Shown one piece after another: positions 1 through 64,000 of a stretch of 64,000 bases of DNA. The stretch's first letter is position 1. The number at the start of each line of letters is the position of its first letter. Made by a program: the position numbers and the translations under genes. A model generated the notes under the pieces. It saw only the letters and a list, made by a program, of their open reading frames with translations. It ran no database searches and was not told the DNA's origin. Source of the DNA: Caldicellulosiruptor diazotrophicus (lineage in GTDB: Bacteria; Bacillota; Thermoanaerobacteria; Caldicellulosiruptorales; Caldicellulosiruptoraceae); NCBI RefSeq assembly GCF_017347585.1, contig NZ_AP024480.1, forward strand, positions 1,820,001-1,884,000. Reading direction: 5' to 3'.

Positions 1-346
1 CCAAGAAAATAGAAAGAATAATGTTGAGAATATTCTTCTTCAAAAAACCAATTTTCCCTACAATTCTTTCTACATTCTTTTTCACAATTGCATTGTTAGT
101 AAAGAACACAAAAAACAATATAACAAAAGAAACTATTTGCACAGAAAGTTTCACATAGAAATTTTTCCAGAACACACTGATAAAATTCTTACCAATCTCT
201 CTTATCTGGATTAGTTCCAAAAACAAATCAAATGCGATTGAAAACACAATTGCAGCCAAAATCAGCAGCGCCAAAACAAACCCTGCTCTTTTTAAAATCC
301 TTTTCGTCTTTTCCCTTTTGTAATCATAAATTATTCTATCTGCCAT
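1..346 (-). CDS. UPF0182 family membrane protein, N-terminal fragment
   Basis: Only the first 115 codons are in the window; the gene continues beyond position 1. The ATG at 344-346 follows a GAGGGG ribosome site at good distance. The visible part has a basic N-terminus, a hydrophobic segment around residues 20-40, an amphipathic stretch and a second hydrophobic segment around 60-78. This matches the start of UPF0182 (COG1615) proteins, large multi-pass membrane proteins of unknown function. Family assignment comes from recognition of the N-terminal pattern only, so it is moderately secure. It may be co-transcribed with the ylbF-like gene just upstream. Confidence 0.6.
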   Translation of the reverse strand, partial: MADRIIYDYKREKTKRILKRAGFVLALLILAAIVFSIAFDLFLELIQIREIGKNFISVFWKNFYVKLSVQIVSFVILFFVFFTNNAIVKKNVERIVGKIGFLKKNILNIILSIFL

Positions 347-378
347 CTTCGAACAAATCCCCTCACTTTTGTTATTAC

Positions 379-738
379 TTATTTATCTGCAAATCCCCAT
401 AGCTCCTCTTTAAACTCAATACTGTCAGCAATGATTTTTGAAATGTCAGCAATGATTTTTGCCAGCATCATCTCAGCAGAAAGGTATTCTTCTATATCAG
501 GATTTAGTGATATTATTTGATAAAGCTGCTGCAAGGAGTACACGTCAGAGCTTGTAACTTCCTCTCCTTTGAGGCGCTTTTGTTCAAGTTCGAACTGTTT
601 CTTTTTAAAATCAGAAATCATCTGTTTTAGCTTTTCATCCTTTTCAATCTTTTCTTTTGCAGCTTTAAACCTTTTAAATTCGTTTGACTCCTTCAAAGCA
701 GTGGCAAGTTCATATGCAATGTCATACACATTCCTCAT
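379..738 (-). CDS. YlbF/YmcA (DUF964) family protein
   Basis: A 119-residue, highly charged, mostly helical protein of the YlbF/YmcA family. In Bacillus, YlbF and YmcA act with YaaT in a cytoplasmic complex that affects RNase Y-dependent mRNA processing, competence, biofilm formation and sporulation. The core run of Lys/Glu-rich helices ending in a shorter C-terminal helix and the length of about 120 aa fit the family. A longer reading from a GTG at 753 is possible, but that codon sits inside the AGAGGTG ribosome site, so I prefer the ATG at 738. The gene lies 28 nt downstream of the SPFH gene in the same direction. Role in this organism is inferred from the family. Confidence 0.75.
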   Translation of the reverse strand: MRNVYDIAYELATALKESNEFKRFKAAKEKIEKDEKLKQMISDFKKKQFELEQKRLKGEEVTSSDVYSLQQLYQIISLNPDIEEYLSAEMMLAKIIADISKIIADSIEFKEELWGFADK

Positions 739-766
739 CTTTCGTTTTGTCACCTCTCATCATTTT

Positions 767-1702
767 TTATTGTGATGATGATTGAGAGTTTGTATTATCA
801 TTTGTTCTTATCAACTCAGATGCACCAATAAGAGTTCCAAGATTTTTGAAGGCATCTGTTGGGATGTACACTTTATTTGCCGGATTTTTAGCAATCTCAA
901 TTGCAGCCTCAATCTGTCTCATCGCAAGCACAACCGCATCTATTCCACTTTCTTTTATTGCCCTGTTGACATATGCAATAGCATTTGCCTGAGCTTTAGC
1001 TACCATCTCTATTGCCTGAGCCTGACCTTCTGCCTGCAAAATCTTTTGCTGCTTTTCACCTTCTGCTCTTTTTATAAGAGCTTGCTTGTACCCTTCTGCT
1101 TTAGCAATTTCACTTTCTCTTACACCTTCTGCCTCTAAAATCATTGCTCTTTTGTCTCGTTCAGCTTTCATCTGTTTTTCCATTGCCTGGGTAATTTCTG
1201 CTGGCGGAATAATATCTTTTATCTCAACCCTTTTAACCTTAACCCCATAATTATCTGTTATCTGGTCCAAAACAGATGTGAGCCTTGAGTTAATTACTTC
1301 TCTTGATGAAAATATCTCATCAAGTGTCATGTTACCAACAACATCTCTAAGGTTTGTGAGCACTGAATACATAATGGCTGCCTGATAATTTTGAATGTTG
1401 TAAGTACACATCTTTGCGTCAAATACCTCAAAAAACACAACAGAGTCAATCTTTATTCTAACGTTATCTTTTGTAATAACATCCTGTGGTGGAACATCTA
1501 ATATTCTTTCCTGCATATTTACCTTTGCTCTGACATTATCAATAAACGGTATGATGATATGAACGCCAGGTTCCAAAACCCTGTGAAACTGTCCAATTCT
1601 TTCAACAACATAGCAGTATTTTGTCCTTACAACCTTGATGCTTGAAAAGAAGAATATTAAAAATAGTCCCACAACAAGTATTACCCAACCCATTGTTGGC
1701 AT
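767..1702 (-). CDS. SPFH/band 7 (stomatin/paraslipin) membrane protein
   Basis: A 311-residue protein with one N-terminal membrane segment (about residues 4-22), a band 7/SPFH domain (about 25-200) and a long Glu/Lys/Ala-rich coiled coil (about 185-265). This is the layout of prokaryotic stomatins such as QmcA/YbbK. These form large membrane-associated rings that organise membrane microdomains and often work with NfeD proteins. The next gene upstream in the operon is indeed an NfeD-type gene, 14 nt away. The ATG at 1702 has a GGAGGGG site 8 nt upstream. No protease motif is visible. The assignment to the stomatin branch rather than HflK/HflC rests on length and partner. Confidence 0.9.
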   Translation of the reverse strand: MPTMGWVILVVGLFLIFFFSSIKVVRTKYCYVVERIGQFHRVLEPGVHIIIPFIDNVRAKVNMQERILDVPPQDVITKDNVRIKIDSVVFFEVFDAKMCTYNIQNYQAAIMYSVLTNLRDVVGNMTLDEIFSSREVINSRLTSVLDQITDNYGVKVKRVEIKDIIPPAEITQAMEKQMKAERDKRAMILEAEGVRESEIAKAEGYKQALIKRAEGEKQQKILQAEGQAQAIEMVAKAQANAIAYVNRAIKESGIDAVVLAMRQIEAAIEIAKNPANKVYIPTDAFKNLGTLIGASELIRTNDNTNSQSSSQ

Positions 1703-1716
1703 TTGCTTTCCCCTCC

Positions 1717-2157
1717 TTATACATTATCGTCAATTTTTTCAACAAAGATTTTGAGACCATCAACCTTTGTAACCCTTACTTTATCCCTAATTTGAAGTTT
1801 ATCTTGACTATAGACATTGTAAAATATTCCGTCTTTTTTTATCTTGCCAAAATATCCATCCTCAGATACTTCTTCAACAAAAAATTCTTCCCCTAAAGAC
1901 ACAAAGCTTTTATTTTCTATCCTTGGCATGTTTTGGAGAAACCTTTTTATCTTGGGTTTGAAAATTAAGAAAATAATGACTGTCAAGACAATAAATATTC
2001 CTACTTCAACCGCTATGTGGTTGATAAATAAATCAAGAATAAACACTATAAAAGCAGATATATAAATTGGAAACAAAACAAAACCTATAAACATATCAGC
2101 AGCAAGAGTTGCAAGAGCAATCCCAAGCCATATAAAGTCATAAATACTTACATTCAA
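1717..2157 (-). CDS. NfeD-like membrane protein
   Basis: A 146-residue protein with two or three hydrophobic segments (about residues 5-75) followed by a small C-terminal beta-barrel (about 85-146) of OB-fold type, as in short NfeD proteins. NfeD partners of SPFH proteins bind or regulate them at the membrane. The start is set by an AAAGGAGG ribosome site followed after 7 nt by TTG at 2157; the in-frame ATG at 2175 lies inside or upstream of that site. The gene follows recJ closely and precedes the SPFH gene, giving the usual NfeD-stomatin pair. No serine protease domain is present, so this is the short NfeD class. Confidence 0.85.
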   Translation of the reverse strand: MNVSIYDFIWLGIALATLAADMFIGFVLFPIYISAFIVFILDLFINHIAVEVGIFIVLTVIIFLIFKPKIKRFLQNMPRIENKSFVSLGEEFFVEEVSEDGYFGKIKKDGIFYNVYSQDKLQIRDKVRVTKVDGLKIFVEKIDDNV

Positions 2158-2178
2158 CCAAATTCCTCCTTTCATCTC

Positions 2179-4575
2179 TTATCCTTTCAATGTTCTGTAA
2201 AAACTGTATACTTTTGTAGATTTCAGGTTCACTTTTTCTTGTGTTTTAAAAAATTCTTTTGCTTCAATTCCATCGTGAGTAATCTCTGTAAGAATTATTC
2301 CTGCCTCTTCAAACATTTGGATAATAAAAAGCAATTTTGCCACTTTTAAAAATGGATCTGATTCATATATACCCGAAAAATTGTAAGATATAAACTCACA
2401 ATCTCTGAGTGTTTTATAAACATTAACACACTCTTCATTTATCTGTAAAGAAAATTCATCAAATTTATTATCAAGGTCAATTAAAAGAGTGTTAATATCT
2501 TGATAAAAATTTTTGACATACTGATAAGAAGGCACATCGAGAGCAACAATTAAATCTATTTCATCCACCAAAGCACTTAACTTATCAAGCCTTGTTGCAA
2601 AAATGTCGTCAAAATACACTTCCTTTAGACTACTTTGATGCTGAATTATCCTACCTTGTTTATTTAAAAATTCAAAAAATTCACCCTCTATATCTTCTCC
2701 TTTCAAGAATTTAAGAAAATTGAGAACAATATGTGGCCAAAAAGCTACAAAAACACATCTTCTACCCTTTATGTCCTGCAAACTTCCTCTTTTTATTTCA
2801 TATTTCTTAAAACTTAAACGGTTATTTCTAACAGCCTTCAAATTATTATATAAGTCTTTAATAACCCCAAAACTAATATTTTCACAAATATCAATAATAT
2901 TGAACTGGTTTCTTCTCAAAGAATTAAAAAGATTTTTTTCGAGTTTGCAAACAATATCTACTTTTTTCATTGAAATCAGCTCATCTTCGTCTTCCAAGTT
3001 GGAAAAACACACAACATCATATTTTGTTGAGTTGCCAGCAAAAAATTTATAATATTTGTTTCCATCACCCATGAACCTAAAATTCTCTACAACAAGATTT
3101 TTAATCAAAAAAGTAGGTTCAGGATTCCCAACCCCAAACGGTTCTAAAAGATAAACCTGGTCGATAAGTTCATCATCAATCTCATTCAAAGATAATACAA
3201 GATCAACTTCAATTGCCGGCTTGAATATCATAAAATGACAATCCTGAGCAATTAAATTTAAAGTTTCATCAAGCTTATCAATATTTTCTATATGAAGTGA
3301 CAACCCAGCTGCATGTTCATGTCCACCAAACTTGAGTAAAATTTCTGTACAGTTTCTAAGTGCTTCAAACAAGTTGAAACCTTTAATAGACCTTCCTGAC
3401 CCTTTTAAAACACCATCGTCAGCAAGTGTCAGCAAAAGTGAAGGCCTATAATATTTTTCTGTAATTTTTGAAGAAGCTATGCCAACAACACCAGCATGCC
3501 ATGAACCTTTGCTCAGAACAAATATCTTTTTCCTTAAAATATTTTTATTTTCACTAATCAAACTCTGAGCTTCTTTAATTGTCTTTTCCTCTATTTCCTG
3601 ACGCTTTCTATTCTCTTCATCAAGTTTTTTTGCAATACTTTCTGCTTTTATAGCGTCTTGCTCTAAAAGAAGTGATACAGCCAGATTCGCATCAGAAATT
3701 CGCCCAGCAGCATTGAGTCTTGGACCTATTATAAATGATACATCATAGGGTTTCAAATCCTCTTTTGACAAAAGTCCCGCTACTTCTATGAGTTTCTTGA
3801 GTCCAACATTTTTCGTATTTTTTAAAATCTTAAGCCCGAACTTTGCAAAAATCCTGTTTTCATCAACGAGTGGCATAACATCGGCAATTGTACCAATCGC
3901 AACAATATCAAGATATTCAGACAGTTTAAGATTTACCCCTGACTTTTTTAGTGCATGTAAAAGCTTAAACGCAACACCTACACCCGCCAAATCTCTGAAA
4001 GGATAAATGCTATCTTTTCTTTTGGGATTTATCACAGCATCAGCATCAGGCAAGACTTCCTTCGGTTCATGATGGTCTGTAATTATAATATTTTTTCTTT
4101 TTTCTTTTAGATACTTTACCTCATTATGGCTGCTAATACCTGTATCTACAGTTATTAGTATATCAAACTTATCCTCTAGTTTCTTCAAAACATCAAGATT
4201 GAGACCATATCCATCTTTAAATCTATTGGGAATATAATATGTTGTTGGCAAAAAATTTCTCAAAGCTGAATAAAGTAAATATGTACTTGTAACACCATCG
4301 CAGTCGTAATCACCATATATAAGAACTCTACTTCTGTGTAAAATTGCTTGGTTTATAATCCTAACTGCTTCTTTCATGTCAGGTAAAAGAAATGGATTGT
4401 GAAGATTTTTTAGTGAAGGATTTAAAAATTTCTCTATTTCTTCTTTTGCCTTGACTCCTCTATTGTTCAAAACTTTTATAACTTGAGGTTTAATCTTTTT
4501 TCCATTAATTTCAATATCTACATTTTCAATATTACTGTTATCTTTCAAAATCCATCTCTTTTTCTGGAAAATCAT
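2179..4575 (-). CDS. recJ: Single-stranded-DNA-specific exonuclease RecJ
   Basis: RecJ degrades single-stranded DNA 5' to 3' in recombination and repair. The 798-residue protein carries the DHH phosphoesterase motifs in order: DYDCDG near residue 90, DTGIS, TDHHEP near 166, GTIADVMPL near 230 and the GPRLNAAGR element near 285. The DHHA1 signatures SGRSIKGF and GGHEHAAG follow near 395-420, then an OB-like region. The extra C-terminal 200 or so residues match the long RecJ of Firmicutes. The start has a GGAGG site. It reads into the nfeD-stomatin genes with almost no gap. Confidence 0.95.
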   Translation of the reverse strand: MIFQKKRWILKDNSNIENVDIEINGKKIKPQVIKVLNNRGVKAKEEIEKFLNPSLKNLHNPFLLPDMKEAVRIINQAILHRSRVLIYGDYDCDGVTSTYLLYSALRNFLPTTYYIPNRFKDGYGLNLDVLKKLEDKFDILITVDTGISSHNEVKYLKEKRKNIIITDHHEPKEVLPDADAVINPKRKDSIYPFRDLAGVGVAFKLLHALKKSGVNLKLSEYLDIVAIGTIADVMPLVDENRIFAKFGLKILKNTKNVGLKKLIEVAGLLSKEDLKPYDVSFIIGPRLNAAGRISDANLAVSLLLEQDAIKAESIAKKLDEENRKRQEIEEKTIKEAQSLISENKNILRKKIFVLSKGSWHAGVVGIASSKITEKYYRPSLLLTLADDGVLKGSGRSIKGFNLFEALRNCTEILLKFGGHEHAAGLSLHIENIDKLDETLNLIAQDCHFMIFKPAIEVDLVLSLNEIDDELIDQVYLLEPFGVGNPEPTFLIKNLVVENFRFMGDGNKYYKFFAGNSTKYDVVCFSNLEDEDELISMKKVDIVCKLEKNLFNSLRRNQFNIIDICENISFGVIKDLYNNLKAVRNNRLSFKKYEIKRGSLQDIKGRRCVFVAFWPHIVLNFLKFLKGEDIEGEFFEFLNKQGRIIQHQSSLKEVYFDDIFATRLDKLSALVDEIDLIVALDVPSYQYVKNFYQDINTLLIDLDNKFDEFSLQINEECVNVYKTLRDCEFISYNFSGIYESDPFLKVAKLLFIIQMFEEAGIILTEITHDGIEAKEFFKTQEKVNLKSTKVYSFYRTLKG

Positions 4576-4622
4576 ATTTCAAAAAATCCTCCTCAGGTGT
4601 AGAAAATAAATTTTTAAAAAAC

Positions 4623-5210
4623 TCAATATATACAAATCATAATTACGAGCGTTACAAAAAAGGAGGTGGCAGCACCTGCCAGAAGCTGTTTTGTATCATG
4701 TCTTTTTAGTATAAGTCTTGACCACATGACAAGAGGAATAAGCAAAGCCAAATAAATCATCTTTATCCCCGCAATAAAGTTTATTGCAACAATCGGACCG
4801 GTAATTCCACATGCATGACCACTTGCTTTGTACTTCAGCACCTTGTTTACAAACGCTAAAATCAAGGCTGAGATAAGATATGATAAATAAAGTCCTATCA
4901 TTGCTTTTGTTGGTTTTTTCATAAACAATAAACTTATATTCCCAAGTACATAGCCAACTATTCCAAATATAAATGCAAGTCTTCTCTCAGTTTCTCTTCC
5001 CCCAGCTTTAAATTTTGGAAAACTTCTTGCAACAATATATGCACAAAAAGGAATTATAGTGAAAAAGAATATCGAATTTAAATAGTAGTAGAAATTTCCG
5101 TTAAAGTTTTTATTACTATTATCAAACCACATTATAGTAAAAACAAGTAGTGCTACCATAGGGACTGTAAAAAGAGTGCTGATAAGATATGCAATCTTTT
5201 GTTTCATCAT
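4623..5210 (-). CDS. PAP2-superfamily-like membrane protein
   Basis: A 195-residue polytopic membrane protein with about five or six hydrophobic segments. Near the C-terminus it has a SGHACG motif and, about 30 residues later, an SR...RH...Q pattern. These resemble the second and third motifs of type-2 phosphatidic acid phosphatases (SGH and SRxxxxxHxxxD). The usual final Asp is Gln here, and the first KxxxxxxRP motif is not obvious, so catalysis is uncertain. A possible role is lipid or undecaprenyl pyrophosphate dephosphorylation. The ATG at 5210 sits 5 nt after GGGGG. It is 47 nt upstream of recJ and the IS607 element lies just upstream of it. Confidence 0.6.
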   Translation of the reverse strand: MMKQKIAYLISTLFTVPMVALLVFTIMWFDNSNKNFNGNFYYYLNSIFFFTIIPFCAYIVARSFPKFKAGGRETERRLAFIFGIVGYVLGNISLLFMKKPTKAMIGLYLSYLISALILAFVNKVLKYKASGHACGITGPIVAINFIAGIKMIYLALLIPLVMWSRLILKRHDTKQLLAGAATSFFVTLVIMICIY

Positions 5211-5258
5211 CTTTTCCCCCAAAAAGATTAATCTTTTCCTTGAGATTATTAGGTTATG

Positions 5259-5308
5259 AATAGTGTTTAAAGTATTAAAAACTATTTAAAATTTTGCTAA
5301 ACACTATT
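5259..5308 (-). repeat. Perfect 11-bp inverted repeat downstream of tnpB
   Basis: Positions 5259-5269 and 5298-5308 are perfect reverse complements (AATAGTGTTTA / TAAACACTATT) with a 28-nt AT-rich loop. It lies just past the tnpB stop and the two small hairpins there. It could be the end of the element, part of an omegaRNA scaffold or a transcription end. I cannot decide between these. Confidence 0.6.
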
Positions 5309-5312
5309 CTTT

Positions 5313-5352
5313 GTTAGGCTACATTCAACCTAACTGGGTGTAACCCCACACC
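5313..5352 (-). ncRNA. Candidate TnpB omegaRNA (reRNA) scaffold hairpins
   Basis: TnpB guide RNAs usually arise from the 3' end of tnpB and the sequence beyond it. Here two small hairpins stand side by side at that place: stem GGTGT/ACACC at 5337-5352 and stem GTTAGG/CCTAAC at 5313-5334, the latter spanning the tnpB stop codon. The limits of the RNA, its guide and any processing are unknown. This is an inference from position and structure. Confidence 0.35.
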
Positions 5353-6519
5353 CTCTATCCCCTCAGCAAATGCTTCGGGAAATACTTTTCTTATAATATT
5401 ATACGCACTGTTTACATCCGCATTTATTAATATCCCTTTGTTGCTCCTAAATAAGCCTCTCTTTATTCTTCGACGTGGATTATAATTTATTTCTTTGATT
5501 TCTTCCCCATCTAAAAAACTACAGCCACTTGTGTAGCTCTCCTCTGTAATTATTACACTAATCCCTTCTTCTTCACACTTATACTTGAGCATATTTACAA
5601 ACTGATTAAATGGTATAGAAGCAAAATTTTGATTATTTACTTTGCCAAGCTCTATCTCCTGCTTCCAGTTTGGATTATAACCAACAACAAGGGTGTCTAT
5701 TTCGTGTTGCTTACACCAGTTGACTATAAAACGGCTTGCTTTGTGCATAAAATCCTTAATCTTGTTGTTCCTCTTTAAAGTCATCTTCTCTATTCTTTTG
5801 CTACTTCCTCTATTGCCTACATAACTCATAAGCTGTGCTCTTTTCTTGTTGTAATATTGATTTATTGACTTAATAACTTTGCCATTAATAACAATAGGCT
5901 TTATGCCTATGTTATTTACTAATGTTACAAAGTTATTAAGCCCTAAATCTATTCCTGCTATCCTCTTTGGTGGTCTTTTTACCTTGGCTATTTCCTTTTC
6001 ATAAACTATTTCAACTACATAAATGCTTCCTTTTGGAATTATCCTGACTTCTTTTAATTTGTCTGTTATCCTTGTCTTTAGCTTTAATTCTGTCTTCGGA
6101 AAAGTCAAATAACCATTTTTAATCTTGCACTGCTGATTTGTAAAAATAGAAATAGCCCTGCCGTCTTTTTTCTTATACTTTGGTAATTTAGGTCTACCCA
6201 AAAATTTACTTTTATCTTTGCCCCATTCTTTCATTGCTTTAAAAAATGACTTCCAGTTTTTATCAAGAAGTCTTAGCACTTGCTGTGAAGTCTGAGCTGG
6301 CAGGCTCTTATAACTCTCATGGTCTTTTAACATTTTGTCAAGTTCTCTGTATCTTATCCACCTGCCACTTTTTATAAATTCCTGTCTTACAGTGTAGTTT
6401 GCAAAGTTGTATAAATTCTTTGCTGCAAAACACACTTTATCACAATAATTCCATAACTCATGGTTCTTGTTTATCTGTATTTGCTCTGTCCTCTTGAGTA
6501 TTATCTTCAAACACCTCAC
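5314..6519 (-). CDS. tnpB: TnpB-type RNA-guided nuclease of an IS607 element
   Basis: A 401-residue OrfB/TnpB protein, full length for the family. TnpB is an RNA-guided DNA nuclease that helps the element persist. The RuvC-like residues are visible: GIDLGLN near 198, the ITEESYTS glutamate near 332 and the NADVNSAYN aspartate near 373. The zinc finger normally between the last two is reduced: one Cys remains after TSG and the second CxxC is replaced by LFRSNKG. A basic N-terminal helix-turn-helix region precedes. The GTG at 6519 follows GAAAGTGAGG; a TTG at 6508 is an alternative. The start overlaps the end of the broken tnpA, as is usual in IS607. Confidence 0.85.
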   Translation of the reverse strand: MRCLKIILKRTEQIQINKNHELWNYCDKVCFAAKNLYNFANYTVRQEFIKSGRWIRYRELDKMLKDHESYKSLPAQTSQQVLRLLDKNWKSFFKAMKEWGKDKSKFLGRPKLPKYKKKDGRAISIFTNQQCKIKNGYLTFPKTELKLKTRITDKLKEVRIIPKGSIYVVEIVYEKEIAKVKRPPKRIAGIDLGLNNFVTLVNNIGIKPIVINGKVIKSINQYYNKKRAQLMSYVGNRGSSKRIEKMTLKRNNKIKDFMHKASRFIVNWCKQHEIDTLVVGYNPNWKQEIELGKVNNQNFASIPFNQFVNMLKYKCEEEGISVIITEESYTSGCSFLDGEEIKEINYNPRRRIKRGLFRSNKGILINADVNSAYNIIRKVFPEAFAEGIEGVGLHPVRLNVA

Positions 6520-7069
6520 TTTCTAAAAGCTTTCTTATTTTTTGAATTTTTCTTTTGCTATAAAATTTCATACTGTAACAGTAGAGCAAACTTATAATTT
6601 CTTCAATTATTTCCTGAGAATCAAGCTTCTTGCTTCCAACTTCCGATGCAACTACTATTTCAGTGCTAAATTTTCTAAATAAGCGTTTAAACAATTCAAA
6701 TCCCACTCTGCTCAACCTAATCTTTATAGGCTATAACAACCCTTTGTACCTTACCTGCAAGAATATCTATCGGGCATTTTAAAAAATTCATTTCTTTTTT
6801 CAAAGCTAATTCCCCATGCTTGTTCAGAGAATACTCCGCGTATTTTATAGCCACTATTAAAACAAAACTGTTTTAATAATTCAATTTGATTTTCTAAATC
6901 CCTCTTTTGTTTTGGAGTTGAAACCCTTGCATAAATAGTTGTAATCATAAAATCCATTTGGCATAACCGTTACTCTTATTTTCCCTTCTTTTACATACTT
7001 AGTTAGGGTTGGTCTTGATATTTTTAATAATTCCAGAACTTCTTTTGCTTTCATATTTATATCACCCAT
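6458..7069 (-). pseudogene. tnpA: Broken IS607 serine recombinase (tnpA)
   Basis: Three pieces in different frames add up to an IS607 TnpA. The first, from ATG near 7069, is the MerR-like helix-turn-helix (SRPTLTKYV). The second (about 6760-6957) holds the serine recombinase start YARVSTPKQ with its catalytic serine. The third (6458-6715) is the C-terminal part containing SRVGFELF and SEVGSKKLDSQE. About 17 residues are missing between HTH and catalytic domain, with a frame change. A second frame change follows KMP near 6775, and a single extra T in GATTAGG near 6720 shifts frame again. The pieces are collinear and recognisable, so decay is recent to moderate. Confidence 0.85.
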
Positions 7070-7191
7070 AAATACTATAGCACAATTTAGAAGCCAGGCA
7101 AATATATTTTATTAAAAATTCTAATATGTTTAAAACCGTTTATTAATTTTTGCCACCATATACTATAAGTGGCTTAAAAGCAAAAAATAAA

Positions 7192-7220
7192 CCCCTTTTG
7201 TTTTTAAAAAACAAAAGGGG
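7192..7220 (-). terminator. Intrinsic terminator of the 134-aa membrane protein gene
   Basis: Stem CCCCTTTTG(T)n / A(n)CAAAAGGGG, perfect over 14 bp, followed in the minus direction by TTTATTTTTT. It lies 19 nt beyond the stop of the gene at 7239-7643. Confidence 0.85.
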
Positions 7221-7238
7221 AACGTATTGTTTTGAACT

Positions 7239-7643
7239 TTATCTTCTTTTTGTTCTTGGTCTTTTTACTTTACTTGAATTGAGTACACCTGCTAAAAATC
7301 CTACAAGCGGTCCACATAGAAGAATATAAAATTGGTATTTTGAAACATTAAAGCCTTTTTTAAATATAATACCTAAGGCAAAAAGGATAATCGCAACAAA
7401 AGTCGAAACCAAAAACGCTGCCAATTTTTTATTATTCAGTGACAATGTTGCCGCTTCATAGCCTGAAAATGCTATCCCTACAAAAATAGAAAATAACGTA
7501 AGAAAAAGTGCAACCCTGTCGGGCATAGAAAAATACATTACAAAAACAGATATAATGAAGATTAGGAAGCAAACCATAAACAAAGACTTTACTATGACCC
7601 ATATATATTGATAAACTGAAACTGCTGCATTCCTTTTATCCAT
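7239..7643 (-). CDS. Small four-helix membrane protein, possibly TIGR04086 type
   Basis: A 134-residue protein with four hydrophobic segments (about 15-40, 44-63, 73-93 and 102-120) and a basic tail. Size, helix number and a glycine-rich last helix (CGPLVGFLAG) resemble the TIGR04086/YrzE family of small Firmicute membrane proteins of unknown function. That link is a guess from topology. The gene is monocistronic, with a terminator behind it and metK upstream. Confidence 0.55.
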   Translation of the reverse strand: MDKRNAAVSVYQYIWVIVKSLFMVCFLIFIISVFVMYFSMPDRVALFLTLFSIFVGIAFSGYEAATLSLNNKKLAAFLVSTFVAIILFALGIIFKKGFNVSKYQFYILLCGPLVGFLAGVLNSSKVKRPRTKRR

Positions 7644-7726
7644 TAAACTTGCTCAAATCTACTTAAAATAATCTCTAATAAACATTATTAAAATTTATCA
7701 AAAGTTAGAACTATTCTTTAAGAATT

Positions 7727-8917
7727 TCAAACATTTTGAGCTTCTTTGAGTATTACATCTACCTTGTCTGTTCTCTCCCATGGAAGATCCAAATCTTCTC
7801 TTCCAAAGTGACCATATGCAGCAACCTGCTTGTATATAGGACGTCTCAAGTTCAAATCTCTAATTATTGCGGCAGGACGTAAATCAAAAACTCTTTTAAC
7901 AATTTCGGCAATTTTTTCATCACTGATTTTACCAGTGCCAAATGTGTCAACCCTGATTGAAAGTGGTCTTGCAACACCTATCGCATATGAAACTTGAACC
8001 TCACATTTGTTAGCAAGTCCTGATGCAACAATGTTCTTAGCAACATACCTTGCAGCATATGTTGCAGAACGGTCAACCTTGGTGGGGTCTTTACCAGAAA
8101 AAGCTCCACCACCGTGGCGTGCATACCCACCATATGTGTCAACAATAATCTTTCTTCCTGTAAGTCCTGAGTCGCCCTGAGGTCCACCAATCACAAATCT
8201 TCCTGTTGGATTTACAAAAATTTTTGTGTTTTTATCAAGCATTCCTTCTGGAATTACAGGCTTTATAACATGCTCAATAACATCTGATTCTATCTGAGCA
8301 TGTGTAACCTCGGGGCTGTGCTGTGTGGATACAACCACCGTGTCAACTCGAACAGGTCTGTCATCTTCATACTCAACTGTGACCTGAGTTTTTCCATCTG
8401 GTCGAAGATAAGGAAGAATACCTTCCTTTCTCACATAAGCAAGTCTTCTTGCAAGCTTGTGTGCAAGATAAATTGGCATTGGCATCAAAACTGGTGTTTC
8501 GTCACATGCAAACCCAAACATCATTCCCTGATCGCCGGCACCAATTGCCTCAATCTCGTCATCTGTCATCTCCCCAAGTTTTGCCTCTAAAGCTTTGTCA
8601 ACACCCATTGCAATGTCAGGTGACTGTTCGTCAATTGATGTTATAACAGCACATGTGTCAGCATCAAATCCATATTTTGCACGTGTATAGCCAATCTCTC
8701 TTATTGTATCCCTTGCTATCTTTGGTATGTCTACATAGCATTTTGTTGTAATCTCTCCCATAACCAAAACAAGACCTGTTGTCACTGCAACCTCACATGC
8801 AACTCTTGCGTATGGGTCTTTTTCTAATATAGCATCCAACACAGCATCAGAAATCTGGTCACAGATTTTATCTGGGTGACCTTCTGTTACCGACTCTGAT
8901 GTAAATAGTTTTTTCAT
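7727..8917 (-). CDS. metK: S-adenosylmethionine synthetase
   Basis: Makes S-adenosylmethionine from methionine and ATP in the cytosol. The 396-residue protein has the three-domain MetK layout with the GHPDK motif at 13-17, the GAGDQG hexapeptide near 119 (ATP binding) and the GGAFSGKD phosphate loop near 252. Length is normal. A perfect AAAGGAGGT ribosome site precedes the ATG. Expression is controlled by a SAM-I riboswitch and terminator in the leader, so it is shut off by its own product. It is monocistronic in this window. Confidence 0.98.
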
Positions 8918-8978
8918 CTGGTTTTTTACCTCCTTTTAAGTAAAATAAAAACTTTTCTATAATTTCTAAAAATTTAAA

Positions 8979-9000
8979 GCCCCTTCTGAAAAGAAGAGGC
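8979..9000 (-). terminator. Terminator of the metK SAM riboswitch
   Basis: Stem GCCTCTTCT/AGAAGGGGC with a TTTAAATTTTT tail between the SAM-I aptamer and metK. This is the expression platform: SAM binding should favour this hairpin and stop transcription before metK. Confidence 0.85.
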
Positions 9001-9022
9001 AAAACTTCATTTTGCAAAAGTT

Positions 9023-9149
9023 TTATCCTCATCTCTCAGAAAGCTAAGATATTTTGCTTTCTGACGGAGTTGGCACCATTGCAAAGCTAAAAGCTTTGCC
9101 GGTTGCCGGGTTTCATCGGGCCTTTTTCCCTCCACCTCTCTTGATAAGG
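9023..9149 (-). promoter_or_regulatory. SAM-I (S-box) riboswitch aptamer
   Basis: The minus strand has the classic S-box order: CTTATCAAGAG-AGGTGGAGGGA at the 5' side, the GATGAAACCCGGCAACC core, a hairpin with GCAAAGCTTTTAGCTTTGC, AATGGTGCCAA(C)TCC, a hairpin of AGAAAGC/GCTTTCT type, and a closing GATGAGGATAA that pairs with the 5' TTATC. It lies directly upstream of metK, its usual partner. Confidence 0.97.
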
Positions 9150-9200
9150 ATAACCCTTATCATATTCACCATATTCAATTTTTTTAAATTTGCCTCATTA

Positions 9201-9229
9201 ATATTAACAAAACAAAAGGGTATTGTCAA
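9201..9229 (-). promoter_or_regulatory. Promoter of the metK riboswitch transcript
   Basis: Consensus -35 TTGACA (9224-9229) and -10 TAATAT (9201-9206) on the minus strand with a 17-nt spacer, about 50 nt upstream of the SAM-I aptamer. Confidence 0.85.
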
Positions 9230-9247
9230 CCGGAAATGTTATTACAT

Positions 9248-9486
9248 TCAATACTCTTTTAACCCGCTTTCAACTTCAGCAATTTTTAGAATAATCTCTG
9301 TTATTGTGAAGCTAGTAAAGATTATTTTTAATAGCTATTTGGGCTATTATCTCATCTATAGGGCTTCTGAGATTTATGCCCTGTTTTTTACACTTAAAAT
9401 AGAGCATACCCATTCAAACTTTTTTACATTTTCGTTTTTATTCCTTTAAAAAAGTCTATCAACACAGAAGTGCCAACTAAAGTCAT
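9248..9486 (-). pseudogene. Decayed VapC-type PIN toxin remnant
   Basis: The reading starts at an ATG overlapping the stop of the vapB remnant (ATGA, 9483-9486), as in intact vapBC pairs. The N-terminal LVGTSVLIDFF matches the PIN start LVDTSVxIDFF with the first catalytic Asp changed to Gly. Then come a frame change, a large missing middle, and the typical C-terminal pieces SPIDEIIAQIA and LHNNRDY, then IAEVESGLKEY, with an in-frame stop and another frame change. VapC enzymes are Mg2+-dependent RNases; this copy cannot work. Confidence 0.75.
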
Positions 9487-9679
9487 TGCCCTGCCCTCAT
9501 ACTTTTATAATCATAATCTTCTGCAAACATTATTTTGCCTTTTAACTCTAACAAATTCTTTCGTGTGTGATTTTCTAAGTACTCCTTCAAGGCAATCTCA
9601 ACTGCTTCTTTTTTTGTCTTTACCCCAGCAATCTCCATCACTTTTTTTAATAAATTTTTATAAAAATATTGGTCCTCAT
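9483..9679 (-). pseudogene. Decayed VapB-type antitoxin
   Basis: An ATG at 9679 opens MRTNI, the usual start of the short VapB family. After a few codons bases are lost and the frame shifts. The rest (VMEIAGVKTKKEAVEIALKEY, then LLELKGKI and DYDYK) is intact to the stop at 9483. In a working protein this would be a DNA-binding antitoxin that represses its own promoter and neutralises VapC. Promoter and operator upstream still look perfect. Confidence 0.8.
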
Positions 9680-9692
9680 TTTATACACATCC

Positions 9693-9729
9693 CTATGTGT
9701 ATCTTAATACACATAGAAATAATTGTCAA
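9693..9729 (-). promoter_or_regulatory. vapBC promoter with palindromic operator
   Basis: Minus-strand -35 TTGACA (9724-9729), 17-nt spacer, -10 TAAGAT (9701-9706). A perfect 10-bp inverted repeat CTATGTGTAT / ATACACATAG (9693-9716, 4-nt centre) covers the -10, and an extra half site ATGTGTAT follows downstream. This is the expected layout for autorepression by a VapB dimer. Confidence 0.75.
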
Positions 9730-9733
9730 TCTT

Positions 9734-10150
9734 TCACTCTCCTATAATTTTCACAAGCACTCTCTTTTTTCTTTTGCCATCAAATTCACCATAAAACACC
9801 TGTTCCCATGGTCCCAAGTCAAGCTTGCCATTTGTTATAGCGATCACAACTTCTCTTCCCATGATGGTCCTTTTAAGATGCGCATCTGCGTTGTCTTCAC
9901 CGACATTGTGGTGGTACTGAGAATAAGGTTTTTCAGGTGCAAGCTTTTCAAGCCATACCTCAAAATCTCTGTGTAGCCCCGGTTCATCGTCGTTAATAAA
10001 CACACTTGCAGTTATGTGCATAGCATTGCAAAGTAAAAGTCCTTCTTTTATACCACTTTCATCAACACATTTTTGAAGAGTATCTGTAATGTTTATAAAT
10101 GCTCTTCTTGTTGGTATTTCAAACCATAGCTCTTTTCTGTAAGTTTTCAT
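9734..10150 (-). CDS. yjbQ: YjbQ family (UPF0047) protein
   Basis: A 138-residue protein of the YjbQ/UPF0047 family. Members have weak thiamin phosphate synthase activity and carry conserved metal-binding histidines. Visible conserved elements are [19 protein letters not shown] near residues 45-63, [13 protein letters not shown] near 78-91, and the C-terminal [14 protein letters not shown]. Length is normal. The true physiological role of the family is unsettled. It is divergent from the GH130 gene and upstream of the vapBC remnants. Confidence 0.9.
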
Positions 10151-10191
10151 CTTTTCTTTTTCACCTCTTTTGTAAAAATTAGTTAAGTTTA

Positions 10192-10221
10192 TTGACAGGG
10201 TTCAAAGATATTTTACATAAT
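10192..10221 (+). promoter_or_regulatory. Probable promoter of the GH130 gene
   Basis: TTGACA at 10192-10197 and CATAAT at 10216-10221 with an 18-nt spacer, about 75 nt upstream of the GH130 start codon. Confidence 0.6.
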
Positions 10222-10296
10222 TTTTTTGTAATTATTCAACTTCAAATGTGGTATATTTCAATGTATAGACAATTTATTTGTGGGGGGATTAAAACA

Positions 10297-11247
10297 ATGA
10301 AAAAGGTCTTTGCAAAAAAAGACATATTTACACGCTACAGCGGAAATCCAATAATTACAGTATATGATATTCCATACTCAGCAAATGCTGTGTTTAACGC
10401 TGGTGCAATAAAATATAAAAATGAGTACTTACTACTTTTGAGAGTTGAGGACAGACAAGGAAAATCGCATTTGACTGTTGCTCGAAGCAGTGATGGCAAA
10501 ACTAACTGGAAGATTGAAAAGTCACCTCTGATTTATCCCCAACCCACAGTGCTCATATATGAAGAGTTTGGCTGCGAAGACCCGCGAATAACCTATATTC
10601 CTGAAGATGATTACTATTATATAACCTATACTGCATACTCTCGTTATGGCCCTGCGGTTGCTCTTGCAAGAACAAAGAACTTCAAAAAAGTTGAAAAATT
10701 GGGATTAATTTATCCTCCCAACAACAAGGATGCTGTTTTGTTTCCTGAAAAAATTAATGGTAGGTACGCCATGCTTCACAGACCTGTTGCAGGGGACATT
10801 GAACACATTTGGATTGCATATTCATCAGACTTAATCCACTGGGGAAACCATGAGGTTGTGCTTGTTGAAAAAGGAGGGCCTTGGTGGGACGGCTTTAAAG
10901 TTGGGGCAGGAGCTGTACCAATAAAAACTCAAGAGGGCTGGCTAATAATCTATCACGGTGTTAAAATGATGCCATCAGGACCAATCTACAGACTTGGTGC
11001 TGCGCTTTTGGACTTAGAAAATCCGGCAAAGGTTAAAAAAAGATGTCCTGAGTGGCTTTTATCCCCACAAGAGGTATATGAGAGAATTGGAGATGTCAAC
11101 AATGTGGTATTCACCTGTGGAGCAATTGTTGAAGACAACCAAATCTATCTTTACTATGGAGCTGCTGACTCTTGTATTGCTCTTGCTTTTGCCGAGATTG
11201 ACCAGATTTTGTCTATATTGATTGAGGGGGATTTGCAGGTAAAATAA
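10297..11247 (+). CDS. GH130 beta-mannoside phosphorylase/hydrolase
   Basis: A 316-residue five-bladed beta-propeller enzyme of glycoside hydrolase family 130. Members phosphorolyse beta-1,4-mannosyl-glucose or manno-oligosaccharides to mannose 1-phosphate. Family marks are RYSGNPI near residue 10, VFNAGAIKY, LLLRVEDRQG near 45, the GCEDPRITY element containing the general-acid Asp near 100, and HRPVAGDIEH and YHGV later. Start is the ATG at 10297 after GGGGGGA; an upstream in-frame ATG lacks a ribosome site. Substrate (mannosylglucose or mannan oligomers) cannot be told from sequence alone. It stands alone on the plus strand, with no transporter next to it, and ends at a strong terminator. 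Confidence 0.9.
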   Translation: MKKVFAKKDIFTRYSGNPIITVYDIPYSANAVFNAGAIKYKNEYLLLLRVEDRQGKSHLTVARSSDGKTNWKIEKSPLIYPQPTVLIYEEFGCEDPRITYIPEDDYYYITYTAYSRYGPAVALARTKNFKKVEKLGLIYPPNNKDAVLFPEKINGRYAMLHRPVAGDIEHIWIAYSSDLIHWGNHEVVLVEKGGPWWDGFKVGAGAVPIKTQEGWLIIYHGVKMMPSGPIYRLGAALLDLENPAKVKKRCPEWLLSPQEVYERIGDVNNVVFTCGAIVEDNQIYLYYGAADSCIALAFAEIDQILSILIEGDLQVK

Positions 11248-11285
11248 AAAGGGGCTCTTCAAAATTTTTGTGAAAAGCCCCTTTT
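11247..11285. terminator. Bidirectional terminator after GH130
   Basis: Stem AAAAGGGGCT/AGCCCCTTTT with a T-rich tail on both strands. It serves the GH130 gene on plus and the 86-aa gene on minus. A diverged copy stands at 22347-22383. Confidence 0.85.
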
Positions 11286-11328
11286 GTCTTTATTTTTTAA
11301 TTTTATTTTAAATGTTGCTTTTTTGATC

Positions 11329-11589
11329 TTACCTTTTGTGTTTTTGTAACACCATTGTAATTAAATACATTAAATACAAAACAAATAAACATATTGCAAT
11401 AATATTAAAAGTATTTTTATTTAAGCTAAATAAATCTAATATCCCTAAAATTAAAAAGAGTAAAAAGGCTGGTATATAATATCCTATTAAATCTTTGTTT
11501 AGTTTTCTACCCTTGATATATTTCCATATTATAGCAATCAGTAGCACAAATGTGGTAAAAAACCATGCCCCATTCTTTATTCTAATCAT
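11329..11589 (-). CDS. Small 86-aa membrane protein, unknown
   Basis: An 86-residue protein with three hydrophobic helices (about 8-24, 36-54 and 60-80) and a basic tail. I do not recognise the family. The ATG is preceded by AAGGAATG. It is the first gene inside the island and has a frame-broken copy at the other end (22435-22697), so it belongs to the duplicated boundary segment. Size and context would fit a small membrane immunity-type protein, but that is only a possibility. Confidence 0.55.
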   Translation of the reverse strand: MIRIKNGAWFFTTFVLLIAIIWKYIKGRKLNKDLIGYYIPAFLLFLILGILDLFSLNKNTFNIIAICLFVLYLMYLITMVLQKHKR

Positions 11590-11616
11590 TCTTTATTACA
11601 TTCCTTTCCAAAAAAT

Positions 11617-11967
11617 TTATTTGCCATAAGCTTTCCACCCAACAACAGTTCCATGAATAATATGATATATATCTGGAGCCCGTGCTATAGGTCCACCAAT
11701 AAACTCAGCTATGCCTTTCACAATAGCTTTTTCAGCAACTTTTGTAGCAATTGCAGTTGCTGTTTTTTCTGCCGCAAAACGAAGTCCTGTCGTTTCTGCC
11801 TTATATGTAGCAACTGCTGCTTTTGCTGCACCCCATGCCCCAGATGCTCCATGAGATATCCAGTTGTCAACACCACCTGTCCAAGAATTTACTTCTTCTT
11901 TTATTCCCTGTTTTAGAGCATAAGAGGCTCTATCTACAAAATTTTTTACAGAATTTATGATTGACAT
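11617..11967 (-). CDS. Small Ala/Gly-rich protein, unknown
   Basis: A 116-residue protein with an amphipathic N-terminal part, a Gly/Ser/Trp-rich centre (SWTGGVDNW, GASGAWGAA) and long Ala-rich helices (about 45-95) ending in a small Gly/Pro turn. There is no signal peptide and no clear transmembrane helix. I do not recognise a family. Start is ATG at 11967 after GAGAGGTGA; the GTG at 11976 lies inside that site. It follows the 184-aa gene and may share a transcript started in repeat R1. An amphipathic, pore-forming or peptide-like role is conceivable but unproven. Confidence 0.55.
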   Translation of the reverse strand: MSIINSVKNFVDRASYALKQGIKEEVNSWTGGVDNWISHGASGAWGAAKAAVATYKAETTGLRFAAEKTATAIATKVAEKAIVKGIAEFIGGPIARAPDIYHIIHGTVVGWKAYGK

Positions 11968-12013
11968 TTTGTTCACCTCTCAACTCTATATTATTGTGTA
12001 TATTGTGACTTAA

Positions 12014-12568
12014 TTAGATATTATAAGAGTTTCTAAAAAAATAATCTCCAAACTTTATATAGTGAGTAACATCTATATTTTCACTCCTATTTTGGCTTTT
12101 AAAATAAAACTTCAGTTCACTTAGTTTTTTACCTGTTAATGACTTTAACTTTACAGAATAATAACCTTCTTTTATAAAAGAATTTGTAAAAATGCTGTAT
12201 AAAAAAGTTCGATGATAATTATTTTCAATTTGAGAACAAGGTAATTCAAGAATGTCCACAAGTATAATTTTTTCGTCAAATCGAATTTCAAGATATAAAG
12301 GACAATTATATATAACACCTTCAACCTCTCCCCAGATTATCACCTCCCTATCGTTTCTAAAAAAGACCTTCTTCTCATTCAATGGCAATATTTTACCATT
12401 ACTATCAATGTAGAAATCTAAGCATGTTTTTATATTCTTAACGCATAAACTTTTGTCCATATTTTCTGTGATATACTTACTTGTAGTGATCTTTTTTGAA
12501 TCATCGTAAACCAATTCAAAATAATCATTATATTTTATTATTTTGGGAAGTAAAATATAAAAACCCAT
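12014..12568 (-). CDS. Hypothetical 184-aa protein
   Basis: A 184-residue protein rich in beta-type segments with alternating hydrophobic and charged residues, and without signal peptide or membrane helix. No family recognised. The ATG at 12568 lacks a good ribosome site. A short upstream reading from an ATG near 12638, which has AAGAGGTG in front, ends after 13 codons, so the 5' end may be frame-damaged. It lies downstream of the promoter in repeat R1 and 47 nt upstream of the Ala/Gly-rich gene, suggesting a two-gene unit. Confidence 0.5.
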   Translation of the reverse strand: MGFYILLPKIIKYNDYFELVYDDSKKITTSKYITENMDKSLCVKNIKTCLDFYIDSNGKILPLNEKKVFFRNDREVIIWGEVEGVIYNCPLYLEIRFDEKIILVDILELPCSQIENNYHRTFLYSIFTNSFIKEGYYSVKLKSLTGKKLSELKFYFKSQNRSENIDVTHYIKFGDYFFRNSYNI

Positions 12569-12698
12569 CTGGAATTAGTACAAATTGCCTGTTATTCTAC
12601 TTTATTTCTATTTTATTTTTTGGTATATATAATTTCATGTTGTTTTACACCTCTTACCCATCTATGGCAACTTATATTTAAATTACTTTGCCAACAAA

Positions 12699-12869
12699 TT
12701 TCTCCTTGGAATTTTTATGCAAATTTTATCTTATACATTTTCACTCTGTCAATCCCGTTTTTTTTTTAGCTCATTTTCAACTAAATTTTGAGCTCAGAAT
12801 GTACTTTTCTTTAAATGGCTTAAAATTTCTTCAATTTTCTCAAGTTTATAATAAAAAATCAATTTATCT
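12699..12869. repeat. Promoter repeat R1
   Basis: About 170 bp aligned over its full length with R2 at 20112-20288. Shared blocks include CTTGGAATTTTTATG, GTCAATCCCGTTTTTT and CTAAATTTTGAGC. Each copy carries a minus-strand promoter aimed at island genes. Confidence 0.75.
12723..12752 (-). promoter_or_regulatory. Promoter in repeat R1
   Basis: Minus-strand TTGACA (12747-12752), 18-nt spacer, TAAAAT (12723-12728). It should drive the 184-aa and Ala/Gly-rich genes. Confidence 0.65.
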
Positions 12870-12884
12870 TACTCGTAATTCAGC

Positions 12885-13480
12885 CGTCAAATACTTTCAT
12901 CCAATCAGCCTCGTTTTCCTTGACGAAGAAAGTGTAGACACCGAAAATGTCTTTTTTACCTTTCTTGAGTCGATACCAAGGCAGGCATTGCAAGTAGCAA
13001 GTTTTATCTTAGAATTATCCTTAACTTCACTTTTGAATAGCCATCGATGAAAAGTAGCAAAAGCACTTGTTGGTAGTTCTCTTTGTTTGAATAACTGAAG
13101 CTCATTTTTGAGAACTTTCTTTGATTTTTTAGTGAGTCATTTTCGGAATACGGAAAATTCAAAGCTTTCAAAGTCCGAACAAGGGAACGCTCAAGAACAA
13201 CCATTGATATACTTGTGACATCAGAAGGGAAGTAGTTGAACCATCAACTCTTTTGGAACAGAAATTTCAAGACAAAAGGCAGGTGTTGCAAGTTTTCTCT
13301 CATAGAAGCCATTGCCTTTGTCGTTTTCGTTTTTAGCAAGGTAAACAGTTCTTTCTGATAACATAAAGTAATCGAGCAAATTTTACTCTTAGCTGTTTTA
13401 GAGCTGGGCGAGTAGGATCATCACAGGAAGCAATACATATTTAGCTCTTGTTCGATAGCCATATTTTTAGTGGTTTCATA
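12885..13480 (-). pseudogene. Decayed IS256/mutator-type transposase
   Basis: Fragments in several frames read, in order, like a mutator-family (IS256-like) transposase: ERTVYLAKNENDKGNGFYERKL then ATPAFCLEISVPKE near 13280-13350, SLVRTLKALNFPYSEN near 13150-13200, FIDGY near 13030-13050, and KKDIFGVYTFF followed by ENEADWMKVF near 12890-12950. Many stops and frame changes lie between them, and the catalytic C-terminal half is gone. It marks the island as a landing site for mobile DNA. Confidence 0.7.
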
Positions 13481-14075
13481 AATTTCATTTTTTTTTCATA
13501 ATTGTGAACTCCCTTTGGTAATTATTTCAATACTAATTATATAGTAGACACAATTTTATTTTAACTCCCTTTGTTCACATTTTAGGAAATTGATTGATGG
13601 TTAAGAAATAAAGAGAAAAGATTAAATGATTTTTTATAGGTAGATTGAAAAATGAGAGCGGGTTGTCAAAGTAACATCCTTTATAGGGGCGAAGACGTTG
13701 CATACAAGCATAACCGACATCCATGCCATGGTAGATGGGACAAGGGAATTGAGGGCAAGTGAGAAAAGACCCTGAGAGACATGAGAGGGTAAACACCATG
13801 GTTATTGTGGATAGAAACCCGCCGTAATATGGTAGAGCAACAAGATAAATACAAGATGGAGGCTAAGTCTAAGCTGGATATGTTAGAATAAAGCAATAAT
13901 AACAATATCAAGAACAAAATTATTTGTTTCGATAGCGAAATTTAAAGAAATCGCAAGATATTTTGAGAAAATCAAAAATACATTGAGAGAGAGAGGATAT
14001 ATTTAAAAAAGCTGATACCTTTTATTCTTTGCTTTGTAATAAATAGGCGATAAATATGTCTTCACCAAGCACCGA
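13481..14075. other. Non-coding stretch with possible transposon debris
   Basis: No gene here is supported. Its base composition is less AT-rich in the middle (13650-13860) than in the island around it. A short plus-strand reading near 13930-14005 (FKEIARYFEKIKNTLRERGY before a stop) looks like the end of a lost protein, perhaps a transposase. CCCTTTG-containing sequences near 13510 and 13565 could be old element ends. Assignment is not possible from sequence alone. Confidence 0.4.
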
Positions 14076-14759
14076 TCAATTTTGAGAAATCCAATTCAAT
14101 ACATTCTCTTTTAGCTGGTAGTATTCAGTTAATTCATTTTTGTTATATACAAAAACCTCATAATCTTTCACTTGACCATATCTAATAATATCATCTTCAA
14201 AGTTAATCACTTTTGTAATATTTGATTTATTAATTTCAAATTTATCAATAGCAGAATTATGAGTAAAGATATAAATCTCTTTGCCTCTATAATATGGATT
14301 ATATCTAACAAAATTTGTATACTTCCATTTCTTCAAAAAAAGAATGTATTTATGGCCTGGTTTCATAAGATTATAGCCATAGTATGCAAAGAAATTGTTG
14401 TATTTACCCAAATTAAAATAACTTGGCTCAAATATATAAATTTTTGAATTCTTTATGCCTCCTTTGTAAATCTTGATAACATTGAAAGCTGTCAGTATTG
14501 AACCTTTCACATAAATTCTATCGCTCAGTGCAGTACCCTTTACAATTACCTCAGAATCTCTAATAATCTTTTCCAACAACGAAAAATTTTCATTATTGCA
14601 CCCTTTAAAACTGCCACCATTTAAAAAAACGCATTGGTCTTTTATATTTTCACTGATAGTTTGTGTCTCAATATTAATAAATGATTTTTTTACTAAAAAG
14701 CCTACAACCATATCTAAGGCTAAAATAACAAATATCACCACAAACCACTTTCTATTCAT
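14076..14759 (-). CDS. Membrane-anchored extracytoplasmic protein of the island ABC operon
   Basis: A 227-residue protein with one N-terminal membrane segment (about 5-24) and a long, tyrosine-rich beta-type outer domain containing VIVKGTALS, IKIYKGG and PGHKYILFLKK. Family not recognised. Its ATG at 14759 overlaps the end of the ATPase gene by 8 nt and follows GGAGG, so it is translationally coupled and the last gene of the operon. The earlier ATG at 14771 is too close to that GGAGG. Position and topology suggest a surface protein working with the transporter, for example in immunity or binding of the exported product. That is inference. Confidence 0.6.
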   Translation of the reverse strand: MNRKWFVVIFVILALDMVVGFLVKKSFINIETQTISENIKDQCVFLNGGSFKGCNNENFSLLEKIIRDSEVIVKGTALSDRIYVKGSILTAFNVIKIYKGGIKNSKIYIFEPSYFNLGKYNNFFAYYGYNLMKPGHKYILFLKKWKYTNFVRYNPYYRGKEIYIFTHNSAIDKFEINKSNITKVINFEDDIIRYGQVKDYEVFVYNKNELTEYYQLKENVLNWISQN

Positions 14760-15408
14760 CTTTGCTTTCATCCTCCGAATAGTAAACTTTCCCTGAATCT
14801 ACTCTGAACTTATAATCACATAGCAAATTTATATCTTCCTTTATATGACTTGCTAACAAAATTGTTGCTCCTCTTCCCTTTTCCTCTAACAAAATTTGTC
14901 TTACAAGTTTAACACCATCTTCATCAAGAGAATTTGTTGGCTCGTCAAGAACAATCAATTTAGGTTTTTCCATTATAGCTTGTGCAATTTTCAATCTTTG
15001 TTTCATACCAAGCGAATATTTCTTATACGGTCTTCTATCTTCTGGATCAAGCCCAACCCTTTTTATTGCATTTTTGATCTCATCATCAGTAATTACATTT
15101 TTTATAGAAGCCAATAATTTGAGATTTTGAAAACCTGTTAAATTATCCCACAAGTCAACATTTTCTATAATTACCCCTACACTTTCAGGAAAAGAAATAT
15201 CTCTTCCTATTTTCTTTCCAAAAACAATAACTTCTCCAAATGTTGGTTTTATTAATCCACATATAGCTCTAAATAACATAGTTTTGCCAGAACCATTCCT
15301 ACCATAAAATCCATAAATCTTTCCCTCTTCAAGTTCAAGATTAACATTATCTAAAATAACTTTTCCTTTGATTATCTTCGTTAAATTTCTAACTTCTATT
15401 GCTTTCAT
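14752..15408 (-). CDS. ABC transporter ATP-binding protein
   Basis: A 218-residue single ATPase domain. Walker A GRNGSGKT is near residue 37, the signature is SLGMKQRLKIA near 131, Walker B LIVLDEPTN near 154 and the switch histidine is in ASHIKED near 190. The D-loop and signature resemble ABC-2/bacitracin-type exporter ATPases. Start is ATG at 15408, 9 nt after GAGGTG. It lies between three membrane protein genes upstream and the anchored protein downstream and presumably powers them. The exported substrate may be the small secreted protein at the head of the operon or a toxic compound. Confidence 0.9.
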   Translation of the reverse strand: MKAIEVRNLTKIIKGKVILDNVNLELEEGKIYGFYGRNGSGKTMLFRAICGLIKPTFGEVIVFGKKIGRDISFPESVGVIIENVDLWDNLTGFQNLKLLASIKNVITDDEIKNAIKRVGLDPEDRRPYKKYSLGMKQRLKIAQAIMEKPKLIVLDEPTNSLDEDGVKLVRQILLEEKGRGATILLASHIKEDINLLCDYKFRVDSGKVYYSEDESKDE

Positions 15409-15430
15409 ATTTAAAAACACCTCTTTCCTG

Positions 15431-16177
15431 TCAATCTCTCTCGAATATTTCGATATTTTTAACTACTTTTATTCCTATTATCACTACAATCGAAAAATAA
15501 ATAGCAAGTATAAACATTGACCAACATATGCTAAAACCATTTATGCTATCTATCCCATAAATTCCAGTTATATCTACAATAAATCTATCACTATGCCAAC
15601 TCAAAACAGCTTGTAAAACAGGACTGAATTTTATTAAAAGATAATTGAAATCATTTAAAGATATAAAAAGGGGAACAAAGAATATCAGCCAAACTATTAT
15701 AGTAAACAAAAAGGATATTCTTGAACTCATATATAATGATAATATATTTGCAACTATAGCAAACAATATTACAGAAATAAAATTTAGCAGAACCATTACT
15801 GCACAACACAATAGACCTTTTATAAAAGAGTCCACCCTAAATTTATTTGCTAAAGCAAATAGTGTTGTGGTTATTACAAATGTAATCAGAAAAGATAAAA
15901 TGTATAAAGATATAAAATAAAGCTTATTAAAATACCATGAGAGCCTACTATCTTTTCTTGTAAAAATGTAAACTGCACATCTTTTAAAATCATGAGAAAA
16001 AACATTTCCTAAGGTAGCTATAAGATATAATCTGGGCAAAGCATATATTAAAGGATATATAAATGAAGTTACTTTACCCGGAAAAGGTAAATAATTGAAA
16101 CTCAAAATCAAAAAAATCTCAACAGAAGTATTTCTATAAAATTTCAAAGACATCAGCCAATATAAATCAATTAACAA
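15431..16177 (-). CDS. ABC-2-like membrane protein (island operon)
   Basis: A 248-residue protein with about six hydrophobic segments, the topology of ABC-2-type permeases. Family not recognised. The start is unsure. The TTG at 16177 has no good ribosome site. The open frame extends upstream to a CTG that overlaps the stop of the preceding gene (CTGA at about 16210), which would add one more hydrophobic stretch. It is the third membrane subunit in the operon and sits directly before the ATPase. Confidence 0.7.
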   Translation of the reverse strand: MLIDLYWLMSLKFYRNTSVEIFLILSFNYLPFPGKVTSFIYPLIYALPRLYLIATLGNVFSHDFKRCAVYIFTRKDSRLSWYFNKLYFISLYILSFLITFVITTTLFALANKFRVDSFIKGLLCCAVMVLLNFISVILFAIVANILSLYMSSRISFLFTIIVWLIFFVPLFISLNDFNYLLIKFSPVLQAVLSWHSDRFIVDITGIYGIDSINGFSICWSMFILAIYFSIVVIIGIKVVKNIEIFERD

Positions 16178-16209
16178 AGAGATAACTAAGGAACTGACAA
16201 TACTATTTA

Positions 16210-16968
16210 TCAGTTTTCTGATTTCTTATCACCTCTGTAAATATCTATTTTTTTCAATGTATTTGTCATAATAATGTTCAAGAAGGTAAAAAGCAGCAAA
16301 AAATAACTAAGGTATATTCCAAATAAAAAAAGATGCTTTTTTAGCGATAAACTATAGCTCATCAGAAAATTTATTAACATACCTAAGGTAATACCAGAAA
16401 AATTCACTGTTTTAAATATATATATAAAGACAAAATCTATGAAAGGCACTAATATACCAACTATATACGCCGTAATAGCTCTTTTAATAATAGCCAATAC
16501 AATAAGATATACTGTTCCATATACAACTAACAAAAGAAGCGCAATAAATAGAAACTCTAAAATGAATATAAACTCCCTGTAGCTTAAAGCTTTTAAATAC
16601 TTTGAACTCAACATAACAGTTACTATCAAAGGTATTGTGTATATAGACAATAGATAGATTAAGGTATCTTTTAGTAAAATTTTTATTTTTTCCTTCCACC
16701 AATCCTCAACATAAGTATATTTCAGAATAATCAGGCAATTATCCATATGTATTTGCGAACTGACCAAAAGAAGATATATGGGTACATAAAAAAACGTGAT
16801 TACGTTTGCTTTAAATATTTGACTTAGAATTAAATCAATCGTCCATGCTTTATTCTTATTCAAAAATTTAAACAAAAAAATCGAAAGTACTAATTCCACA
16901 AATAAAGTTGCAAAATAAGCTATAAATTTTCTTGCTAAGTTTAAATAGAAAATTCGCCTGAATTTCAT
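16210..16968 (-). CDS. ABC-2-like membrane protein (island operon)
   Basis: A 252-residue polytopic protein with about six hydrophobic segments (about 12-34, 49-70, 102-124, 133-160, 165-190 and 215-237) and a charged tail. No family recognised beyond general ABC-2 permease topology. Its ATG overlaps the stop of the preceding gene (TAATG), showing tight coupling. Confidence 0.75.
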   Translation of the reverse strand: MKFRRIFYLNLARKFIAYFATLFVELVLSIFLFKFLNKNKAWTIDLILSQIFKANVITFFYVPIYLLLVSSQIHMDNCLIILKYTYVEDWWKEKIKILLKDTLIYLLSIYTIPLIVTVMLSSKYLKALSYREFIFILEFLFIALLLLVVYGTVYLIVLAIIKRAITAYIVGILVPFIDFVFIYIFKTVNFSGITLGMLINFLMSYSLSLKKHLFLFGIYLSYFLLLFTFLNIIMTNTLKKIDIYRGDKKSEN

Positions 16969-17801
16969 TATACTTCATCCCTACTACATTTAAAATTTAT
17001 AATAATAAGACTTATAAAGAACAACATAGTCATAAAGATTAGGAAATATTGGTAATTCGTAATTTCAGAAGAAAATGGAAGAATTATTAAATAATCAGCT
17101 ATTGAAAATATAGTTGACGAACTAATTAATTTTCCAATAAAATTTTCCAGCAGATAGAATAAAAAAGCTAAAATAACCACCAAATATCTGTTCATTTTTC
17201 TAAAGAAGGATATAGAATATGAAACCAAAGCAATGATACCAGCACAAATGCCATTTAAAAGCATATAAAATAAATTATGTAAATAAGGATTTATCGAATG
17301 TAATTCTGAAAGTTGTACTGTACTTAAAAATTGATAAGCATTATATGTTGGTTGGTTAAATACGTTTTCCGACGGAGAATAAACTGGCAATAGACAAAAG
17401 CATAGTAATTGATCAAAAAGCAATGGTGCAAAAACTACAATAAAACCAGAGAAAAAGACAACTATTCCCTTCCAAAAAAGATACACTCTTTTATTACAGC
17501 GCGTAATAATATAATTTATAACTCCTGCCCTTTTATCCTCTAAATATGAATCTGAATACGGTATAGTTGCAAATAACGGAATTAAGAAATAAGCAAATAG
17601 TTGCCCCCATTGTCCACGAACTTTATTGTACAACAACCACATCTGATATGCAGATGGTAGTTCAAAAATAGGTGAATTGATTAACATTACTGAATGATAA
17701 ATAAAATCGACACTTATGTAAAAAAAAGCAATTACCATTACAATAAAAAATTCCTTTCTACTAAATAACCTCTTCAATTCATATTTTAACACATTAATCA
17801 A
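16968..17801 (-). CDS. ABC-2-like membrane protein (island operon)
   Basis: A 277-residue polytopic membrane protein with about six hydrophobic segments. It starts with NVLKYELKRLFSRKEFF, the usual cytoplasmic lead-in of ABC-2 permeases (a short basic helix followed by the first membrane helix). A TTG at 17801 lies about 6 nt after GGGAGTGAT and is the likely start; the ATG at 17822 is upstream of that site. A strong stem-loop separates it from the secreted protein gene at the head of the operon. Confidence 0.75.
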   Translation of the reverse strand: MINVLKYELKRLFSRKEFFIVMVIAFFYISVDFIYHSVMLINSPIFELPSAYQMWLLYNKVRGQWGQLFAYFLIPLFATIPYSDSYLEDKRAGVINYIITRCNKRVYLFWKGIVVFFSGFIVVFAPLLFDQLLCFCLLPVYSPSENVFNQPTYNAYQFLSTVQLSELHSINPYLHNLFYMLLNGICAGIIALVSYSISFFRKMNRYLVVILAFLFYLLENFIGKLISSSTIFSIADYLIILPFSSEITNYQYFLIFMTMLFFISLIIINFKCSRDEV

Positions 17802-17830
17802 ATTACAATCACTCCCAAACATTTGATAAT

Positions 17831-17863
17831 GTAGGGCTATAGCAATAAATGCTATAACCCTAC
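17831..17863 (-). promoter_or_regulatory. Intergenic stem-loop after the secreted-protein gene
   Basis: A 14-bp stem GTAGGGTTATAGCA / TGCTATAGCCCTAC with a five-base loop lies 17 nt past the stop of the secreted protein gene. It has no U-tract, so it looks less like a full terminator than a barrier that protects the upstream message or lets only part of transcription through to the ABC genes. Confidence 0.7.
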
Positions 17864-17879
17864 AAATAGCTTTATTAAA

Positions 17880-18305
17880 CTAGCGCAAGTCATACCAACC
17901 ACTTGCTTGGACAGACACAACATCTACAGCGTCATTTTGAGCCCATAAATTGATATAGGTTCCACTTTTAATATAATTGTTAGTATTAAAACCAATATTA
18001 ACAGTACCGTTTTGAGGAGATACTGCTACAACATTTGTAAGATAATTACCATTTGAATCAGTGACCCAAAAATCTACTTGGTTGTTACTACTTAATAATG
18101 AAGTTCCTTTACTAATAACTCTTACTTGTACAAACTGATCATTTGTTACTTTATTTGCTCCATTAATTTTTGTATCACCTTTAAAAGCTGGCAATATTAC
18201 GTTGAAATAACCGCTTACTGCTAGTGCAAATACAAACGTTAAAGCAAAAGCAAATAAACATAGTACTGAAATTAAACTTTTGAATTTAAGACTTCTTATT
18301 AACAT
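17880..18305 (-). CDS. Small secreted beta-rich protein heading the ABC operon
   Basis: A 141-residue precursor: basic start (MLIRSLKFK), a hydrophobic signal segment (about 10-30) ending near ALAVSG, then about 110 residues rich in Asn, Val, Thr and Gly with short beta strands and a Trp/Tyr-containing end (ASGWYDLR). It has no cysteines after the signal and no lipobox. The shape faintly recalls the small secreted DUF2712-type proteins of Bacillus, but I cannot assign it. The ATG at 18305 follows AGGAGGTGT at short distance. It is the first gene of the operon and is separated from the transporter genes by a stem-loop, as expected for a product needed in larger amounts. It has no cysteine- or serine-rich core that would suggest a modified peptide. 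Confidence 0.65.
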   Translation of the reverse strand: MLIRSLKFKSLISVLCLFAFALTFVFALAVSGYFNVILPAFKGDTKINGANKVTNDQFVQVRVISKGTSLLSSNNQVDFWVTDSNGNYLTNVVAVSPQNGTVNIGFNTNNYIKSGTYINLWAQNDAVDVVSVQASGWYDLR

Positions 18306-18807
18306 ACACCTCCTAATTTTTCCATTCGCATTATTTAACTTACCACTAATAACCAACATTGTTTTTGCACTATCAAATCAACTGGACACTTATCAAGGTA
18401 TGGGATTTACTGATGTTGGAAAAGAATCTGTTGATAGTTTTACAATTACAAAAGGTGATTTTTATTGTTACCATAGAATAACTAAGTCAACTCGATGGAA
18501 TACAGGAACATATGCTGGAATGAAATTAACTCCTCTTAAAAAAGAATGGTCGGGATACAATGCTGTAAACAATAGAGCTCAAACAATTAAAGTTGATCCA
18601 AACGATACCTCATACTATACACTTTCATTTACTGAACTCTCTGATGGAACTTACAAGATATATTTTCAGTCAATCTATAAAGATAACATAGATTTTGACG
18701 GTATTGTATTGTTATTCAAAACTATAATTTTATTTTCAAGTATCAGTGGAGTGATAAATCTTTATAGTATTGAAAAATATTACAAAAAATTTCATTCAGA
18801 AAAATAG
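18280..18807 (+). pseudogene. Altered copy of a small secreted protein
   Basis: From about 18335 to 18705 this is a near copy of the gene at 21058-21498: shared TNIVFALSN, LDTYQGxGFTDVGKESVDSF, KLTPLKKEW and SDGTYKIYFQS. Its 5' end has no ribosome site, and its first codons lie on the antisense of the start of the minus-strand secreted protein gene. The C-terminus runs into unrelated sequence (LLFKTIILFSS...) instead of the VYDDK end. The frame is open, so a product is possible, but both ends look rearranged. A conserved Trp that is a stop codon in the other copy is intact here. Confidence 0.55.
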
Positions 18808-18863
18808 AAAACTTTTTAGTTTAATTGACATTTTTTAACTTTTATTCTATGATTGCATCAAAG

Positions 18864-19451
18864 TTATTGAGAAATATTTTTCTCAACTCTTGCTATACAT
18901 TCTAAGAGTTCTTTTTCATATTCTTCATATACTTTTTTGGTTTTTGAGTTTCTGAATGACTGCAAATCTTCGTTTAAAGCATTTAATAAAAATATTGTCT
19001 TTTCAATATCAGGTTGAATATTAATAATTTTTTCTTTATTTTTAGGGTCAACTATTTTTGTTTTAATTTTCTTTAGAAAATCAACCATTTTGATAATTAA
19101 TTCATATCTTGAGTTAATTATTTTACCTATTTCCTTATCTTCAAATATGTTTGGCTCTTTTGCAATTAACATCGTCAATGTATTATTTAAAAAATATGCC
19201 TCAAGTCTTCCGTTTAGATATGAAAAATCCATATTTTCATCTTTGATGAGATATTCCAGAATATTACTTGCATCAGAGAGTTTATGAGAATATTCGACAA
19301 AAAATATATTAATAATTTTTGCATTATAATTGACTTTAAACACTTCCAATTTGTTTATTCTACTAAACAAAAAGCCTCCTATAATCACACTCAAAATTAA
19401 ATATGCTAAAAAAATAATTACTAAAATATTGCACAAATAAGTTTTTTTCAA
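18864..19451 (-). CDS. Membrane-anchored helical protein, unknown
   Basis: A 195-residue protein with an N-terminal membrane helix (about 8-31) and a mostly helical, charged outer part. No family recognised. A TTG at 19451 is the likely start, 12 nt after AAGGGGG. It follows the broken secreted-protein gene at 19471-19755 with a 19-nt gap, and both lie downstream of the promoter in repeat R2. Helical four-helix-bundle receptors or immunity proteins look like this, but no function can be assigned. Confidence 0.55.
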   Translation of the reverse strand: MKKTYLCNILVIIFLAYLILSVIIGGFLFSRINKLEVFKVNYNAKIINIFFVEYSHKLSDASNILEYLIKDENMDFSYLNGRLEAYFLNNTLTMLIAKEPNIFEDKEIGKIINSRYELIIKMVDFLKKIKTKIVDPKNKEKIINIQPDIEKTIFLLNALNEDLQSFRNSKTKKVYEEYEKELLECIARVEKNISQ

Positions 19452-19470
19452 TTAACGAATAACCCCCTTA

Positions 19471-19755
19471 CTAGTATTTAAAAGCATTGTCAGCTGCTTT
19501 TTCCCACATCTGCTCTATTTGATTTATTGTTACTGTATAACCAATTGAGCCACTCACTACTCCGCTACCTCCGTAATCAATTTTGTTAGATAAACTAATT
19601 GTTGTCTGTGTAGTTGTAAAAGTATGAGTATACTTGGCACCAACTTCATACCAATTGCCATCAACAACTTTTGGAGCAAGAACAACAGTTGCATAATAAT
19701 ATTGATAATGAGCATATAATTAAAAGAAAACAAATATTTTTTTAATTTTTTTCAT
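19471..19755 (-). pseudogene. Frame-broken small secreted protein
   Basis: From ATG at 19755 the reading gives a basic start (MKKIKKIFVF) and stops at once. With one base added, a perfect signal core follows (LLIICSLSILL). With a second frame change the sequence continues as a mature domain containing VLAPKVVDGNWYEVGAKY, TTTQTTISLS, YGGSGVVSGSIGY and a stop at 19471. It therefore was a secreted protein of about 95 residues. It is the first reading unit after the R2 promoter. Confidence 0.6.
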
Positions 19756-20111
19756 AAAATGGTTCCTTCTCTTTTTTGTTTTGATATTTATCTCAACCTT
19801 TTTCAGCCGGCTGATAAAAGGTTAGAGCTTAGATTTAAAAAATTCTAATTTTTTTTTTATTCTAAAGATTTTTCAAATATCACACGAGGCCTATTTAAAA
19901 CTCTATCTGCATCTCATACATTTCTTAGCTCATCTATTTCCCCTACACTGCAAACAAATTGTTGATAAGCCTTCTTGAGCACAGTCTGTTATATCTTGTG
20001 CCTTACATAATAGCATCTTCTTTTTATCTTTTCAATCAACTTGATTTTTTATATATTCATTCTTTTATTTTTTTTTAAGACTATTCTATGCTTAAATTAT
20101 TTCTTCTGTAA

Positions 20112-20288
20112 ATCTCTTCTTGGAATTTTTATGTAAATTATATCTTATATATTTTCTCTTTGTCAATCCCGTTTTTTCTTTTTTTTTAGCCAATTTTTAG
20201 CTAAATTTTGAGCAAAAAATACATATTTCTTTAATTAACTTTAAATCTCTTCGATTTTCTCAATTTTTAAAATTAAAAATTAATTTAA
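20112..20288. repeat. Promoter repeat R2
   Basis: Second copy of R1 (12699-12869), in the same orientation. The block around the promoter and the upstream CTAAATTTTGAGC element is best conserved. Confidence 0.75.
20137..20166 (-). promoter_or_regulatory. Promoter in repeat R2
   Basis: Minus-strand TTGACA (20161-20166), 18-nt spacer, TATAAT (20137-20142). A fully consensus sigma-A promoter reading toward the broken secreted protein and the 195-aa protein. Confidence 0.75.
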
Positions 20289-20973
20289 ATACTTTTACTA
20301 AAAAAATATGCTCCCTTTTATCAAAAGTTTTGTCTCTTTATTGCTTACTAAAAGTAGAGCATATCAAACTTATCGTTTGTGGAAGTCCCTTTATTAATAT
20401 TCAATATCTGAAACAACTACATCAAAAGTAGCCACCGCTTCATCTTCTGTAATGGCTTTCTCAGAAAATACTCAAATAGGTTAAAGATAAGGTTACTTTT
20501 TAACTATTCTTGCATCTTTCCCGTATGTACAGAAAATTTTATTAATAGTTGCAAATTTAACTTTTAATTTTGTATTATTAGTTTTTTCTTGTTTTAATTT
20601 TTTCTGAAAAAACTAATTTAATATTTTTTGTTTCTTAAAATCTTTACATTAAATACCATTCTACTACTTTGTCGTTTGCTATTAACACTCATTTCTGTTG
20701 TTGAAACATAATAAATTAGCTTTCTCCTAACTGAAAGATAAAAATAATTATTTTTTATAGAGCAATCTATAATTATTTGTTAGTTTATCACATTTGAAAT
20801 TTTGAAAATTCAATTGTAAATGGTTTATCATTAAAACTGTATTTTATTTCCAAATTCCTGTTATAACCTAACAGAATAATATTTTTTACACAATGTATTG
20901 ATTTAGTTTAATATACTTAGATAGATATTTATACATTCTTACAGCATTGTTGCCAGATTACTGGTATATATTG

Positions 20974-21002
20974 TTGACTTCATCAATATTAGAGTATATA
21001 AT
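20974..21002 (+). promoter_or_regulatory. Promoter of the plus-strand secreted protein/VanZ unit
   Basis: TTGACT (20974-20979), 17-nt spacer, TATAAT (20997-21002), about 55 nt upstream of the start codon. Confidence 0.75.
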
Positions 21003-21057
21003 AATAGCAACAAAAATTTTTTATAATAACTAAAAATAGAAAGGTGTGTGATTGCCA

Positions 21058-21498
21058 ATGTATAACAAGAAACAAGTATATCTTATTATTCTTACTTTAA
21101 CTGCAATATTTTGCTTACCATTAATGACCAACATTGTCTTTGCACTATCAAATAAATTAGACACTTATCAAGGAACAGGATTTACTGATGTCGGCAAAGA
21201 ATCTGTTGACAGTTTTACAATTACAAAAGGTGATTTTTATTGTTATCACAGAATAACTAAATCAACTCGATAGAATACTGGGACATATGCTGAAATGAAA
21301 TTAACTCCTCTTAAAAAAGAATGGTTGGGATACAAGGCTGTAAGTAATAAAGCTCAAACAATTCAAGTTAGTCCAAATGATACATCATATTATACACTTC
21401 CATTTACTGAGCTTTCTGACGGAACTTATAAAATATACTTCCAGTCCACTTATAAAGATAATGTAGATTTTGATGGTATTGTATATGACGATAAGTAA
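21058..21498 (+). pseudogene. Small secreted protein with an internal stop
   Basis: ATG at 21058 follows AAAGGTGTG; a clean signal peptide (LIILTLTAIFCLPL...) ends near FALSN. The mature part is beta-rich and about 115 residues long. A TAG at about 21271 stands where the copy at 18280-18807 has TGG (Trp), so translation would stop after about 70 residues. Beyond it the frame stays open to 21498. Promoter, ribosome site and signal peptide are all intact, so the nonsense change may be recent. Family unknown. Confidence 0.7.
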
Positions 21499-21526
21499 TA
21501 TTAGAAATTTTAGCAGGGGGACCATT

Positions 21527-22114
21527 ATGAAACTTAAAGAAATCTTAAAAAATGCATTTATAGTTATATGTTCTCTTGTTTTGTCAATGTTTTTATGTTA
21601 TTATGTTTTAGATGATATCTGGTTACATTTTTCAATTGAAGCATTTAGCTTTATATTTTTGAGAGTTTTTGTAGCTATTTTATTGTTTTCTCTCTTGCAT
21701 CTTATATTTAACGGAAAATTATATTATTACATGTTAGATATTTTATTTACCAGTTATATTGTTTTAGTTATTTCGCTTAGCTTTTTCCGGATAAGCAGAT
21801 CAGAACATTACATCAACTTTAATTTAAATGAAATAATTAATTATAGTTTATCTCAAATAATTGAAAACTTCATTTTGTATTTGCCAGCTGGTTTTTACCT
21901 TTCTTTTAGAATAAAAAATAAACCAAAAATCACAATTTTTATTTTTTTAGTATGGATTATAGTAGTTGAATTGCTACAGTTTTTAACAAAAAGGGGTGTA
22001 TTTGATATTTTAGACATTATAATTAATTTACTTGGTTATCTTACAGGAATCTTGATATTCAACATACCCCAAATAAAAAACTTTTTTAATAACAAAAAAA
22101 GACCAGCTAATTAA
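21527..22114 (+). CDS. VanZ-like family membrane protein
   Basis: A 195-residue membrane protein with about five hydrophobic segments. The C-terminal half has the VanZ-like pattern: NFILYLPAGFYLSF, then VVELLQFLTKRGVFDILDI and a final helix NLLGYLTGILIF. VanZ-like proteins are linked to teicoplanin or lipoglycopeptide tolerance and to cell-envelope stress, though most members are uncharacterised. ATG at 21527 is preceded by AGGGGG. It is 28 nt behind the interrupted secreted protein gene and likely shares its promoter, so it could be a protective partner. Confidence 0.85.
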   Translation: MKLKEILKNAFIVICSLVLSMFLCYYVLDDIWLHFSIEAFSFIFLRVFVAILLFSLLHLIFNGKLYYYMLDILFTSYIVLVISLSFFRISRSEHYINFNLNEIINYSLSQIIENFILYLPAGFYLSFRIKNKPKITIFIFLVWIIVVELLQFLTKRGVFDILDIIINLLGYLTGILIFNIPQIKNFFNNKKRPAN

Positions 22115-22434
22115 AAGCAAGAGGTTTTTAAAAAATTTTGAATATATTTTTTACCGCAGAACAATACTCTTCGCAATATTTCTGAACCTCTTTTTGATAT
22201 TTTGTTCTTCGTGCCAACAAATTGCCATGATTGAACTACCGAGAGGGTTAAACCAAAATATGCAACTAATTTGTTTTGTAAGCAATCAATTCATCGTTAA
22301 AATGATAATATTGACAACAATCTTTTTGGATATTTATATAGTTAAAAGAGGGGCTTTTCAAATTTTTTGTGAAAAGCCCCTCTTATCTTTATTTTTATTT
22401 TGAACTTGATTTTCTAACTTTACATTTTAATGTA
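22115..22434. other. Non-coding stretch after the VanZ-like gene
   Basis: No supported gene. It contains a repeat-associated terminator hairpin at 22347-22383. Confidence 0.5.
22347..22383. terminator. Terminator hairpin, right boundary copy
   Basis: Stem AGAGGGGCTTTTCA / TGAAAAGCCCCTCT followed by TATCTTTATTTTTATTTT. It is the counterpart of the hairpin at 11247-11285 and can end plus-strand transcription from the VanZ unit. Confidence 0.8.
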
Positions 22435-22697
22435 TTTATTCTTTTTTTCATTTGTGTATGTTATTATTGTGTTTAAATATAATAAATATAAAACAAATAA
22501 GAATACTGCTATCTCATTAAAATACTTTTTTCAAGTCAAATTAATCTATAATTCCCAAAACCAAAAAGATAAAAAATACCGGTAATATAATATTCTACTA
22601 TTCTTCTCCTACCTTATTATTTTCTGATATATTTCCGCGCTATAATAATTAATACAAAAAACACTGTAAAAAATCATACTCCACTTATTGGTCTTTT
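22435..22697 (-). pseudogene. Decayed copy of the 86-aa membrane protein gene
   Basis: Aligns along its length with 11329-11589 (shared blocks such as AAATATAAAACAAATAA and ATATAATAT). It has several small insertions or deletions, and no open frame or start codon remains. Confidence 0.65.
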
Positions 22698-24356
22698 CTA
22701 ATCAATAATCTCATCAATTGGCGCACCGGGTGGGACAATTGGAAGAGCTTTTTCGTCCTTGTCAATTACAAAGTCAATCACAGTTGGTCTTCCTGCTTCT
22801 AACGCTTTTAAAATAGCTCTGTCAACCTCATCTGGTGATGTAACTCTTATGCCAAGTGCACCGTATGCATCTGCAAGCTTTACAAAATCTGGTGGTCTGT
22901 CAAGTGTTGTCTGTGAAAATCTTTTTCCGTAGAAGAGATCCTGCCACTGGCGTACCATGCCCAACACACCATTGTTAAGTAGTGCAACTATCACAGGAAT
23001 ATTGTAATGAACAGCTGTTGCAAGCTCGCCACAGTTCATCCTAAAGCTCCCATCACCTGCAATATCAATTACTACTTTGTCTGGTCTTGCTATCTTTGCT
23101 CCAATTGCCGCACCAAAACCATAACCCATTGTACCAAGACCACCAGAAGAAATAAACTGTCTTGGTCTTTGGTATTTGTAAAACTGTGCTGCCCAAATCT
23201 GGTTTTGTCCAACCTCTGTTGTGATTATTGCATCGTTGTTGGTAAGAGCAGAAATTCTCTCAACAACATACTGGGGATGGAGCTTGCCATCTTGAGGATA
23301 GCTCAAAGGATAGTTTTTCTTCCATTCGTAAATCATCTCAATCCAGTCTGTGTTAGTCTTCTTCTGTACATTTTCAACCAATATTTTTAATATCTGCTTT
23401 ACATCACCAATCAGGGCAATATCTGTACTCACATTCTTGTCTATTTCAGCCGGGTCAATATCAATGTGAATAATCTTTGCATTTGGTGCAAACTTATCTA
23501 CTTTGCTAATTACTCTGTCTGAGAACCTCGCACCAATAGCAATCAAAAGGTCACAGTGCGAAACTGCATAGTTAGAAGCCCTTGTGCCATGCATCCCAAC
23601 AAGTCCTGTATAGTTCGGATGAGTTGATGGAAATCCACCAACACCCATCAAAGTTGTGGCAACAGGTGCATTTATCTTTTCTGCAAATTCAATGAGCTCT
23701 TCTGATGCCTCTGACGAAATAACCCCTCCGCCTGAACAGATAAAAGGTCTCTCGCTTGCATTGATAAGTTCTATTGCCTTCTCAATCTCTTCTTTTGTTG
23801 CCAAAACATTCTTTCTTATCTTTTTGGGTTCTTTCTTCTCATACTCAGCATACTGTGCAGTGACATCCTTGCAAACATCAACTAAAACAGGTCCTGGTCT
23901 TCCACTCTGCGCAATCTCAAATGCGCGTCTGATTGTGTCTGCAAGTGTATTTACATCTTTAACAATGAAATTGTGCTTTGTAATTGGCATTGTAATACCT
24001 GTAATATCAACTTCTTGGAAAGAGTCTTTCCCAAGAAGATTTGTTGGTACTTGCCCAGTAATTGCAACAACCGGAACTGAATCCATATATGCTGTTGCAA
24101 TACCTGTGACGATATTTGTCGCACCGGGGCCTGAGGTTGTAAACACAACACCAACCTTACCAGACGCTCTTGCAAATCCATCTGCAGCGTGTGACGCGTG
24201 CTGTTCATGAGATGTTAAATAATGTTTTATTTCATTCTGATGTTTGTAAAGAGCATCATAAATATTTAAAGCAGCACCACCCGGATACCCAAAAACAACA
24301 TTTACATCCTGTTCTTTTAAACATTCGATTATAATCTCTGCACCTGTCAACTTCAA
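22698..24356 (-). CDS. ilvB: Acetolactate synthase large subunit
   Basis: Condenses pyruvate units to acetolactate (or 2-aceto-2-hydroxybutyrate), the first common step of branched-chain amino acid synthesis, with ThDP, Mg2+ and FAD. The 552-residue protein shows the ThDP glutamate in SHEQHASHAADG near 50, central FAD-binding domain, and the GDGSFRMN...NN ThDP-Mg motif near 440-470. The TTG at 24356 lies 9 nt after GGGGG. It is the last of three ilv genes; no regulatory subunit ilvN follows, and the next sequence is island debris. Confidence 0.95.
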   Translation of the reverse strand: MKLTGAEIIIECLKEQDVNVVFGYPGGAALNIYDALYKHQNEIKHYLTSHEQHASHAADGFARASGKVGVVFTTSGPGATNIVTGIATAYMDSVPVVAITGQVPTNLLGKDSFQEVDITGITMPITKHNFIVKDVNTLADTIRRAFEIAQSGRPGPVLVDVCKDVTAQYAEYEKKEPKKIRKNVLATKEEIEKAIELINASERPFICSGGGVISSEASEELIEFAEKINAPVATTLMGVGGFPSTHPNYTGLVGMHGTRASNYAVSHCDLLIAIGARFSDRVISKVDKFAPNAKIIHIDIDPAEIDKNVSTDIALIGDVKQILKILVENVQKKTNTDWIEMIYEWKKNYPLSYPQDGKLHPQYVVERISALTNNDAIITTEVGQNQIWAAQFYKYQRPRQFISSGGLGTMGYGFGAAIGAKIARPDKVVIDIAGDGSFRMNCGELATAVHYNIPVIVALLNNGVLGMVRQWQDLFYGKRFSQTTLDRPPDFVKLADAYGALGIRVTSPDEVDRAILKALEAGRPTVIDFVIDKDEKALPIVPPGAPIDEIID

Positions 24357-24383
24357 AATATCACAACCCCCAAAAAAAGATTT

Positions 24384-26042
24384 TCATTCAAGTATAGCAC
24401 CAGTTGACGCTGACCTTACAAGCTTTGAATATCTGTAAAGATACCCTTTTTTTATTTTTGGCTCAAATGGTGGAAGGTTTTCAAGTCTTCTTTTTATCTC
24501 ATCCTCAGGAACTTCCAAGGTAAGAGTTTTGCTCTCTATATCAATTGAAATTATATCTCCATCTTTCACAACTGCAATTGGACCTCTCTCTGCTGCTTCT
24601 GGTGATACATGCCCAAAACAAGCACCTCTTGTAGCACCGGAAAACCTTCCATCGGTGATGAGTGCAACATCTTCAATTAGCCCAACACCCGCCAAAGCTG
24701 ATGTAGGCGAGAGCATTTCTCTCATACCAGGTCCGCCTTTTGGCCCTTCATATCTTATAACAATAACATCTCCTTTTTGGATTTTTCCTTTCAAGATTGC
24801 CTCAAATACCTCTTCACCGCTTTCAAACACGCGCGCAGGTCCTCTGTGCTTCATTAGCTTTGGCGGCACAGCACTTTTCTTTACAACAGCACCATCTGGT
24901 GCAAGGTTACCTCTTACAATCACAAGCCCACCTGTTTCAGAATATGGATTATCAACTGGTCTTATGACATTGTAGTTTTTAACACTTGCATTTTTAATAT
25001 TCTCACCAACTGTTTTGCCTGTAACTGTCATAAGATTTAAGTGAATTAACTTCTTTTTTGACAGCTCATTCATAACAGCCTGAACGCCACCTGCAAAGTA
25101 AAGGTCTTCGATATGATGTTGTCCTGCCGGTGAAAGCTTGCAAAGATTTGGAGTTCTATCGCTTATAGTGTTGATTATATCAAGATTTAACTTTATCCCA
25201 ACTTCATTTGCTATAGCAGGAAGATGCAAAATAGTGTTTGTTGACCCCCCAAGCGCCATGTCAACTGCCAAGGCATTTTCAAATGCTTCAACTGTTAAAA
25301 TATCAGACGGTTTTATATCCTTTTCAACAAGCTCAACTATCTTCATTCCCGCCATTTTAGCAAGACGGATTCGTGCTGCCATTACAGCTGGAATTGTTCC
25401 ATTTCCAGGAAGAGCAAGCCCCAAAGCCTCGCTCAAACAGTTCATGGTGTTTGCTGTGAACATCCCCGAGCAAGAACCACAACCAGGACATGCATTTTCT
25501 TCTAAAGCATATAAATCCTCTTCAGAAATCTTGCCAGCAGAATATGCGCCTACACCCTCAAACACAGAGTTTAAGTCACATATCCTATCATCAACTTTAC
25601 CTGCAAGCATGGGCCCACCACTTATTAAAATAGCAGGAATGTCCACCCTTGCCGCTGCCATGAGCATTCCAGGTACTATTTTGTCACAGTTTGGAATCAA
25701 GACCATACCATCAAATTGATGCGCCATTACCATTGCTTCGATTGAATCTGCGATGAGTTCTCTTGTGATAAGAGAATATTTCATACCAATGTGCCCCATT
25801 GCAATACCATCACATACACCTATGACGTTAAACTCCATTGGAGTTGCACCGGCAAGCCTTATACCCGCTTTTACCGCCTCTGCAATCTTATCAAGATGAA
25901 TGTGCCCTGGAACAATTTCATTCCATGAATTTACAACTGCAATAAGCGGTCTTCTTATCTCCTCATCAGTGTATCCCATTGCTTTGAAAAGTGAACGCTG
26001 AGGAGCCTTTTCAAATCCTTTCTTGACAATATCGCTTCTCAT
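24384..26042 (-). CDS. ilvD: Dihydroxy-acid dehydratase
   Basis: Dehydrates dihydroxy acids to 2-keto acids in valine, isoleucine and leucine synthesis using an Fe-S cluster. The 552-residue protein contains the cluster cysteines in NCDKIVPG near 118, [18 protein letters not shown] near 187-204 and the GGSTNT motif. C-terminal [10 protein letters not shown] is also present. Length is typical. It lies between ilvE (17 nt upstream) and ilvB (27 nt downstream). Confidence 0.97.
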
Positions 26043-26059
26043 CTTATGTTTTCATCTCC

Positions 26060-26941
26060 TTACTCATATATATCAACACCATCAACAAGGGTAAGTTTTT
26101 TAAACTCTTCCATAAGTTTTTTTGTTATTGGTCCAACCTCACCATTTCCTATCTTTCTGCCATCAACCTCAGTCACAGCGATAACCTCTGCTGCAGTTCC
26201 TGTAAAGAAACACTCATCAGCATTGTAAAGGTTATAAAGTGTAAATACCTTTTCATACACAGGTATTCCCAAATCTTTTGCCAAAGCCATTACCGTTCTT
26301 CTTGTTATCCCGTCCAAAGCTCCAAGATAAACAGGTGGTGTTATAAGCTCATCATCCTTAACAATGAAAATATTATCACCTGTACACTCTGTCACATAAC
26401 CATCTTGTGTAAGCATTATTGCTTCGGGAACACCTGCTCTGTTTGCCTCAATCTTTGCCAAGATGTTGTTCAGGTAATTTAGTGACTTTATCTGCGGGTC
26501 AACACACTGAGGACTATTTCTTCTTGTGGATGCTGTTATTACCTTCATTCCCTTTTCGTACATTTCTTGTGGATATAAAACAATTGAATCAGCAATTATT
26601 ACAATTGTCGGTTTTGGACACTTTGCTGGTGAAAGACCTAAATCACCCACCCCTCGTGACACAACAAGTCTGATATATCCTTCCCTGATATTATTTATTC
26701 TGCAAGTCTTCTTTAGGGCTTCAATCATCTCTTCCTTAGAGATTGGAATTTCCATATAGATGGCTTTTGCAGCCTGGTACAGCCTGTCCACATGTTCTTT
26801 ACACTTAAAAATTTTGCCGTTATATACTCTTATTCCTTCAAAAACACCATCGCCATACAAAAAACCATGATCAAACACTGAAATTTTTGCTTCTGATTTC
26901 TTGTAAAACTCGCCATCAATATATATTAGTTTTTCTTCCAT
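26060..26941 (-). CDS. ilvE: Branched-chain amino acid aminotransferase
   Basis: PLP enzyme of fold type IV that makes the last step of Val, Leu and Ile synthesis. The 293-residue protein has FDHGFLYGDGVFEGIR near 23-38, the PLP lysine in QIKSLNYLNN near 158, and the ECTGDNIF loop near 192. It is the first gene of ilvE-ilvD-ilvB. AGGGGGAAA precedes the ATG. The 260-nt upstream region shows no T-box that I can recognise. Confidence 0.93.
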   Translation of the reverse strand: MEEKLIYIDGEFYKKSEAKISVFDHGFLYGDGVFEGIRVYNGKIFKCKEHVDRLYQAAKAIYMEIPISKEEMIEALKKTCRINNIREGYIRLVVSRGVGDLGLSPAKCPKPTIVIIADSIVLYPQEMYEKGMKVITASTRRNSPQCVDPQIKSLNYLNNILAKIEANRAGVPEAIMLTQDGYVTECTGDNIFIVKDDELITPPVYLGALDGITRRTVMALAKDLGIPVYEKVFTLYNLYNADECFFTGTAAEVIAVTEVDGRKIGNGEVGPITKKLMEEFKKLTLVDGVDIYE

Positions 26942-27145
26942 TAAAACATTTCCCCCTATTTGAATAGTTTGAGATGTTCATAAAAAGATTAATTATTTAT
27001 TGTATAATACCTGAAAATCTTTGTCGACATGTTTTTTATAATATCCCCAATTTTTTTTAACGATTTTTTCGCTTAAATATATAGAAGATGTATAAATAAT
27101 CGTTTTTAATACATTATACTTGAGCAAAGGAAAAATTACAATAAC

Positions 27146-27176
27146 AAAAAAGGACCTTAGAAAAGAGGTCCTTTTT
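27146..27176 (-). terminator. Terminator of the M20-type peptidase gene
   Basis: Stem AAAAAGGACCT/AGGTCCTTTTT with a TTTTTTG tail on the minus strand, 28 nt past the peptidase stop. Confidence 0.85.
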
Positions 27177-27203
27177 AAAAAGTTATCTTGTGTTTATGTC
27201 ATC

Positions 27204-27926
27204 TTATTGTACGCACTCTAAGATTTTGCACATCCATTCATATGTCTTAACAATCTCACCTAAAATAGCATACTCAGATATTGTGTGAGGGTTATAATAT
27301 CCAACAGAAAGACAAAAGCTACTTACTCCAAACTTGTCTGCAATAAATCTTATATCTGCAACATGAGGGCTTCTTTCTTTCTTAGCAGGTATTCCTAACG
27401 ACTTACCAATATCTATCACTTTGTCGACACATTCATTTTTAAAACATATGTCTTTTCCACCATAACTACATACAACATCTCCAAACCCTCTTCTGTCAAG
27501 ACCAATCACAAGATTTACACCCTTAAAAAATTCTGGATGATTTTCAATAAAAAACTTTACGCCTTGATGTTCATCTTCACAAGATGTAGTGAAAAGAAAC
27601 TTAAATTGATAATCAGTAAACCTCAAAAGAGCTAAGATTATAGCAATACCACATCTGTCATCAGCACCTATTGGACGTATACCATTTCCCTTTATTTTAT
27701 CTGTTTTTTCATCGTAAATAACTTCGAACATCCAGTTTTTACCTACATGTTCTGAACCATACGAATCAAGATGAGCATTTAAAACCACCTTAGGATTTTT
27801 GCCTCTTTCGCCAAAGAGATTGTTTTGCATATCGTCGTCGTAAAAGATGAGCATCTCTGAAAGTTCATTTTCAACAAACTCTTTTAACTCCTCTTCCTTG
27901 CCCGGATATGACTCTAAAGCACACAT
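27204..27926 (-). CDS. M20/M42-type metallopeptidase-like protein
   Basis: A 240-residue zinc peptidase-like protein. Metal and catalytic elements visible: NAHLDSYG near 50, the bridging Asp in GADDRCG near 87, the Glu pair region SCEDEHQG near 115, LDRRG near 142, and the late PHTISEY. This suggests a di-zinc aminopeptidase or deacetylase of cytoplasmic peptide turnover, shorter than usual because no dimerisation domain is inserted. The ATG at 27926 lacks a ribosome site. The open frame extends 20 codons upstream with family-like sequence (RDYIRSILLK) and a nearby AGAGGGG, but no ATG, GTG or TTG. The true start may be a rare codon or mutated. Confidence 0.8.
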   Translation of the reverse strand: MCALESYPGKEEELKEFVENELSEMLIFYDDDMQNNLFGERGKNPKVVLNAHLDSYGSEHVGKNWMFEVIYDEKTDKIKGNGIRPIGADDRCGIAIILALLRFTDYQFKFLFTTSCEDEHQGVKFFIENHPEFFKGVNLVIGLDRRGFGDVVCSYGGKDICFKNECVDKVIDIGKSLGIPAKKERSPHVADIRFIADKFGVSSFCLSVGYYNPHTISEYAILGEIVKTYEWMCKILECVQ

Positions 27927-28064
27927 TTTTAAAAGAATTGACCTTATATAATCCCTTACCCCTCTGACATGATTAAAACCTTCTTAGTTATGAAATTATT
28001 TTCTACTTTTATTATATCACTTTTTAAATAAAAAAATAATAAACCTGTAAACAAAAAACTAAAC

Positions 28065-28088
28065 GCCATGGAACAATCCCTCCATGGC
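28065..28088 (-). terminator. Terminator of the dehydratase-activase cluster
   Basis: Stem GCCATGGA/TCCATGGC followed on the minus strand by GTTTAGTTTTTTG, shortly past the activase stop. Confidence 0.75.
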
Positions 28089-28104
28089 CTTGTTTTAAAA
28101 AATC

Positions 28105-29064
28105 TTACAGCGAATTTGTCCATTTACCACATCTGTCACCCCACATTGCAATGACCTTTCCATCCATTGAAACTTTTACAACCTCGCACCTGTTTGAACA
28201 ACCTTTGCATTCAAAAGAAGATGTTGAAAAATCAATGTCAGCAGCATCAAATCCCCTAAAATTTGTTCTTGCTTTTGTCTTTTCGATGTAATCTTTTGCC
28301 AAAATTGCACTGCCAATTGCCCCCATCACATTGAAATGTTCCGGCACAATAATTTTGGTTTGAAGTTCTCTTTCAAATGCAGCCCTGATACCCATATTTG
28401 CCGCAACACCGCCTTGAAAAACAAATGGCGCTTCCAAGTTTTTTCCCCTTCCAACATTGTTCAAATAATTTCTGACAAGAGCATCACAAAGCCCTCTTAT
28501 TATCTCAGCTTTTGAAAATCCAAACTGCTGCTTTGCAATCATGTCAGATTCTGCAAACACTGTGCATCTTCCTGCAATTCGAACTGGCCTTGTTGCAGAG
28601 AGTGCCAAATCACCAAACTGTTCAATAGGAATTTTAAGTCTTTCTGCCTGATGGTCCAAAAAAGATCCAGTTCCTGCAGCACACACAGTGTTCATTGCAA
28701 AATCTACAACCATCTGGTCTTTTATAATTATTATCTTCGAGTCCTGCCCCCCTATTTCAAAAATAGTTCTCACATCAGGCACAAAATGAATTGTAGCTGT
28801 TGCATGAGCTGTAATTTCGTTCTTCACAACGTCAGCACCCAGAATAGCAGCTGCAAGCTGTCTTCCAGACCCAGTTGTACCTACTCCTAAAACTTCTACA
28901 TCTCCAAGAGTCTCTTTTAACTGCTTTACACCTTCTTTGACCGAATCTATAGGCTGCCCGTTTGTCCTTATATACGTCTTAAAAAGTACGTTTACATTTC
29001 TATCAATGGCAACAACGTTAGTTGAAACAGAACCCACGTCAACCCCTATGTAGATTTCCTTCAT
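28105..29064 (-). CDS. Acyl-CoA dehydratase activase (HgdC/BcrA/BadF family)
   Basis: A 319-residue ASKHA-fold ATPase that carries a [4Fe-4S] cluster and uses ATP to push electrons into a partner enzyme. Features: GVDVGSVSTN phosphate loop near 6-15, GTTGSGR, EIGGQDSK near 100, CAAGTGSFLDHQ near 127 with one cluster Cys, and GRCTVFAESD near 165 with the second. It ends in an extra Cys pair region (CKGCSNRC). It overlaps the preceding gene by 4 nt. The two upstream genes are D-component-like partners, so the trio probably forms one low-potential reductase or dehydratase. Substrate unknown. Confidence 0.9.
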   Translation of the reverse strand: MKEIYIGVDVGSVSTNVVAIDRNVNVLFKTYIRTNGQPIDSVKEGVKQLKETLGDVEVLGVGTTGSGRQLAAAILGADVVKNEITAHATATIHFVPDVRTIFEIGGQDSKIIIIKDQMVVDFAMNTVCAAGTGSFLDHQAERLKIPIEQFGDLALSATRPVRIAGRCTVFAESDMIAKQQFGFSKAEIIRGLCDALVRNYLNNVGRGKNLEAPFVFQGGVAANMGIRAAFERELQTKIIVPEHFNVMGAIGSAILAKDYIEKTKARTNFRGFDAADIDFSTSSFECKGCSNRCEVVKVSMDGKVIAMWGDRCGKWTNSL

Positions 29065-30212
29065 ACCATTACAACCCTTTCTTCTTGAACATGTTCTTGT
29101 ATGTTGTCAATAAAGACTTCTTTTGTTTTTCCTCTTTTCCTATTTCTCAAAAGGTCAACAAAAGCTTCTATCCTGGTGAGCATATTCGCCTTTCCTGTCT
29201 GCTCATCTATTGGAAGTGACAAAATTGGTATGTCAACCTCTTTCGATATCTTTGGAATTAAACTCTGGGTTACAAGTTCTGGCAAACATGCAAAGGGCAT
29301 AAGATGAACAATTCCGTCAAACCCTCTCTCTTTAAAGTCTATAATATGTCCCACAGTCTCAACCGCATGACCACCAATTAAAATCTTGATGTATCTTTGA
29401 CCCTTTTTTATAATCTCTTTAAACCTCTTGGGTCTCAAAATCCATGGAACAAGATTGTCGTTTATCCATTCAAAAAGATACAAGCTCCTTTCTACCTCAA
29501 CCCCAAGATTGCCCAAAATCTCTTCTATCCCAAAGTTAATAGAACTTTCCATCACAACGTAAATCTCGCCTACAATCCCAACTTTTATTCTGTCTTTTTC
29601 ATCAACCTCTCTCGTTGGAATATTAAGAAGCATCTGCTTGCATTCTTCATAAACTTTATACAGTTGTTTTCTTGTCTTTATTTTGTCAAACTTTTCTTGG
29701 ATTTGATTCCATATCTGGGTTGTTTGACCTTTGTTGACTTCATATGGTCTAATCTTTTGAACCATCTTCTCAAGCTCATCAAGTTTTTGGACAAATCTAT
29801 ATAAGGTGTACATCCTGTTTATAACCTTATGCCATGGAACTCCATTTCTGATTTTTTGAACATTCCTGAAAAATGCCCTCCAGTTGTCCTGTGGAGCGTC
29901 AAAGATAATAATCTCAACATCGTCATAACCAAGAGATTTTAATATATTCCTGTGAGTGTCACCATAAAAACCTGCTCTGCACGGACCATGTCCACCAGAT
30001 GTCACAAGCACTTTTGCACCTTTTTCAATAGCCTCTAAATATGTCCCCATGACCATTTTGAGAGGAATACAAGCAAACTCTGGTGAGTACTTAACACCAA
30101 GGTCCATAGTCCTCTGACTTGGTTTTGGTGGCATTATCACTTCATGTTCTAAAAACTCAAAAAGCTTTTTGTAGACTATAGCAGAACCCATATACGGAAA
30201 CGATACTTTCAT
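29061..30212 (-). CDS. 2-hydroxyacyl-CoA dehydratase/activase-associated protein (HgdB-like)
   Basis: A 383-residue cytosolic protein of the group annotated as acyl-CoA dehydratase activase-related (COG3580/3581 type), related to the D-component of 2-hydroxyacyl-CoA dehydratase and benzoyl-CoA reductase. Candidate cluster cysteines are in EFACIPLKM near 48, HGPCRAGFYGD near 80 and PFACLPELV near 320. The ATG at 30212 overlaps the stop of the preceding gene (ATGA) and has a CGGAGGT site. Function is not established; it likely receives electrons from the activase. Confidence 0.8.
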   Translation of the reverse strand: MKVSFPYMGSAIVYKKLFEFLEHEVIMPPKPSQRTMDLGVKYSPEFACIPLKMVMGTYLEAIEKGAKVLVTSGGHGPCRAGFYGDTHRNILKSLGYDDVEIIIFDAPQDNWRAFFRNVQKIRNGVPWHKVINRMYTLYRFVQKLDELEKMVQKIRPYEVNKGQTTQIWNQIQEKFDKIKTRKQLYKVYEECKQMLLNIPTREVDEKDRIKVGIVGEIYVVMESSINFGIEEILGNLGVEVERSLYLFEWINDNLVPWILRPKRFKEIIKKGQRYIKILIGGHAVETVGHIIDFKERGFDGIVHLMPFACLPELVTQSLIPKISKEVDIPILSLPIDEQTGKANMLTRIEAFVDLLRNRKRGKTKEVFIDNIQEHVQEERVVMV

Positions 30213-31243
30213 TTTTGTAATACCTCCGACACTTTCGCCCACTTTTTTCGCCTGAGCATATCAACAAAAGCTTCTATCCTTGTAACCATATGCCCTTCGC
30301 CTGTGTGCTCATCTACTCTTAAAGTGGTAAACGGCTTTCCTGCAATATCGCTCTCATACTGCAAAAACCTTCCAACAATTGCATCAGGACCACATCCAAA
30401 GGCTGTCACATGGATTATTCCATCTACTGTCGGGTCTTTTAGATAATGAAGGCCTGCTCCCAGAACTCTGTTAGAAAAAGTCCAAAATAGTCTCTTTCTG
30501 TAATGTTTTAAATTGTCATACGCAACCTTTTGGGGTATCATCTCAAATGTTTTTATATTTACATTTAAAGCTTCAAGTTTTTTAATAACGTCCATGCTTA
30601 TAAAAGAATCGTACACATCATACACATATCCTAAAACAGCAATTGTCACATCGCCATCTTTTTTTATTTTTTCTAAATCTTCTTCCCATCTGCCTGTTTT
30701 ATAGCTTTCAAGAGCTTTTTCACAAGAAAGTCCACCATACATCAGTTTTTTAAACCTTTCAAAAACCTCTTCGGCCCTTTTTATTGCAAGTCGTATCTCT
30801 CTGTGAGAAAAGCCAAACATTTCAGCAACGATTTCATAAACTCTTAGTGAGCTTATATTCTCGTTATTCTTTTCATTTATTATAGGTGAGATAACTCTTC
30901 CTTTACTTTCTTCTACCGTTCCCTCAATTATATCTGGAAGCCCCATAAACTTTGGACAAAAATATTCAGGTTTTTTTATTCTTGCAAATCTTGGAACAAA
31001 TACGTAATCAGCTACTTTTAAACCTTCAATAACGTGTCCTGTAAATATTTTTATAGGTGCACAGATGTCAGAGACAGCCGCTTTTGCACCTTTATCAAGA
31101 ATCTCCTTTGTTGTTGGACCTGTATCTACAACCTCAAACCCAAGCTCTTTAAAAAAGGTGTCCCATAAAGGAAAGTAGTAGTAATATAAAAGTGAATGTG
31201 GAATAGCAATTTTCATGCTATTTAAAATCTCCTTCTTCTCCAT
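30209..31243 (-). CDS. 2-hydroxyacyl-CoA dehydratase/activase-associated protein (second paralogue)
   Basis: A 344-residue relative of the next gene, with cysteines in SDICAPIKIF near 60, YFCPKF near 93 and AFGCGPDAIVGRF near 280. It begins IPHSLLYYYYFPLW, a start typical of this group. The C-terminal MVTRIEAFVDMLR block closely matches LTRIEAFVDLLR in the partner, showing that the two are paralogues. First gene of the trio; an AAGGAAGG site precedes the ATG. A second ATG 9 codons in is an alternative start. Confidence 0.8.
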   Translation of the reverse strand: MEKKEILNSMKIAIPHSLLYYYYFPLWDTFFKELGFEVVDTGPTTKEILDKGAKAAVSDICAPIKIFTGHVIEGLKVADYVFVPRFARIKKPEYFCPKFMGLPDIIEGTVEESKGRVISPIINEKNNENISSLRVYEIVAEMFGFSHREIRLAIKRAEEVFERFKKLMYGGLSCEKALESYKTGRWEEDLEKIKKDGDVTIAVLGYVYDVYDSFISMDVIKKLEALNVNIKTFEMIPQKVAYDNLKHYRKRLFWTFSNRVLGAGLHYLKDPTVDGIIHVTAFGCGPDAIVGRFLQYESDIAGKPFTTLRVDEHTGEGHMVTRIEAFVDMLRRKKWAKVSEVLQK

Positions 31244-31298
31244 TTTACCTTCCTTAACTATTATAGCACAAGTAAAAGATTATAGTATTCTAAAAAAA

Positions 31299-31334
31299 GG
31301 GGCAGCTTTTTTTAAAAATAAACAAAACTGCCCC
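31299..31334 (-). terminator. Terminator of greA-lysS
   Basis: Stem GGGGCAG/CTGCCCC with flanking A/U pairs and a seven-T tail on the minus strand, just past lysS. Confidence 0.9.
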
Positions 31335-31346
31335 TCTCTTTTTTAA

Positions 31347-32840
<1,494 letters not shown>

Positions 32841-32858
32841 TCACCAACTCCGTCTTTT

Positions 32859-33347
32859 TTATTTTGAGATTTCAAGTATTTTATATCTGAACTTCCCTGC
32901 AGGTACATTCACCTCAACAACATCTCCAACTTTCTTACCCATTAAAGCCTTTCCAACAGGTGACTCATCAGAAATTTTAAAATTTAAAGGATCGGCTTCC
33001 TTTGATCCAACTATTGAATATTCAAATACATCCCCAGTATCTAAATTTTGAATTTTTACGTTTGTACCAATTCCAACAAAATCAGTTGAAACTTCATCTT
33101 TATCAATAATCTTAGCATTATTGATAAGCTGCTCCAAATATGCTATTCTTTCTTCTAAAGCTGCTTGTTCTGCTTTTGCCTCATCATACTCGGAGTTTTC
33201 TGAAAGGTCACCAAACGAACGTGCAACTTTTATCTTTTCTGCTATTTCTTTCCTTTTTACTGTTTTCAAATTCTCAAGTTCTTTTAAGTACTTTTCATAC
33301 GCTTCACGAGATAATTGATATTTTGCTGTATCCATTTCTCTTGCCAT
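32859..33347 (-). CDS. greA: Transcription elongation factor GreA
   Basis: Rescues backtracked RNA polymerase by stimulating transcript cleavage. The 162-residue protein has the N-terminal coiled coil with the acidic tip ([15 protein letters not shown] near 45-60) and the C-terminal FKBP-like domain ([16 protein letters not shown] near 125). Strong GGGGAGG site. First gene of greA-lysS. Confidence 0.97.
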
Positions 33348-33444
33348 TTTTTCCTCCCCTTTTTCAAAAAGAAAATAATAATTTTTATGATTAATTTTAA
33401 TTCAAAGAGTTTCAATTTATGCTTGTACATTTTAACTTTTGTCA

Positions 33445-33474
33445 ATTATAAACCAAAGAAGTGCTTCATGTCAA
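33445..33474 (-). promoter_or_regulatory. Promoter of greA-lysS
   Basis: Minus-strand TTGACA (33469-33474), 18-nt spacer, TATAAT (33445-33450), about 100 nt upstream of greA. Confidence 0.8.
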
Positions 33475-33490
33475 GTGAAGAAAAAGAAAA

Positions 33491-33525
33491 GCCGCAGACA
33501 GTTTTTTGATAAAAACTATCTGCGA
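33491..33525 (-). terminator. Terminator of the NRMT operon
   Basis: Stem GTCGCAGATAGTTTTT / AAAAAACTGTCTGCGGC with a TTTTCTTTTT tail on the minus strand. Confidence 0.85.
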
Positions 33526-33600
33526 CAAAACCTATCATAACAGTTTAAAACCTTATATTACAAAAACAAATGCGTAAAAAACAGTCCCAAAATAGTCTAT

Positions 33601-34848
33601 TTATATATTTAAAAATGGCTGCACAAGCAAAATCAATGTTAAAATTATTATGAACACAACTGTTACCCATGCAATTACATTAAATAGTTTTGAATTCACA
33701 TACTCACCCATGATTTCTTTATCGTTTGTAAGCTTGAGCATGTAAACAAGAATAATTGGAAGCAAAATTCCGTTTATCTCCTGAGCTACTATCATAAGTT
33801 TAATTAGTGGTATATTGGGAAGTAAAATTATTCCCGCACCTATTACAATAAAAAGAAGAATTATTCCGTAAAATACAGGTGCTTCCTTGAATTTTTTGTC
33901 AAGTCCATTTTCAAAACCAAACGCTTCAGTTATAGCATACGCTGTTGAAAGCGGCAGAATATGTGCACCCAAAAGTGACGCACCAAAAAGCCCTATTGCA
34001 AAAAGGCCTGATGCATACTTTCCCGCAAACGGCTCAAGAGCTTTTGCCGCATCTTCTGCTGTTTCAATTCTAATTCCATGCTTATAGAGTGTTGCTGCTG
34101 TTGCAACAACTATAAAAAATGCAATAAAGTCTGTCCAGAATGCTCCTAAGAATACATCCCATCGCTGATACTTAATATTTTTCACACTAACCCCTTTATC
34201 CACAACAGATGACTGCAAATAAAACTGCATCCATGGGGTTATTGTGGTCCCAATCATCGCAATAAAAATCAATACAAAACTTGGCTCAAAACTGAATGAG
34301 GGAATAAACGTGTTTTTAAATACTTCTTTCCAGTCCGGTTTGGCTAAAAATCCTGAAATTATATAGCTAACATAAATCACCATGAGACCTAAAAAGAATT
34401 TCTCAGTCTTTTTATATGAACCTTTATTAATTATATACCAGACAAAAAAAGAAGTAAGAGGTACAGAAATATATTTAGATATACCAAATATCTCAAGACT
34501 TGCCGCAATTCCTGCAAATTCGCCAACTGTTGTTGTAAAGTTAGCTATCAAAAGAGTTACCATCGCAAAAAATGTCATCTTTACACCGAAGTTCTCTCTA
34601 ATAAGGTCAGAAAGTCCTTTGCCAGTTACAACACCCATTCTTGCTGCCATCTCCTGAATTACTGCTAAGCTTATGGTTATCAGAAAAAGTCCCCACAGCA
34701 TCTTGTAACCAAACATGGAACCTACCATTGCATATGTTGCGATACCTGATGCATCATTGTCGGCTGTTGCCGTTACAAGACCTGGCCCAATTACACTTAA
34801 AATTAAAAGAATATTTTTTAGTCTGGTGCTTCTTGTTGTCTGCGCCAT
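33601..34848 (-). CDS. NRAMP-related divalent metal transporter, probable Mg2+ type (NRMT)
   Basis: A 415-residue SLC11/NRAMP-fold membrane protein with about 11 helices. The canonical metal-site motifs are changed: the first helix has ADNDASG instead of DPGN, and the sixth has ITPWMQFY instead of the MPH motif. The loss of the site Met and His and the DND/TPW pattern fit NRAMP-related magnesium transporters rather than Mn2+/Fe2+ MntH. The operon is preceded by an M-box Mg2+ riboswitch, which supports Mg2+ as substrate. It follows the PRC/CBS gene by 33 nt. The motif reading is seen; the Mg2+ assignment is inferred. Confidence 0.85.
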   Translation of the reverse strand: MAQTTRSTRLKNILLILSVIGPGLVTATADNDASGIATYAMVGSMFGYKMLWGLFLITISLAVIQEMAARMGVVTGKGLSDLIRENFGVKMTFFAMVTLLIANFTTTVGEFAGIAASLEIFGISKYISVPLTSFFVWYIINKGSYKKTEKFFLGLMVIYVSYIISGFLAKPDWKEVFKNTFIPSFSFEPSFVLIFIAMIGTTITPWMQFYLQSSVVDKGVSVKNIKYQRWDVFLGAFWTDFIAFFIVVATAATLYKHGIRIETAEDAAKALEPFAGKYASGLFAIGLFGASLLGAHILPLSTAYAITEAFGFENGLDKKFKEAPVFYGIILLFIVIGAGIILLPNIPLIKLMIVAQEINGILLPIILVYMLKLTNDKEIMGEYVNSKLFNVIAWVTVVFIIILTLILLVQPFLNI

Positions 34849-34881
34849 CTTTATATCACCTCTTTCATATCAACCTATTAT

Positions 34882-36135
34882 CTACAGCAACAGTTTTCTT
34901 TTCATCTTTAATAGTTCATATACAATATCGTTTATAATAACAACTCCAATGAGTTTCTTGCTCTCATTCACAACAGGCACAGCAAGAAGACTATATTTTG
35001 AAATAATCTCAACAAGAGAATTAACATTGTCAGTGTCTTTGACACAAACCACATCCCTGTTCATTATCTCATAAAGCGGTGTTTGAGGCTCAGAGATTAC
35101 TAAGTCGCGTAAAGACACGACTCCGCAAAGCTTTTCCTCGTTGTCCACAACGTACAAATAATAAATCTCATCTGGCTCAGGTTTTAAACGTCTTAATTCC
35201 TCTATTGTCTGCTCAACTGTAAAATGTGTCTTGAATGAGATAAAATCGGTGGTCATTATAGCACCTACACTGTTTTCGGGATACTCCATAAGTTCTTTGA
35301 CTTCTTCTGATGCTTCTTTTTCCATACTATTTAGAAGCTCTTCTGCCCTTTCCTCTTTTATCTCATCAAGAATATCCGCAACCTCATCAGCCGGCATTTT
35401 TTCAAGCACATCTGCCACTTTTTCAACAGGAAGACTCTCTAAAACATTTCTCTGTGCTTCAACCTCAAGCTCTTCCAAAACATCTGCAGCCTTTTCTTCA
35501 TCTAAGGTAGAAAAAATGTAAGCTTGCGTCTTTTTGTCAAGTTCTTCAATAATGTCTGCCAAATCTGAAGGATGTAATGTAGCGAGCTTTGAATATGTGG
35601 TTGAAAGCTTTAAATCAAGTCTTGGAGATGCAAGTGGCTGAACATCATCCCACAAAATAAGACGCGAAGGAATGTTTTTACCTAGCGGTTTTAATACCCT
35701 TTTCAGGGGCTTTGCAAGACCAAGCCTCCTCAAAAGTCCTTCAAAACCGATATCTACAGCTATTACATAAACACCTGTAGAAAGTACTGCAAGTCTTATA
35801 TCATTAACCCTCACAACTTTTCTGCCGTTCATATCAACAATCTGCTTGTCAAGTATATGACGAACAAGCATAATGGTATCTTCTTTTTTCACATCGATTG
35901 GCTTTAAATTTCTTGTTTCAATCACGTACTGACCTTTTTCCTTATAGATTATGAAAAACGAAAAGTCCACAATTTGAGTTTGACCGCCACTTTTTACCTT
36001 TGCAGCAATCACTTTGGGTCTAATATAACTTGCATCAACAATCAAGTCTAAAAGCCTTCCCACAACCTTCTTTTCTTCTGAAAAAACCTTGTTCCCAATT
36101 ACTCTGCTAAGATAAAAGCTTGTGACGTTTGGCAT
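34882..36135 (-). CDS. PRC-barrel / MgtE_N / CBS protein, cytosolic partner of the transporter
   Basis: A 417-residue protein with two PRC-barrel-like segments (about 1-80 and 85-165), an MgtE intracellular N domain rich in Glu/Leu helices (about 185-290, with KVADVLEKMPADEVADIL) and a CBS pair (about 295-417). It has no membrane helices, so it is the sensor half of an MgtE channel without the pore. Such proteins are often encoded beside NRAMP-type Mg2+ transporters and probably gate or regulate them by Mg2+ or nucleotide binding. Start is ATG at 36135, directly after GGAGGGGTGCTAAA. That site is the A arm of the leader switch; the in-frame ATG at 36177 lies in the B-arm region. Confidence 0.88.
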   Translation of the reverse strand: MPNVTSFYLSRVIGNKVFSEEKKVVGRLLDLIVDASYIRPKVIAAKVKSGGQTQIVDFSFFIIYKEKGQYVIETRNLKPIDVKKEDTIMLVRHILDKQIVDMNGRKVVRVNDIRLAVLSTGVYVIAVDIGFEGLLRRLGLAKPLKRVLKPLGKNIPSRLILWDDVQPLASPRLDLKLSTTYSKLATLHPSDLADIIEELDKKTQAYIFSTLDEEKAADVLEELEVEAQRNVLESLPVEKVADVLEKMPADEVADILDEIKEERAEELLNSMEKEASEEVKELMEYPENSVGAIMTTDFISFKTHFTVEQTIEELRRLKPEPDEIYYLYVVDNEEKLCGVVSLRDLVISEPQTPLYEIMNRDVVCVKDTDNVNSLVEIISKYSLLAVPVVNESKKLIGVVIINDIVYELLKMKRKLLL

Positions 36136-36273
36136 TTTAGCACCCCTCCTTTTTTGAATTTTTATTTTTGGTGTCATTAGGTGGAGGAGTGCTAAAAGCC
36201 TGAAATATATTTCTAAAAGGGTATATTTATCCCCTTATTTTTCTAAAATAGAGATAAATTAGCACCCCTCCAC
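36135..36273 (-). promoter_or_regulatory. Three-arm alternative-pairing leader switch
   Basis: Arm C (36259-36273, GTGGAGGGGTGCTAA on the minus strand) comes first. Arm B (36180-36197, TTAGCACTCCTCCAC core) follows. Arm A (36135-36149, GGAGGGGTGCTAAAA) is the ribosome site plus first base of the start codon. C-B can form 15 bp with one G-U. B-A can form 15 bp with one G-U. The two are mutually exclusive: C-B leaves the ribosome site free, B-A hides it. Confidence 0.75.
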
Positions 36274-36335
36274 TCTCTTAAGGTACAATTGTTTTTTGTT
36301 GTCCAATCCTGCTTACTCACAGGACCAGAATCCAT
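36243..36335 (-). CDS. Upstream ORF (30-aa leader peptide) in the Mg2+ transporter leader
   Basis: ATG at 36335 follows an excellent GAAGGAGTTGAGAGG ribosome region, and the frame stays open for 30 codons to TAG at 36243. The peptide starts MDSGPVSKQDWTT and ends LREWRGANLSLF. The codons for WRGA and neighbours are arm C of the downstream switch, so translation of this ORF would physically mask C. The peptide has no signal or membrane segment. It resembles nothing I can name. It lies between the M-box terminator and the PRC/CBS gene, so it is made only when the M-box allows read-through. Its reality is inferred from ribosome site, frame and position. Confidence 0.6.
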   Translation of the reverse strand: MDSGPVSKQDWTTKNNCTLREWRGANLSLF

Positions 36336-36409
36336 CTTTCCTCTCAACTCCTTCTTTAAAAAAATTTTCGCAATAGCAAAACTTTATACATTGATATTAG
36401 AAACAAAAA

Positions 36410-36447
36410 GTGCTTTCACCCAAAGCTTAAAAACGAGGTGAAAGCAC
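36410..36447 (-). terminator. M-box expression-platform terminator
   Basis: Stem GTGCTTTCACC / GGTGAAAGCAC followed by TTTTTG on the minus strand. Its 5' part (ACCTCGT) can instead pair with the P1 3' strand (ACGAGGT) of the aptamer as antiterminator, the standard Mg2+-off design. Confidence 0.85.
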
Positions 36448-36468
36448 ATTTTTCGCCCTTTTAAAGCT

Positions 36469-36615
36469 ACCTCGTACAAGCTTTGGCACTACACGGCATA
36501 AAAAGCTGCATTAGGTTATGCCTTGGTTTCGGCAAAACCTGTTTACCAGCTCAGATTGTCTCCAATCTTTCGCGGCAGCAGCCTATATCCCTGTAGGAGC
36601 CTCGCCTACCGAGAT
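36469..36615 (-). promoter_or_regulatory. M-box (ykoK) magnesium riboswitch aptamer
   Basis: The minus strand shows the M-box conserved blocks in order: GTAGGCGAGGCTCCTA, GATATAGGCTGCTGCC, AATGCAGC, ATGCCGTGTAGTGCCAAAGC and GTACGAGG. P1 pairs ATCTCG (36610-36615) with CGAGGT (36469-36474). M-boxes bind several Mg2+ ions and shut off Mg2+ transporter genes, matching the operon behind it. Confidence 0.93.
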
Positions 36616-36647
36616 ATCCATCTTTCAATATTCATTTTTCAACCTCT

Positions 36648-36675
36648 ATTTTAGCACATTTTTTTCTTTTTTCAA
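36648..36675 (-). promoter_or_regulatory. Promoter of the M-box transcript
   Basis: Minus-strand TTGAAA (36670-36675), 16-nt spacer, TAAAAT (36648-36653), just upstream of the aptamer. Confidence 0.65.
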
Positions 36676-36726
36676 GCCTTTATCGTCAAAAATTATATAT
36701 TTTTCGGGTTATTTTTTAAAATTTCT

Positions 36727-38217
36727 TCAATTATCTCTTATTTTCTCTAATATAAAATCAAACATCTTATCTTTTTCTATCACATCAGGATGTAAAATCG
36801 GTTTTGCAAGAAGGCTTTTAATCCCCTCCGGAATGTCGACACCTGTCTTTGCATACAAAACATCTACAGCTTCAAACGGGTCAATATTATTATATTCACC
36901 ATCAAACAAAGCGTTCAAAACATCTTTTGCAAACTTGTAAGGATTTGCGGTTTGAAGTACAACTGTTTTTGTATTATCAAATGTCTGCTTCTGGTACTTT
37001 CTGTAAACATCAAACCCAACAGCAGAATGCGGATCAACAAGATAGCCATACTTGTGGTAAATGCTCTTTATACTATTTCTTGTCTGGTCATCTGTGGAAA
37101 AATCACCCCAGAAACTTTCCTGAATCTCTTTTAAAATTTCTTCTTCAACTTTGAAATACCCCTCAGCTTTCAAATCTAACATGTACTTTTTAACTTTTTT
37201 TGAATCTTTTGTTACCAAATATAATAACCTCTCCAAATTACTTGCAACAAGAATATCCATTGAAGGTGAAATTGTTTTGTAAAACTCTCTTCTTCTATCA
37301 TATAAGCCTGTCCTGATAAAATCAGCAACTACACTGTTTATATTAGAAGCAACAATAAGCTTATTTATAGGAATTCCCATGATTTTTGCAATAAAACCTG
37401 CCAATATATTGCCAAAATTACCTGTCGGAACAACAAAGTTTATTTTTTCACCTTCGCGAATATCACCATTCTTAAAAAGTACAAGATAGCTCCAAATATA
37501 GTATACAATCTGTGGCAATAATCTACCAAAATTTATTGAGTTTGCGGAGGTAAAGAAAAACCCAAGATTTTCGATTGTGTCTATGCATTTTTTGCTTGTG
37601 AAAATCTCTTTCACTCCTGATTGGGCATCATCAAAATTGCCTCTTATCCCAGCAACAAAAGTGTTTCTGCCTTCCTGGGTTGTCATCTGCCTTTTTTGAA
37701 CATCAGATACACCCTCAGATGGATAAAACACGACTATTTTTGTTCTATCAACATCCTTAAAACCTTCTAAGGCAGCCTTGCCAGTATCGCCTGATGTTGC
37801 AACAAGTATGAGTGCCTGTTTGTAAAAAGTTGGCATTGATTTTAACAAAAGATGAGGAAGCACCTGCAATGCAACATCTTTAAAAGCGTATGTCGGACCA
37901 TGCCAAAGTTCAAGCGCAAAAAGGCGGCTGTCAAGCTTTTTTACAACAACAACATCTTTTGCATCAAACTTTCCACGGCTGTATGACTTGTCAATGCAAT
38001 CAGCAACTTCTTCATTCGTAAAATCAGTAAGGTAGAGCTCAAATATATATTTTGCAAGATTTGCATAAGATTCTATATTTTTTATCTTACTCAAATCAAT
38101 ATGAGGAATGAAAACAGGGGTGTAAAGCCCCCCATCCTCAGCTATTCCCCTGTAAATAGCCTCTTTTGCCTTTACCTCTTTATCTCCTCTTGTACTTATA
38201 TATTGCATTAATTTCAC
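36727..38217 (-). CDS. thrC: Threonine synthase
   Basis: PLP enzyme that converts O-phosphohomoserine to threonine. The 496-residue protein is of the long class (as in E. coli and yeast) with the N-terminal STRG motif, the PLP lysine in PTYAFKDVALQ near 115, the SGDTGKA phosphate loop near 146 and PTGNFGNILA near 265. GAGGTG precedes the ATG. It is 9 nt behind rex in the same direction. Confidence 0.96.
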   Translation of the reverse strand: MKLMQYISTRGDKEVKAKEAIYRGIAEDGGLYTPVFIPHIDLSKIKNIESYANLAKYIFELYLTDFTNEEVADCIDKSYSRGKFDAKDVVVVKKLDSRLFALELWHGPTYAFKDVALQVLPHLLLKSMPTFYKQALILVATSGDTGKAALEGFKDVDRTKIVVFYPSEGVSDVQKRQMTTQEGRNTFVAGIRGNFDDAQSGVKEIFTSKKCIDTIENLGFFFTSANSINFGRLLPQIVYYIWSYLVLFKNGDIREGEKINFVVPTGNFGNILAGFIAKIMGIPINKLIVASNINSVVADFIRTGLYDRRREFYKTISPSMDILVASNLERLLYLVTKDSKKVKKYMLDLKAEGYFKVEEEILKEIQESFWGDFSTDDQTRNSIKSIYHKYGYLVDPHSAVGFDVYRKYQKQTFDNTKTVVLQTANPYKFAKDVLNALFDGEYNNIDPFEAVDVLYAKTGVDIPEGIKSLLAKPILHPDVIEKDKMFDFILEKIRDN

Positions 38218-38225
38218 CTCAAGCC

Positions 38226-38879
38226 TTACTTTATTCTCTCTTTTTCAAGAAGTTTTTCATTTAGCTTGTACGACAAGACCATCAGACTGTCAATCAGATG
38301 CACATTCTCAACAACCACATCACCTTTTACTTCAATCTCTTTTGCAGTAAAATTCCAAATACCCTTTATTCCACCTTCAACCATTATATCTGCAACCTCT
38401 TGCGCAACATCTGCTGGTACACATAAAACACCTATATCAACATCGTTCTTCTTTATAAAATCTTTAAGCCTGTCAATATGTTCAATCTTTATATCACGTA
38501 TAGTTTTACCCACCTTTTGAGGGTCAATGTCAAAAAGTCCAATGAGTCTAAACCCTTTTTTATAGAAGTTAGCATAGTTTGCCAGTGCTTGCCCCAAGTT
38601 ACCTACTCCCACAATGACCATTTTAAAATTCCTGTCAAGTCCCAAAATTTTTACAAGATTCTCATAAAGAACCTGTGTGCTGTAACCATATCCTTGCTGA
38701 CCAAACCCGCCAAAATTGTTAAAATCCTGCCTTACCTGAGAAGCAGTATAACCCATTCTCTGGCTCAGCTCTGACGAGGATATTCTCATTACATCATGGT
38801 TTAAGAGATCTTCAACATACCGAAGATACCTTGGTAGTCTTCTTATAACTGCAAGTGAGATGTTCTTTTTTTTGAACAA
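38226..38879 (-). CDS. rex: Redox-sensing transcriptional repressor Rex
   Basis: Rex senses the NADH/NAD+ ratio and represses fermentation and hydrogen genes. The 217-residue protein has a winged helix-turn-helix (about 1-80, RMGYTASQVRQDFNNFG) and a Rossmann domain with VGVGNLGQALANY near 90. The C-terminal swapped helix is present. TTG start with GGGGGAG. In a fermentative thermophile it would be a key redox regulator. It sits upstream of thrC. Confidence 0.96.
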   Translation of the reverse strand: MFKKKNISLAVIRRLPRYLRYVEDLLNHDVMRISSSELSQRMGYTASQVRQDFNNFGGFGQQGYGYSTQVLYENLVKILGLDRNFKMVIVGVGNLGQALANYANFYKKGFRLIGLFDIDPQKVGKTIRDIKIEHIDRLKDFIKKNDVDIGVLCVPADVAQEVADIMVEGGIKGIWNFTAKEIEVKGDVVVENVHLIDSLMVLSYKLNEKLLEKERIK

Positions 38880-38936
38880 TTTTTCTCCCCCTTACCTTCT
38901 TTTGATATTTTTTTGACATACTTATTCTAAATTAAA

Positions 38937-38962
38937 AGCCTGTTTCAATTTTAAAACAGGCT
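38937..38962 (-). terminator. Terminator of the S1-domain gene
   Basis: Stem AGCCTGTTT/AAACAGGCT with TTTAATTT on the minus strand, two bases past the stop. Confidence 0.75.
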
Positions 38963-38963
38963 G

Positions 38964-39326
38964 TTATCTTCTTTTTCCGTCAAATCTTTTGTTATACTCA
39001 CTGAGCTTTTGATTACTTTCTTTTAAAAACCTTGAAAGTTTCTCTTCAAAATCATCTTTAGATCTTTTTTTCCCACTTTCTCTTTTCATTGTTTCCTTAG
39101 CTTTTTTTATCGATAGGCCAATTTTACCATCTTGTTTGATATTAATAACCTTTACTTTAACTATTTGATTTTCTTTTAAATATTTTCTTATATCCTCAAC
39201 ATATTCTTCTGCAACTTCTGAAATATGGACAAGCCCAACTTTGCCTCCTGGTAATTCAACAAATGCCCCAAACTCTCTTATACCTTTTACAACACCTTCT
39301 AATATTTGACCTCTTTTTATAGACAC
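38964..39326 (-). CDS. S1-domain RNA-binding protein (YabR/YugI type)
   Basis: A 120-residue protein: one S1 domain (about 1-75, GxVxGIREFGAFVELPGGKVGLVHISE) and a basic, Lys/Arg/Ser-rich tail. Small S1 proteins of this kind (YabR in Bacillus) associate with ribosomes or RNA. Its position just behind the ftsB-like gene matches the yabP-yabQ-divIC-yabR order in Bacillus, which supports YabR. GTG start with GGAGG. Confidence 0.88.
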   Translation of the reverse strand: MSIKRGQILEGVVKGIREFGAFVELPGGKVGLVHISEVAEEYVEDIRKYLKENQIVKVKVINIKQDGKIGLSIKKAKETMKRESGKKRSKDDFEEKLSRFLKESNQKLSEYNKRFDGKRR

Positions 39327-39339
39327 AAAATTGCCTCCT

Positions 39340-39642
39340 CTACTCCTTCTTCTTTTTGTTCTTATCTATGAACACAATTTCATCCTTACCCACAAGCCCA
39401 AGCTTTTCCCTCGCCACTTGCTGAATGTAGTCTTTTGTACCAACATACTGCGCAAGCCTTTTTAGATATTCATTTTCCTTTTTGATTTTTTCTATCTGGA
39501 CAATGACTTCCCGCTGCTGAGCCTTTACCTGTCTTAAAATCATTTGCTGCTTAAAAATTGTAGTAGCAGAATATACAAAAAAGGCTATTATAAATACAAG
39601 CACAAAAACTCTCTTTAAAACTTTAAATATTCTTTTCATGGC
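39340..39642 (-). CDS. FtsB/DivIC-type septum formation initiator
   Basis: A 100-residue protein with a basic start, one membrane helix (about 9-29) and an outer coiled coil (about 33-65), ending with the REKLGLVGKDEIVFI element typical of DivIC/FtsB. It works in the division complex at the septum. ATG at 39642 follows GGAAG; the earlier reading from 39690 has no site. It lies in the conserved yabP-yabQ-divIC-yabR order. Confidence 0.88.
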   Translation of the reverse strand, partial: AMKRIFKVLKRVFVLVFIIAFFVYSATTIFKQQMILRQVKAQQREVIVQIEKIKKENEYLKRLAQYVGTKDYIQQVAREKLGLVGKDEIVFIDKNKKKKE

Positions 39643-39693
39643 TTGTCTTCCTTTTCGGAAACTCTCAAAAGTGTAGTTATATTCTATCACAAT

Positions 39694-40014
39694 TCATTTC
39701 TTATTAAAAGATAAAACTTTGTTCACCTTTTTTAAAAATTCTTTATAGAGTGGCGAAATGGTATTTTTATAAACATAAATACCGCAAGCTATTGCCAAAA
39801 AAGTGTACCATTTGAGTGTATAAAAATTTATAAACATAAGACCTACTATCAATACTGCAGTGGATAAAACTGATGATATAAAAAACAGAATCTCTTTTGT
39901 TCGGCGCTTCAAAATTCTCTTGAAAAAGAATGAATCAAATACAATTCCTACAGCAAATCCAAGGAAAAAACAACTTGTAAAATCTGAAATTTGATCAAAT
40001 ACGCTTGCCGGCAA
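39694..40014 (-). CDS. yabQ: Spore cortex biosynthesis protein YabQ
   Basis: A 106-residue membrane protein with about three helices. The first carries the FFLGFAVGIVFDSFF pattern of YabQ, a spore-membrane protein needed for cortex assembly. I place the start at the TTG at 40014, 9 nt after GAGAGG and just past the yabP stop. The longer frame (ATG 40080) overlaps yabP by 53 nt and adds an unrelated basic stretch. Confidence 0.8.
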   Translation of the reverse strand: MPASVFDQISDFTSCFFLGFAVGIVFDSFFFKRILKRRTKEILFFISSVLSTAVLIVGLMFINFYTLKWYTFLAIACGIYVYKNTISPLYKEFLKKVNKVLSFNKK

Positions 40015-40027
40015 TTCTTTTCGCCTC

Positions 40028-40309
40028 TCATTTAAAAAGTCGTGATAGCAACCCTTTTTTAGAACTTTCGCCATACTCAAGTGAATAAATCTGTCCTTCT
40101 ATGAATACCTCACCTGTCTCTGTGTTTATTTTATTTATTCTAAGGTCAAACCCTTTTATTACAAGCAATTCATCATTGACAATAAGTATGATATTGTTTT
40201 CATCAAAGCTCTCAACATCATCAACACCATTTATCGTGATCTTTTCCCTGTTTTCGATAAGCACATTATGAATTTTAGATTTTAGATTTTTTCTTTCATC
40301 CATTACCAT
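40028..40309 (-). CDS. yabP: Sporulation protein YabP
   Basis: A 93-residue protein matching YabP/YqfC: ENREKITINGVDDVESFDENNI near 18-40 and the end GEVFIEGQIYSLEYGE. YabP is a mother-cell protein required for cortex formation. AAAGGATG precedes the ATG. It is directly followed by yabQ. Confidence 0.93.
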   Translation of the reverse strand: MVMDERKNLKSKIHNVLIENREKITINGVDDVESFDENNIILIVNDELLVIKGFDLRINKINTETGEVFIEGQIYSLEYGESSKKGLLSRLFK

Positions 40310-40396
40310 GTGGCATCCTTTAAAAATACTTTCAATGTTACATAATAACTATATTCCCTTTGACCTAAAATTATGTCAAAACATCACCTGAAAGCT

Positions 40397-40639
40397 TTAC
40401 TCAATCACTTCATACATGGAATTTGCTAAATTTTTTTGAACCTTCTCATCAACGCTTGCTACTTTGCATTTAAAAACCCTATCACCAAAGTGTACCTCAA
40501 TGATATCACCAACTTTGATATCAGTCGATGGTTTTGCTACTCTTCCGTTCACAAATACTCTTCCTGCTTCACATGCTTGCTGAGCCAAAGTCCTTCTTTT
40601 GATAATTCTCGACACTTTCAGATATTTATCTATTCGCAT
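40397..40639 (-). CDS. S4-domain RNA-binding protein (RqcP/YabO)
   Basis: An 80-residue single S4 domain protein (MRIDKYLKVSRIIKRRTLAQQACEAG start, VKVGDIIEVHFG later). In Bacillus the YabO homologue RqcP works with RqcH on stalled 50S subunits to add alanine tails. Position between hup and yabP matches Bacillus. Confidence 0.93.
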   Translation of the reverse strand: MRIDKYLKVSRIIKRRTLAQQACEAGRVFVNGRVAKPSTDIKVGDIIEVHFGDRVFKCKVASVDEKVQKNLANSMYEVIE

Positions 40640-40701
40640 TTTTAAAACTCCCCACCTTTTTTGAACCTTTTCGAAAAACCAAAAAGTAGTGAAAAATTTA
40701 T

Positions 40702-40727
40702 GGCTGCAGCTAAAACTGGCTGCAGCC
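40702..40727 (-). terminator. Terminator after hup
   Basis: Stem GGCTGCAG/CTGCAGCC with an ATAAATTTTTC tail on the minus strand. Confidence 0.7.
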
Positions 40728-40785
40728 GAATTAATACCAAAAACTTTATACCCCTCTTTTTTGAAAATTCTATCTTGACCAAAAA

Positions 40786-41061
40786 CTATTTTGCAACAGC
40801 ATCTTTCAACATTTTACCTGCTTTGAACACAGGGACCTTTGTTGCTGGAATCTTTATCTCTTCTTGAGTTTGAGGATTTCTACCAACTCTTTCCGCTCTC
40901 TCTCTTACCTCAAATGAACCAAAACCAACAAGCTGAACCTTTTCCCCCTTAGAGAGTGCTTCTGTTACAGCATCTACAAACGCATTTAGTGCCTTCTCAG
41001 CATCCTTCTTTGTAAGACCACTCTTCTCTGCCATTGCCGAAATCAAATCTGTTTTGTTCAT
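40786..41061 (-). CDS. hup: HU-family DNA-binding protein
   Basis: A 91-residue histone-like protein, with the typical [22 protein letters not shown] start and the [21 protein letters not shown] core of the DNA-binding arm. Bends and compacts DNA as a dimer. It has its own promoter and a terminator behind it. Confidence 0.97.
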
Positions 41062-41114
41062 TTTTTCTTACCTCCTCGCGTATTTTGTGATATTCTAAAT
41101 ATTTCTATTCTATA

Positions 41115-41142
41115 TTTATATCAAAAATCCTTCTTTTTTCAA
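41115..41142 (-). promoter_or_regulatory. Promoter of hup
   Basis: Minus-strand TTGAAA (41137-41142), 16-nt spacer, TATAAA (41115-41120). Confidence 0.6.
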
Positions 41143-41149
41143 GCCTTTT

Positions 41150-41920
41150 CTAAACTTTTTTTGCCTCTTCCCAAAATTTGTCCATATCTTCAAGGGATAT
41201 TTCATCCAATTTTTTGCCTTGTTTGGAAACACTTTCTTCTATATATGAAAATCTGGTTATAAATTTCTTAACTGTTCTGTGCAAGGCTTCTTCAGGGTCA
41301 ACATCAAAAAACCTTGCAATATTTACAACTGCAAAAAGAATATCGCCAATTTCTTCTTCTATTTTCTCTTTTTCATCATTTTTTGACAAACACTCTTTAA
41401 GTTCTTCAATCTCTTCATATAGCTTATTTAAAGCTCCCTCATAACTTCCCCAATCAAAACCTACCTTGGCTGCTTTTTCTTGAACTTTAAAACTTCTCAT
41501 AAGAGCTGGAAGATGTTTCGGTATTCTTTTCATACTATCTGTAATAGTTTCAATTTCTTTTTCATTGTTTTTAATCTTATCCCAGTTCTGAAGAACCTCT
41601 TCAGCGGTTGAAAAGTTGTCGCTACCAAATACATGTGTATGCCTTCTCTTCATCTTCTGACAGATATCATAAACAACCTCGTAGATATCAAATCTACCAT
41701 TTTCCTGAGCAATTTTGGCATGAAATACTACCTGCAAAAGCAGGTCACCAAGTTCCTCTTTGAGTTTTTCAAAGTCTTTTTCATCTATAGCTTCAATAAC
41801 TTCATATGTCTCTTCAATAAGGTACTTTTTAAGACTTTCATGTGTCTGTTGTCTATCCCATGGGCATTTGTTTCTTAGTATATCCATAATTTCCACAAGT
41901 TTGTCAAAACTTGCTCTCAT
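41150..41920 (-). CDS. mazG: Nucleoside triphosphate pyrophosphohydrolase MazG
   Basis: Cleaves NTPs or dNTPs to monophosphate and pyrophosphate, a housecleaning and stringent-response enzyme. The 256-residue protein has two MazG folds. The first has the LRNKCPWDRQQTHESL start, EETYEVIEAID and EELGDLLLQVVFHA (Mg2+-binding Glu/Asp). The second has EELKE...EEIGDILFAVVNIAR near 190-210. ATG at 41920 lies 8 nt after GGAGAG. Confidence 0.95.
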   Translation of the reverse strand: MRASFDKLVEIMDILRNKCPWDRQQTHESLKKYLIEETYEVIEAIDEKDFEKLKEELGDLLLQVVFHAKIAQENGRFDIYEVVYDICQKMKRRHTHVFGSDNFSTAEEVLQNWDKIKNNEKEIETITDSMKRIPKHLPALMRSFKVQEKAAKVGFDWGSYEGALNKLYEEIEELKECLSKNDEKEKIEEEIGDILFAVVNIARFFDVDPEEALHRTVKKFITRFSYIEESVSKQGKKLDEISLEDMDKFWEEAKKV

Positions 41921-41953
41921 CTTTTGATCTCTCCTGCACAAAATTTTTATAAG

Positions 41954-42238
41954 CTATATTATACCACTATTTTTAGAAAGAAGCTGTGATTTTTTGATAA
42001 GATGCTTTCTCTTAGTTGCAAGTCCTCCCCTTATATGTCTTTCTTGCTTATTTCTTTCCAATATAGCTCTTACCTGTCTGTAAAGTCCTTTGTCGATGTA
42101 CAAAAGCCTTTCTGTAAGGTCATTATGAATTGTAGACTTTGACACACCCAAAATCCTTGCAACCTTTCTCACAGTTGCATTGTACTTAATCATTATTTCT
42201 GCTGCCAATATTACTCTTTTTTCAATATCCTTTTTCAA
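41954..42238 (-). CDS. spoIIID: Sporulation transcription factor SpoIIID
   Basis: A 94-residue DNA-binding protein with the helix-turn-helix TVRKVARILGVSKSTIHNDL near 22-41, essentially the SpoIIID signature. In the mother cell it turns sigma-E genes on or off. Its presence supports a spore-forming organism. 33 nt before mazG. Confidence 0.96.
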   Translation of the reverse strand: MKKDIEKRVILAAEIMIKYNATVRKVARILGVSKSTIHNDLTERLLYIDKGLYRQVRAILERNKQERHIRGGLATKRKHLIKKSQLLSKNSGII

Positions 42239-42406
42239 TCTCTTGTCCTCCAGAACATTTCTCTTATTTAGGATTATATGCTACACAACAGAGAAGCTTT
42301 CCCTACAAAAGAGTAATAGTCAAGTTTTTGTCAAACTTTATGTTTGAATTTTTATAGCTTTTTTGATACTATATATTAAAATCTGTGTTAACATAGGTGA
42401 TGTAAA

Positions 42407-44640
<2,234 letters not shown>

Positions 44641-44667
44641 AAATTTTTGAATTTATATCAAATACAA

Positions 44668-44706
44668 TAAAGGCTGCCTCTTTTATCTTGAGAAGGCAGC
44701 CTTTAT
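44668..44706. terminator. Bidirectional terminator between nfnB and glnA
   Basis: Stem TAAAGGCTGCCT / AGGCAGCCTTTA with T-rich flanks on both sides; the two genes converge here. Confidence 0.85.
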
Positions 44707-44711
44707 TATTA

Positions 44712-46049
44712 TTAGTACTTTGTGAGATATGAGTCAATCTCCCATTGATGTACTTTTGTTCTGTAATCATCCCATTCAAGTTTCTTTGCTTCTAAGTACT
44801 TTTCAAAGATATGATCTCCAAGTGTCTCTCTCATAAGAGCACTGTTTTCAAATTCCTTTATAGCTTCTTCTAAGCTTCCCGGCAAACTTCCAATTCCGCG
44901 TTTTGCTCTTTCTTCTTCGCTCATTATGAAGATGTTTTCTTCAACTGGTTCTGGTGGCTCAATCTTGTTCTTAATGCCATCAAGTCCAGCCGCTAAAACA
45001 GCTGCAAATGCCAAATATGGATTTGCTGATGGGTCAGGATTTCTTAGCTCAACCCTTGTTGCCTGGCCTCTTTTAGCTGGAACTCTTATAAGCGGGCTTC
45101 TGTTTCTTGGTGACCATGCAATGTAAACTGGTGCTTCATACCCTGGCACAAGTCTCTTATATGAATTTACAAGTGGGTTTGTAACAAGCGCAAACTCTCT
45201 TGCATGCTTCATAAGACCACCAATAAAGTAATATGCTTCTTTTGAAAGTTGAAGCTTATCATTTGGGTCTAAAAATGCATTCTTCCCATCAGATACCCTT
45301 GCAAGAGACATATTTGTATGCATACCAGAACCATTGATACCAAATATTGGCTTTGGCATAAATGTCGCATGTAGACCATGTCTTTGTGCAATTGTCTTTA
45401 CAACAAGCTTGAATGTCACAACATTGTCAGCTGTATAAAGTGCATCGTCATATTTAAAGTCAATCTCATGCTGGCCAGGCGCAACCTCATGGTGAGATGC
45501 CTCTATCTCAAATCCCATCTCTTCTAAGGTCAATACCATGTCTCTTCTTGCATCCTCACCCAAATCAACAGGACCCAAATCAAAATATCCGCCTTGGTCA
45601 TGTGTATGCAAAGTTGGGTTACCATTCTCATCTGTGAGGAACAAGAAAAATTCTATCTCTGGTCCAACAAAAAACTTAAATCCCATCTCCTCAGCTTTTT
45701 TGAGCATTTTCTTTAGCACACCGCGTGGGCACCCAGGGAAAGGTGTTCCATCTGGAAGATAAACATCGCAAATTAACCTTGCTACTTTGTTTGGTGACGG
45801 TCTCCATGGAAAGATTGTGAATGTGTTAAGGTCTGGTCTTAAATACATGTCTGATTCTTGAATTCTCACAAACCCTTCGATTGAAGAACCATCAAACATA
45901 ACTTCATTGTTCAACACTGCTTCAAGCTGCTCAACAGGGACAGCAACATTCTTTAAAATTCCGAAAATGTCCACAAACTGAAGCCTTATAAATTTTACAT
46001 CCTGCTCCTTGCATATGCGAATAATGTCTTCCTTGGTGTAATTCTTCAT
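44712..46049 (-). CDS. glnA: Glutamine synthetase, type I
   Basis: Makes glutamine from glutamate and ammonia with ATP. The 445-residue protein is the short GlnA of Firmicutes (GSI-alpha). Visible: [19 protein letters not shown] near 55, the EIEFFLF metal ligand near 132, GQHEIDFKY, the [10 protein letters not shown] near 245, and [26 protein letters not shown] near 330-350. There is no adenylylation-type insertion. ATG at 46049 follows GGAGGGG by 9 nt. A hairpin just upstream separates it from ftsH. Confidence 0.97.
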
Positions 46050-46092
46050 TACCAAATTCCCCTCCATTTAAAGATTTTTGATACATAAACAA

Positions 46093-46139
46093 AAAGGACA
46101 AAGACGCCCACTTTAAATTTCAGGACGCCTTTGTCCTTT
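46093..46139 (-). terminator. Terminator/attenuator between ftsH and glnA
   Basis: Long stem AAAGGACAAAGGCGTCC / GGGCGTCTTTGTCCTTT with a TTTTTGTTT tail on the minus strand. It ends ftsH transcription. Only about 40 nt remain before the glnA start, so glnA needs read-through or a promoter inside this sequence. Confidence 0.8.
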
Positions 46140-46201
46140 CATTTCTATTATACTATATTTCTCGAAAAAATGCAACTACATTTTTATAATCTTTCACATC
46201 A

Positions 46202-48052
46202 TTAAATCATCTGTGGCTGAGCGTCCTCAAAAACAAGTTTTCTGAATTCCTCACCTGTAAGTTTTTCTTTTTCCAAAAGTGCGTTTGCTACTTTATGAAG
46301 CTTATCAATGTTTTGTTTTAGTATGTCTTCAGCCTTTTTATAGGCTTCTTCAATAATACTTTTTATTTCCCTGTCTATTTCAGCAGCAACCTCCTCAGAG
46401 TAGTTTCTTGCAAGCGCAAGGTCCCTTCCCAAGAACACTTCTTCTTGCTCTGTTCCAAAAGTCATAGGACCAAGCTTATCAGACATTCCATATTTTGTTA
46501 CCATGTCCCTTGCAATCTTGGTAGCTCTTTTTATATCAGATGCTGCACCTGTTGATACATCTTCCAAAACAAGCTTTTCAGCAACTCTTCCACCAAGAAG
46601 TGTTACAATTTCTCTCATCATATCAGATTTTGACGCATAGAACTTATCTTCCTTTGGAAGATACATAGTGTATCCGCCAGCATATCCTCTTGGTATAATT
46701 GAAACCTCATGAACAGGTTCTGAATCTGGAATCATTGTACGAACAATTGCATGACCTGCTTCATGGTATGCTGTAAGCTTTTTTTCTTTTTCAGTGTAAA
46801 CCCTGCTTCTTTTTTCAGGTCCCATCAACACTTTTGCCACAGCTTCCTGAACCTCTTCCATGTTAATCTGTCTTTTACCCTTCCTTGCTGCCAAAAGTGC
46901 AGCCTCATTTAAAAGATTTTCAAGGTCAGCACCAGTAAATCCAGCAGTTATTTTTGCTATTTGAGAAAGGTCAACATCCTCACCAAGAGGCTTGTTTCGT
47001 GCATGAACTTTTAAAATCTCCTCTCTTGCCTTTGCATCAGGAACATTTACAACAATCTGCCTGTCAAATCTACCAGGTCGCAAAAGTGCAGGGTCCAATA
47101 TATCAGGTCTGTTTGTTGCTGCCATTACAATTATTCCTTCGTTTGTGCCAAATCCATCCATTTCAACTAGAAGTTGGTTTAATGTTTGCTCCCTTTCATC
47201 ATGTCCTCCGCCAAGCCCTGCACCCCTGTGTCTTCCAACTGCGTCTATCTCGTCTATAAACACAACACACGGAGCATTTCTCTTTGCCTGGTCAAATAAA
47301 TCTCTTACTCTCGCTGCACCAACACCAACAAACATCTCAACAAAGTCAGACCCAGATATGCTAAAGAAGGGCACTCCTGCCTCGCCTGCAACTGCTTTTG
47401 CTAAAAGTGTTTTACCAGTTCCAGGTGGTCCAACAAGCAAAATACCTTTTGGAATTCTTGCACCAAGTTCAATATACTTCCTCGGATTTTTGAGAAAGTC
47501 AATAACCTCTTTGAGCTCTTCTTTTTCTTCATCTGCCCCCGCAACATCTGCAAAAGTGACTTTCTTTTTGAGGTCTTGAATTGTCTTTGCTCGAGATTTT
47601 GTAAACGACATTATCTTGCTACCGCCGCCCTGGGTCTGCTGCAGCATGAATATCCAAACAAAAATCATTAGCCCTGCAAAAATTAACATTGGCAAAAAGG
47701 TCGAAAGCCACCATGGAACCTGCGGAGGTTCTTTTGTCACTATTTGAATCTTTTTTGCCTGGATTGCTGGCTGTATCTGGTCTAAAAATTTGTCTGGAGA
47801 CGGAACAAAAACATTGTCAAACTTGGTACCATCAGCATATTGCCCAGACACATTATTGTAACTTAAAACAATTCTTGTCACCTTACCATCGTTTATATCG
47901 TTTATAAGTTCTGAATAAATTACCTCCCTTCTTTCGCTCAAATTTGAGAAAAGCTGATTGTACGAAAGCCCTCCACTTAAAATATCTACAAGTAACAGAA
48001 TGATAAGAGCTATTAGGATATAAATTGTTGCTGTTTTAAATAGGTTCCTCAA
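46202..48052 (-). CDS. ftsH: ATP-dependent zinc metalloprotease FtsH
   Basis: A 616-residue membrane-anchored AAA+ protease that degrades misfolded membrane proteins. Two membrane helices (about 7-25 and 115-136) flank a small outer domain. Walker A GPPGTGKT lies near 209, Walker B VVFIDEID near 268, the SRH RPGRFDR near 328, and the zinc site HEAGH near 430. Complete in length. In Bacillus, tilS-hpt-ftsH is the same order. Confidence 0.98.
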
Positions 48053-48098
48053 TTGTAAATAGGCACTCCCTTCAAATATTGTTAAATTGAATTTCTTT

Positions 48099-48638
48099 CT
48101 ATTCTAAAACACCTATATAAGGCAGGTTCCTGTAAAGACCTGCATAATCAAGTCCATAACCAATCACAAATTTGTCTGGTATCTCAAACCCTTTGTAATG
48201 TATTTCTACATCCACCTTACGTCTACTGGGTTTATCAAGCATAGTACAAATTTTTAGGCTCCTTGGCCTTCTTCCTTTTAAATATTCGGTTATATACCTT
48301 AAAGTTAAACCTGTATCAACAATATCCTCAACAAGTAAAACATCTTTGTCTTCTATGCTTGTATCAAGGTCCTTTAGTATTCTTACAATTCCCGATGAAG
48401 ATGTTGAGTTACCATAACTTGACACAGCCATAAACTCTATCTTAACAGGAATAGTTATCTGCCTTAAAAGGTCTGCCATAAAAATTACTCCGCCTTTTAA
48501 GATACAAACCATTAAAAAATCGCTACTTTCTTTATAATCTTCAGAAATTTTTTGTCCAAGCTCTTTTACCCTTTGTTTTATCTGCTCTTCTGTTATCAAA
48601 ATTTCTTTAACCTTAAGTGGTAAATCTTTCACTGTCAT
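48099..48638 (-). CDS. hpt: Hypoxanthine phosphoribosyltransferase
   Basis: Purine salvage: hypoxanthine or guanine plus PRPP to nucleotide. The 179-residue protein has the [12 protein letters not shown] start of the core, the PRPP loop [16 protein letters not shown] near 100-115, and the base-binding end ([21 protein letters not shown]). ATG overlaps the tilS stop (ATGA). Confidence 0.97.
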
Positions 48639-50005
48639 CCGTCTCCTTCCATTTTTCGTACGTTTACTTCTAAATAAATTTTTGAATCTGGTTTTATCTT
48701 GTAATTTTGATTTATAGTAACTGTATCGGAATAAATATCAAATATAGCAATCACTTCACTATCCTTTGCAAGAAGCAAAATAGAATCACGCCATCGTTTA
48801 GGAATTTTTTTATCAATAAACCATTCTTTTAATTTCTTTTTGCCTGCTTTAACATAAATAAAATCACCATCTCTTCTTGTTCTGAGGAATAACTTTTTTT
48901 CAGATATCTGTTGGATATCGATGTATATACTTTTTTGATTTTCAATTTTGTGAGTAGTTTTAATATTAAACTTGAAATTTTTGTAAAATATTTGATGTTC
49001 CTTATCTAAACAAATCTCAAAACAAAAAGAACTTTTTTCAGCTTTTCTGTAAAATACCAGCGAATCATTTTGCTTCTCAACAACCACATCTTTATATACC
49101 TTTTTCTTGCCAGACGAAAGAAAAAATAGCTCTTCAACCTCTTTTAACATATCATACGAAATTGTAGAATTATAATATTCAAGCATAATTTTTATAATTC
49201 TTCTTCGCAAAAATGCTGGAAGATTTTTTGCTTTCTCGATATTTAAAACATAATAAACATCTTCCTTTTGAACACATTCCTGAAAATATTTATTGGCAAG
49301 TGCTTCTATCTGATTATTTTCTTCTCTTATTACTTCGACAGTTCGATAAATGATATTTAATACACTTTCGCCAAATTTCTCTTTTATAAATGGCAAAATT
49401 TCATTCCTTACAATGTTTCGCTTATATTTAAGACTAAAATTTGTTTTATCAACAACAAATGGAATATTATTTATTTTGGCATACTCTTCAATCTCTTCCC
49501 TTGAGATATTTATAAGAGGTCTTGCAACAATATCACGTACAGGAGGGACAGATGCAAGACCTTCCAAACCACTTCCTCTAAATAAATTCAAAAAGAAAGT
49601 TTCAATTACATCGTTTTTGTTATGTCCCAGAAGTATTCTGTCGATGTTAAACTTTTGGGCTATCTCATAAAAAAAACTATACCTTGCGTTTCTTCCAGCT
49701 TCCTCTTCAGAAAGTCCTTTTTCTTTTTTAAGTTGCGCAACATCAACTTTTCGAGTAATACATTTAATATTATACCTCTTGCACATTTCAATTACAAATT
49801 TCTCATCATCATCTGCCTCAGGTCTTAGCATATGATTAAGGTGTGCAACAGTTATATCCAAATTGTACTCATTTTTTAGCCTGCAGATACAATCAAGCAA
49901 TACCATCGAATCGACGCCGCCTGAACATCCTATCAGTACCTTAAACCCCTCTTTTAACATACAATATTTCTCTATATTGATTTTTACCTTCTCCAAAAGA
50001 CTCAC
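48635..50005 (-). CDS. tilS: tRNA(Ile)-lysidine synthase
   Basis: Converts the wobble C of the CAU isoleucine tRNA to lysidine, needed for AUA decoding. The 456-residue protein has the PP-loop GCSGGVDSMVLL near 26-37, the HLNHMLRPEADDDE motif near 58-71 and the LLGHNKNDVIETFFLNLFRGSGLEG segment split over 125-150. The C-terminal TilS domain is present. GTG at 50005 lies 10 nt after GAGGTG; the ATG at 50041 has no site. Confidence 0.95.
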   Translation of the reverse strand: MSLLEKVKINIEKYCMLKEGFKVLIGCSGGVDSMVLLDCICRLKNEYNLDITVAHLNHMLRPEADDDEKFVIEMCKRYNIKCITRKVDVAQLKKEKGLSEEEAGRNARYSFFYEIAQKFNIDRILLGHNKNDVIETFFLNLFRGSGLEGLASVPPVRDIVARPLINISREEIEEYAKINNIPFVVDKTNFSLKYKRNIVRNEILPFIKEKFGESVLNIIYRTVEVIREENNQIEALANKYFQECVQKEDVYYVLNIEKAKNLPAFLRRRIIKIMLEYYNSTISYDMLKEVEELFFLSSGKKKVYKDVVVEKQNDSLVFYRKAEKSSFCFEICLDKEHQIFYKNFKFNIKTTHKIENQKSIYIDIQQISEKKLFLRTRRDGDFIYVKAGKKKLKEWFIDKKIPKRWRDSILLLAKDSEVIAIFDIYSDTVTINQNYKIKPDSKIYLEVNVRKMEGDG

Positions 50006-50043
50006 TTTAAATTCACACCTCAATTTTAAAGCTAAAAACAAAC

Positions 50044-51051
50044 CTATATTGATACACTCTTTAGAACATCTTCAAACTTCTTTACCTTTGCTCCTTTTTT
50101 CCATTTCTTAATCAAGCTTTGATAATACTCTTCTTTTTTCTGACTCTCAATTGTTGATTTTATCTCATCTTTGACATCGCTGAGAAGAAGCTGTTTTTTA
50201 TCTGTCACCTTTATAATATGAAAGCCGTAACTTGTTTTGATAACGCTACTTATCTCACCAATATTAAGAGAGAATGCAGCATCCTCAAATTCTTTTACCA
50301 TCTGTCCTTTCCTAAAATACCCAAGATCGCCACCTTTTTGTTTTGTAGTCTCATCCTCAGAATACTTTTGTGCAAGCTTTTCAAAGCTCTGACCGCTTTT
50401 TATCATCTGTAAAACTTCTTCAGCCTTTTTCTTTTTTTCTAATTCCTCTTTAGAATCATTTACCTTAAACAAAATATGGCTTGCTTTTACCTGGACAAAA
50501 TCTGATTTATGTGAATTGTAATAATTTTCAATCTCAGCATTTGTCGCTCTTTGATTTTTTGTCACCTCATTATACAATTTAGAAACAATCTGGGATTTTA
50601 TTACCTGGTCCTTATATTCATTTTCGGTTGCACCAATTGTCTGAAGATATTGCTTGAACTCAGCCCCTGATTGAGAGTCTGATTTATACTGCTGAATTTG
50701 CTGGTCAATTGCCTTCTTTTCCTCTGCTGTTAAAGTAATATTTCTCTTTTTTGCCTGCTGGAGTTCAATCTGTCGTATTATAAGACCATCCAAAACATTT
50801 TCTTTTATCTGCTGCTCATATGTCTTATCTCCAACCTTTTGAGATAAAAATGCTTTGTCAAGTCCATAGTAGTTTACCTGAGACTTATAGTTGATGGCAA
50901 ACTCCTTTTTTGTTATTTTCTCGCCATTTACTATGGCAACTGCTCTGTTTTCATCTACGTACTTTACTATTTCTGGTGTTACAGCAATAAGAATTATCAG
51001 AAGTACAGTTGCTACAATAGAAAAAAGTACAATTTTTGTTCTTTTATCCAT
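50044..51051 (-). CDS. Membrane-anchored PpiC-type peptidyl-prolyl isomerase
   Basis: A 335-residue protein with an N-terminal membrane helix (about 7-28), a SurA-like N-terminal chaperone region (AVAIVNGEKITKKEF near 38) and a parvulin domain (about 185-275, VKASHILFKVND and YSEDETTKQKGGDLGYF). It folds exported proteins outside the membrane, like PrsA, but has no lipobox Cys. ATG at 51051 follows AAAGGAG. It lies between mfd and tilS. Confidence 0.9.
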   Translation of the reverse strand: MDKRTKIVLFSIVATVLLIILIAVTPEIVKYVDENRAVAIVNGEKITKKEFAINYKSQVNYYGLDKAFLSQKVGDKTYEQQIKENVLDGLIIRQIELQQAKKRNITLTAEEKKAIDQQIQQYKSDSQSGAEFKQYLQTIGATENEYKDQVIKSQIVSKLYNEVTKNQRATNAEIENYYNSHKSDFVQVKASHILFKVNDSKEELEKKKKAEEVLQMIKSGQSFEKLAQKYSEDETTKQKGGDLGYFRKGQMVKEFEDAAFSLNIGEISSVIKTSYGFHIIKVTDKKQLLLSDVKDEIKSTIESQKKEEYYQSLIKKWKKGAKVKKFEDVLKSVSI

Positions 51052-51145
51052 ACATCCCTTCTCCTTTGTTAAAAGTATTTTGATAATATCAATATTATAA
51101 AACAATAAATGATTAATTTAAAGCACCCCAATTGTAAAAACTTTT

Positions 51146-54100
51146 TTAATTTTCTTGTAAATCTTCTAAAATAGCTATTAAAGTATCGAGGCAGTTACTT
51201 GCAAGCAAGAGCTGTAACGTATCATCCTTGTTTTGTGAATATGAAAGTCCTTTTTCCAAAAAAATCTTTTTTGCAGTTTCAAGCATTTTTATATTCAAAA
51301 ACTGAAGTTTAAAACAATCCTCTTGAAACTGCCAAATACTTATTATCCCTGTCTTTTTACATAAACATTTCAAGTATGCAACCTTTATTAAATTGTCAAC
51401 CTCTTTTGGAACATCTCCAAACCTATCTATTAGCTCATCGTAAATATCGTTTACATCATCTTTTGATTCAATTGACGAGATCTTTTTGTACATATTAATT
51501 CTCTCTTTTTCATCATCAATGTAGCTGCTACTAATAAACGCACTGACCTTTATATCTATCTGAGGTTCAATCTCTGGCTGGATATTTTCACCCTTAACAC
51601 GCCTTATCTCTTCTGAGAGAAGTCTTATATACATATCATACCCAACACTGTTTATATGCCCATGCTGAAGCTTTCCAAGCAAAGACCCAGCACCTCTTAT
51701 CTCAAGGTCTCTCATGGCAATTTTAAAACCAGCTCCAAGTTCTGTAAACTCCTTTATTGCAGCAAGTCTTTTTTGTGCCTGTTCGGACAGCACCTTGTCT
51801 TTTCTAAATGTAAAATATGCGTACGCAAGCCTTGAAGACCGACCAACCCTTCCTCTTAGCTGATAAAGCTGAGCAAGACCCAGTCTATCGCTGTCTTCCA
51901 CAATAAGTGTATTAACATTTGGCATGTCAACCCCAGACTCTATAATCGTTGTACACACAAGCACATCATACCTGCCCTCAATAAAATCAAGTAAGACTCT
52001 TTCTAACTCCTCTTCTTCCATCTGCCCATGAGCACACGCAATTTTCACACTATCGCCCACAAGGTTTTGAAGTTTAGCTGCCACATCGTTTATGTCTTTT
52101 ACCCTGTTGTAAAGATAAAATACCTGACCTCCTCTTGAAATTTCTTTCAAAATAGCCTCCTTTATTATCCTCTCATTGTACTCAATTACAAACGTCTGCA
52201 CAGGGTATCTATCTTCTGGCGGGTCTTCAATCACGCTCAAATCCCTAATTCCCAAAAGTGCCATGTTAAGCGTCCTTGGTATGGGCGTTGCAGTGAGGGT
52301 CAAAACATCAACATTTGTTTTTAGCTTTTTAATCTTTTCTTTTGCTTCAACGCCAAACTTATGCTCTTCATCAATAATCAAAAGTCCAAGGTCTTTGAAT
52401 TTAACATCACTCGAAAGTAGCCTGTGTGTACCAATCACAATGTCAATTGTACCTTCTTTTAACCCTTTTATAATTTTCTTTTGTTGTGTCTCACTTTTTA
52501 AACGCGAAAGGACCTCAATTGTTACTGGAAAATCTTTCATTCGGGCAGAAAATGTCATGTAATGTTGTTGAGCAAGGATTGTTGTGGGAACAAGCACTGC
52601 TACCTGTTTTGAATCCATCACAGCTTTGAACGCTGCTCTCATTGCAACTTCAGTCTTGCCATAACCAACATCACCGCAAAGTATTCTATCCATTGGCTTT
52701 TCACTTTCCATATCCCTCTTAATCTCTTCTATGGCCTGAAGCTGACCTTCTGTCTCTGTATATGGAAACTTCTCTTCAAACTCTTTTTGCCACACAGTAT
52801 CTTTCGAAAATTTAAAACCTTTTCTAAGCTGTCTTTTTGCATAAAGTTCAACTAAGTCTTTTGCCACAATCTCAAGAGATTTTCTCACCTTTTGTTTTTG
52901 CTTTTGCCACTCTTGGGATCCAAGTTTTGATAGTTTAGGCTGTGCATTATCAGTTCCAATATATTTTTCAATTACATCTAAGTTAGTAGTTGGAACATAA
53001 AGATAAGAAGAATTGGCATATTCAAGCTTTACATATTCTCTTGTTGTGCCTTCAACAGTAATCTTTTCGAATCCTAAAAATTTACCAATACCGTGTGTCC
53101 TATGAACAACAAAATCGCCTGGTTTTAAATCTTCAATTGTGTAAAAGGCATCCTTTTTAGATTTTACCCTCTTTTTTGTCTCATTTTCCTTCTTCTTTTC
53201 AAGGTGGAAAAACGAAAGATAAACCCATTTGAGATCTTGCACTTCAATGCCCTTTTCAATAGACCGGGCTATTAGATACACTCCCGTTCTTTCTACTTCT
53301 GGTTCTTCAGCCTCAGAAAACTGTATATCTTCTCTTAAAAGTGCATCTGCCAAGTCCTCAAGTGATGTCCGACTTCCTGTAAAGATGTTTATGGTATATC
53401 TTTTGGACATGTAATACTTCAAATCGTCTATTAAAACTTCCTTCTGCCCATTATAAGAAGGAAGCTCCCTGAGAAAATTGAAAGAAATGATATCTTTGAG
53501 TTCAAGCTCCTTTATAACTGAGACAAATGTTTGAAGAATTATCGACCCCGAAAGCTTTTCTAAAACTTCGCTCGTGGTAAAATAACACTCTGCCATTTTT
53601 GGAAGCACAAATCCTTTTTCTAAAAGGTCTGAAAACATCTCTTGTGTCTCTTGTTCGAAAGTTTTCAAGCTGCTATAGACTTGGTTGTACTCGTCAACAA
53701 AGATAAGACATTCACCAAAAATATCAATAACTGAGAAAAATTGTTGGTAGTAATAGGGATACAGTCTTTCAACATTTAGTTGAAGTTCTTCTACAACCTC
53801 TCTGAAACTCTCCTCTAAATTCTTTCTGCCATCTTCCTTCAATTTCAATTTCATTTTTTTGTAGTCTTCCTTAACGCGTTTTAAACCTTCTGAAAAGTCC
53901 TCTTCCAAATCCCACTCAATTGCCTTGTAAATCTTCACACTATCTATTCTTTCAAAAGACTTCTGAGTTTCAACATCAAAAAGTCTAATTGTGTCTATCG
54001 TATCTCCAAAAAACTCAATCCTCACAGGGTACCTACTTGCTACAGGATATATATCAACTATGCCACCCTTTTGCGAAAACTGTCCTTTCTTTTCTACAGT

Positions 54101-54571
54101 TTTCACTCTTTCATATCCGAATTTTAAAAGCTTTTCTATAAGGATACCAAGCTCAATATCAAGACCTTCTGTAAGATAGATATAATCAAACTTTAAATTT
54201 GTGTACTTTTCAAAAAGGTTCTGGCTACTTAATATGAGAACATCAAAACCGTCCTCAAAAATCTTCACAAATTGTTCCATTCTGTTAATTTCAGAATCTC
54301 TGCTCTTTGCAAAAGATACCACAAAAGGATTTTCTCTCTCTTGTAGACTCACCACACTATTAAAAAGGCTCATAAACCTTCTTTCCCATTCAAGCTTTGC
54401 TCTTTGAGTTGTGATAAACAACGCCTTTTTGTTAAACTTTTCACATAGAGATTTGACCACAAGCGCTTTCCCCATCTCACCAAGGCCTGTAACAACAAGA
54501 GGAAGGCTCTTTTTTACTACATCTTCTTCAAGCCTTTTGAAACTTTCAAGTTTTTCTAAAACCTTTAACAA
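51146..54571 (-). CDS. mfd: Transcription-repair coupling factor Mfd
   Basis: Removes RNA polymerase stalled at DNA lesions and recruits UvrA. The 1141-residue protein has an N-terminal UvrB-like part, a CarD-like RNA polymerase interaction domain (PGDFVVHRTHGIGKFLGFE near 490), a RecG-like translocase (GDVGYGKTEVAMRAAF near 635, IIDEEHKFG near 735) and the C-terminal TRCF domain. TTG start just after pth. Confidence 0.97.
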   Translation of the reverse strand: MLKVLEKLESFKRLEEDVVKKSLPLVVTGLGEMGKALVVKSLCEKFNKKALFITTQRAKLEWERRFMSLFNSVVSLQERENPFVVSFAKSRDSEINRMEQFVKIFEDGFDVLILSSQNLFEKYTNLKFDYIYLTEGLDIELGILIEKLLKFGYERVKTVEKKGQFSQKGGIVDIYPVASRYPVRIEFFGDTIDTIRLFDVETQKSFERIDSVKIYKAIEWDLEEDFSEGLKRVKEDYKKMKLKLKEDGRKNLEESFREVVEELQLNVERLYPYYYQQFFSVIDIFGECLIFVDEYNQVYSSLKTFEQETQEMFSDLLEKGFVLPKMAECYFTTSEVLEKLSGSIILQTFVSVIKELELKDIISFNFLRELPSYNGQKEVLIDDLKYYMSKRYTINIFTGSRTSLEDLADALLREDIQFSEAEEPEVERTGVYLIARSIEKGIEVQDLKWVYLSFFHLEKKKENETKKRVKSKKDAFYTIEDLKPGDFVVHRTHGIGKFLGFEKITVEGTTREYVKLEYANSSYLYVPTTNLDVIEKYIGTDNAQPKLSKLGSQEWQKQKQKVRKSLEIVAKDLVELYAKRQLRKGFKFSKDTVWQKEFEEKFPYTETEGQLQAIEEIKRDMESEKPMDRILCGDVGYGKTEVAMRAAFKAVMDSKQVAVLVPTTILAQQHYMTFSARMKDFPVTIEVLSRLKSETQQKKIIKGLKEGTIDIVIGTHRLLSSDVKFKDLGLLIIDEEHKFGVEAKEKIKKLKTNVDVLTLTATPIPRTLNMALLGIRDLSVIEDPPEDRYPVQTFVIEYNERIIKEAILKEISRGGQVFYLYNRVKDINDVAAKLQNLVGDSVKIACAHGQMEEEELERVLLDFIEGRYDVLVCTTIIESGVDMPNVNTLIVEDSDRLGLAQLYQLRGRVGRSSRLAYAYFTFRKDKVLSEQAQKRLAAIKEFTELGAGFKIAMRDLEIRGAGSLLGKLQHGHINSVGYDMYIRLLSEEIRRVKGENIQPEIEPQIDIKVSAFISSSYIDDEKERINMYKKISSIESKDDVNDIYDELIDRFGDVPKEVDNLIKVAYLKCLCKKTGIISIWQFQEDCFKLQFLNIKMLETAKKIFLEKGLSYSQNKDDTLQLLLASNCLDTLIAILEDLQEN

Positions 54572-54573
54572 GC

Positions 54574-55143
54574 CTACACCACCACATCCCCGTTTATATA
54601 ATTCATTGCCCTATCTATATCACTTTCAAGCAAGATTTTTATACCGTTTGATGCTTTTTCAATTGCTCTGAATATTTTTTCTTTTTCACCATCTTCAAAT
54701 TCAGACAAAACATATTTTACCATATCATATTTTGGAATGCCAATGCCTATTCTGATTCTTGGAAATTCTACTGTGCCAAGGCGCTGTATTATTGATTTTA
54801 CGCCGTTGTGCCCTCCATCAGACCCTTTTTTCCTCATCTTCACAACTCCAACATCAAAGGCTATGTCATCGTAAATCACAATAAGCTTTTCAGGTTTTAT
54901 CTTATAAAAGTTCACTGCCTCTATGATACTTTCTCCGCTTGCGTTCATATATGTCATTGGCTTTAAAAGCAAAACCTTTTTACCGGCATATTCAAAGCTG
55001 CCAACCAAACCTTTGAACTTTATTTTATCTACCTTTGTATTGAAAAGCTGAGCTAAATAGTCAATCGCCAAAAAACCTGCATTGTGTCTTGTAAAGGTAT
55101 ATTTTTCACCAGGATTCCCAAGTCCTGCAATGATATAATCCAA
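54574..55143 (-). CDS. pth: Peptidyl-tRNA hydrolase
   Basis: Frees tRNA from dropped peptidyl-tRNAs. The 189-residue protein has the AGLGNPGEKYTFTRHNAGF start with the catalytic His near 20, LLKPMTYMNASGE near 60-72, VIYDDIAFDVG and GSDGGHNGVKSI near 108-119. TTG start with GGAGTGAG. Order pth-mfd is standard in Firmicutes. Confidence 0.97.
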   Translation of the reverse strand: MDYIIAGLGNPGEKYTFTRHNAGFLAIDYLAQLFNTKVDKIKFKGLVGSFEYAGKKVLLLKPMTYMNASGESIIEAVNFYKIKPEKLIVIYDDIAFDVGVVKMRKKGSDGGHNGVKSIIQRLGTVEFPRIRIGIGIPKYDMVKYVLSEFEDGEKEKIFRAIEKASNGIKILLESDIDRAMNYINGDVVV

Positions 55144-55173
55144 TTTCTACTCACTCCTTTTATTTACAAAAAC

Positions 55174-55208
55174 AGGCTGCCTTTTAAAACATTTCAAAAG
55201 ACAGCCTT
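55174..55208 (-). terminator. Terminator of prs
   Basis: Stem AGGCTGTCTTTT/AAAAGGCAGCCT with a GTTTTTG tail on the minus strand between prs and pth. Confidence 0.85.
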
Positions 55209-55232
55209 TATTTATCTTCTTAATACTAATTT

Positions 55233-56210
55233 TTATCTGTTTCCTTTTGTGCTTATATATTCGTCAAAAAGGGTAGAAATAGCCACATCTTCGTATATTC
55301 TTGTTATTGCTTCAGCAAAAAGGCTTGCAACAGACAACACCTTTATCTTATCTATCCTCTTTTCAGGCGGAAGTGGAATGGTGTTGAGCACAACAAGCTC
55401 TTTAATAGGCGACTGTTGTATCCTCTCAACAGCAGGTCCGGATAAAACCGGGTGCGTACAGCATGCATAAACTTCCTTTGCACCATAATCCATAAGAGCC
55501 TGAGCTGCAGCAACAATAGTACCTGCTGTATCTATCATATCATCAACCATCAAACATGTCTTGTCTTTCACATCACCAATTATGTTCATAATCTCAGCAA
55601 CATTTGCTTTGGGTCTTCTTTTGTCAACTATGGCAAGCGGCAGGTCAAGCTTTGTTGCAAAGTTGCGTGCACGTGTCACACTTCCAAGATCTGGCGATAC
55701 AACCACAGCATTCTCTAAGTTCACATTTTCCATAAAATATTTTGCTAAAATTGGAACACCAATTAGATGGTCAAGTGGTATATCAAAAAACCCTTGAATT
55801 TGAGGTGCATGAAGGTCCATTGTCAGGACCCTATCTGCCCCTGCAGATGTTATCAAATTTGCAACAAGTTTTGCTGTGATTGGGTCGCGTGCTCGTGCTT
55901 TTCTGTCCTGTCTTGCATATCCATAGTATGGTATCACAGCTGTTATTCTTCCTGCCGAAGCTCTTTTGAAAGCGTCAATCATGATTAAAAGTTCCATCAG
56001 ATTTTCATTCACAGGATGACAGGTTGACTGGACTACAAAAACATCTGCACCGCGCACAGTTTCGTTTATTCTAACTGATATCTCACCGTCTGAAAACCTG
56101 CCAATCTCTGCATCACCAAGTTTTTTACCAAGGTGACTGGCTATCTCTTCTGCAAGCTCCTTGTTTGAATTACCAGTAAATATTTTTATCTCTTTACCAT
56201 GTGTTATCAC
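55233..56210 (-). CDS. prs: Ribose-phosphate pyrophosphokinase
   Basis: Makes PRPP from ribose 5-phosphate and ATP for purine, pyrimidine, His and Trp synthesis. The 325-residue protein has the [18 protein letters not shown] start, the ATP-site region [11 protein letters not shown] near 104, the [14 protein letters not shown] metal site near 138-151, and the PRPP loop [11 protein letters not shown] near 228. GTG at 56210 lies 7 nt after GGGGGT. It stands in the glmU-prs-pth-mfd order typical of Firmicutes. Confidence 0.97.
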
Positions 56211-56327
56211 TTTTTTTACCCCCAGCACAAAAGTTAATTTTTCTACCCTTTTCCCACGCAAACTATATTATAACACAAAATATTTAATAAATTTATCTTA
56301 AAATGTCTACAAAATCTATTCATTTTA

Positions 56328-57725
56328 TTATTTATTATTGTGGCTTTCATACATCTTCTTGCGCCTTAAAACCCAGCCTTCTTTTATAGTCTGCCTTTCA
56401 CGGGCAATCGCAAGAGCATCTGCAGGAACATCATCTGTGATTGTAGAACCTGCCGCAATGTAGGCGTTCTTCCCAATTTTAACAGGTGCTACAAGATTTG
56501 AGTTGCAGCCAATAAACGCATTATCTTCAACAACCGTTCTGTGCTTTTTATACCCATCGTAGTTTACAAATATGGTCCCGCAGCCCAAATTCACATTTTC
56601 GCCTATGTCAGCATCTCCAATGTATGTAAGATGAGCTGACTTTGTGTTTCTGCCCACCTTTGAGTTTTTCACCTCAACAAAGTTGCCAATCTTGACTCCT
56701 TCTTCCAAGATGCTGTTTGGTCGCAAGTGCGCATAAGGTCCAACCTTTACATTGTCTTTTATCTCAGAATCCTCAATCACCGAAAACCACACATGACACT
56801 TATTACCTATTTTTGAATTCACAATGTATGAGTTCGGTCCAATTACGCACTCTTCTCCTATTGTAGTGTTGCCAAGTATGAATGTGCCGGGATATATCAC
56901 TGTGTCTTTACCTATCTGCACATCTGGATGAATGTAGACAGAATACATATCTATCATTTGAACACCTTCTGCAAGGTGCTTTTTATTTATTCTTATTTTC
57001 AGCTCCTGCTCAGCCAAAAAAAGCTCATACCTTGAGTTAATGCCCATTACCTCAAAATTATCATCACATGCAATTTTTACCACCTTCTTGCCTTCTTTAT
57101 TTAGTATCTCAATGCTGTCTGTAAGATAATACTCGTGCTGGCTGTTGTTATTGTCTATCTTTGCCAAAACATCTTCAAGCGCATCTCTTGCAAAGCAATA
57201 AAATCCAGGATTTATCTCTTTTATTTGTTTTTGTTCATCTGTTGCGTCCTTCTCCTCGACAATCTTTAAAACATTACCATTCTCATCAGAAATTATTCTC
57301 CCATAACCATACGGATTTTCGAAGATGGCAGTCAAAAGACAGAGCGATGCGTTTTCCTTCTTTCTTTTTTCAGAAATTCTTTTTAGTGTATCTGCTTTAA
57401 TAAAAGGTGCATCTGCATAAAGAACAAATACATCTTCTGCCTGCTTTGAGACCATGTCCATTGCACACATCACCGCGTGGGCAGTCCCAAGCTGCTTTTC
57501 TTGATAAGCAAATTTTACATTCCTGCCTTCTAAAACCTTGCAGACATCCTCTTTTTTGTTGCCAACAACAACCACTATCTCGCTATTTTCAAAGTTTTTC
57601 TCAATCTCGTCAATCAGATAAAGTATCATTGGTTTTCCCATTATTTTTTGAACAACCTTAGAATACTTTGACTTCATTCTTTTGCCTTCACCAGCAGCAA
57701 GTACAATAAACGTTTGTCTTTTCAT
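56328..57725 (-). CDS. glmU: Bifunctional UDP-N-acetylglucosamine pyrophosphorylase/acetyltransferase
   Basis: Acetylates glucosamine 1-phosphate and couples it to UTP, giving UDP-GlcNAc for cell wall synthesis. The 465-residue protein has an N-terminal uridylyltransferase domain ([16 protein letters not shown] near 7-22; LYADAPF near 101) and a C-terminal left-handed beta-helix of hexapeptide repeats (about 250-445). Catalytic-type His and Asn are within [22 protein letters not shown] overlaps the preceding stop (ATGA). Confidence 0.97.
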
Positions 57726-58186
57726 TTCAAATCACCTTCACCATTTTCTTCAAACTTTACAACCTCTATTCCCGCTTCATCAAAGATCTTCTGGCTCATC
57801 TCATCTGGATACAAACCTTTGTATATGACCTTTTTTATCCCTGCGTTTACTATCATCTTTGCACATATCACACAAGGATATGTTGTTGTGTAAATTACAC
57901 TTCCATCTATCACAACACCCATTTTTGCTGCCTGGATTATGGCGTTTTGTTCTGCATGGAGTCCTCTGCAAAGCTCATGTCTCTGCCCTGAAGGGACATT
58001 TAGCTTTTCTCTTAAGCACCCAACCTCTTCACAGTGAGGAAGGCCTGTCGGTGCTCCATTGTACCCTGTTGCAAGAATCCTTTTGTCTTTTACAATCAAA
58101 GCTCCAACCTTCCTTCTGAGGCAAGTGGAGCGCTCTTTTACTATATCCACAATCTGCATAAAGTATTCATCCCATGTAGGTCTCAT
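57722..58186 (-). CDS. dCMP deaminase family protein
   Basis: A 154-residue zinc deaminase. It has the HAEQNAII motif near 75 and [14 protein letters not shown] near 104-117, with extra cysteines ([11 protein letters not shown] near 50) that bind a second zinc as in dCMP deaminase/ComEB. Deaminates dCMP to dUMP for thymidylate synthesis. GGAGG site. Lies between upp and glmU. Confidence 0.93.
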
Positions 58187-58240
58187 TTCAAAAATCCTCC
58201 ATACAACTTCTTTGAACTTGTGTTTGTAACTTATCCAATG

Positions 58241-58882
58241 CTACTTTGTACCAAACAGTCTGTCACCGGCATCACCAAGTCCGGGTATTATATAGCCGTG
58301 GTCATTTAGTTTTTCATCAACTGCTGCACAATAAATCTCAACGTCCGGATGATCCTGAGTTAACCTTTCAATCCCTTCTGGTGCTGCAATGAGGCACATG
58401 AGCTTCAAACTTTGAGGATTGTATCTTTTTATATAGTCAAACGCAGCAGATGCAGACCCCCCTGTTGCAAGCATCGGGTCAAGCACAATTATGTCTCTTT
58501 CGTGGACATCCTGTGGAAGTTTGCAGTAATACTCAACAGGCTTTAAAGTCTCAGGGTCTCTGTAAAGACCAATATGCCCCACCTTTGCAGCAGGAATTAA
58601 CTTTAAAAGTCCATCTACCATGCCAAGCCCGGCGCGCAGAATAGGCACAATTGCAAGTTTTCTTCCAGAGATCACTTTGCACTTTGCAACTCCAACAGGT
58701 GTTTCAATTTCAACCTCTTTTAAAGGTAGATTTCTTGTAACCTCATACGCCATGAGCATTGCTATCTCTTCAACAAGCTCTCTGAACTCTTTAACCCCTG
58801 TGTTTTTGTCACGAATTAATGTTAGTTTATGCTGAATTAAAGGATGGTCAAACACGTATACATTTTTCTTGTACTCTACCAT
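58241..58882 (-). CDS. upp: Uracil phosphoribosyltransferase
   Basis: Pyrimidine salvage: uracil plus PRPP to UMP. The 213-residue protein has [17 protein letters not shown] near 14-30, the [10 protein letters not shown] loop near 82, the PRPP loop [10 protein letters not shown] near 135, and the uracil-binding end [21 protein letters not shown] site. Confidence 0.97.
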
Positions 58883-58920
58883 ACTCTTTACTCCTTTCTA
58901 AAAATTTGTGAGGATTTTTT

Positions 58921-59367
58921 CTATCTCTGTTCATCTTCTATCAGATGTATCTTATCAACTCTTCTCTGATGCCTTCCACCTTCAAAAGTTGAAGATAAAA
59001 AGGCATCTACAATCTCACATGCAAGCCCTTCACCGATAACCCTTGCACCCATCGCAAGAATGTTTGCATTGTTATGAGCTCGTGCAGCCTTAGCAGAAAA
59101 TGTGTCATGACAAAGCGCAGCTCTAATTCCCCTAACTTTGTTCGCAGCAATAGAGATTCCAATTCCTGTCCCGCAGATGAGTATACCAAAGTCAAAGTGC
59201 CCGTTTTTTACTGCCAGCGCCACATCCTTTGCAATGTCCGGGTAGTCACAAGACTCCTGAGAATACGTTCCAAAGTCCTTGTATTCAACCCCTTTTTTCT
59301 CAAGATGTTTCTTGATCGCCTCTTTCAAAGAAAATCCTGCATGGTCAGAACCTATTGCAATCTTCAC
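58921..59367 (-). CDS. rpiB: Ribose 5-phosphate isomerase B
   Basis: Interconverts ribulose and ribose 5-phosphate. The 148-residue protein starts IAIGSDHAGFSLK, has the catalytic-type Cys in LICGTGIGISIAANK near 66, and HNNANILAMGARVIG near 100. GTG at 59367 follows AGGGGAG; the TTG or ATG further upstream is not needed. The usual rpiB-upp order is present. Confidence 0.95.
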   Translation of the reverse strand: MKIAIGSDHAGFSLKEAIKKHLEKKGVEYKDFGTYSQESCDYPDIAKDVALAVKNGHFDFGILICGTGIGISIAANKVRGIRAALCHDTFSAKAARAHNNANILAMGARVIGEGLACEIVDAFLSSTFEGGRHQRRVDKIHLIEDEQR

Positions 59368-59396
59368 TTTTAAATTCTCCCCTTTCAAAAAATTCC

Positions 59397-60194
59397 TTAT
59401 AGTAAAGAGCACAGAGATGGTTGGTACCTCTTTGCAACTTCAAGAGAAAAATTATAGCTTTCAAATACACCATGCTGCTTTAAAATTGAACTCACTGTCA
59501 AAAGCGCAACATCCGGGTGATTATTTTCCTCACTCAGATGTCCTAAATAAATCCTTCTTGTACGAGCAAGATTCAGTCTTAAAATCATCTGAGCTGCCTG
59601 TTCATTTGAAAGATGACCTTTGTCACTCTTTATTCTCTGCTTAAGATAATATGGATAAGGTCCGAACATCAGCATCTCAACGTCGTGGTTTGATTCAAGC
59701 AAAATAATATCTGAAAAATCTATCATTCTGGCAACGCTGTCACTTACATGTCCAACATCTGTGCAAATTGAAACTTTCTTGTCTTTGACATAAAAGCAAA
59801 ACCCCATCGGGTCAGATGCATCGTGAGGTATTGAAAATGTATCAATTCCAATGCTACCTACCGAAAAGCTTGTCCCTGTCTCAATTAGCTTTACATAGCT
59901 TTCGTCCACTTTACCAAGAAACCTCTTTATACTTTCCCATGTTTTGTAATTTGTTATAATGGGAACATTGAGCTTTCTAAAATAAATGCCTGCACATTTA
60001 ACATGGTCAGAGTGGTCATGAGAAAGTAAAATTGCATCAATTTTCTTATTAAATCCTATTTTTTCAAGTGCCTGTGCAATTTTTTTAAAGCTCACACCAG
60101 CATCAACTATGATTGAGGTGTCTTTATATGAAATTAAAATGCTATTTCCACTGCTTCCACTGTACAGCGGACAGAAAAGCACTTCATCTGACAT
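59397..60194 (-). CDS. MBL-fold metallohydrolase (YycJ/WalJ-like)
   Basis: A 265-residue metallo-beta-lactamase fold protein. It has YSGSSGNSILISY near 10-22, the metal motif LSHDHSDHVKCAG near 57, DVGHVSDSV near 142, SNHDVEML and a late HLSEEN. This matches YycJ/WalJ, a 5'-3' DNA exonuclease implicated in repair in Firmicutes. The exact activity is inferred from the family. AAAGGGG site. Confidence 0.88.
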   Translation of the reverse strand: MSDEVLFCPLYSGSSGNSILISYKDTSIIVDAGVSFKKIAQALEKIGFNKKIDAILLSHDHSDHVKCAGIYFRKLNVPIITNYKTWESIKRFLGKVDESYVKLIETGTSFSVGSIGIDTFSIPHDASDPMGFCFYVKDKKVSICTDVGHVSDSVARMIDFSDIILLESNHDVEMLMFGPYPYYLKQRIKSDKGHLSNEQAAQMILRLNLARTRRIYLGHLSEENNHPDVALLTVSSILKQHGVFESYNFSLEVAKRYQPSLCSLL

Positions 60195-60215
60195 TATTAT
60201 CTTTCCCCTTTTATC

Positions 60216-61475
60216 TTATGTTCTTGAAACTTTTGCACCAAGCCGTGATAGTTTCAAATCTATATTTTCATAACCTCTATCCACATTTTTGGCATTATAA
60301 ATCACAGTTTTTCCTTTTGCTGCAAGCCCTGCAACAACCAAAGCAGCACCTGCCCGAAGGTCCACAGCAACAACCTCAGCACCTTGAAGACTTTCTACAC
60401 CTTCAACAACAGCAACTCTTCCCTCAACCTTAACGTTTGCTCCCATCTTTTTGAGCTCATCAACATACTGGTATCTATTTTCCCACACACCCTCTGTCAC
60501 AACGCTTGTACCGCTACAAAGACTTAATAGCACTGTCATCTGAGGCTGAAGGTCTGTGGGAAAACCTGGGTATGGCATTGTCTTTATGCTTGAACTTCTA
60601 AGCCTACTTTTGCAAATGACCTCGATGCTGTCTTCATAAGTTATAACCTCTGCACCCATCTCAACAAGCTTTGCTGTGAGCGACTCTAAATGCTTAGGAA
60701 TCACATTTTTTACAATTACATGTCCTTTTGTTGCGCATGCAGCAATCATATATGTCCCTGCTTCTATCTGGTCAGGAATGATAGCATACTTTGTTGGATA
60801 AAGTTTATCTACTCCTTCAATCCTGATAACGTCAGTACCTGCACCCTTGATCTTTGCACCCATGCTGTTTAGAAAATTTGCGGTGTCAACAACATGCGGT
60901 TCTTTTGCAGCATTTTCTATTATTGTTATGCCCTTTGCCTTGACAGCAGCAAGCATAAGATTGATTGTTGCACCAACAGACACAACATCCAAATATATCT
61001 TTGTGCCAACAAGCCTGTCTGCATATGCCTTTATCATACCATTTTCAATTTTAACATCAGCACCAAGCGCTGTAAAACCTTTTATGTGCTGGTCAATTGG
61101 TCTTGAACCAAAATTACACCCACCTGGCATGGCAACCTCCGCCCTGCCAAACCGGGTAAGAAGTGCTCCAATGAGGTAATATGAAGCTCTTATCTTCTTG
61201 ACACTTTCATATGGTGCTATGTAATTGTGCAAGTTCCTCGCATCTATTTTAAGAGAATGATTGTCATATTCTATCTTTGCTCCAAGCTTGAGCAAAATGT
61301 CATCCATTGCAAACACATCTTCAATTAAAGGAAGGTTTTCTATAACGCTTTCCCCGTCAGCCATTAAAGCTGCGGGAATTACAGCAACTGCAGCATTCTT
61401 TGCACCGTTTATTACAACCTCACCTTCTAACGGGTAGCCACCTTCTATCACAAGTTTTTCATAAGCTTCTTTCAA
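60216..61475 (-). CDS. murA: UDP-N-acetylglucosamine 1-carboxyvinyltransferase
   Basis: First committed step of peptidoglycan synthesis (PEP onto UDP-GlcNAc), the target of fosfomycin. The 419-residue protein has [20 protein letters not shown] near 7-26, the PEP-binding Cys in [14 protein letters not shown] near 115, and [13 protein letters not shown] near 303. The fosfomycin-sensitive Cys is present. The start is TTG at 61475, 8 nt after AGAGAGGG; the GTG at 61484 sits against that site. Confidence 0.95.
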
Positions 61476-61633
61476 CTCTTGCACCCTCTCTTTTCAAAAA
61501 GCTTTTATTTATTTTCCCATTCTTTTATATTATATTCTTTCTTGTGAAATCTGAAAAGAAGAATATTCTTTTTATCAAGCCAATTGAAAATATTATTTGA
61601 AATGAAAAAGTAGTGTAATTTTCTAAAAAATGA

Positions 61634-61639
61634 TATAAT
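61634..61639 (+). promoter_or_regulatory. Extended -10 element before the nitrilase-family gene
   Basis: TGATATAAT (61631-61639) is a perfect extended -10. No good -35 is seen. It lies 42 nt before the start codon. Confidence 0.55.
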
Positions 61640-61680
61640 AAGAATAAGTCAAAAAATATTTGTTTAAGGGGAAACAAAAG

Positions 61681-62397
61681 ATGAAAATTGGTGTGGTACA
61701 AATGAAAATTTCAAACAAGATTGATAATAATATTCTCAAGATTGTAAATTTCTTAAAAAAAGCAAAAGTTGATGAGGTAGACTTGGTCTGCTTTCCTGAG
61801 ATGGCACTGACTGGCTACAATGTCCAGTTCCTAAAATCAATAGATATGAATGATAAAATTTTGTTTGCTCTTGATGAAATCTCTAAACTTGTTAGTAAAT
61901 ATTCAGTCTGTTGCATAATTGGACATCCATTTTATGAAGGTAAAGAGTTAAAAAATCGTGCATCGATATTATTCCCTGACGGCAGATATGAAAAATATGA
62001 CAAACTCTATCCAACTGAGATTGAGAAGAAAATATTCTCTGAAGGGAAAGGTCCTCTTGTTTTTGAATACAAACAAAAACGTTTTGGTATTGCCATCTGC
62101 AGAGACCAGAATTTTTATAACATATTTAAAGAATACAAAGATAGGGGATGCGATGGTGTATTTATTTTAGCTGCACATTATTACAGTCCGAATGAAGCAC
62201 GCTGGAAAATAGACAAAAATAGAAGTATCCCTATTGCAAGAGCTGTTGAAAATGAATATTATGTGTTTCTGGCAAACGCCACAGGTGCTCATTTTAACAT
62301 GATAAGCCTTGGTCATAGCCTAATTGTGGATAAAAGGGGATGTATTGTGTGTGAAGCAGACGAAGCTGGGGAACATCTTTTGACTGCAGAAATATGA
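61681..62397 (+). CDS. Carbon-nitrogen hydrolase (nitrilase superfamily)
   Basis: A 238-residue amidase of the nitrilase superfamily. The Glu-Lys-Cys triad is visible: FPEMALTGYN near 38, DKLYPTE near 108, and AICRDQNFYN near 140 (Cys). Substrate unknown; candidates are omega-amides, carbamoyl compounds or deaminated glutathione. ATG at 61681 follows AAGGGG by about 8 nt. It is divergent from murA and convergent with ylmC. Confidence 0.87.
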   Translation: MKIGVVQMKISNKIDNNILKIVNFLKKAKVDEVDLVCFPEMALTGYNVQFLKSIDMNDKILFALDEISKLVSKYSVCCIIGHPFYEGKELKNRASILFPDGRYEKYDKLYPTEIEKKIFSEGKGPLVFEYKQKRFGIAICRDQNFYNIFKEYKDRGCDGVFILAAHYYSPNEARWKIDKNRSIPIARAVENEYYVFLANATGAHFNMISLGHSLIVDKRGCIVCEADEAGEHLLTAEI

Positions 62398-62400
62398 TGA

Positions 62401-62631
62401 CTATATCTCAACCAGTATTACGTCTTCACCAATCTTTTTTATTTTTTCCCATGGAATCACATAATCTTTTTCTTTTGAGAAGATGTTGCCCACAGAAAAT
62501 GGTGCCGGGACAACTATTGCATCTATCTTGCCGGTTTTTACATCAACTTCTAAATCACAGACCTTGCCAAGTTTTTTACCATCAGAGACGTTTATAACAT
62601 CCTTTTCTCTCAAATCCGATGATTTATACAT
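62401..62631 (-). CDS. YlmC/YmxH-type PRC-barrel sporulation protein
   Basis: A 76-residue PRC-barrel protein (LREKDVINVSDGKKLGKV start and IPWEKIKKIGEDVILVE end), of the YlmC/YmxH type found in spore formers. Function unclear. Its stop abuts the nitrilase-family stop on the other strand. Confidence 0.88.
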   Translation of the reverse strand: MYKSSDLREKDVINVSDGKKLGKVCDLEVDVKTGKIDAIVVPAPFSVGNIFSKEKDYVIPWEKIKKIGEDVILVEI

Positions 62632-62716
62632 ATTATTTTTCTCATCCTAAATCACTGTTGTCTTTTACTATTATATGCATTAATTTTGTTCATGTGAAAA
62701 TTTCACTTGAACAAAA

Positions 62717-62749
62717 AGCCGCAGGTACATTCCATATTTGCCTGCGGCT
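62717..62749 (-). terminator. Terminator of the ribonuclease J gene
   Basis: Stem AGCCGCAGG/CCTGCGGCT with a TTTTTGTTC tail on the minus strand. Confidence 0.9.
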
Positions 62750-62772
62750 CTATTAAGCATGAGTAAGTATAT

Positions 62773-64000
62773 TCAAATCTCAGTTATGATTGGAATTATC
62801 ATTGGGTTTCTTCTTGTCTTTTCAAACAAGAAATTCCTTAGATTATCTTTTAAAATTACCTTTATTGCGTTAGGCTCAGTAATATCGTTTTTGTAGCAAA
62901 AGTAAAGAACATCCTTTATCACTCTTTTTGCCTCTTCAATCAGGGGCTCAGATTCTTTTATATATATAAAGCCTCTTGTGATAATATCCGGTCCAGAAAG
63001 GACATCTCTTGTTGACGAATCAATTGTGAGCACAACAATGAAAAGCCCGTCCTGGGCAAGATGACGTCTGTCGCGCAGAACAACATTTCCTACATCTCCA
63101 ACTCCAAGTCCATCAACAAGCACATTCCCTGCTTGCACCATTCCAACAACCTTTGCACCGTCTTTTGTAATCTCCAAAACCTTCCCATTTTCTAATACAA
63201 ATACGTTTTTTTCGCCAAGCTCCATTGCGAGCTTTGCATGGTGTATCAAGTGTTTGAACTCTCCATGCACGGGAATACTGTATTTTGGTCTTGTAAGATT
63301 GTGTATAAGCTTTATCTCTTCCTGGCAGGCATGACCTGACACATGAATGTCATCAATGTCTTCATATATCACCTGTGCACCCTGCTTAAATAAATCGTTT
63401 ATTACTCTATTTACAAACTTTTCATTTCCAGGAATGGGCGCTGCTGAGATTATAACAACATCACCGGGTATAATCCCTACCTTTTTGTGCTCGGCAGAAG
63501 CCATTCGTGAAAGTGCAGACATAGGCTCGCCTTGGCTTCCTGTGGTGATAAGAACAATCTTGTTCAAAGGATAGTTGTCAATCTCATCAACATCAATCAG
63601 CATCCCATCTGGCATCTTCAGATATCCAAGTTCAAGTGCTTTGTTCACAACATTCACCATGCTTCTTCCCAAGACGCAAATCTTTCTTCCTTGCTTTTCA
63701 GCCGAGTTTATGACCTGCTGTACTCTGTGAATGTGCGAAGAAAATGTTGCAACAATTACTCTCCCCTGAGCTTGGGAAAATATCCTGTCAAATGTCGCAC
63801 CAACAGTCTTTTCAGACAATGTAAAACCAGGCCTCTCTGCGTTTGTTGAGTCGCACAAAAGCGCAAGAACTCCCTGTTTGCCGAGTTCTGCGAACCTTAT
63901 AAGGTCAATTGGTTCACCTTCAATTGGTGTAAAGTCCACCTTGAAATCACCTGTGTGAACAATGGGACCAAGCGGTGTGTGTATAGCAACAGCAACAGAG
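62773..64000 (-). CDS. rnj: Ribonuclease J, C-terminal part
   Basis: The reading continues past position 64000, so the N-terminal beta-lactamase motifs are cut off. The visible 409 codons start inside the catalytic domain (IHTPLGPIVHTGDFKVD) and include the beta-CASP domain (SHIHRVQQVINSA, TGSQGEPMSALSRM) and the HVSGHACQEE histidine motif. The C-terminal dimerisation domain completes it. RNase J acts as a 5'-3' exonuclease and endonuclease in mRNA decay. J1 versus J2 cannot be told. Confidence 0.93.
   Translation of the reverse strand, partial: SVAVAIHTPLGPIVHTGDFKVDFTPIEGEPIDLIRFAELGKQGVLALLCDSTNAERPGFTLSEKTVGATFDRIFSQAQGRVIVATFSSHIHRVQQVINSAEKQGRKICVLGRSMVNVVNKALELGYLKMPDGMLIDVDEIDNYPLNKIVLITTGSQGEPMSALSRMASAEHKKVGIIPGDVVIISAAPIPGNEKFVNRVINDLFKQGAQVIYEDIDDIHVSGHACQEEIKLIHNLTRPKYSIPVHGEFKHLIHHAKLAMELGEKNVFVLENGKVLEITKDGAKVVGMVQAGNVLVDGLGVGDVGNVVLRDRRHLAQDGLFIVVLTIDSSTRDVLSGPDIITRGFIYIKESEPLIEEAKRVIKDVLYFCYKNDITEPNAIKVILKDNLRNFLFEKTRRNPMIIPIITEI

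Follow-up and report, generated by a model that had tools for sequence, protein, structure and literature searches.

A candidate ribosome-set, three-arm RNA switch behind the M-box of a Mg2+ transport operon in Caldicellulosiruptor diazotrophicus, with related leaders in Bacillota and Bacteroidota

The leader of an operon for a PRC-barrel/CBS protein and an Nramp-related transporter in Caldicellulosiruptor diazotrophicus contains three related segments, the middle one of which can pair with either of the others. This raises the question of how such an arrangement might control the operon, and of what would set it. The window, that is, the whole stretch of DNA analysed, is 64,000 nucleotides long, and its features are listed in Table 1.

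Table 1. Features of the leader and its operon, in window positions, with the arms of the sister genus in the last row.
Feature	Position	Strand	Details and basis
M-box (ykoK) Mg2+ riboswitch aptamer, first control layer	36464–36620	minus	Rfam RF00380, 126 bits, E = 7.5e-28
Intrinsic terminator of the M-box	about 36401–36447	minus	GTGCTTTCACC..GGTGAAAGCAC, then TTTTTG; almost invariant in 12 genomes; read from sequence
Shine-Dalgarno (SD) of the upstream ORF (uORF), AAGGAG	36348–36353	minus	Kept in 12/12 congeners and the sister genus
uORF, 30 codons	36243–36335	minus	MDSGPVSKQDWTTKNNCTLREWRGANLSLF; ATG 36335, stop 36243; contains C
Arm C (anti-anti-SD)	36259–36273	minus	GTGGAGGGGTGCTAA; within the uORF; partner B; read from sequence
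Arm B (anti-SD)	36181–36197	minus	TTTTAGCACTCCTCCAC; partner C or A; read from sequence
Arm A	36135–36149	minus	GGAGGGGTGCTAAAA; PRC/CBS gene SD through first base of ATG; read from sequence
PRC/CBS gene start codon ATG	36135–36133	minus	
Target gene 1: PRC-barrel + MgtE_N + CBS protein, 417 aa	34882–36135	minus	Pfam PF05239, PF03448, PF00571
Target gene 2: Nramp-related (NRMT-type) transporter, 415 aa	33601–34848	minus	Pfam PF01566, E = 4e-105
Sister-genus arms (G012, L106)			C' GAGAGGTGCTT; B' AAGCACCTCTC; A' GGAGGGGTGC

The first-pass annotation had described arms C, B and A on the minus strand, and both the sequence and the shuffling tests confirm them. The C:B and A:B duplexes each comprise 15 bp with one G-U pair, and A and C are identical over 13 nt. 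When all of the leader except A was dinucleotide-shuffled, A:B (E_AB = -26.2 kcal/mol) had P = 0.0005 and C:B (E_CB = -29.4 kcal/mol) had P = 0.002, and none of the 2000 shuffles matched the two jointly. Neither duplex arises by chance. Arm A had also been correctly identified as the SD and first start-codon base of the PRC/CBS gene, and C indeed lies inside a 30-codon ORF with a strong ribosome site. This uORF starts with MDSGPV; its first six codons are almost invariant and the remaining ones are variable. The element as a whole (36135–36335) matches no Rfam family. The ORF caller had started the PRC/CBS gene at an in-frame upstream ATG directly past arm B (36175–36177, minus strand); this start was rejected because it has no SD and the conserved start is at 36135.

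An M-box aptamer with its own terminator, absent from the first-pass annotation, lies directly upstream of the three arms and scores 126 bits against the RF00380 cutoff of 44. A complete Mg2+ transcription switch thus precedes the three-arm element, which makes the latter a second control layer. Arm C is located ~190 nt downstream of the aptamer, beyond the terminator. The proposed link to Mg2+ transport is supported by the genes that follow (PRC/MgtE_N/CBS and Nramp); an NRMT and MgtE-N gene pair behind M-boxes has been reported as an NRMT Mg2+ transport operon (PMC4072509).

The leader with its three arms is present in all 12 genomes of the genus. Their alignment reveals conservation of the uORF SD, of the six MDSGPV codons, with one synonymous change only, and of arms C, B and A; the spacers between the arms differ in sequence and length. 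Past codon 7, single-base indels shift the uORF frame between species. C thus falls in any of three frames, with the stop codon 2 to 55 nt beyond the C core, depending on the species. The frame nevertheless stays open to the end of the C core in 13/13 genomes (the 12 congeners and the sister genus), of which all 13 have the +2 frame closed and five the +1 frame. The varying frame indicates that C is conserved as RNA, and its constant openness that being translated through C is itself a conserved property, which lends comparative support to the idea that a ribosome masking C sets the switch. Within the genus, 100% of the C:B cells are paired, including a single double change, in L007, from G-C to A-U; for B:A the figure is 96.7%, with no double change. 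Since the arms hardly vary, covariation inside the genus alone was too weak to serve as proof of them.

In the sister genus (G012), the M-box and terminator are followed by a MDSGPVSK uORF (MDSGPVSKCLNKRMHLERCLFL*) and then by C', B' and A', and C':B' is perfectly paired despite several bases that differ from the genus. A 9-bp hairpin over uORF codons 4–11 (CTGGTCCTG..CAGGATTGG, 36300–36330, minus strand) is invariant in the genus, and is intact in L012 although a 1-nt loop insertion shifts the frame there. It was considered as an RNA aptamer and rejected, as it is missing in the sister genus, which retains MDSGPVSK; the older constraint thus appears to be on the start codons or the peptide.

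More distant relatives carry arms of different sequence. The sample consisted of 67 PRC/CBS loci, mostly from Bacteroidota, outside the nine with an M-box match (L014–L093 set); the 11 of them that were scanned had no M-box match. An ATG-started M[DE].{0,3}P uORF, with no SD requirement, was present in 52/67 loci, compared to 2.8 ± 1.6 (maximum 8) in 200 shuffles. Nearly all of these uORFs are found about 100–130 nt before the gene; examples are MDDDPANILILTLI*, MDDGPA.., MDPYPA.. and the MDDDPA type. C/B/A arms reached P_both ≤ 0.05 in 46 of the 52 uORF-bearing loci. In an alignment of 20 leaders, 79.6% of the C:B cells are paired, against 40–48% when the arms are slid, with two-sided changes in 10/14 pairs and a covariation score reached by 0/500 shuffles. 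For B:A, the corresponding values are 83.2% against at most about 60%, with four double-changed cells in three pairs (3/500 shuffles); an example is A GGTGAC / B GTCACC, which becomes A GGCAAT / B ATTGCC. RNAalifold alone selects the B:A helix. A further alignment proved too divergent for pair counting and was set aside. A search for compensatory changes had been set beforehand as a check on the element, and with both helices covarying in these distant leaders, the element is not refuted.

The geometry was determined for 45 of these Bacteroidota-type leaders. The distance from the Pro codon to the start of C is at least 15 nt in 43/45, a ribosome at the uORF stop codon would cover C in 45/45, and the uORF ends before B in 44/45.

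Acidic-proline uORFs were also found behind M-boxes. The phylum Bacillota, together with the previously collected PRC/CBS loci, provided 157 regions downstream of M-boxes, 155 of them usable. An SD-preceded uORF starting with M[DE].{0,3}P occurs in 65/155 leaders, against 3.7 ± 1.8 (maximum 9) after shuffling, and precedes PRC/CBS (26/38), CorA (17/26), MgtE (15/52) and other genes, the family labels here being ours, assigned by clustering and sequence patterns and not by Pfam. A further 27 M-box leaders have acid/Gly starts, such as MDGGGSS. As a control, such uORFs are present in 62/157 M-box leaders and in only 1/68 SAM-riboswitch (S-box) leaders of the same phylum. M-box leaders are phylogenetically non-independent, against which the 51 distinct octapeptides provide a guard. 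A strict degenerate search for MD[S]GPV in 398 genomes of the phylum returned only the genus and one unrelated match; the wider M[DE]..P rule comes from the M-box leaders.

The RNA output does not seem to be uniform. In the three-arm test, 22/82 M-box leaders with acidic uORFs had P ≤ 0.05, so C/B/A is not used by every M-box leader. In 57/88 such leaders (P ≤ 0.05; about 4 would be expected), a segment further downstream can pair with the ribosome-binding site and start region of the uORF itself, for example GGTGAGAAGAATGG with CCATTCTTCTCAC. This second architecture is seen in L115–L130, L146, L211, L224 and others, and its downstream segment is often within a terminator, as in Thermoanaerobacter-like MgtA-type leaders. 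Several RNA outputs thus seem to have been combined with the leader-peptide idea.

PRC/CBS-gene leaders of Desulfosporosinus and others carry the uORFs MDTDPDG.., MEADPYS.., MDGDPNK.. and MDDPDAV.. behind the M-box terminator. The arms of Desulfosporosinus-type leaders (for example C TATGGAGGGAATTT, B AATCCCTTCAT and A AATGGAGGGATTT) gave P_both values of 0.0015 in one leader and 0.0005 in another. Immediately before the gene in L015, L017 and L023, a T run comes after the Desulfosporosinus B:A hairpin, and L023 has a GGAGGGTTTTTT hairpin ahead of the real SD. The output of the Desulfosporosinus leaders may be transcription termination instead of, or besides, SD masking.

Predicted folding of the 12 congeners at 70 °C gives the SD core an unpaired probability of 0.04–0.80 with C available for pairing; blocking C lowers this to at most 0.008 in 12/12. 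For 37 °C, the models leave the SD masked at equilibrium in most congeners even if nothing blocks C, and the switch would thus need high temperature or co-transcriptional folding. According to these models, the RNA is bistable and near balance at the temperature of this thermophile, and C:B, which is transcribed first, would have a kinetic head start.

It is proposed, with a probability of roughly 0.68, that the element is a translation-level Mg2+ switch, set by the ribosome on the leader ORF and placed behind the M-box transcription switch. B would pair either with C, leaving the SD free and the gene ON, or with A, hiding the SD and turning the gene OFF. Arm C is synthesized first and is part of the uORF. 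With sufficient Mg2+, ribosomes would traverse the uORF past C, C would be held single-stranded, B would take A and the importer would remain untranslated. At low Mg2+, the ribosome would drop off or pause at the acidic-proline start (MDSGP; MDxDP or MDDxP in relatives); the front edge of a ribosome halted there would stop short of C, so that C:B could form, expose the SD and allow the importer to be made. As a halted ribosome would free C and a finishing one would cover C and not B, the arrangement fits abortion as ON and full translation as OFF, which is the direction expected for an importer. The proposal of Mg2+ as the signal rests on the uORF start, whose acidic-proline chemistry is that of Mg2+-dependent ribosome destabilisation, and on its position behind an M-box. 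We infer that the uORF is translated, that translation is aborted early at low Mg2+ and which state is ON; the first-pass annotation had treated direction and signal in the same way. With its single acidic residue, MDSGPV is a weaker case than MDTDP or EPDP, and the ribosome may pause at Gly-Pro in place of aborting.

The same RNA switch might accordingly have another sensor, in which the ribosome pauses at Gly-Pro or at the Pro codon through low levels of EF-P, an ABC-F factor or charged tRNA-Pro, C being freed alike. This is unlikely, if by no means far-fetched. Pro at codons 4–6 is the most regular uORF feature besides D2, the MDSGP and MDAGP forms have a single acid, and a ribosome stalled at Pro5 would also leave C free; other mgt-operon leader ORFs are known to sense Pro-tRNA charging (PMC8092293). 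However, an acid (Asp or Glu) at codon 2 recurs just as regularly as Pro, M-box leaders also have Pro-less variants (MDGGGSS, MEYDDW, MESDDD), and the target genes are Mg-related.

An inverse logic, in which the uORF ribosome turns the gene ON by coupling, re-initiation or melting of B:A, is improbable. Such a scheme recalls erm-type translational attenuators, in which a leader ORF and alternative pairing mask the SD and a stalled ribosome frees it, with four segments. It would agree with the SD being hidden by default in the 37 °C predictions, and the L128 uORF passes through B, with its stop adjoining the SD. In contrast, the uORF stops before B in the 13 family genomes, as it does in 44 of the 45 Bacteroidota-type leaders, so ribosomes would cover C and not B; coverage of C lowers SD accessibility in the 70 °C folds, the reverse of the erm case; and mgtQ and mgtB translation are inversely related in Salmonella (PMC8092293). 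The proposed switch thus differs from erm in that an unoccupied C would free the SD, and in having three arms.

It is very improbable that the arms serve as an expression platform under direct control of the M-box aptamer or a different ligand, with the uORF incidental. A three-part alpha-alpha-TIR/alpha-TIR/TIR layout on an M-box is known in Mycobacterium tuberculosis (PMC12810186). The element here, which shares metal and genes with the M-box (RF00380) immediately upstream, is nevertheless outside the aptamer and terminator, with C ~190 nt beyond the former; arms and uORF recur in Bacteroidota-type loci, with no M-box match in those scanned; and the uORF start is conserved far beyond chance. 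That A and C are a recent duplication of no regulatory meaning, as their 13-nt identity in the window might hint, is hardly credible in view of the shuffle tests, the conservation in 13 genomes and the covariation in distant leaders with different sequences.

The proposed ribosome-set Mg2+ switch resembles known systems, and the first-pass view that its layout has no described precedent has to be revised, since close parallels exist in mgtQ-mgtB of Salmonella and at the pe20 M-box of M. tuberculosis. In mgtQ-mgtB, acidic codons 2 and 5 (Asp2/Glu5) lower uORF translation and raise mgtB translation via alternative stem-loops (PMC8092293). The present leader likewise has a short ORF with a strong SD and an acid in the first five codons (one, in MDSGPV), ahead of a Mg2+ transporter operon whose ribosome-binding site can, at the sequence level, be masked or freed by the alternative stem-loops C:B and B:A; here too, less uORF translation is proposed to give more transporter. 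However, mgtQ is an intergenic ORF of 8 aa with four segments (1:2/3:4 versus 2:3) in Enterobacteria, whereas the present element has three arms, C repeating A, in a 5' leader behind an M-box, and occurs in Bacillota and Bacteroidota with other transporter families. The likeness drawn here is one of architecture. The MgtL sequence EPDP is described as destabilising the ribosome, so that translation is aborted at low Mg2+ (Chadani 2017, as cited in PMC11282234); this intrinsic destabilisation (IRD) in the mgtL-mgtA leader of E. coli and Salmonella likewise involves an acidic-proline start, and abortion turns the gene on. The mgtL output is Rho-dependent transcription termination, whereas SD masking is proposed here. 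Leaders of the mgtL/mgtQ kind are further characterised by a modulation of this abortion by L31. The peptides are very short, and the likeness to mgtL and mgtQ is possibly the result of convergence. The pe20 leader has an SD/anti-SD/anti-anti-SD layout near an M-box and a conserved uORF (PMC12810186). In the pe20 case, the arms have been suggested to follow the conformation of the aptamer, and the uORF is itself the ORF under control; in the present leader, the arms are proposed to be set by the ribosome on the uORF, and the anti-anti-SD arm C is neither within nor adjacent to the aptamer.

The element would belong to a known kind, the ribosome-sensed Mg2+ leader like Salmonella mgtQ and mgtL, spread much wider than described. 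A cross-phylum family, in which a M[DE]xxP uORF is combined with a C/B/A or a uORF-RBS/anti-RBS switch before NRMT-, CorA-, MgtE- and MgtA-type genes of Bacillota and Bacteroidota, with or without an M-box, seems somewhat probable. No description of M[DE]xxP uORFs, either behind Bacillota M-boxes or before Bacteroidota NRMT operons, was found in the open literature; subscription papers were outside the search, and an earlier description is possible. If such a family exists, Mg2+ sensing via ribosome abortion would be a widespread strategy and not an enterobacterial curiosity. Two Mg2+ sensors would often be stacked in one leader, the M-box acting on transcription and the uORF switch on translation, and in lineages without an M-box, the leader could be the operon's main Mg2+ sensor. 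The sequence rule (M[DE]xxP uORF, C/B/A arms) could reveal unannotated Mg2+-regulated genes, and more than 100 natural leader peptides would be available for learning which nascent chains destabilise ribosomes.

Two further riboswitch observations were made. The window contains a SAM (S-box) riboswitch at 9026–9150 (minus strand, 83 bits). One congener has a second M-box (L130, G006:C1:699201–699368), with a MDGGGSS uORF and a P-type ATPase gene. This leader is near-identical to the Thermoanaerobacter-like L123 and L124 and was probably acquired by horizontal transfer.
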